IMG/VR virus record: IMGVR_UViG_3300036790_000752
Location: 1 to 25,346 of that record
Strand: one strand, 5' to 3'
Length of the DNA: 25,346 bases
From: a virus
Of the stretch, positions 1-25,346 are shown piece after piece. The stretch's first letter is position 1; each line of letters begins with the position of its first letter. The notes under the pieces were generated by a model. The model saw only the letters and a program-made list of their open reading frames with translations. It was not told the origin of the DNA and did not search any database. Position numbers and translations under genes: made by a program.

Positions 1-5
1 AAGCG

Positions 6-560
6 TCATAGGCCGATGAATCCATTCGGTTGATTTTTGATATAGTGACCCGCGATAATGCCGTTGCCGCGCAATCGCAGGTCGGCGAGTTTCCCATACG
101 CAATAAGCACTGAAGGCGCACCAGCGGTGCCCCCCCCCTGACCGTCAACGTGAAAAAATGAAAGCCGCTTGCTAATGAAGAAAAGCGATTCAGCCTTGGG
201 GAAAACAAATTTCTGGAACGCTGCTGTTTCTGTGCGGGCAAAGACGAGGGCAATACAATTATTGTGCTCCGCGCACCGCGCCAGCCACTGGCCCGTTTTC
301 GGGCCATAGGGGGGATTGCAGAACACCAGTCCACGCCACGGGTTTTTCAAGCCATCATCCTCAATCGTCAAATGGTTATCCGCAGTGGGCCATGGGCGAT
401 TAATTGGAGCGCATGGGTCCAAATCGAACGGACCAAATGCCTTGATAACCATCGGTGGCGTGAGCCATTCCTCCTTGCCATTGGCCAGGTCGCGGTCGTG
501 GGAAAATATTTTGCGCTTCGGGTCCATAGAATTAATAGGCAGTTTCGTGTTGAGTTTCAT
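6..560 (-). CDS. Phage-type DNA N6-adenine methyltransferase
   Basis: Predicted to transfer a methyl group from S-adenosylmethionine to adenine N6 in DNA, probably protecting phage DNA from host nucleases. The 184-residue protein has the layout of the phage Dam family (PF05869): an EEWLTPP segment at residues 30-36, a DLDPCA motif near 46-51 (SAM-binding/N-terminal region), and the catalytic motif NPPYG at 82-86. The full length fits this family. It is the last gene visible in the leftward operon. Its ATG overlaps the stop of the upstream gene (ATGA), so translation is probably coupled; a GGAG lies about 17 bases upstream, too far to be a good ribosome site. Met12 is an alternative start. Oddity: the codons for residues 141-144 contain nine consecutive G. 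Family assignment is firm; the target sequence cannot be read from the protein. Confidence 0.9.
   Translation of the reverse strand: MKLNTKLPINSMDPKRKIFSHDRDLANGKEEWLTPPMVIKAFGPFDLDPCAPINRPWPTADNHLTIEDDGLKNPWRGLVFCNPPYGPKTGQWLARCAEHNNCIALVFARTETAAFQKFVFPKAESLFFISKRLSFFHVDGQGGGTAGAPSVLIAYGKLADLRLRGNGIIAGHYIKNQPNGFIGL
130..138 (-). repeat. G9 homopolymer inside methyltransferase gene
   Basis: Nine consecutive C on the plus strand read as nine G in the coding direction, giving the Gln-Gly-Gly-Gly stretch of the methyltransferase. A tract of this length is prone to slippage, and a change of one base would truncate or extend the last quarter of the protein. It could be a phase-variation switch or a plain composition accident. 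Confidence 0.9.
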
Positions 561-784
561 GACGTGATTTTTTCTTTCTCCAGGCAGATGTCACAGCGGC
601 AGACGTTGGGCTGACTGCCCGTAGCCGGGTCATATGGCCATTCGGTATCAAAGGACGCCGGATAGGATTTCTTGCAGGCGTCACTGGCGCGCCCGGCCCG
701 CTCATCGCGGCGGCGATAATTAATCATCCAGCGCAACGTCAGCGCACCCATGAAAACAGCAAAGATGACGAGCGCGATTTTCAT
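557..784 (-). CDS. Small membrane-anchored Cys-rich protein
   Basis: The 75-residue product has one N-terminal hydrophobic helix (residues about 3-20) followed by a charged RRRDER stretch. By the positive-inside rule this places the C-terminal part in the cytoplasm. The C-terminal end carries a CRCDIC cluster that could bind a metal. I do not recognise a family. The start at 784 is chosen over a longer frame from 916 because GGAGGG lies nine bases upstream of this ATG and because the ATG overlaps the stop of the upstream gene (ATGA). The longer frame would run through the coding region of that gene. It sits between an unknown 75-residue protein and the methyltransferase in one operon. Confidence 0.7.
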   Translation of the reverse strand: MKIALVIFAVFMGALTLRWMINYRRRDERAGRASDACKKSYPASFDTEWPYDPATGSQPNVCRCDICLEKEKITS

Positions 785-1008
785 GAGTGATTCCCTCCGT
801 GGTTGGGTTTGAAAACAAATTCCCGCTGGATGCTCTGCGCTGAATTTAAATGCACGAGCATTTCTATGGCTTTGCCCCGCACCTCGCTTTTCGGCGGCAG
901 GATCAGGCTCAGGCACATTAAATGCACCTGGCGGCGCGAAAGGCTGTCCGGCAGCGTTCCCATGCAGTCACGCGCAAATTCCTCGACTTGTTCCATGGTG
1001 GGCTTCAC
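781..1008 (-). CDS. Small helical protein of unknown function
   Basis: A 75-residue, mostly helical, soluble protein with no family I recognise. The start is taken as GTG at 1006-1008, which overlaps the stop of the upstream gene (GTGA) and has AAGGA a few bases upstream; an ATG four codons later (994-996) is the alternative. It is the second gene of the leftward operon, whose other members are a helix-turn-helix protein, a small membrane protein and a DNA methyltransferase. An early-region accessory role is likely by position only. Confidence 0.65.
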   Translation of the reverse strand: MKPTMEQVEEFARDCMGTLPDSLSRRQVHLMCLSLILPPKSEVRGKAIEMLVHLNSAQSIQREFVFKPNHGGNHS

Positions 1009-1190
1009 AGGAGTTCCTTTTGCAAAAGCTTGTAGGTTTTATGAAAGCGCTTCGGGTTGCGCACCGCCCGATAGAGCGAAGTCCGATGCTTCCCGATCTT
1101 GGCCGCGAGTCCGCCCACGCCGCGAAATCCCCGCCCCCAGGCGAGCGATTTCAAGTTTTTGGCATTGACTTTATTGGACTCACGCATCAT
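1005..1190 (-). CDS. Small helix-turn-helix protein (Cro-like position)
   Basis: A basic 61-residue protein. Residues about 24-48 have the spacing of a helix-turn-helix: GGLAAKIGKHRTSLYRAV, with a Gly-Lys turn and polar recognition helix. It is the first gene of the leftward operon and faces the XRE-like gene at 1262 across a short operator-rich region. That is the arrangement of a lytic/lysogenic switch, so it may play the Cro or Cox part. Two ATG codons (1190, 1187) are possible starts. No Shine-Dalgarno is visible upstream, and the predicted promoter would give a very short leader. The regulatory role is inferred from position. Confidence 0.65.
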   Translation of the reverse strand: MMRESNKVNAKNLKSLAWGRGFRGVGGLAAKIGKHRTSLYRAVRNPKRFHKTYKLLQKELL

Positions 1191-1201
1191 AGTGTGGCTC
1201 T

Positions 1202-1230
1202 ACGCTACATTGTGTTGCGTACTAAGTCAA
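1202..1230 (-). promoter_or_regulatory. Predicted leftward early promoter
   Basis: On the minus strand TTGACT (1230-1225) is followed after 17 bases by TAGCGT (1207-1202). The -35 matches the sigma-70 consensus at five of six positions, the -10 at three. Transcription would begin a few bases before the ATG at 1190, consistent with the missing Shine-Dalgarno. Operator B covers the -35 and operator A the -10. Confidence 0.35.
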
Positions 1231-1237
1231 CAATAAT
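1210..1237 (+). promoter_or_regulatory. Predicted rightward repressor promoter
   Basis: TTGTGT (1210-1215) and AATAAT (1232-1237) are spaced by 16 bases. The -10 is good, the -35 weak. A start near 1244 would leave about 18 bases of leader before the GTG at 1262, within operator C. Confidence 0.3.
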
Positions 1238-1261
1238 TGTGGCGTAAGTCCACTTTTTTCT

Positions 1262-1720
1262 GTGCGTGAGGAAAACATAGAGTTCATTGCCCTTTTTGAA
1301 GCTTCTGGCTGGACCCAAGCCGAAGTGGCCCGGCAGCTTCATCTGGATCGATCCTCGGTGGGGAAGTTTTTGAAGGGGATCGTCTCCCCTTCCGGTCAAA
1401 CCTTGAAACTTTTTAAATTAATACTCGCCGACCAAAAGCCCGAGGCCTTGACTGCCAATGATCCGCCGATGGCTTTCATCGATGGAGCAGGCGCCTGGGA
1501 AGAAAAGGTTCTCGGCGATCTTCGTGATCTGCACATCGAAGACCGCAACCGCGTCCTCGAAGTCATGCGTACCATGATCCGGGGACTCCCAAAACGCGAG
1601 CCGGTGAAATATTCCAAGCCGATTTATCTAGCCGAGGACCCGGATATAAAAGAAATTGCTGAGCGTATGGTCCGCCAGGCTGGCGAAGAATATGATGCCG
1701 AGCACAAACCCAAGCCATGA
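1262..1720 (+). CDS. XRE-like helix-turn-helix repressor candidate
   Basis: A 152-residue protein with an N-terminal helix-turn-helix at residues about 17-40 (TQAEVARQLHLDRSSVGKFL). A longer acidic/helical C-terminal part could mediate dimerisation. It has no visible S24 LexA-like Ser/Lys protease signature, so RecA-induced self-cleavage is not predicted. The GTG at 1262 is the only good start codon in frame ahead of the HTH. No Shine-Dalgarno precedes it, as is also true of the divergent gene. Its stop overlaps the ATG of the downstream lipoprotein-like gene. Position beside three operator-like palindromes supports a prophage-repressor role; that is inference. Confidence 0.75.
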   Translation: MREENIEFIALFEASGWTQAEVARQLHLDRSSVGKFLKGIVSPSGQTLKLFKLILADQKPEALTANDPPMAFIDGAGAWEEKVLGDLRDLHIEDRNRVLEVMRTMIRGLPKREPVKYSKPIYLAEDPDIKEIAERMVRQAGEEYDAEHKPKP

Positions 1721-2046
1721 AACTTTTGCGCGCCCTTGTCTTGACTCTCCCGCTAACGGTCGGCTGCTGCCGCCAGCAATCGGCCACTGACATAAAGCTA
1801 GCCAGCCTGCAAAGCCAGGTGGATTCTCTGGAAAAGGCCATGCACGCGGAAAGTTCGGCGCGGCTGGACCTGCAAACGAATCTCGAAGGCGATCTGGAAA
1901 CCTGGCAGCATATCAATGAAGCCCAGGCGGCGGGCATCCTCACGGAGGAGAAGGCGCAAAGTATGAAAGACATGCTCTTCGGGAAAACGCCGTTATATAA
2001 AAACCCGGGCGGGACTTTCAGCACCAACCAGATGGCCCAGCCATGA
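1717..2046 (+). CDS. Possible small lipoprotein with coiled coil
   Basis: A 109-residue protein beginning with Lys and a hydrophobic stretch that ends LPLTVGCC. The Gly-Cys fits a signal peptidase II site, although Thr at position -3 is not typical. The mature part (about residues 24-70) is a heptad-like helix rich in Leu, Glu and Gln. It would be anchored to a membrane as a coiled-coil lipoprotein. Start and stop both overlap the neighbouring genes (ATGA), so it is expressed with the XRE-like gene, as would be expected of a lysogeny-expressed protein. Small lipoproteins in this position can exclude superinfecting phage, but nothing in the sequence proves it. Confidence 0.6.
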   Translation: MKLLRALVLTLPLTVGCCRQQSATDIKLASLQSQVDSLEKAMHAESSARLDLQTNLEGDLETWQHINEAQAAGILTEEKAQSMKDMLFGKTPLYKNPGGTFSTNQMAQP

Positions 2047-2309
2047 TGAGCGCGGGGGAATGGTCCGAAAAGCAAAAGTATCCGCTCACGGCGGCCAAGG
2101 TGCGAATTTATTCTCGGCTACAACGCGCCGGGTTTCGTGAGGCGGGGATCGTCTTGGTGGGAATCCTGGGCACCCATTGCACGGAAGACATGTGCGCGGC
2201 CGCCCTGGCGGCCAAGGACAAAAATTTCAAGATCGCGGAAGCTCCTTTACTGCCGCTGCCCGGATGTGATAAAAAACATTGCCCCTGCATTTTGGTTGCC
2301 CTTGGCTGA
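2043..2309 (+). CDS. Small Cys-rich protein of unknown function
   Basis: The 88-residue product begins at ATG 2043 overlapping the upstream stop; ATG 2046 directly follows and is equally possible. The central part has a hydrophobic GIVLVGILG stretch, too short and interrupted to be a clear membrane segment. The C-terminal end has a GCDKKHCPC cluster, with two further Cys upstream, which could bind zinc or a cluster. I recognise no family. It is the third and last gene of the rightward operon. Confidence 0.55.
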   Translation: MMSAGEWSEKQKYPLTAAKVRIYSRLQRAGFREAGIVLVGILGTHCTEDMCAAALAAKDKNFKIAEAPLLPLPGCDKKHCPCILVALG

Positions 2310-2318
2310 ACCTTTCCA

Positions 2319-2448
2319 AATCCGACAATTGGCGGATTGTAGCCGTAGCTAAATCTGACTTCGTCCGGTAGCTAATTTTGATGCCCATTTCCGACAATGG
2401 CGGATTTGCCACTCAGAATTAGACATTCCTTTCCGAGACAGAATTAGA
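2319..2448. repeat. Nested inverted and direct repeats in gene-free stretch
   Basis: A 20-bp imperfect palindrome AATCCGACAATTGGCGGATT (2319-2338) recurs in shorter form as TCCGACAATGGCGGA (2390-2404). CCGTAGCTAAATCTGA (from 2343) recurs as CCGGTAGCTAATTTTGA (from 2365). CTAATTTTGA (2372-2381) is matched in inverted form by TCAGAATTAG (2413-2422), enclosing the second palindrome; CAGAATTAGA recurs at 2439-2448. No open frame of note crosses it. It could be a transposon end, an attachment region, or a cluster of binding sites. I see no poly-T that would make it a standard terminator. Confidence 0.6.
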
Positions 2449-2525
2449 GAATAACTCTTGAGTAACTAATTTAAGTCCCGCTTTCCCTGCGCGCCCGCGT
2501 GTGCGCATATCTTGTCCTGTTAATG

Positions 2526-2594
2526 CAACGCTGTTGCCCCGGCGTTGTGCAGGCAAATAAAAAACCGTTGGAGTGCAAACTTTAGTTTGGCTCC
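2526..2594 (+). other. Two hairpins upstream of the outer-membrane protein gene
   Basis: CAACGC pairs with GCGTTG across a ten-base loop (2526-2547). A second hairpin (2570-2594) has CAAAC-TTTA-GTTTG as core, extended by GGAG/CTCC with small bulges. The second ends 17 bases before the ATG at 2612. They may be untranslated-leader structures or part of a dispersed repeat. The rest of 2449-2611 shows no gene. Confidence 0.4.
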
Positions 2595-2611
2595 GCATTT
2601 GAAAGATCATT

Positions 2612-3241
2612 ATGAAAAATAAAATCCTTGGGGCAGCCACGCGTGGCCTTGTCCTTTCCGTTTGTCTCCTCGGTTCCCTCAGCGTCCTCCTGTGCGCTTC
2701 CGCCCAGGCCCAGGGCAACCTGCTCCAGCCCGAAGAAACTTCCACCAACCTTAACGTCGCCCCGGAAGTAAACTTCTTCCAATCCGCCCTCGGCTATTTT
2801 ACGAGCGCCAACACAAACTACACCTGGTCCGGCAATTCCCTCGAAGTCGCCGCCGGTGCCGATTATATGTCCAGCGTCGATTGGGCGAATTATGTCTCGG
2901 CCCAATATGACTTCGATAGTTTTAGTACCCAGCCGTTTCTGGCTCGCCTGGCGTTCGAGGGCAAAATCCGCAACGCCGGCATCGCCGGCACGGTCGTCTC
3001 GCTGGAAGCGGGACCGGAGCTGACCTTGATTAGTTATTACAGCGTCAAGTTGGAAGTGGGTGTTGAAGGCGGCTACGACCTCAACCGCAACTCGCCGATC
3101 ATCGAACCCAAAGTAACCCTGCGCGATAAACTCACGCAAAATACCTTTCTGGGCCTCTCCTTGTCGCTCCCGCTCTGGACGGCAGGCAAACCCGTGAACA
3201 CGGTGCCGGATGTGGGCATCGAGACGGGGTTCACTTATTGA
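2612..3241 (+). CDS. Outer-membrane beta-barrel-like protein
   Basis: The 209-residue protein has a clear signal peptide: Lys-Asn-Lys, a hydrophobic core, and a cleavage site near ASAQAQ (about residues 29-34). The mature part is made of short alternating polar/aromatic strands with turns, and ends in an aromatic residue (GFTY), as barrel proteins recognised by BamA usually do. It is therefore predicted to sit in the outer membrane. It stands alone after a gene-free stretch and before a lipase, outside the packed structural operon, so it looks like a cargo (moron) gene expressed in the lysogen. It could alter surface receptors or block superinfection. The family could not be named. Confidence 0.65.
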   Translation: MKNKILGAATRGLVLSVCLLGSLSVLLCASAQAQGNLLQPEETSTNLNVAPEVNFFQSALGYFTSANTNYTWSGNSLEVAAGADYMSSVDWANYVSAQYDFDSFSTQPFLARLAFEGKIRNAGIAGTVVSLEAGPELTLISYYSVKLEVGVEGGYDLNRNSPIIEPKVTLRDKLTQNTFLGLSLSLPLWTAGKPVNTVPDVGIETGFTY

Positions 3242-3292
3242 CCCTTTGGCGCGGCTCGACTTGCCACTGCGCCGCCCCTTCAAAAAAACACT

Positions 3293-4084
3293 GTGCTGCC
3301 GATAGCTTCCACCAACCTGCGGTTTAACTGGCCGAACGCTCGCGCCCTGGCCGAAGCGAGCTTCCGCGCCTATGTCGGCCCGGATGGGTTTCCGAGCGAT
3401 CAATCCGTTTGGATTCAGGATGCCGGCACCGACGCGCATGCCCTGATCGAGGACCGTGGCAATTGCGTCGTCATCGCTTTTCGTGGATCGGAAGTCACCG
3501 AAGATTATCTCCAGGACGCCAAGTTTGAATTTACCGAGCTGGTATGGTCGCGCGGGGAAGCGCCGGTAAAAGTTCATCGCGGTTTCCTGGAAGACTTCGA
3601 AGCGCTCAACGTACAACTGGTCGTCGCCCTCAAAACCATTTTTGCCAAACGCGGGCCGCAACCCCTTTTCCTCACCGGCCATTCCCTCGGCGCGGCCATC
3701 GCCACTTTGTGCGCCCTGGAATTCGCGCGGCAGAAATTTGCCATCTACGGCGTTTACACTTTCGGCGGTCCCCGCGTGGGCAACGCCGCCTTCGCGGAAA
3801 TCTATGCGGACAACCCCGCGCTCCTGGGCAAATACACTTTCCGTGTGGTGAATGAGAACGACCTCGTCCCGCGCATGCCGCCGTGGATCAACGGCTATCG
3901 CCATGTGGGCCAAAACATTTTTCTGCCGGACACGCGTGTCCCTTCATGGATTTTAAATCCGTCCCGGCTGACGATAGCGCTTTCCGACGCCCTCGGCCTC
4001 TGGGGAGCGGTTCGCGACCTCCATGATGTATTGATCGAGGACCATTTTATCGCCGCCTACCAGCAACGCATCCAGCTCCTATGA
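3293..4084 (+). CDS. Class 3 lipase-like alpha/beta hydrolase
   Basis: Predicted esterase/lipase of the fungal lipase-like class 3 family (PF01764). The nucleophile elbow is GHSLG with Ser131. The other triad members are likely Asp190 (NENDLVPRMP) and His251 (EDHFIAAY). FRGS at 63-66 is the usual oxyanion-side motif, and FGGPRVGN at 157-164 is typical of the family. The 263 residues cover the whole domain. There is no signal peptide. The GTG at 3293 is the most upstream start and suits the family N-terminus, but no Shine-Dalgarno is visible. The stop overlaps the next ATG (ATGA). In this setting it could act on host membrane lipids during lysis or be a cargo gene for the lysogen; substrate unknown. 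Confidence 0.85.
   Translation: MLPIASTNLRFNWPNARALAEASFRAYVGPDGFPSDQSVWIQDAGTDAHALIEDRGNCVVIAFRGSEVTEDYLQDAKFEFTELVWSRGEAPVKVHRGFLEDFEALNVQLVVALKTIFAKRGPQPLFLTGHSLGAAIATLCALEFARQKFAIYGVYTFGGPRVGNAAFAEIYADNPALLGKYTFRVVNENDLVPRMPPWINGYRHVGQNIFLPDTRVPSWILNPSRLTIALSDALGLWGAVRDLHDVLIEDHFIAAYQQRIQLL
3928..3941. repeat. 14-bp perfect palindrome, copy 1
   Basis: GGACACGCGTGTCC lies inside the lipase gene, encoding Asp-Thr-Arg-Val. The identical palindrome plus one following C occurs again at 24996-25010. Confidence 0.8.
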
Positions 4085-4220
4085 TAGATCCAACTAACGC
4101 CGTTGAAAATATCCAGGCCGCGAATACAATCGCGCGTGTGCGGGAGCCAGGGCCGGCGCGGAATGGCTCCTGTCCCATGGCGGCCTCCTCAAACTCCTCG
4201 GCAAACTTTTTTGGAACTAA
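4081..4220 (+). pseudogene. Small frame-disrupted ORF ahead of the membrane protein gene
   Basis: From the ATG at 4081 the first frame reads MIDPTNAVENIQAANTIARV, then becomes unlikely protein (PGPARNGSCPMA). In the -1 frame the codons from about 4140 to a TAA at 4218-4220 read GAEWLLSHGGLLKLLGKLFWN, ending in an amphipathic helix. That frame has no start codon of its own. The pattern suggests a coding sequence of about 46 residues broken by a single indel or joined by a -1 shift. No classic slippery heptamer is visible, so an indel (real or in the assembly) is more likely. The next gene starts two bases after the TAA. Confidence 0.45.
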
Positions 4221-4221
4221 C

Positions 4222-4611
4222 ATGATCATACTCGCCCAGGCCACCATGGACGTTCCATGGAACTCCTTCACTCACTGGCTCGAAGGCCTCGTCGGCTTTC
4301 TGTCCGTCATGCTCCTGGTCATCCTCGTCATTTATTACGGCCGGAAAACCTTTGGTCGCCGCCCGCCCATTGACGACGACCTGAAAAAGCTGCGCTCGGA
4401 AATCTATCACGCGAAAAATTCCGTGCGCAAAGAAGTCGTCGCCCTCATTGCCACCGAGAGCAAACGCATCGCCAAGCTGGAGGAACGCTATGAGGAAATG
4501 CAGGTGGACCGCGCGCGCAAATGGGAGGAATTGAAAGGCCAGGTCCATGACATGGAAACCACTCTCGCTTTTATTCGTGGAAAACTTGAACAGGAGGACA
4601 AACTGCCATGA
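4222..4611 (+). CDS. Membrane protein with coiled coil (Mu gp25/DUF2730-like)
   Basis: The 129-residue product has one strong transmembrane helix (residues about 22-42, ending IYYGRK). A long charged helix of heptad character follows from about 52 to 120. This architecture and the position two genes before the small terminase resemble the DUF2730 protein (gp25) of Mu-like phages. The frame is open back to 4081, but the start at 4222 is preferred. GGAA sits seven bases upstream, and the extra 47 residues look like translated sequence of a different small ORF. The stop overlaps the ATG of the next gene. Role in Mu-like phages is not established. Confidence 0.6.
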   Translation: MIILAQATMDVPWNSFTHWLEGLVGFLSVMLLVILVIYYGRKTFGRRPPIDDDLKKLRSEIYHAKNSVRKEVVALIATESKRIAKLEERYEEMQVDRARKWEELKGQVHDMETTLAFIRGKLEQEDKLP

Positions 4612-4868
4612 CCCGCGCCAACGACATCCGCAAAGAAATTTTGTTCCAGGCTTTTGCCAAGCGCCCGCTGTTCATCAGCGCCAGCAGCGTGCAGAAGCAA
4701 TGCCGGAAAGAGCAGATGGATTATAGCCTCGCCGAGATCGCGCGTGAGCTGCCCTTTCTCGTCGGCGAAAAGCTCATTGAAAAAGCCGAGGCCCCCGGCG
4801 TGACGGAAATGCAATACGTCATCACCTCCGCCGGCATCCGCCACTACGAACAAACCTACGCCGCCTGA
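4608..4868 (+). CDS. Winged-helix-like small protein (Mu gp26-like)
   Basis: An 86-residue soluble protein whose pattern of helices, ending in a hydrophobic strand and ITSAGIRHYE, looks like a winged-helix domain. In Mu-like phages a winged-helix protein of similar size (VpaChn25_0724 family, gp26) lies between the DUF2730 protein and the small terminase, as here. Start overlaps the upstream stop (ATGA). DNA binding during packaging or regulation of late genes are both possible. The call rests on fold pattern and gene order. Confidence 0.55.
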   Translation: MTRANDIRKEILFQAFAKRPLFISASSVQKQCRKEQMDYSLAEIARELPFLVGEKLIEKAEAPGVTEMQYVITSAGIRHYEQTYAA

Positions 4869-4875
4869 TTTTTTC

Positions 4876-4905
4876 AACCACAGATGGACACAGATTAACA
4901 CGGAT
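4876..4905. repeat. Dispersed ACCACAGAT..ACACGGAT repeat unit
   Basis: The 44 bases between two genes consist almost wholly of the sequence AACCACAGATGG followed by ACACAGATTAACACGGAT. This motif family is widespread as an intergenic repeat in environmental bacterial genomes, including Verrucomicrobiota, by my recollection. Internally it has ACAGAT twice and a related ACGGAT. Only one copy is in the window. Confidence 0.55.
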
Positions 4906-4912
4906 AAAACCT

Positions 4913-5107
4913 ATGCCTATAAAAATTCTTCCAAAAACCATTTACGCCTACATAGAAAACGAGGGCGACAAGCCAAACGAATGCATCCTGGCCTATGACA
5001 ATGCCACCGAAGCCGCTTCCTTTGATGAAAAGAAAACGGTTGGAGTTTATGAGCTCAAGGAAACCGTCACGGTGGAAGCGGTCGCGAAAATTACTCCCGC
5101 GAGATAA
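4913..5107 (+). CDS. Small hypothetical protein in packaging operon
   Basis: A 64-residue beta-rich protein (alternating hydrophobic pattern IYAYIENEG, YELKETVTVEAVAKI) with no recognised family. It lies between the winged-helix protein and the small terminase and is followed directly by the ATG at 5108. The upstream spacer is a dispersed repeat and offers no clear Shine-Dalgarno. Composition and codon use match the neighbours, so it is likely a real gene. Confidence 0.55.
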   Translation: MPIKILPKTIYAYIENEGDKPNECILAYDNATEAASFDEKKTVGVYELKETVTVEAVAKITPAR

Positions 5108-5659
5108 ATGCCCAACGCCCGCACAGGAAAGATTGCCCGCGCCCCGTTCGAGTTGCGAACGAAGGTCAACGAAATGCTTCGCGACGGTTGCCCGGCGAAA
5201 GATGTGATCATGTTTTTGGAACAGCATGAAATCCGGGTGGATGAAGATGTGGTTTCCCGCTGGCGCCAGGGCGGCTACCAGGATTGGTTGAAGGAACAGG
5301 CCCGGCTGGACGATATGCGCTTCCGCCGCGAGTTCGCCTTGCAGATCGTGAAGGAAAACGACGGCTCAAAAATCCATGAAGCCACTTTGCAGATCGCGGC
5401 CACGCAGCTTTATGAAACGCTGGCGGATTTCGACTTGATGCCGCTGAAAGAGTTGCTCAAGGAAAAGCCGGAAAATTATCCCAAGGTCGTCAATGCCATC
5501 GCCAAGCTGAGCAAAGGCGCGCTGGACGTGCAGAAATATAAAGACCTGGTGGCCGAGCAGAAAAAGAAGATCGAAGCCGCCATCAACGAAGGCAAAAACA
5601 AAGGCGGGTTCTCCACCGAGACCATTGAAAAAATCGAACGCGAACTAAAATTATTGTGA
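5108..5659 (+). CDS. Small terminase subunit (Mu gp27/DUF3486-like)
   Basis: The 183-residue protein is predicted to recognise phage DNA and load the packaging motor. Residues about 1-62 form a helix-turn-helix region: a GCPAKDVIMFLEQH helix pair, then VDEDVVSRWRQGGYQDWL. A long helical middle and a charged C-terminal coiled region follow, as in DUF3486 small terminases of Mu-like phages. It sits directly before the large terminase, with which it overlaps by GTGA. Assignment is by layout and context. Confidence 0.75.
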   Translation: MPNARTGKIARAPFELRTKVNEMLRDGCPAKDVIMFLEQHEIRVDEDVVSRWRQGGYQDWLKEQARLDDMRFRREFALQIVKENDGSKIHEATLQIAATQLYETLADFDLMPLKELLKEKPENYPKVVNAIAKLSKGALDVQKYKDLVAEQKKKIEAAINEGKNKGGFSTETIEKIERELKLL

Positions 5660-7032
5660 GTCCGCAAATAAAATATATCGCCCGGAGCGACGACGGCGGT
5701 GGACGCTCTGACGAGCTGACCTATTTCATGCCCTACCAGGCCAAGGTCATCGCGGACAAATCTCCGCTCGTGATCATTGAGAAAGGCCGGCAAATCGGTT
5801 TGAGCTATGGCGTCAGTTATAAAGCCGTCAAACTCGCCGCTCACAAAGACGCCCGGCTGGATGTCTGGGTCATGTCCCGTGATAAAATCCAGGCCAAACA
5901 ATTTTTACTCTATTGCAAACGCTGGGCGCGCGTCCTCAATTTCGCCGCCCAGGACCTCGGCGAGATCGTCATTGATCGCGACAAAGATATTTCCGCGCAA
6001 GTCCTGAAATTCGCCAACGGCATTTGCATCTATTCCCTGTCTTCCAACCCGGACGCCATCGTCGGTAAATCCGGCCACGTCATCCTGGATGAATTCGCCC
6101 TGCACAAAGACCAGCGCACCCTTTACACCCTCGCCAAGCCCGTTACCCAATGGGGCGGCACGCTCACGATCATTTCCACCCATCGCGGCGTCGGCACCAC
6201 GTTCAATGGCATCATTGAGGACATCAAGAAACGCGGCAATCCCATGGCCTGGAGTCTCCATACGATCCCGATCCAGAAAGCCGTGGAGGAAGGCATCGTG
6301 GAAAAAATCAATGCCGCCAGCGGCCGTCACGAAACCCGCCAGGAGTTTTTAGACCGCTTGAAGCGCGAATGCATCGACGAGGAACAGTGGTTGCAGGAGT
6401 ACTGCTGCATCCCGGCGGACGAAGGCACGGCGTTCATCACTTATGACATGGTCCGTGGGGTCGAGGATGAAACCGCCCTTAAGGATTTTCAATATTTGGA
6501 GACTTGTTCTAATCCGCTTTATCTCGGCTTCGATGTCGCCCGCATCAATGACCTGAGTTTCATCGATGTGGAAGAAAAGGCCGGGGACGTTTTTTGGGAA
6601 CGCTTCACGGTGTCCATGCGCGGTAAAACCTTCGAGGAACAGGAATATGAACTCTACCGCCTCTTGCGCCTGCCGCAACTGGTGCGCGGCTGCATCGATG
6701 CCACGGGCATGGGCATGCAACTGGCGGAAAGAGCGATCCAAAAATTCGGCTCCAAGGTGGAAGCCGTCCGGTTCACGGCGGCGGTGAAAGAGCAGCTCGC
6801 TTATCCGTTGCGCGCGGCGCACGAAGATAAAAAACTGCGCTATACGCGGGATGAAAAGCGCACCGCCGATTTCCGCGGCATCAAAAAAGAGGTCACCGCC
6901 GCCGGCAATATTCGTTTCGTGGGTGAAGCGGCGGATTCCCATTGCGACCGTTTTTGGGCCAAGGGCATGGCCCTCCATGCCGGCAGCCAGAAAAACCTTT
7001 GGGGCGCGGGAAGGACGGCGGCGTTGATATGA
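5656..7032 (+). CDS. terL: Terminase large subunit (Mu gp28-like)
   Basis: ATP-driven DNA packaging motor with a nuclease domain, acting at the portal of the empty head. In the ATPase domain, EKGRQIGLSY (42-51) is the Walker A-like motif, HVILDE (141-146) Walker B with the catalytic Glu, and TIISTHRG (171-178) the coupling motif. The RNase H-like nuclease domain shows GFDVAR (Asp293), IDATG (Asp348) and DSHCDRFWA (Asp427/Asp431). The 458 residues are a little short of the usual length, but both domains are complete. The start is GTG 5656, overlapping the small terminase stop. Its own stop overlaps the portal ATG. The R-Q-x-G-x-S Walker form and the neighbours place it in the Mu-like gp28 group. 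Confidence 0.92.
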   Translation: MSPQIKYIARSDDGGGRSDELTYFMPYQAKVIADKSPLVIIEKGRQIGLSYGVSYKAVKLAAHKDARLDVWVMSRDKIQAKQFLLYCKRWARVLNFAAQDLGEIVIDRDKDISAQVLKFANGICIYSLSSNPDAIVGKSGHVILDEFALHKDQRTLYTLAKPVTQWGGTLTIISTHRGVGTTFNGIIEDIKKRGNPMAWSLHTIPIQKAVEEGIVEKINAASGRHETRQEFLDRLKRECIDEEQWLQEYCCIPADEGTAFITYDMVRGVEDETALKDFQYLETCSNPLYLGFDVARINDLSFIDVEEKAGDVFWERFTVSMRGKTFEEQEYELYRLLRLPQLVRGCIDATGMGMQLAERAIQKFGSKVEAVRFTAAVKEQLAYPLRAAHEDKKLRYTRDEKRTADFRGIKKEVTAAGNIRFVGEAADSHCDRFWAKGMALHAGSQKNLWGAGRTAALI

Positions 7033-9431
7033 ACGAAGCCCTTTATTACGCCCAAAAAATTTCGAACTTCCTCGCATTCGAACGCGCGCGCGACAATTGG
7101 TTTGCCGCCGCCGGGATCAAGAACCCCATCGCCAGGCGCGACCCGTCCGATATGTCCATCGGCACGGGAAATTTCACCCAGGGCATTCCCGCCTTCTGGT
7201 TCGCGCGCGCGACCGATCCCAGCTCGCTGGAGACGCTGTTCACGCCTTATCAGTCCAGCACGTATGTGCGGAGCGCCATCAAATATGTCTTCCGGCCCAT
7301 CGCCAGCGTCGATTTGGTTTTCAGCAAGCCCACGAATGATCCCGCGCTGCGCCGTTATCGCGGAAGCGGCCGGTCCCTTTACACCCGCCATGGCCAGCTC
7401 GCGCGCCAGGCGGAGAATGAGATCGAGCTGCCGCAGTTCCGCATGTTCCTCCGGGAACCGATGCGCGGGCTGACGTATGAGGACTTTGTGGAGGCCAGCA
7501 TCGGCTGGTATCTCATGCAGGAATGTTTTTGGCTCCTGGGCGACCGCGTCAAAAAGCCCTTCCCGGAAGTGGATAAGAATCCTTACGAACCCATCATTGT
7601 CCCGCGCCCTGACCAGATGCGCCCGGTCAAGCAGGGGCCGGACATTATCGCCTGGCAATATGTCGATGCCGGCGGCAAGGCCTGGACGCTGGAACCGGAC
7701 CAGGTCGTGCGCCTCTTCGGCTGGAACCCATACGATCCCCATCGCGGCCTGGGAGACTATGCCTCCGCCGCCGTCGCGGCGGAAAGCCATTGGCTGGGCG
7801 GCAAGTTCAAACGGCAATTGACGGCGGACAATGACACCGCCCCGATCCTTTCGCCCAAGAACGGCACGCCGACGGACGACCAGATGCAGCAGATCAAGAT
7901 GCAGCTCGCCGAACGGCGTGCCGCCAAGATGCGCGGGATTTCCAAAACTCTTTTCCTGCCCGGTGAAATCGATTTCACCGACCCGCAGGTGAAGAGCGTG
8001 GATGCCGCGTTCATCGCCGGCATGCTGGAAGATCGGCATGAAATATTCCAGGCCTTCGGCGTGCCGCCTTCGCTGGCGGATGTGAAGGCCAGTTACAGCA
8101 TCGGCCAGGCGTCCGATTGGTTCGCGCTTATTTTCAACACCTGCATTCCCGTGGGAAATAAATTCTGCGCCGTCCTGGAAAAACTGATCAAGGCCCTCAC
8201 CGGCCAGGAGATCGAGGTAGGGCTGGACTGGGACGAGCACTATGTCATGCAGCAGGTCCGCAGCGAGCGGATGAAAGACGCGGACAGCCTGTTCGCCAAG
8301 GGCATGCCGGTGAACGCCATCAGCGAGCATCTGCGCCTCAACCTGCCGCGTTTCGAGAATGACGACATCGGCTATCTCCCCATCAACCTGGCGCCCACGC
8401 AATCGCGCGAGGAGAACGCCGCCAGCATGCCGGCGCCGGAAGATTATTCCGAGACCCCCGGCGACAATGATAACGGCGCTTCCTCTGACGATAATACGGA
8501 CGGCGACACGATCCAGGCGATGATGCGCGCTTTGGATGGTCCCGTTATCGTGCGCGACTCCAAACGCGAAACGCTTTGGAAATCTCATATCCGCCTCCGC
8601 GCCAAAAGCGTAAAACTATTCCAGTCCAAAGCCTCGAAAGTTTTTAATGACTATCGGGTGATAGCCTTGAAAAAATTGGCCACTGTTCTAAAAACAGCGC
8701 CCGCCCAGCGCGGGACAGTGATGACCAAATCACTCGTCGAAGTGATCTTTGACCCGGTCATGTTCGGCAACGATCTGGCCGGCTCACTGGAGCCGGTCAT
8801 GAAGGCGACCCTTCAAACGGCCGGGGAAGAACTGCTGGCCGAGATCGGCTCCGATAATCCCTGGACGCTGCCGCCGCAGGACGCGCTGGATTATCTCGCG
8901 GGACGCTCCGGCGTGATCAAGGGCGTCGGAAATACGGCGCAATCCCAACTCAACACTTCCCTCCAGGAGGGCATCCAGAAAGGAGAGACGACCGAGCAAC
9001 TCACCGACCGCGTGCGCGGCGTGTTCAATCGTTTAACCAAAGCGGAAGCCCGGCGGATCGCCATGACGGAGACGAGCGCGGCTTATGGTTATGCCCGTCA
9101 CGAAGCCTTGATCACCGCCGGGATCACTCATAAGGCATGGCTGTCTTCTCATGGCCCCCATGCGCGGCTGGGACATGTGGCGGCGGAGAAACAATATACG
9201 GCCCAGCCCATTCTCTTGGAAGCGCCCTTCATGGTGTTGTCGCCTGAGGGCGCCCTGGAGAAACTGCTTTATCCTGGAGACGGTTCATTGGGCGCCTCAG
9301 CGAGCAACCTGGTAAATTGCCATTGCATCCAGTTGGCGGCGCAAAAACAAAGCGAAGACGAAAAGAGCGTGACTTACCTGGTCTTTGGGTTTGGGGTAAT
9401 AAAATTTCTAAAGGAGGCCGCATGCGCCTGA
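7029..9431 (+). CDS. Portal protein fused to MuF-like head morphogenesis domain
   Basis: An 800-residue protein made of two head proteins that are usually separate. Residues about 60-460 are an HK97-type portal. They include IIAWQYVDAGGKAWTLEPDQ near 206-225, RLFGWNPYDPHRGLG at 228-242, and a long stem/crown helix region. Residues about 470-495 form an acidic low-complexity linker (GDNDNGASSDDN). The C-terminal part is a MuF/SPP1 gp7-like domain with TETSAAYGYARHEAL near 679, a His-rich SSHGPHARLGH segment and the closing NCHC. The start at 7029 is chosen because it overlaps the terminase stop (ATGA); a frame open from 6942 would only add terminase codons in another frame. The fusion fixes portal and MuF at equal copy number. 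Confidence 0.88.
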   Translation: MNEALYYAQKISNFLAFERARDNWFAAAGIKNPIARRDPSDMSIGTGNFTQGIPAFWFARATDPSSLETLFTPYQSSTYVRSAIKYVFRPIASVDLVFSKPTNDPALRRYRGSGRSLYTRHGQLARQAENEIELPQFRMFLREPMRGLTYEDFVEASIGWYLMQECFWLLGDRVKKPFPEVDKNPYEPIIVPRPDQMRPVKQGPDIIAWQYVDAGGKAWTLEPDQVVRLFGWNPYDPHRGLGDYASAAVAAESHWLGGKFKRQLTADNDTAPILSPKNGTPTDDQMQQIKMQLAERRAAKMRGISKTLFLPGEIDFTDPQVKSVDAAFIAGMLEDRHEIFQAFGVPPSLADVKASYSIGQASDWFALIFNTCIPVGNKFCAVLEKLIKALTGQEIEVGLDWDEHYVMQQVRSERMKDADSLFAKGMPVNAISEHLRLNLPRFENDDIGYLPINLAPTQSREENAASMPAPEDYSETPGDNDNGASSDDNTDGDTIQAMMRALDGPVIVRDSKRETLWKSHIRLRAKSVKLFQSKASKVFNDYRVIALKKLATVLKTAPAQRGTVMTKSLVEVIFDPVMFGNDLAGSLEPVMKATLQTAGEELLAEIGSDNPWTLPPQDALDYLAGRSGVIKGVGNTAQSQLNTSLQEGIQKGETTEQLTDRVRGVFNRLTKAEARRIAMTETSAAYGYARHEALITAGITHKAWLSSHGPHARLGHVAAEKQYTAQPILLEAPFMVLSPEGALEKLLYPGDGSLGASASNLVNCHCIQLAAQKQSEDEKSVTYLVFGFGVIKFLKEAACA

Positions 9432-9583
9432 AACCCGCCACGCTCGATTTAAGCCGGGGAAGTTATGCCCCTGCTCAAGACATGCCCCCCGTCTGCCCGG
9501 TCTCTGCAATGCCTATCCAGCGCGTTGCAGTGGCCAAAATTGACCCTCGGTCACCAAAACTTTCCGCGAAAAATCACAATTAG
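9422..9583 (+). CDS. Small hypothetical protein with strong ribosome site
   Basis: A 53-residue Pro-rich basic protein with no recognised family. The start at 9422 is set by AAAGGAGG ending four bases upstream, the best Shine-Dalgarno in the window, placed within the last codons of the portal/MuF gene. The frame is open upstream but only in the shadow of that gene. Such strong translation signals next to head genes can mark an abundant small virion or scaffold protein, but the sequence itself gives no fold hint. Confidence 0.5.
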   Translation: MRLKPATLDLSRGSYAPAQDMPPVCPVSAMPIQRVAVAKIDPRSPKLSAKNHN

Positions 9584-9596
9584 AGAAAAGACACGC

Positions 9597-9797
9597 ATGC
9601 CTATGAATAAAAAATTTAAAAAAACTCTACGGCCCGATCTCACGGTGCGCCGGACCGGGTTCCTGGGCATGGGCCGCAAGCTCGAAGTCTCCGGCGGTGG
9701 CCTCACCTATCGCGTGGACCGGCGGACCGCGAATGCTGAAACCGCCGCCTATCTCAACTCCAAAATCCCGGTGGCCACGATCAAACCCAAGCCATGA
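9597..9797 (+). CDS. Small basic hypothetical protein
   Basis: A 66-residue product (64 if ATG 9603 is used) with a Lys-rich N-terminus (NKKFKKTLRPDL) and a beta-like middle (RKLEVSGGGLTYRVD). The frame is open further upstream, but that part reads like noise. The stop overlaps the protease ATG (ATGA), which supports it as a genuine coupled gene. Function unknown; position between portal and protease suggests a head role. Confidence 0.5.
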   Translation: MPMNKKFKKTLRPDLTVRRTGFLGMGRKLEVSGGGLTYRVDRRTANAETAAYLNSKIPVATIKPKP

Positions 9798-10504
9798 AAA
9801 ATATCCACATTCGCACCGGCCAGAAAATTTGCCGCGAGATCAATCCGGTCATCAAAGTGCTGGACGCCACGCAAGGCATCGTCGAGTACGTCGCTTCCAA
9901 CGAGGCCATTGATTCCTACAACGAGATCATCCGCGCCGATGGCTGGCGGTTCAACCGCTTCCAGAAAAACGCGCCGTTCGTGGACTCGCATAATTATTCC
10001 AGCATCGATTGCCTCCTCGGCCAGGTCCTGGATTATCGCGTGAAGGGCGACAACCTGGTGGAGACGGTGAAGTGGGCCATCGACGTGCCCACCAACGAAA
10101 TGGCCATCAAAGGTTTTGCCATGACCCAGGCCGGCTATCTCAAGGCCGTCAGCGTCGGTTTCATGCCCACGCGCTATTGCACCAAATGGGACAACGATCC
10201 CTCCGAGTTCAATGAGCAATGCGAGGAACTGGGGCTGAAACCCACCGATGGCGTCCGGTGCATTTATCTCCAGCAGGAACAACTGGAACTCTCCGCCTGC
10301 GTCATCGGCGCCAACCCGGACGCCGTGGCCAGGGCTTACAAAGCCGGCCTCCTCGACGATGCGTGGCTGGAAAAAATTTCATCAGAACGAGCCAAACGCA
10401 TAATCGCCTCCTCGACCGATAGTCCCGCTGCTGTCGAGCAGGCCCGGCAGCGGGTGCGCACCGCCGTCCTGATGGAGCTGTTAGATCACATCAACCAAAT
10501 CTGA
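9794..10504 (+). CDS. Prohead maturation protease (HK97 gp4/S78-like)
   Basis: Serine protease that trims the capsid protein and itself during head maturation. The 236-residue protein shows the catalytic His in DSHNYSS (His66), the nucleophile in LKAVSVGFMP (Ser120), and the conserved QLELSACVIGANPDA block at about 163-177, which should supply the acidic triad member (Glu165). The C-terminal charged helices from about 185 on are probably released. It directly precedes the capsid gene, as in HK97 and gene transfer agents. The start overlaps the upstream stop. Confidence 0.9.
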   Translation: MKNIHIRTGQKICREINPVIKVLDATQGIVEYVASNEAIDSYNEIIRADGWRFNRFQKNAPFVDSHNYSSIDCLLGQVLDYRVKGDNLVETVKWAIDVPTNEMAIKGFAMTQAGYLKAVSVGFMPTRYCTKWDNDPSEFNEQCEELGLKPTDGVRCIYLQQEQLELSACVIGANPDAVARAYKAGLLDDAWLEKISSERAKRIIASSTDSPAAVEQARQRVRTAVLMELLDHINQI

Positions 10505-10506
10505 AA

Positions 10507-12114
10507 ATGAAAAAATCCGCACACAATCAATTCAAAGCCCGGCAACGGGTCCTGGGCTGGCTTGGCTTCGCCATGCTGGCGCTGATCGCCGTCTGTCTCG
10601 CGCTTCCCACCCTCGGCCTGTCGCTCGTCGCGCTCGTCGCTCCCAAAGCGTTTCTCGCCGTGGGCGCTGCCGCGCATAAAGGCGTCTGTTCTGCCGCCCT
10701 GGGCATGTTTGGCACGCATCGCATCCTGCGTGATCACAAATCACAGGAGGGCGGTGACATCGAAACCATTGATACCGAATCCGGTGATTTCGAAAAAACC
10801 ATGCGGGGCGGATTGAAGTCGCTTTTTGAAAACCAAAAACGCTTCAAGTCCCAACTCCAGGAGGTGACGACCAACCTGGGTAATTCCGATAAGGAAGTTA
10901 AAAAAGCGCTGGAGGAACTGACGCTGGTCAAAAATAAATCCAACTCCACGTTTGAGGAGGTCATGCAAAAGATGGAGAAGGTCCAAAAGCAGATCGCTTT
11001 GAACACCCGCTCCAGCTTCCGTAATCCCATCGAACGCGCCCTGTCCAATGAAGAATTCTGCTTCGCCCTCAACGCCACCGCCCGGCACATCCTTTCGAAA
11101 GATAAACGGTGTCCCGATTTCAAAATGGACCCTGCTTTCAGCAGGTTCATCGAAGAAAAATGCCAGATCGAACAACGTGCCTTGACCGGTGTCGATGCCG
11201 GCCTCGGCCAGGCGACTGTGCCAGTGGAAACCTTCAATGAGATTTATGATCTCCTCCTGGAGTACGGTGACTGGTCCACCCTCGGCGTCCAGCGCGTCGG
11301 TGCCCGCACCACGGTCTATCCGCTCATGACCAGCCGGCCCCAGTTCTACTGGATCGGCAATCAATCATCTCTGGCGGAAGGTTCGCAGATCACGGCCGGC
11401 GCGTTCGGCGGCGGCGAGGTCCTGCTCATCATCCAGACGCTGGCCGTGCTCATGTATGTGTCCCGCGAACTGTTGGCCGATTCCACGGTGAACCTCGCGC
11501 CCACCGTCATCCGCCATATGATCCAGTCCGTGGGCCAGGGCGCGGATACCGCCGCCTTCATCGGCACCGGCAACCTGGACACCACCAACGCCGGCTACGT
11601 CGGCATCTTCAACGCCGCTTTGGCCAACTCCAACCTCGCCAGCATCGCCGCCCTCAGCCATACCTCCATCGGCGCGACGACGCTCGAAGACTGGGAACAA
11701 ACCGTTCTCACCGTGAGCGCGGAAGTGCTTAATCGCAATCCGCAATGGTGGATGCACGCGCAGCTCATGGCCAAGGCCGCCCTCGTGCGGGATAAAGTGG
11801 GCCGCCCGCTCTTCCAAACGTTCACGGAAGCGCCCGGCAAATCCATCGGCAGCATCCTCGGCTATCCGGTGCATCCCACCGCCATCGCCCCGAACACGGA
11901 TGGCCCCAACCAGCAGATCGCGACCTTCGGCGATCCCGAAGGCCAGGTCGTCGGCATCCGCCAGGACCTGGAACTCGCCACCAGCATGGACATCGGGTTC
12001 CCGCAAAACCTCGTCGCTTACCGCGCCCTCTTGCGCGCCGGCACCAAGATGCTCACCCAGCCGGGCAGCACCGTCCTCAAACCCTTCGCGGTCCTCACCC
12101 TGCCGCCCCAATAA
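10507..12114 (+). CDS. HK97-fold major capsid protein with hydrophobic N-terminal module
   Basis: Main shell protein. Residues about 85-165 form a charged coiled coil like the HK97 delta (scaffold) domain. The rest, from about 200 onward, is the capsid fold: VPVETFNEIYDLLLEYGDW, then YWIGNQSSLAEGSQITAGAFGG, and AYRALLRAGTKMLTQPG near the end. Oddity: residues about 15-66 are strongly hydrophobic (LGFAMLALIAVCLALPTLGL, continuing LVALVAPKAFLAVGA), enough for one or two membrane helices. This is not part of ordinary HK97 capsid proteins. An AGGAGGG occurs at 10744-10750, just where the coiled coil begins, but no normal start codon follows in frame. The ATG at 10507 lies two bases after the protease stop. 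Protease cleavage after the delta domain would remove the hydrophobic part. Confidence 0.88.
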   Translation: MKKSAHNQFKARQRVLGWLGFAMLALIAVCLALPTLGLSLVALVAPKAFLAVGAAAHKGVCSAALGMFGTHRILRDHKSQEGGDIETIDTESGDFEKTMRGGLKSLFENQKRFKSQLQEVTTNLGNSDKEVKKALEELTLVKNKSNSTFEEVMQKMEKVQKQIALNTRSSFRNPIERALSNEEFCFALNATARHILSKDKRCPDFKMDPAFSRFIEEKCQIEQRALTGVDAGLGQATVPVETFNEIYDLLLEYGDWSTLGVQRVGARTTVYPLMTSRPQFYWIGNQSSLAEGSQITAGAFGGGEVLLIIQTLAVLMYVSRELLADSTVNLAPTVIRHMIQSVGQGADTAAFIGTGNLDTTNAGYVGIFNAALANSNLASIAALSHTSIGATTLEDWEQTVLTVSAEVLNRNPQWWMHAQLMAKAALVRDKVGRPLFQTFTEAPGKSIGSILGYPVHPTAIAPNTDGPNQQIATFGDPEGQVVGIRQDLELATSMDIGFPQNLVAYRALLRAGTKMLTQPGSTVLKPFAVLTLPPQ

Positions 12115-12164
12115 CTCATCCGAGCCTTTCTAACCAATCAATAACTTTTTTACCAAAAGAAAAA

Positions 12165-13232
12165 ATGAAAACGATCACTGAAATCAAAAGCATGAATTTG
12201 CTCGACCTGCAGAAGCTGGTCCTCGATCTGCGGGCCAATGTGCCGCAGAGCGACAAATATTACGCCGTCGCGTTGCAGCTCATCAACACCGCCACCGGCA
12301 TGCGAGACTGGAAAGAACCCCAGACCATCGAGGTCCGCAATGTCGCCGGCCACGATGTCACCATTGATAAGACCACCATCGCCAAAGACGGCACGGGCAA
12401 AGTCTATCCCTGGCAATATCTCGCCGCGCCGCGCTTCCTGGAAGCGATCAACCGGGAGGATCATGACGCTGCCGTGGCCACGCATGTCCGCAAACCGGGC
12501 AAGGGCGAGGATGACAAGCCGCTCTCGCGCGCGGATATCATCAATATCGTCAAGGCCAACTCCATCACGGAGGAAGGGCTGGGCCGCGCCATTGCCGGGG
12601 CCTTGAAAGCCGCCGGCATCGTCAAAGCCGCCGCCGCGCTGATTGCCTTTATGTTTCTGCTCTTTGGCAGCAGCTCTGCCATGGCCCAGACGACCACCTA
12701 TGCCGTGGGCAGCTCCCCCAGCTCCTACCACTCCTATTACGTCGCCAACCTCAACGGCACGATTGGGGGTCCCGCCCTGGGCGGCACCAACTCCCTCACC
12801 GGAACGAACTATTTCAACCTTCCGGTCTTTTCCACCAACACCATTATAGCGCCAAATAATATTTGGTCCAATGGCATCATCATCACCGTCCTCACCACCA
12901 ACAACGCCGTCACCACCAACTGGCCCAACGTGGTCTCCCTGGTGAATTACGATCTGTGGGACGCGCAATTCAGTTATGGGCTGCTGGGGGCGGGCACCGG
13001 CACCAACGCCTATTGCGGCTGGTCCTATTCCTCGGACGACATCACTTGGCAGACGAATGCCCTCATCCTGACACTCGGTTGCAACGGCACCGCCACCGTC
13101 GTCACCAATGCCATCATCTCCCAGTTCGCCGAAGGCTGGGCGCGCCTGGATTGGATCGGCTGCGTCGTCACCATCACGAATCCCATCGTGCAAGTGCCTT
13201 TGAAACCCATCAAAGGCGCCGGGCCGGGCTGA
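12165..13232 (+). CDS. Head-region protein with internal signal-like segment and Thr/Asn-rich exported-type domain
   Basis: A 355-residue protein in two very different halves. Residues 1-153 are soluble-looking and mixed alpha/beta, with no signal at the N-terminus. Residues about 154-174 (AAAALIAFMFLLFGSSSAMA) form a hydrophobic core followed by a textbook signal peptidase I site, Ala-Met-Ala before Gln175. Residues 175-355 are Thr/Asn/Gly/Ser-rich beta sequence typical of secreted Verrucomicrobiota proteins. I recognise neither half by family. Placed directly after the capsid gene, where decoration proteins or head fibres are common. The reading frame is continuous, so the join is not an annotation artefact. 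Upstream leader AACTTTTTTACCAA (12143-12156) resembles the one before 16064. Confidence 0.75.
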   Translation: MKTITEIKSMNLLDLQKLVLDLRANVPQSDKYYAVALQLINTATGMRDWKEPQTIEVRNVAGHDVTIDKTTIAKDGTGKVYPWQYLAAPRFLEAINREDHDAAVATHVRKPGKGEDDKPLSRADIINIVKANSITEEGLGRAIAGALKAAGIVKAAAALIAFMFLLFGSSSAMAQTTTYAVGSSPSSYHSYYVANLNGTIGGPALGGTNSLTGTNYFNLPVFSTNTIIAPNNIWSNGIIITVLTTNNAVTTNWPNVVSLVNYDLWDAQFSYGLLGAGTGTNAYCGWSYSSDDITWQTNALILTLGCNGTATVVTNAIISQFAEGWARLDWIGCVVTITNPIVQVPLKPIKGAGPG

Positions 13233-13268
13233 TTCGTTTCCCGATAAAATCCTTAAATCATCACGACG

Positions 13269-13469
13269 ATGCTCAATCAGCCGCCACAGGACCGCCGGAT
13301 CAAGCCGGGTGAAGCCATCACCCGGGTTGCCCCTTCATCCGGCGCCGGTGGCGGCGCACCTAAATCCCACGGGGTCCCCAGCTCGGCTGAAATCCTCCAT
13401 GGCCCCAAGCGCATCCTTCCGCCGCGAATCGTCGTGGACACTTCGGAGAAACGCGGCGAACACGACTGA
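13269..13469 (+). CDS. Small Pro/Gly-rich hypothetical protein
   Basis: A 66-residue, likely disordered protein (IKPGEAITRVAPSSGAGGGA) ending in a charged tail. No recognised family and only a weak ribosome site. The codon pattern is reasonable, and the following ATG at 13470 directly abuts its stop, which favours a real, coupled gene. It might be a head-associated peptide by position. Confidence 0.45.
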   Translation: MLNQPPQDRRIKPGEAITRVAPSSGAGGGAPKSHGVPSSAEILHGPKRILPPRIVVDTSEKRGEHD

Positions 13470-13553
13470 ATGAAAAATTCCCAATCCTCCAACTCTTGCG
13501 CTTGCGACGCGCCGGCTGAGGCGCGTCTTCGCCAGCGGAGGCTCTCCGCATGA
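13470..13553 (+). CDS. Tiny 27-codon leader ORF over the two-hairpin repeat
   Basis: The ATG at 13470 directly follows the stop at 13467-13469, and the stop at 13551-13553 overlaps the connector ATG as ATGA. The last two thirds are encoded by the two-hairpin repeat, giving CACDAPAEARLRQRRLSA. A ribosome reading this ORF would pass through and unfold the hairpin that holds the connector's Shine-Dalgarno. That suggests a translational-coupling leader more than a functional peptide. Confidence 0.45.
   Translation: MKNSQSSNSCACDAPAEARLRQRRLSA
13500..13552 (+). repeat. Two-hairpin repeat element, copy A
   Basis: Hairpin 1 is ACGCGCC (13507-13513), loop GGCTGA, GGCGCGT (13520-13526). Hairpin 2 is GCGGAG (13535-13540), loop GCT, CTCCGC (13544-13549). 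Both stems are perfect. Copy B at 15346 has the same plan with paired base changes in each stem. Hairpin 2 contains GGAGG (13537-13541) and ends one base before the connector start codon, so it can hide that ribosome site. Confidence 0.75.
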
Positions 13554-14221
13554 ACACTGGTTTTTCCAATCTGACTTTGTTGAAGGCGCAATTACTGGCG
13601 CCCAATCTACTCGCGCGCACGGACTGGGACGCCAAGATCAGCGCCATCGGCTTGGGCGTCGTTGGCTCGTTTGAAAAATATTGCAACCGCGATTTCGCCT
13701 GGACTGTGGGCGCCCAGGACATCGACCAGGGCGACCGTGACCATTGGTATGCCCGGCGCGCTCCCGTCGCCCAATTCACGAAAGTGGAGCTCCGCTATTT
13801 CCGTTCCGATGCCTGGACGGACATTTCCGGTCAGCCCCTCGCCAGCGACGAAAAAAAAGGATTGATCCATTTCGGCTACACCCTCGGCACGCGCCCCATC
13901 CAATTTCGTGTAACATATGATGGCGGCTTTTGGTGGCCGATTTTAGATCCTGGCGAGCCGGGTTATCCCGATGTGGCCCCGGCGGAAATCGCCGCCAATG
14001 CGGCCGGCCTCAACCCGAATGTTTTTCTCCTGCCCGCCTCGCTCCTGTTCGCCTGGCAGATGCAGGTCCGCAAAGTGTGGGAAGCCATGGATAAATTAGG
14101 CACGCAGATCGTGCACACCGGCAGCAACGCGCATAATCCCGCCGACGTGCTGGCCGGCCTGGACCTGGTGCCGGAAGTCGAGCGCATCCTTCGCCAATAC
14201 GTCCGTTACCAACTCACCTGA
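13550..14221 (+). CDS. Head-tail connector (HK97 gp6-like)
   Basis: A 223-residue protein predicted to form the ring under the portal. It begins with a helical segment (LLKAQLLAPNLLARTDWDAKI) and has a central beta part around WYARRAPVAQFTKVELRYF. Its C-terminal helices include LLFAWQMQVRKVWE, the hallmark of this adaptor group. It has the expected place between capsid and gp10-like genes. GGAGG lies eight bases upstream of the ATG, but inside a perfect hairpin of the repeat element. Confidence 0.72.
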   Translation: MNTGFSNLTLLKAQLLAPNLLARTDWDAKISAIGLGVVGSFEKYCNRDFAWTVGAQDIDQGDRDHWYARRAPVAQFTKVELRYFRSDAWTDISGQPLASDEKKGLIHFGYTLGTRPIQFRVTYDGGFWWPILDPGEPGYPDVAPAEIAANAAGLNPNVFLLPASLLFAWQMQVRKVWEAMDKLGTQIVHTGSNAHNPADVLAGLDLVPEVERILRQYVRYQLT

Positions 14222-14222
14222 T

Positions 14223-14849
14223 ATGCCTGCCTTAGCTTCCTTTCAAGTAACGGCCACGGGCAGCCTGATGCAACGGCTGCCGGAAGTGGCGGATGGCGCC
14301 CGGCTCGTGAACAGCCTCGCGCGGGTGATGGCCTTTCAAAATAAATTGACCGTCTCGCACATCCAGAAAGAATATATGTCCTTCCCCAAGGACCAGCCGC
14401 CCACGATGGAGGGCCTGCGGGTGCAATCCAATCGGCTGCGGAACAGCCTGCGCGATAGCAAACCCGAGATCAGCGGCGCGAAGATCAATTCCGGGATCGG
14501 TTCGAATGTCATCTACGCCCGCATCCAGGAGATCGGCGGCCAGACGAAGGCCCATATCATCCGGGCCAAGAACGGCAAAGCCCTGGCCTTTAATCCCGGC
14601 ACCGGCCAGTTCTTTACCAAAATGGATTTTGCGCGGGAGCTGGCCGGCACGCGCGGAAAAGTGCGGAAAGCGGCGGCGGCGAATTTTATCGATGAGTCCG
14701 GGATCATTTTTCTCAAGGTCGTGCATCATCCGGGCAGCAATATGCCGGCGCGGCAATATGTGCAGCGGGGCGTGGAAGACCGCATGGGCGCTTATACCGC
14801 CGCGTTTGACCAGGTCATCCAGGCGGCGCTGGCGGGAGGAAAATCATGA
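14223..14849 (+). CDS. HK97 gp10-like head-tail/tail completion protein
   Basis: A 208-residue protein of the gp10-like/virion-morphogenesis type. The middle has NVIYARIQEIGGQTKAHII near residues 94-112, and the end has HHPGSNMPARQYVQRGVEDR, a common ending of this family in which a Pro-Ala/Arg motif precedes a final helix. These proteins join head and tail. It starts one base after the connector stop, and its own stop overlaps the next ATG. Assignment by motif and gene order. Confidence 0.7.
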   Translation: MPALASFQVTATGSLMQRLPEVADGARLVNSLARVMAFQNKLTVSHIQKEYMSFPKDQPPTMEGLRVQSNRLRNSLRDSKPEISGAKINSGIGSNVIYARIQEIGGQTKAHIIRAKNGKALAFNPGTGQFFTKMDFARELAGTRGKVRKAAAANFIDESGIIFLKVVHHPGSNMPARQYVQRGVEDRMGAYTAAFDQVIQAALAGGKS

Positions 14850-15313
14850 CGCCGTTCTCCACTTTAAGCCAGGGCATCCAACAGGCTTTGAGCGCGCTCG
14901 ATGTGGCGGCGGGAGTCTCCCTTGTGCAGGACGATGCCCAGGACCTCGTGACCGAAGTCACGAAAGCGTATGACCAGACCGGGATGATGATCCTGTTGGG
15001 CACTCCGGAATTTAAAAACGAAGACAAACTCGCGGACGTGGTCAACGCCATCATCAGCGTGGAGATTCTCGTGCGCGAGGTGCCCACGCTCTGGCGCAAT
15101 AACGGCACCGCCAACACCATTCATTGCGCCGACCTCGGCCAGGCCATCGCCCCCGCGTTGCAGGGATTATACATTCCCGGTTTCGAAAAACTGCGCGTGC
15201 TCACGGGCGAATCCCTGGGCAAAGCCCTGGGCGAACGGGAAGGCCAGGAACCGTTGATTTTCCAGGATTATTTATTAGTCATCCAAACCATGCAAATTTT
15301 CAGCCCCGAATAA
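14846..15313 (+). CDS. Probable tail terminator protein
   Basis: A 155-residue mixed alpha/beta protein with no strong motif that I recognise. Size and position fit the tail terminator (lambda gpU-like), which caps the tail tube: after the gp10-like protein and before the tail-tube gene. The ATG overlaps the upstream stop (ATGA), and the stop overlaps the tiny ORF at 15313 (TAATG). The call rests on order. Confidence 0.55.
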   Translation: MTPFSTLSQGIQQALSALDVAAGVSLVQDDAQDLVTEVTKAYDQTGMMILLGTPEFKNEDKLADVVNAIISVEILVREVPTLWRNNGTANTIHCADLGQAIAPALQGLYIPGFEKLRVLTGESLGKALGEREGQEPLIFQDYLLVIQTMQIFSPE

Positions 15314-15426
15314 TGAATACGAATTTTCAGGCAGTTATGGACCACGCTTGCGGCGCGCCGGCAGAGGCGCGCATTAAGCCTGCGGTGGCTCACCGCCTGC
15401 GAAAAACACAACCAAAAACCAAATAA
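15313..15426 (+). CDS. Tiny 37-codon ORF over the second two-hairpin repeat
   Basis: The ATG overlaps the stop of the tail-terminator gene (TAATG). The stop is 15 bases before the tail-tube ATG. The part encoded by the repeat reads ACGAPAEARI, in the same phase as ACDAPAEARL in the 27-codon ORF at 13470. It may be a translated leader that couples terminator and tube expression, or merely an open frame created by the repeat. Confidence 0.35.
   Translation: MNTNFQAVMDHACGAPAEARIKPAVAHRLRKTQPKTK
15346..15399 (+). repeat. Two-hairpin repeat element, copy B
   Basis: Hairpin 1 is GCGCGCC (15353-15359), loop GGCAGA, GGCGCGC (15366-15372). Hairpin 2 is GCGGTG (15382-15387), loop GCT, CACCGC (15391-15396). 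Compared with copy A the stems differ at one pair each, and both partners change together. The flanking GCTTGCG, the GCC before hairpin 2 and the TG after it are shared. Confidence 0.75.
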
Positions 15427-15441
15427 GAGAAAGAAACTAAA

Positions 15442-15981
15442 ATGATCATCGAATCCTCAAAGGCCCTCGGCGCCGCGATTCTCTTTTTCCCGGAGGGGAA
15501 CGCGGTGCAGGCAGGGGGCGTGTGCAGCAGCGCCGCCATCCCCAACCCGAACGACATGGGATGGATCAACACCCAACGGACTGAAAAATGGTCCGCTTCA
15601 CGGAAAAATGCCAAATATGAACCCGTGGAAGACGGCTCCACAGGCCGAACGGAACTCGTCGATGAAATCGAAACCGGTGGCTATACCGAATACGAGTTCA
15701 CCACCAATGTGATCCTGCAATTCCTCCTGGGCCTTTTCTATCGCGCCCTCACTGCGCTCAACTCGAATAGCCTGACCTTTAACCCCGATGCCGGCTCGAG
15801 CTATCGCGGCTGGATGATCCTGGTCCATAAAGACGCCGCCGGAAACCTCATCATCGCGGCCAACCTTTGGGGCCGTTTGAAGCTGGACAAATTGGAAGGC
15901 GGCGGCGGCGCTTTGACCAAGCCCGCGCTGGTTTTTACCCAATATAAAAACAACCTGAACGTCATCACGCTCGGCAGCTAA
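15442..15981 (+). CDS. Probable major tail tube protein
   Basis: A 179-residue, beta-rich protein with the segment pattern of siphophage tube proteins: a loop with WSASRKNAKYEPVEDGSTGR, then long strands (EYEFTTNVILQFLLGLFY; YRGWMILVHKDAAGNLIIAA). It would polymerise into the tail tube around the tape measure. The position between terminator and chaperone/tape-measure genes supports this. AGAGAAAGAAA lies upstream as a weak ribosome site. Confidence 0.62.
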   Translation: MIIESSKALGAAILFFPEGNAVQAGGVCSSAAIPNPNDMGWINTQRTEKWSASRKNAKYEPVEDGSTGRTELVDEIETGGYTEYEFTTNVILQFLLGLFYRALTALNSNSLTFNPDAGSSYRGWMILVHKDAAGNLIIAANLWGRLKLDKLEGGGGALTKPALVFTQYKNNLNVITLGS

Positions 15982-16063
15982 TTTAAAATCCTCCTCATCC
16001 TCGTTCTCCTCCTCATCATCGAGGAAGAGAGCGGGGCTGGGAAAAACCTTTTACCAATATTTT

Positions 16064-18592
16064 ATGAGCGATACCAAACCTCCTGTTGCGGTTTTCCCGG
16101 ACGTCATGCCGAAGGATGTTCCGCTGGAACAACAAAAGACTCACGCGCAAATCCCCGATGCCTTTCGCAGCAATTCAAGCGATGCGCGCCTGGTGAAATC
16201 GACCGAAGTCAAAATCCCCGATGTGATGCCGAAGGATGTCCCCCTGGATCAGCAAAAGAAAAATATCGCTGCACCCACGCCCTTGAAAACCGCGCTCCTG
16301 GCATTCTTCTGCGTTCTGTGTTCTTTGTTCAGCGTTTCCACTCACGCGACCACGCTTACTTTCACCATCACCAATGACACCGCCTATACTACGGCAGTGG
16401 GCATGTACGTTTCCAACGGCGTCCAGAATTTTACGTTCTATGCCTCCACCAATATCTCGCCGGGCGTGAGCAATGTGATCTCCTACACCAACGCTACGGG
16501 CGTCTATACCACGACCACGAACAGCGCAAGCTGGCTCGCCGGCATCGGCTATCTCACGCCGTTTTATCTGCTCTCGAATACCAATGGCGGCAATCTATCG
16601 CTGGTCAGTTCGAATTATTATGCGCGCGCGGGGATCGGGGCGCTCGCACCCACGGCTTCCGCGCCGGCCAGCACGCCCAGCATCCCGCCGGTGCTCTATC
16701 TCCTGGGCGACTGGGTGCCCGTCATCGCCACGAATGCCGTCCCCAATACGAATCAGCTTTTTGCCAATGGCGCGGGCACCACTCGCGATAATAGCGAATA
16801 TGTTTTGCAGGGACCGGCTTTCGTGAACGGCCAAATTTTTACCAATCTCGTGGTGAGCGGCGGACATCCCGCCAGTTATATTTGCTCTCAATTCGGCGGC
16901 ACTGCCGGGCCTAACTACGATCAATACCCATTCTGGATGGGGCCTACCACCAACAACATCTCCCCCTTCAGCACGAATACCACCCAGGTATTGCAATACG
17001 ATTATTTTTCCATGATCAGCCTGACCGCCTATTGGAATAACCAAAGCGCCGCCCTGGGATCAGCCGGGGCCGGAGCCAGCCCAATGCCTGCCGTCACGTT
17101 CGGCACTAATTATGTCACTTCGACGAACCTGGTGTTTGAATGCCCCCTCTACTTTGGCACGCAATATACCAATGGCATCATTTATGTCAGTACTTCGGGA
17201 AATGACCTTCTGGCTTCCAACATGGTTTGCCCGTTCGCGAGCTGCCAGGCGGCCAAAAATTTTGCCACCGCCGGAAAAACCGTGGAGGTTCTCCCCGGCT
17301 GGTATGAGGACCATAACATCGCCAAGAATGGCGTGAATTGGTGGTTTCTGGATGGCGCTACCATCGCCTGGGATGATCCCCAGACGGACCTTAACCCGCG
17401 CTCCATCATTGACGACTATGCCGGTCCCATCGTTTGCAACGTTCATGGCGACCGCATCCATTATACCGAAGTCGCTCCCGCAAACTGGCCGGCCATGCTC
17501 ATTACCAATCCCACCTCCCGTGTGAATATTAAATTCAACAACGCCGATTTCGCTGCCTATAGCGCCTCCGTGGATACCACGTATCTCCCCGGCACGCCCG
17601 GTTATGCGACGCCCACCTCCACCGGCCTCTTTCAGGATTGTCTTCTCCTCGTGGCCAATTGTGCCTACGTCAGTTGCGATGTTGATGCCGTCAACGGCTG
17701 GACCAATGCGGTGCGCACTTACTTGAATGCGAACGATCAAAGCATGGGATCGCCGTCTGCTTTTGGCACCTATGTAGCCGTAACCAATAGCGATGGTGGT
17801 TTTGTTTGGGGCCAGGGTGAAACTCATATCAAGGTAAGGTCACTCATTTGCACGAATAACGGGGCGGGCGGACTCCCGCCTTACGCCTTTGAATCCGGCA
17901 ACGTTGGCACCGCCGAATCTCACGTGTTCTTCAGCGCGGATTACGTCAATGGCTTCGCCTATTGGGATGATAGCAACACCAACGCGCGCACCTGGATGAA
18001 CGTCACCTTCTTCCAGGGAATTCCTGGCAATGCTGCCCTCCGGTATTATGGCAGCGCCATCAATTATTATCAGGGCATGAAGGTCAGCGCCACCGGTGCG
18101 CCCTGTTTCGACCTCGGCACCACGACTTCCTTTTCCCAATCTCTCTGGGTCACGGTCCAGAAGCTCACGCAAAACGGGAACGGGAGTTGGATCAATGGCA
18201 TTGCCGCCGCCATGCATACCTGGTGGAACGTCCAATATTTTGAGGACAATTCCGGCGGCACGATGGTCACGCCCGGCATAAATATTGCGGGGGGCACGAA
18301 TGATTTCTTCGGCGGCCAGGCGATGGCGTTGAACACCAGCCCGATCAGGATCGGCGGCGGCCAGACCACGATGCAGGCCATGACCTTGCAGACGGCCGGA
18401 ACCAACGCGGATGTGATGCTGCTGGGCACCAATAACCTCACCATGGCCGGAAACATCCTCCACAGCACGGCCATGTCGTTTTCCGCGACGAGCAATTCCT
18501 GGGTGAGCGGCGGCTTCTTCGCGGATGTCGCCCCTACGAATATCGTGCACCTTAAAGGCACCAACTACATGCAGGGAACGTTATCGCAATAA
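16064..18592 (+). CDS. Beta-helix spike-like protein with internal signal-like segment
   Basis: An 842-residue protein. Residues 1-74 are soluble and contain a duplicated 14-residue motif, PDVMPKDVPL(E/D)QQK, at 12-25 and 52-65. Residues about 75-95 are a hydrophobic signal-like segment (TALLAFFCVLCSLFSVSTHA), with a signal peptidase I-type site after Ala95. The remainder is Thr/Asn/Gly-rich beta sequence. From about 370 it has the opening of a right-handed beta-helix (IIYVSTSGND...PFASCQAAKNFATAGKTVEV), as in pectate-lyase-fold tailspikes and adhesins. It would bind or degrade surface glycans, either on the virion or at the cell surface. The insertion between tube and chaperone genes is unusual for a spike. 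No catalytic residues could be assigned. Confidence 0.72.
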   Translation: MSDTKPPVAVFPDVMPKDVPLEQQKTHAQIPDAFRSNSSDARLVKSTEVKIPDVMPKDVPLDQQKKNIAAPTPLKTALLAFFCVLCSLFSVSTHATTLTFTITNDTAYTTAVGMYVSNGVQNFTFYASTNISPGVSNVISYTNATGVYTTTTNSASWLAGIGYLTPFYLLSNTNGGNLSLVSSNYYARAGIGALAPTASAPASTPSIPPVLYLLGDWVPVIATNAVPNTNQLFANGAGTTRDNSEYVLQGPAFVNGQIFTNLVVSGGHPASYICSQFGGTAGPNYDQYPFWMGPTTNNISPFSTNTTQVLQYDYFSMISLTAYWNNQSAALGSAGAGASPMPAVTFGTNYVTSTNLVFECPLYFGTQYTNGIIYVSTSGNDLLASNMVCPFASCQAAKNFATAGKTVEVLPGWYEDHNIAKNGVNWWFLDGATIAWDDPQTDLNPRSIIDDYAGPIVCNVHGDRIHYTEVAPANWPAMLITNPTSRVNIKFNNADFAAYSASVDTTYLPGTPGYATPTSTGLFQDCLLLVANCAYVSCDVDAVNGWTNAVRTYLNANDQSMGSPSAFGTYVAVTNSDGGFVWGQGETHIKVRSLICTNNGAGGLPPYAFESGNVGTAESHVFFSADYVNGFAYWDDSNTNARTWMNVTFFQGIPGNAALRYYGSAINYYQGMKVSATGAPCFDLGTTTSFSQSLWVTVQKLTQNGNGSWINGIAAAMHTWWNVQYFEDNSGGTMVTPGINIAGGTNDFFGGQAMALNTSPIRIGGGQTTMQAMTLQTAGTNADVMLLGTNNLTMAGNILHSTAMSFSATSNSWVSGGFFADVAPTNIVHLKGTNYMQGTLSQ

Positions 18593-18623
18593 ACCCGAAA
18601 GGGAGAACCTCAACTAAAAATAT

Positions 18624-19049
18624 ATGACCATCTTTAACCCGGACGCCGAAGTCACTTTGTCTAACGGCGATAAAATCACCGTCAAACTCCTGAACTGGAA
18701 AAAGGCCCTGGAGTTTTTCGGCAAACTTAAAACGCAGTTTGAACAATTCATCAGTCCGGCCGGTGAATTGAAATTCGACCAGTCCAAAATCATGGCCGCC
18801 GTCATGGACAGTGCCGAAATGATGGAATGGCTCGTCATGCAAACGACCGGAAAAATCGACCAGGCATGGTTGGAAACGCTGGACCTCGGCGACATGGTGA
18901 AGCTGACTACCAAAGCCATCGAGATCAATCTCGGCACCATCGCGGCAGAAATAAAAAACGTCAGGGGCCGGCTGGCGGCGGCAGCCAATACCGGCATAGA
19001 AGTGACGCCGAAATCGAATGCGACCTCGCCGGACTCTGCGAAGCCATGA
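18624..19049 (+). CDS. Tail assembly chaperone, short form (lambda gpG-like)
   Basis: The 141-residue unshifted product has a beta-rich start (TLSNGDKITVKLLNWKKALEF) and helical middle, and ends about 30 codons after the slippery site. In lambda-like phages this protein coats the tape measure before tail polymerisation and is not in the virion. It directly precedes the tape-measure gene. The sequence is not similar to lambda gpG that I can see; the call comes from position and the frameshift arrangement. Confidence 0.75.
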   Translation: MTIFNPDAEVTLSNGDKITVKLLNWKKALEFFGKLKTQFEQFISPAGELKFDQSKIMAAVMDSAEMMEWLVMQTTGKIDQAWLETLDLGDMVKLTTKAIEINLGTIAAEIKNVRGRLAAAANTGIEVTPKSNATSPDSAKP

Positions 19050-19165
19050 TCAGCGAAGGCTGGACGTGGGCGGATTTGCAATCGCTCACGTTCCCCCAGC
19101 TCAACCTGTTTGCCGATAAAATGAATGAACGCCTGGAAGCCATCGCCAAAGCCAACCGCAGCTAA
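18624..19165 (+). CDS. Tail assembly chaperone, -1 frameshift form (gpGT-like)
   Basis: A slip of -1 at A AAA AAC (18953-18959) joins 112 codons of the short form to 68 codons of the overlapping frame, giving a 180-residue product that stops at 19163-19165. The added tail reads EIECDLAGLCEAMISEGWTW, then LTFPQLNLFADKMNERLEAI. It is well-formed helical protein, unlike a random frame, and has no good start of its own. In lambda the T part recruits the tube protein to the tape measure. Confidence 0.82.
18953..18986 (+). promoter_or_regulatory. Programmed -1 frameshift site and downstream hairpin
   Basis: The heptamer AAAAAAC is in the correct phase (codons AAA and AAC in the zero frame, AAA and AAA after slipping). 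GGCTG (18970-18974) can pair with CAGCC (18982-18986) ten bases further on, optionally extended by CCGG on both sides. This is the standard slippery-site plus structure arrangement. Confidence 0.8.
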
Positions 19166-19169
19166 AATT

Positions 19170-19192
19170 CCCTCTCCCCCTCGGGGAGAGGG
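19170..19192. repeat. CCCTCTCCCC hairpin of a dispersed repeat type
   Basis: A perfect 10-bp stem, CCCTCTCCCC with GGGGAGAGGG, closes a three-base loop; GCAGGGTGAGGGGGC follows. This hairpin plus tail is a familiar intergenic repeat in several bacterial phyla. Here it fills the gap between the chaperone and the tape-measure gene. No T-run follows, so it is not a typical terminator. Confidence 0.75.
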
Positions 19193-19221
19193 CAGGGTGA
19201 GGGGGCGGTCGTAGATTCCCT

Positions 19222-21690
19222 ATGAGTGATGCCATCACAACGTTACTGGTGCAGATCAAGGGCGATGCCACCGGCGTTGTGGCCGCGTTCAAGGATTTGG
19301 CCACCGGCGCCACCACGGCCACCACGCAAGTCACTGTCCAGACGAAGAAGCTGAATCAAGCGCTGGCCGATACGGGCAAAAACGCGGAGGAGGCCACGGG
19401 CCACATTAGAGGTCTGACCTATGGCGTGCGCTCGCTCTTCGACCAAATCCGGTTTGGCATCGGCGCCGGCGGTGAGATGGCCGGGTTCTACGCCATTGAT
19501 GAAGGCATCCGCGCCCTGCTGGCCAACGGCATGAAATTCGGCCAGCTCGCCTCGATCTTCACCGTGGTAGGCGTCGCGGCCTCGGGCGTGGCCGTCATTT
19601 GGGAGAACCTCACGCAAAAGCAGCGCGAGCTAAAACAGCAGACGGAAGAGTTGCGCCTGGCGCTGGAGCGCATGCCGGACACGCTGGACCAAATCCAGGC
19701 CTCGGCGCAGGCGGGAATTTTTGGCCAGGGCGGCGCCGATGCCCTGGCGAAATTATTGACCGGCCAGACCAGTTACAAGGTGACCATCCCCACGGGCCAG
19801 GCGGAGCGCACGGGCCGGATCACCCAGGCGCAGGCGGATGCGGCTGACAATGCGGACATGAAAGCGGGCATGAAAGACCCGGTCGATTGGGATGATTCCA
19901 TGCTCATGTCCCTGTTCATCGGGCAGCGCGATTCAACGGTCACCGTGGAAGCCAACCTCGAGGAGCGCGCGCAAATGGTAAACGCGCAGTTGGTCAAAAT
20001 GGGCGTCCTCATCGAGAAGCTCAATGACAAAGACAAAGGCACCGGCGAGTTTGAGCTGACGCCATTGGGCAAAGGCCTCGTGGAAGAACAGCGGCTCCAA
20101 AAGGAGCTGGAAGCCGATAAATTGAGCGGCGTGGACCGCGAGCGCGCCGCCGCGAAACAAAAGTATGACGAAGAACTGGCGCGCATCAAGGAACTCGAAC
20201 AACTTTCCAAAGGCAATTTCCCCGGCGGCCAGACGGATGCCCAGCGGCAATTGGGATCGGGCATCTCCCGGATGCGGGCCAACGCCCTGGCCGGTTACCA
20301 GAACACCCTGGCCCAGCTCAACCAAAAGCCCACGACCGAGCAAAAGGATTTGAACGATGAGCTGGCCAAGGGCATGGAGGTTTATAAGCAATGGAACGAA
20401 TTTCTTTCCGGCGTCAATAAGCAGATCGGCGAAATGTCCGCGCGCGCCTATGAAGCGGACGAGCGCAAGCGGGAACAGCTCGAACGCGAGGCGCAACTGA
20501 AACGTGACATCGCCCGCACGGATATCGAGTCGGCCATGCAGGCCATCCAGGATAACAAGCTGATGCCCGAACGGCAAAAGCTGCCCTTGCTGGCGGCCTA
20601 TCGCCAGCAGCTCATGGCCGTGAACCAGGCCGAGATTTCCGATCTGGAAAACCTCAAAAAACAAGCCGTGACCCTGGCTGACCAATTGGCGCTGGAACAA
20701 AAGATTCACGATCTGAAATCGCAAAATCAAAAACTCTCCGATCAGCCCACCGGGCAACAGCAGGGTTCTTTTTCCACTCAATTCGGGCAGGCCTTCGCCG
20801 GCCAAACCAATAAATGGACCGGCTGGGCGAAAGAATCTGCGAATGCGTTTTCAAGTGCCTGGACCGGATCGACGGATGCCGTGGCCGGTGGCTTCACCCG
20901 GCTCTTCGAATACGGCGCGCAAAAGGGCGAATGGTTCCGGCAGATGTGGAACGGCGTCATCGGCTCCATGATCTCCAGCGCCACCAAACTGGCCGTGGAA
21001 TACGTCGCCAACTATTTGATCATGGGCAACGCCGCCACCGAGAGCCAGGAAGCCCAGACGGCCTCAGCGGCGGAGGGAACCTCCCAACGCGGCGCGCTCA
21101 ACCTGGCGGAAACGGTTTTTCACGGGGCCATGGTCGCCTTGCGCGTGGCCGCGCACATCGCCGGGGAAGTCGCTTCCACGGCTGCCACCGCCGCGCAGGC
21201 CGTCATCCGCGCCATGTACCATGCCATCGTCGCCGCCATCGCCGCCATGGAAAGCGAAGCCAGCATTCCGCTGGTGGGCGTGGTCCTGGGCATCGCCGCC
21301 GGCGCGGCCATTCTCGCGGCGGCTTATGGTCTCATGGGCGGGTTCGCCCAGGGAGGTTACACGGGAGACGGACATCCCTCGCAAATCGCCGGCGTCGTCC
21401 ATGCCGGCGAGTATGTCATCCCGGCCAATCGTGTGGGGGCGTCCATGGGTTTGCTCCGCGCCATCCATACCGGCTCGCTTTCCGATTTCGCCGCCCCACA
21501 TCTGCGGGGTCCCGTAGGGCAGGCGTCCGCGCCTGCCGGTGCCGGGGGCGTCTCGCCCTCCACCCAGCACGTCACCCATATCGCCGTCTATCACGATAAG
21601 GAAAAAATGCGGCAGGATTTGGAGCAGTCAGACGCGCACGAAAAATGGGTGGCTGATGTCCAGGGGAAGAACGCCTATAAATACCAATGA
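19222..21690 (+). CDS. Tape measure protein
   Basis: An 822-residue protein that sets tail length and probably helps DNA cross the host envelope. It has long helical stretches throughout and Gln/Glu/Ala-rich coiled coil from about residues 280 to 520. There is a hydrophobic region near 90-135, and Ala-rich segments with several possible membrane helices at about 590-715 (AAIAAMESEASIPLVGVVLG), then a Gly-rich C-terminal part. Position right after the frameshifted chaperone is diagnostic. Near the end, codons for GPVGQASAPAG carry a repeat-type hairpin (21518-21537). The stop overlaps the next ATG. No strong ribosome site is visible. Confidence 0.9.
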   Translation: MSDAITTLLVQIKGDATGVVAAFKDLATGATTATTQVTVQTKKLNQALADTGKNAEEATGHIRGLTYGVRSLFDQIRFGIGAGGEMAGFYAIDEGIRALLANGMKFGQLASIFTVVGVAASGVAVIWENLTQKQRELKQQTEELRLALERMPDTLDQIQASAQAGIFGQGGADALAKLLTGQTSYKVTIPTGQAERTGRITQAQADAADNADMKAGMKDPVDWDDSMLMSLFIGQRDSTVTVEANLEERAQMVNAQLVKMGVLIEKLNDKDKGTGEFELTPLGKGLVEEQRLQKELEADKLSGVDRERAAAKQKYDEELARIKELEQLSKGNFPGGQTDAQRQLGSGISRMRANALAGYQNTLAQLNQKPTTEQKDLNDELAKGMEVYKQWNEFLSGVNKQIGEMSARAYEADERKREQLEREAQLKRDIARTDIESAMQAIQDNKLMPERQKLPLLAAYRQQLMAVNQAEISDLENLKKQAVTLADQLALEQKIHDLKSQNQKLSDQPTGQQQGSFSTQFGQAFAGQTNKWTGWAKESANAFSSAWTGSTDAVAGGFTRLFEYGAQKGEWFRQMWNGVIGSMISSATKLAVEYVANYLIMGNAATESQEAQTASAAEGTSQRGALNLAETVFHGAMVALRVAAHIAGEVASTAATAAQAVIRAMYHAIVAAIAAMESEASIPLVGVVLGIAAGAAILAAAYGLMGGFAQGGYTGDGHPSQIAGVVHAGEYVIPANRVGASMGLLRAIHTGSLSDFAAPHLRGPVGQASAPAGAGGVSPSTQHVTHIAVYHDKEKMRQDLEQSDAHEKWVADVQGKNAYKYQ
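21518..21537. repeat. GGCAGGCG/CGCCTGCC hairpin inside tape-measure gene
   Basis: A perfect 8-bp stem with loop TCCG, preceded by GTAG. It is translated in frame as Val-Gly-Gln-Ala-Ser-Ala-Pro-Ala-Gly. This hairpin type is, to my recollection, a common dispersed intergenic repeat in Verrucomicrobiota. Here it seems to have been absorbed into a low-complexity part of the protein. Confidence 0.65.
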
Positions 21691-22211
21691 GCCGGCGCTA
21701 CGACATCAATCGCGACCGCGCCGTTTACCGTCGCCTTTCCAAATCACGCGCGCGCCAGGAAGGAATTTTCCATCTCCTCTGCCAGCGGCAGCATGAACAT
21801 CGGCAAACCGAGTTACAGGGCCTCATCGCCGAGAATAGGATCATGGCCGCGCTCCTGTTCCGCCTTGGCGCTGCCATGCTGGTCCTGTTCGCGCTTCCAT
21901 TGTTTGCCCAGCCACCGGCACCGCCATTGCCACCAGGTTTCAATACGAATGCACCGGCGGTGCAGTCGTCCACCAATGTCATTGTCGCCGCGCCGGTCGT
22001 TTCCCATTTAACGATCCGCTGGACCGGTTCAATTAGCCCGAATGTTGTGCGTTATAACGTCTATCGTCGCAACGCCCTGCTCTCCACGAATTGGGAATGG
22101 TATGGCGCCTCCACGATTAATGCCTTTCTCGTGGATGATACCAACGGCGATTTTGGTTTTTATTACGTCACAGCAGTGAGCAGTAACGGTATCGAAAGCA
22201 AACTCCCATGA
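21687..22211 (+). CDS. Protein with internal signal-like segment and fibronectin-III-like domain
   Basis: A 174-residue product. Residues 1-52 are highly charged, soluble helix (RRYDINRDRAVYRRLSKSRA). Residues 53-74 (MAALLFRLGAAMLVLFALPLFA) are a hydrophobic segment with a signal peptidase I-type end before Gln75. A Pro-rich linker follows, then a fibronectin type III-like domain from about 104 to 172 (NVVRYNVYRRNALLSTNW, later YYVTAVSSNGIES). The ATG at 21843 (Met53) would make an ordinary secreted protein of 122 residues and is the main alternative start. The ATG at 21687 overlaps the tape-measure stop. An FN3 domain suggests binding of carbohydrate or envelope surface. Confidence 0.68.
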   Translation: MSRRYDINRDRAVYRRLSKSRARQEGIFHLLCQRQHEHRQTELQGLIAENRIMAALLFRLGAAMLVLFALPLFAQPPAPPLPPGFNTNAPAVQSSTNVIVAAPVVSHLTIRWTGSISPNVVRYNVYRRNALLSTNWEWYGASTINAFLVDDTNGDFGFYYVTAVSSNGIESKLP

Positions 22212-22402
22212 AAAAGCAAATCACCGATTTATACCAAGACTGGAAGAGAGGGAAGTTAAAGCCCAATGTCCGTCAAGAAGCCATTCTCAATTTGTGGGAA
22301 CGCTTTTTGGAAGATCAACCTTCTGATTTCGACATTTTGGTAAATGAGATTCCAAATGCATTGAGCCGCCTATATGAAATTGCGGATATAAAAAGCAAAT
22401 GA
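22208..22402 (+). CDS. Small helical hypothetical protein
   Basis: A 64-residue charged helical protein (LYQDWKRGKLKPNVRQEAIL) without a recognised family. Both ends overlap neighbours by ATGA, which supports it as a real gene in the tail operon. It lies between the FN3-like protein and the tail-tip protein. Codon use is less GC-rich than its neighbours, suggesting separate acquisition. Confidence 0.6.
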   Translation: MKKQITDLYQDWKRGKLKPNVRQEAILNLWERFLEDQPSDFDILVNEIPNALSRLYEIADIKSK

Positions 22403-24456
22403 TCTCCGTTGTCTTCAATACCGTGGACGCCTGGCTCATGGATGATGTCCCTGAATGGGGCCGCGCCAACGTCGTGGTCGAGGCCACCATCCCCTCCGCT
22501 TACGAACGCGGCTTGACGGGCAAGGAAACGCGGCGTGGAACTGGAGACACGTTGCGCCTCGCCGTCAAATGGACCTCGTTTCTTTCCAGCGCAAAGCAAC
22601 TGACGAACCTCCGCAACGCGCTCCAGCAATACGGCCAGAACGCCGCCACTTCCACCGGCCTCCAAAACGTCTTATGCCCCTTCTGGCCCGGACGCTTCGC
22701 CCCCGGTTCCACCATCCCGGCCACGACGGCCTTCTACGTTCTCTTCAACGCGGATTTTTCTTATCACTCCATCGTGGGCGCCGCCAACATCGCCGCGCAA
22801 TCTGCCGCGCTCATCGCCTTTCCCTTGATCGTGGGAATTTTAAAAGACAACCCGGACGTGGCCCTGATGACCTCCGACGATTCCGCCATCGAATTTTCCT
22901 TCCTGGAAGACGATGTAACCTATCTCCTCACGCCGCCGGCATATAACCCGCCTGCCGGCATCGCTGCCGGTGACGGCACGCCGCCATTATTCCCCTTCGC
23001 CGCCAACTGGGTCACGTCTCCGCATTCCGGGACTGCCGAGTTTGACATTGACCGCCAGCAGATCGGCGAAGTCCGGGCGCTCTCCCAGATATATTATACG
23101 CAACGCAATCGCCGGCGCGTTCAACAGGACCTCACGCTTAAGGGCGGCGATCCGCTCAACCTGCTTTCCTTCTTCGTGAGCATGGGCGGCCAGGTGCAAA
23201 GCTTCTGGCTCCCGGCCAACCTCAAGGAAGCCTGGCTCACCGCCAACGTCGCCGCCACCGATACCGCGTTGAACGTGGATAATCCCGCCGCGCTGGGAAC
23301 GAACCCGTTTCTTTGCCTCAACAACGGGGCCACGCGCTTGCCGCTCGTCGTCACGGGCGTCTCGGGAAACCAATGGGACCTCTCCGCCGCCGTCGGCCAG
23401 AATTTTACGGCCGCCAATACCGGCATTGAATCGCTCGTCCTCGCCCGCTTCGATGCCACCAAGCTCACCCTCAATTTCGTCACGTCACAATGGGCCAAAG
23501 TCTCGCTCAAGTTCAAAGAGCTGCCCTGGGAGACCAGCGCCGTGGCCGGGGAAGTCATCGGCACCACCATGGGACCGCTGCCCACCACGGCCATGCTCTA
23601 TACCCTCACCCTCACCACGCCCGGCGCGAACACGATCTGGCGCTACACCAATTTCGAGCGCAACCTCACAGACGGCAGCTCCAACGTTTACACCAGCGCG
23701 CCGATCCAGAACGAGGACATCACCGATTCGCCGAACCTTGAGCGGCAAAATGTCAACGTGAAGATGCGCAATTTCGCCGGCAACCCGCTCGCCTTGCTCA
23801 TTCCTTTCCAGATCGAATTTCCCATGGAGATCACCATCGCGGAAGGCAACGTCAGCGGCAACGACGTGACAGTGATCAATACCTACTTCGCGGGCGAAGT
23901 CGGCACCGTCAGCATGGACGGCCCGCTCCTCACCGCCGCTTGCATGGCGCTCAGTTGGATTTTTGACCGCACCGCCGCCCGCCGGTTGTACCAGAATAAT
24001 GACAACTGGAACCTCTTTGAACCCGCCAATGGCTTGACCGCCGCCGATTGGATGTGGAACGCCGTCGTCGTCAGCTATAACGCCGCCGATGCCGAACTCG
24101 TCATCGGCACCATCAGCGCGAACAACAACACGCTCAACGGCGGCACCAGCCTGGTGGGAAATTATTTCTCCGCCGGTTATCTTAGCGTCACGACGGCAGG
24201 CGCCACGCAATATCGCATGGTCAGCCAAAACACCGCCGAGACGGCCGGGCAGATCATCATTCAACTCGCCTCGCCCCTCAACGTCGCGCCCAGCGTGGGT
24301 GATGCCGTCCAGATTTACGCCGGCTACGATGGCCAGTACGAAACCGCCATTGAGAAATTTAACAATGGCCCGAACTTCGGAGGCTTCCCATTCATCCCGG
24401 TCGGCAATCCCTTCGTATTGAAGATCACCCAAAACCCCGGCCAAGGTAAAAAATGA
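22399..24456 (+). CDS. Tail-tip protein with DUF2163/BR0599-like C-terminal part
   Basis: A 685-residue protein. The middle part has RRRVQQDLTLKGGDPLNLLS followed by FFVSMGGQVQSFWLP at about 240-270, reminiscent of distal-tail proteins. The second half (NVKMRNFAGNPLALLIPFQI near 450) and the ending (GQYETAIEKFNNGPNFGGFPFIP) have the layout of the DUF2163 and phage BR0599 families. In that group a Cys-rich version of the same ending is common; the Cys are absent here. In the Rhodobacter gene transfer agent the gp12 and gp13 products lie directly before a NlpC/P60 peptidase, as here, so this may combine both roles. Both ends overlap neighbours by ATGA. It probably forms the hub at the tail tip. 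Confidence 0.72.
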   Translation: MISVVFNTVDAWLMDDVPEWGRANVVVEATIPSAYERGLTGKETRRGTGDTLRLAVKWTSFLSSAKQLTNLRNALQQYGQNAATSTGLQNVLCPFWPGRFAPGSTIPATTAFYVLFNADFSYHSIVGAANIAAQSAALIAFPLIVGILKDNPDVALMTSDDSAIEFSFLEDDVTYLLTPPAYNPPAGIAAGDGTPPLFPFAANWVTSPHSGTAEFDIDRQQIGEVRALSQIYYTQRNRRRVQQDLTLKGGDPLNLLSFFVSMGGQVQSFWLPANLKEAWLTANVAATDTALNVDNPAALGTNPFLCLNNGATRLPLVVTGVSGNQWDLSAAVGQNFTAANTGIESLVLARFDATKLTLNFVTSQWAKVSLKFKELPWETSAVAGEVIGTTMGPLPTTAMLYTLTLTTPGANTIWRYTNFERNLTDGSSNVYTSAPIQNEDITDSPNLERQNVNVKMRNFAGNPLALLIPFQIEFPMEITIAEGNVSGNDVTVINTYFAGEVGTVSMDGPLLTAACMALSWIFDRTAARRLYQNNDNWNLFEPANGLTAADWMWNAVVVSYNAADAELVIGTISANNNTLNGGTSLVGNYFSAGYLSVTTAGATQYRMVSQNTAETAGQIIIQLASPLNVAPSVGDAVQIYAGYDGQYETAIEKFNNGPNFGGFPFIPVGNPFVLKITQNPGQGKK

Positions 24457-25025
24457 GTGACGCGTCACCTTCATCATTGCAACCCTATTTCAACACCGTT
24501 GAACGCGTCTTGCAGTTGGACAATATCGCCGACTCCTGGCGCGGCACTTCCTTCATGCCCAATGCCGCCATCAAAGGCGCGGGCGTGAGTTGTCAGAAAC
24601 TCGTCACGTCTATTTACATCGAGTGCGGGGCGCTCCCCGCAGATTTCATCTGTGATGATGGCCCCATGAACTGGGCGCGCGCCCAAAAAGAATCGTTGAT
24701 CGAAAAATTCATGGAAGATTACTGCTTTGGTAATCCTGAATCGGACAAGCCCAAATATTTTGAACGCAATTCCTTCCCGGCACGCTATCCCCAACCCGGC
24801 GATATGCTTGGCTTCCGAGTCGATGGCTGCGTGCATCATTGCGGCGTGATGCTCGGCGCGGGCCGCTTCATCCATTGCTGGCGGCAATCCGGCGTGATGT
24901 TTTCCCAGCTCCATGACGCGGCCTATTTATCTCGCCTGGCTAAAATCTGGCGCCCCTTTTCCCTCAACCCTGAACCCTCAACCCCGTTCGCCCCTGGACA
25001 CGCGTGTCCCGGAGGCGAGTCATAA
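24453..25025 (+). CDS. NlpC/P60-type cell-wall peptidase of the tail tip
   Basis: A 190-residue protein predicted to cut peptidoglycan peptides as the tail penetrates the host wall. The catalytic Cys is in GAGVSCQKLV (Cys47), and the His in GCVHHCGVMLG (His129, in the H-x-G position). The polar third residue is probably His141 in RFIHCW. PGDMLGF just before the His motif is typical. The position after the DUF2163-like protein matches gene transfer agent gp14. The last 20 or so residues (NPEPSTPFAPGHACPGGES) are encoded by repeat-like DNA containing a 14-bp palindrome and look like a recent extension. Confidence 0.85.
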   Translation: MSDASPSSLQPYFNTVERVLQLDNIADSWRGTSFMPNAAIKGAGVSCQKLVTSIYIECGALPADFICDDGPMNWARAQKESLIEKFMEDYCFGNPESDKPKYFERNSFPARYPQPGDMLGFRVDGCVHHCGVMLGAGRFIHCWRQSGVMFSQLHDAAYLSRLAKIWRPFSLNPEPSTPFAPGHACPGGES

Positions 25026-25039
25026 CCCAGGCGCGCCTG
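24996..25039. repeat. Palindrome cluster at end of the peptidase gene
   Basis: GGACACGCGTGTCC (24996-25009) is identical to 3928-3941. CAGGCGCGCCTG (25028-25039) is a second perfect palindrome of 12 bp. The first lies in the last codons of the peptidase, the second just after its stop. Upstream the sequence CCCTCAACCCTGAACCCTCAA (24961-24981) is itself a short direct repeat. The cluster looks like an inserted dispersed element. Confidence 0.65.
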
Positions 25040-25227
25040 TGTACGGAAATCAAAATCCCCCTCAACCACAGCCCTTCGGCATCGGCGACCAAATGAGTTC
25101 ATCGCAACAGCAGACGCTGCCCGTCGCCTACTTCGCCGGCACCCGCAAGATCGCCGTCAAAGCCTTGAGCAAAGTTTACAACCTCTACACCGCGCCCGCG
25201 CCGCAACAGATTCCCACCAAGAAATAG
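25039..25227 (+). CDS. Small tail-region protein
   Basis: A product of 62 residues from GTG 25039, or 44 from ATG 25093. The frame is open back to 24913, but that part overlaps the peptidase and its repeat tail. The core reads LPVAYFAGTRKIAVKALSKV, a conserved-looking beta/helix segment with PAPQQIPTKK at the end. I do not recognise the family. It may be a small tail-tip component, as it lies between the peptidase and another late gene. Confidence 0.5.
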   Translation: MYGNQNPPQPQPFGIGDQMSSSQQQTLPVAYFAGTRKIAVKALSKVYNLYTAPAPQQIPTKK

Positions 25228-25229
25228 CC

Positions 25230-25346
25230 ATGGAACTCGAAAAGCCCATTTTTAAAATTCTTTCCAGGGACGAAGTCTGCAAGGCGCTGGCCAACCATGT
25301 TTTAAAATCCAGCGGCAGTGATTTTGTAGGGGAGGCGCATGTCCAG
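25230..25346 (+). CDS. Partial late gene running off the window
   Basis: The ATG at 25230 opens a frame that continues to the last base (39 codons seen). It begins MELEKPIFKILSRDEVCKAL and continues with a helical, charged pattern. It follows the previous stop by two bases. By order, a receptor-binding or further tail-tip protein would be expected, but the visible part does not identify it. Confidence 0.5.
   Translation, partial: MELEKPIFKILSRDEVCKALANHVLKSSGSDFVGEAHVQ

Follow-up and report, generated by a model that had tools for sequence, protein, structure and literature searches.

We found that the gene directly downstream of the major capsid gene in a tailed phage encodes a protein, here called P1, in which a segment resembling a signal peptide lies between a head-module domain and a beta-sandwich domain. 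Judged from its sequence and from structure models, this segment is most likely a real, selected export signal, and export of the domain behind it is predicted. The reading that we favour, with a probability of about 0.55, is that P1 is a membrane-spanning precursor, predicted to be exported and cut by signal peptidase I, which would provide a jelly-roll on the envelope side late in infection. The products of tailed-phage structural operons are taken to be assembled in the cytoplasm. Here, a gene beside the capsid gene, in many phages with several capsid families within one bacterial order, apparently has an export-competent product, and one large group has the signal inside the protein, after a head-module domain. 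P1 predicts a membrane-side or extracellular step in the production or release of particles. Annotation by operon position alone would label such proteins as decoration or fibre proteins.

The window analysed here is the 25.3-kb IMG/VR virus record IMGVR_UViG_3300036790_000752 (positions 1-25,346). Pfam and PHROG matches together with the gene order identified it as a tailed-phage late operon. It carries genes for the terminase (5656), a portal/MuF fusion (6942), a protease (9794) and the major capsid protein (10507..12111, + strand; Pfam Phage_capsid 4.2e-24, PHROG 4e-30), to which P1 (12165-13232, + strand) adjoins. Head-tail genes lie between P1 and 15442, and are followed by a probable tail tube gene (15442), P2 (16064..18589, + strand) and a chaperone-like gene (18624); the tail tube and chaperone-like genes are named by position alone. 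The tape measure gene (19222), P3 (open reading frame from 21687, probable true gene 21843..22208, + strand) and a gene for a BR0599-type tail protein (22399) complete the series. Upstream of the terminase, an ordinary secreted protein with a signal ending in SAQA before Q (2612-3241) and a single-pass membrane protein (4081-4611) are encoded. Similar single-pass membrane proteins precede the terminase in several relatives. Capsid-protein relatives (49-71% identity, best segment) come from 29 virus loci and from three metagenome-assembled Verrucomicrobia genomes, and several relatives are located within bacterial genome assemblies. By their titles, two of the three genomes belong to subdivision 3 and one to the Verrucomicrobiia. 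The hosts of the phage group are Verrucomicrobia subdivision 3.

The initial annotation had described hydrophobic stretches ending in AMA before Q, THA before T and LFA before Q in P1, P2 and P3, and all three are present where it had placed them, in continuous frames. It had further assigned one plan to the three proteins, consisting of a cytoplasmic part, an internal signal and an exported domain. This plan holds fully for P1 and probably for P2, but probably not for P3, where the first 52 residues are not coding-like. The count of three internal signals has to be lowered, since P3 is best read as having an ordinary N-terminal signal and the internal position in P2 is seen in one contig only.

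P1 begins with a domain of about 95 residues (12165..12449, + strand), a head-module domain without a known family that is supported by the alignment, by AlphaFold and by a stand-alone gene in locus L056. It is followed by a linker (12450..12617, + strand) of low to middling pLDDT, which is missing in many relatives in the alignment, and by the internal signal segment IVKAAAALIAFMFLLFGSSSAMA (12618..12686, + strand), with a predicted cut between 12686 and 12687. The remainder (12687..13229, + strand) is a predicted exported beta-sandwich domain of jelly-roll-like shape, as indicated by the model, by fold searches and by stand-alone secreted homologues in L038 and L059-L062. Codon usage gave 0.65 bits per codon for the N-part and 0.54 for the C-part in the same frame, while the other + frames were negative.

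The same plan of N-domain, linker, hydrophobic stretch, small-x-Ala before Gln and beta domain runs uninterrupted through 20 further homologues, some of them incomplete at contig ends, with linkers of 0 to about 60 residues. The N-domain is conserved in the 20 fused homologues and in L005. Of the related loci long enough to show it, nearly all have P1 behind the capsid gene. Within the host order, 10 of 293 genomes had whole or partial homologues, and a sample of 388 genomes of the phylum yielded only the genome already known. Among the 21 sequences with a cut site, position -1 is Ala in all, -3 is Ala in 16 and +1 is Gln in 16, while -2 is free. The hydrophobic core is uncharged and usually preceded by Lys, so that the pattern of a Sec signal with a signal peptidase I site (positive n-region, uncharged core, small residues at -3 and -1) is found in fused P1 (n=21). 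The protein of L021 has no Lys or Arg right before the core, and its site reads ASA before TTT. An N-terminal placement of the signal, as in the stand-alone homologues, is not seen in fused P1, where 110-175 residues precede the cut.

In other loci the two halves occur apart. L038 carries the C-domain alone, as an ordinary secreted protein (MKKLLLSAFCAFSAVIPAYS followed by QLYD) that starts 102 bases after the capsid gene. Stand-alone C-domain homologues with normal signal peptides also follow capsid-region genes in the prophage regions L058-L062, which come from other genomes of the host order; the two neighbouring capsid families that were tested, phrog_247 (L059) and phrog_283/328 (L060), differ from that of the window. 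A profile built from fused C-domains only recovered L038, L059, L060, L061 and L062 with E-values between 7e-15 and 2e-5 (database size of one million). L056 encodes the N-domain by itself, as a gene of 97 residues two genes upstream of a protease-capsid fusion, and the fusion in L057 is shorter, containing just the beta half of the N-domain. Since the halves are separable in L038, L056 and L058-L062, the signal travels with the C-domain and the N-domain with the head module. Separate halves in relatives had initially been named as evidence against an internal signal. They do exist in some phages, but they argue for export, since each separate C-half has a normal signal peptide of its own.

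In the AlphaFold model of P1, a monomer, the N-domain has a pLDDT of about 90-95, the C-domain is a beta sandwich, and the hydrophobic helix lies outside both folded domains at a pLDDT of about 50-60. The secondary structure of the N-domain was unchanged when it was modelled alone. The conserved join with its invariant Ala, the lack of a conserved internal start codon, the separability of the halves and the position of the segment outside the folded domains are the reasons why we regard the signal as most likely real and under selection. The suggestion that it is just a hydrophobic linker is disfavoured for P1, with Ala invariant at -1 and mostly present at -3, and with a beta domain that is plainly secreted elsewhere.

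Family searches placed P1 outside described groups. Pfam, PHROGs and NCBIfam had no family for P1, P2 or P3, no sequence relative of P1 in the PDB was significant, P1, P2 and two relatives' proteins had no match among phage records, and a profile of the P1 N-domain found only loci already in the set when run against IMG/VR. From its map position, the N-domain is suspected to be lambda gpFI-like. For its second half, comparison with the DUF7210 or YqbF-like small phage domain gave Foldseek rows with E above 0.02, a row for 2hjq at Z 5.1 over 47 residues, and a Pfam DUF7210 match in one member at E 0.24. The best fold row of the C-domain was 6i56 (XepA/YomS; Z 8.4, rmsd 2.8, 102 residues, 7% identity), followed by 6i5o of the same pair at Z 7.3, while many unrelated jelly-rolls also reached Z 7-8. 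The fold is as similar to jelly-rolls of the phage tail and capsid type as to secreted ones.

Following the favoured reading, P1 would be made as a single bitopic precursor. The N-domain, which belongs to the head module, would remain cytoplasmic. The internal segment would enter the Sec/SRP route and insert with its N-side in and its C-side out, and the C-terminal jelly-roll would be moved across the inner membrane. Cleavage by signal peptidase I after the conserved A-x-A would then release the jelly-roll into the periplasm or to the outside, and the N-domain would remain attached to a membrane stub. Through this stub, a domain from a head gene may stay close to assembling capsids at the inner membrane. 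The released jelly-roll might act on the envelope late in infection, most likely in support of egress or lysis and possibly in a block of superinfection. The consistent position of P1 after the capsid gene is the reason for favouring a late envelope-side role over one in lysogeny. It is unusual for a cleavable signal to be preceded by 95-155 residues, and if cleavage fails, the segment of P1 might serve as a signal anchor.

Bitopic proteins of the ToxR/CadC type, which are signal-anchored transcription regulators, have a cytoplasmic N-domain of 100-180 residues, one membrane segment and an exported C-domain, and P1 is like them in its predicted layout. Unlike them, P1 has a site of the signal peptidase I type and lies in a phage head module. 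XepA of PBSX and YomS of SPbeta are encoded by Bacillus subtilis prophages; XepA is reported to be exported during phage development and to be absent from mature particles, is placed in a lytic cassette, and it was described without a transmembrane segment (PMC6834076). Like the P1 C-domain, XepA and YomS are prophage-encoded beta-sandwich proteins and provide its best fold-level row; the lytic cassette and the missing transmembrane segment of XepA set it apart. The fold scores are at the level of common arrangements, and homology between XepA and P1 is not established by these model-based comparisons. In T4, prohead initiation takes place on the inner membrane with gp20 and gp40 (PMC9958956). 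This resembles the role proposed for P1 in that head assembly is bound to the inner membrane, but there is no exported domain, and anchoring occurs via the portal and chaperones.

Other readings of these proteins were weighed against the favoured one. It is unlikely, but deserves consideration, that the exported parts serve moron-type functions such as superinfection exclusion or display on the lysogen surface, with the N-domain only as a carrier. The presence of several relatives inside bacterial genomes fits this, as does lambda Lom, a secreted protein encoded in a late operon. A further parallel is the HK97 moron product gp15, a superinfection exclusion protein encoded inside the tail operon, between the tail chaperone and tape-measure genes (PMC10883804). 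Together with other phage membrane exclusion proteins, gp15 is comparable to P2 as a membrane or export protein inside the tail operon and upstream of the tape measure. It differs from P1 in being a small inner-membrane protein with no head-module fusion and no place beside the capsid gene. Morons are typically variable and dispensable, present in some phages and absent in close relatives, whereas P1 does not show this distribution: it is found in nearly every related locus, immediately behind the capsid gene, and is fused to a head-module domain. Slightly less probable still is assembly of the proteins in the cytoplasm as parts of the virion, in which case the hydrophobic segment would pack inside an oligomer or act as a linker and only incidentally look like a signal. 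The place of P1 behind the capsid gene in every locus that contains both would suit a virion part, its C-domain folds like the jelly-rolls of phage tails and cement proteins, and the proteins at the P2 position are fibre-like by eye. Yet an invariant A-x-A before Q would not be required of a hydrophobic linker, the stand-alone C-domains retain a full N-terminal signal peptide, and the segment is unpacked in the AlphaFold model, albeit of a monomer.

Internal translation starts, by which an N-domain and a secreted protein would be separate products of one reading frame, are the preferred explanation for P3, where an ATG at 21843 follows a part that is not coding-like. For P1 we consider them very improbable. 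TTG-AAA does stand just before the signal in P1 and P2 of the window, and L002 has both TTG and ATG with a purine-rich sequence upstream. However, the N-parts of P1 and P2 are coding-like, no start codon before the signal is conserved across the fused P1 homologues (L006, L016 and L028 have none nearby), and Shine-Dalgarno-like matches near the signal are rare among the homologues. A start shared at the signal was therefore rejected for P1, as were a frameshift or split genes, since the reading frame runs from one half into the other without a stop in all 20 fused homologues.

P2 is probably a second fusion of the P1 kind, seen only in the window. Its N-terminal extension of 73 residues (16064..16282, + strand) has a codon score of 0.26, with all other frames below 0, and contains the motif PDVMPKDVPL[ED]QQK twice (residues 12 and 52), which was not found in other loci. 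The signal-like segment LKTALLAFFCVLCSLFSVSTHA (16283..16348, + strand), with a cut predicted before T at 16349, leads into a Thr/Asn-rich predicted exported part (16349..18589, + strand), a beta-helix as judged by eye only. Because the extension scores as coding, the join and the internal signal are probably real in this contig, a single sequence. P2 had no relatives in the related loci and only short segment matches in the 293 genomes; at the corresponding operon position, L006, L007, L008, L018, L021 and L028 encode large Thr/Asn-rich proteins with ordinary N-terminal signals.

The 52 residues ahead of the P3 signal scored -0.125 in frame, lower than two other frames. As this upstream part (scored over 21691-21842) is not coding-like in its frame, 21687 is probably not the start of the gene, as far as this one sequence can tell. 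P3 is most likely an ordinary protein with predicted secretion from an N-terminal signal peptide, MAALLFRLGAAMLVLFALPLFA (21843-21908, + strand), which starts at the ATG at 21843 and is followed by QPP. Its FN3-like part had weak matches to long open reading frames in genomes of the host order. No relatives of P3 or the tape measure were found in the related loci, save one weak tape-measure match, and IMG/VR held no tape-measure relatives.

Genuine-looking export signals in late-operon proteins, as initially proposed, are borne out beyond the window. Applied to 13 late operons of the phage group, a home-made simple rule, which flags artefacts too, marked 43 of the 188 genes called. Seven terminase read-through artefacts were left out, together with six capsid N-termini that are hydrophobic but not clearly cleavable, and 30 genes remain. 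The control, 86 annotated structural-region genes of lambda, HK97, Mu and Gordonia phage Fryberger, gave one, the outer-membrane protein Lom. With a simple rule, crude gene calling and related phages counted repeatedly, these counts are to be read as a large effect and not as a rate. In the literature, nothing specific on internal signal peptides in phage structural proteins was found. For the verrucophage P8625, which has a subdivision 4 host, no signal peptides were reported (PMC4642752), and the trait is thus not general among phages of the phylum.

Terminase open reading frames called from the first start codon carry long Arg/Gly/Ala-rich extensions with signal-like stretches in L005, L006, L007, L015, L016, L021, L024 and L037. 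These extensions look like wrong-frame readings and were disregarded; they show that signal scans based on open reading frames call for care.

In about half of the lineages, one or two N-terminal hydrophobic helices precede the coiled-coil (delta-like) region of the major capsid protein itself (10507-10700 in the window; also in L005, L007, L010, L011, L014, L016, L018, L020, L024, L028, L034, L037 and L057). The peak hydropathy over 15 residues splits cleanly, at about 2.5-3.1 against below 1.2. A role of these helices in the membrane or as a hydrophobic core during prohead assembly would be unexpected. It is conceivable, though rather improbable, that this phage lineage builds its heads against the inner membrane, with the capsid helices and the P1 stub holding the prohead, while the P1 jelly-roll is exported ahead of time and, once the cell opens, encounters virions or the envelope from the outer side. 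If true, parts of the virion or of the egress machinery would be delivered via the host secretion system.

A second family is encoded in the interval from the tail-completion genes to the tail tube region. In L006 (14583-15245), L015 (15478-16131) and L024 (15574-16251), its members carry an internal signal preceded by an N-part of 75-105 residues. A similar exported part is a separate ordinary secreted protein in L028 (16043-16495). The N-termini of this family (MKKILLIADSAAG in L015 and MKTSILLISDAAPG in L024, from 15478 and 15574) resemble those of the helix-less capsid proteins of L002, L013 and L015 (MKRILLIADAAEG), and this common N-terminus is possibly a shared assembly or protease tag.
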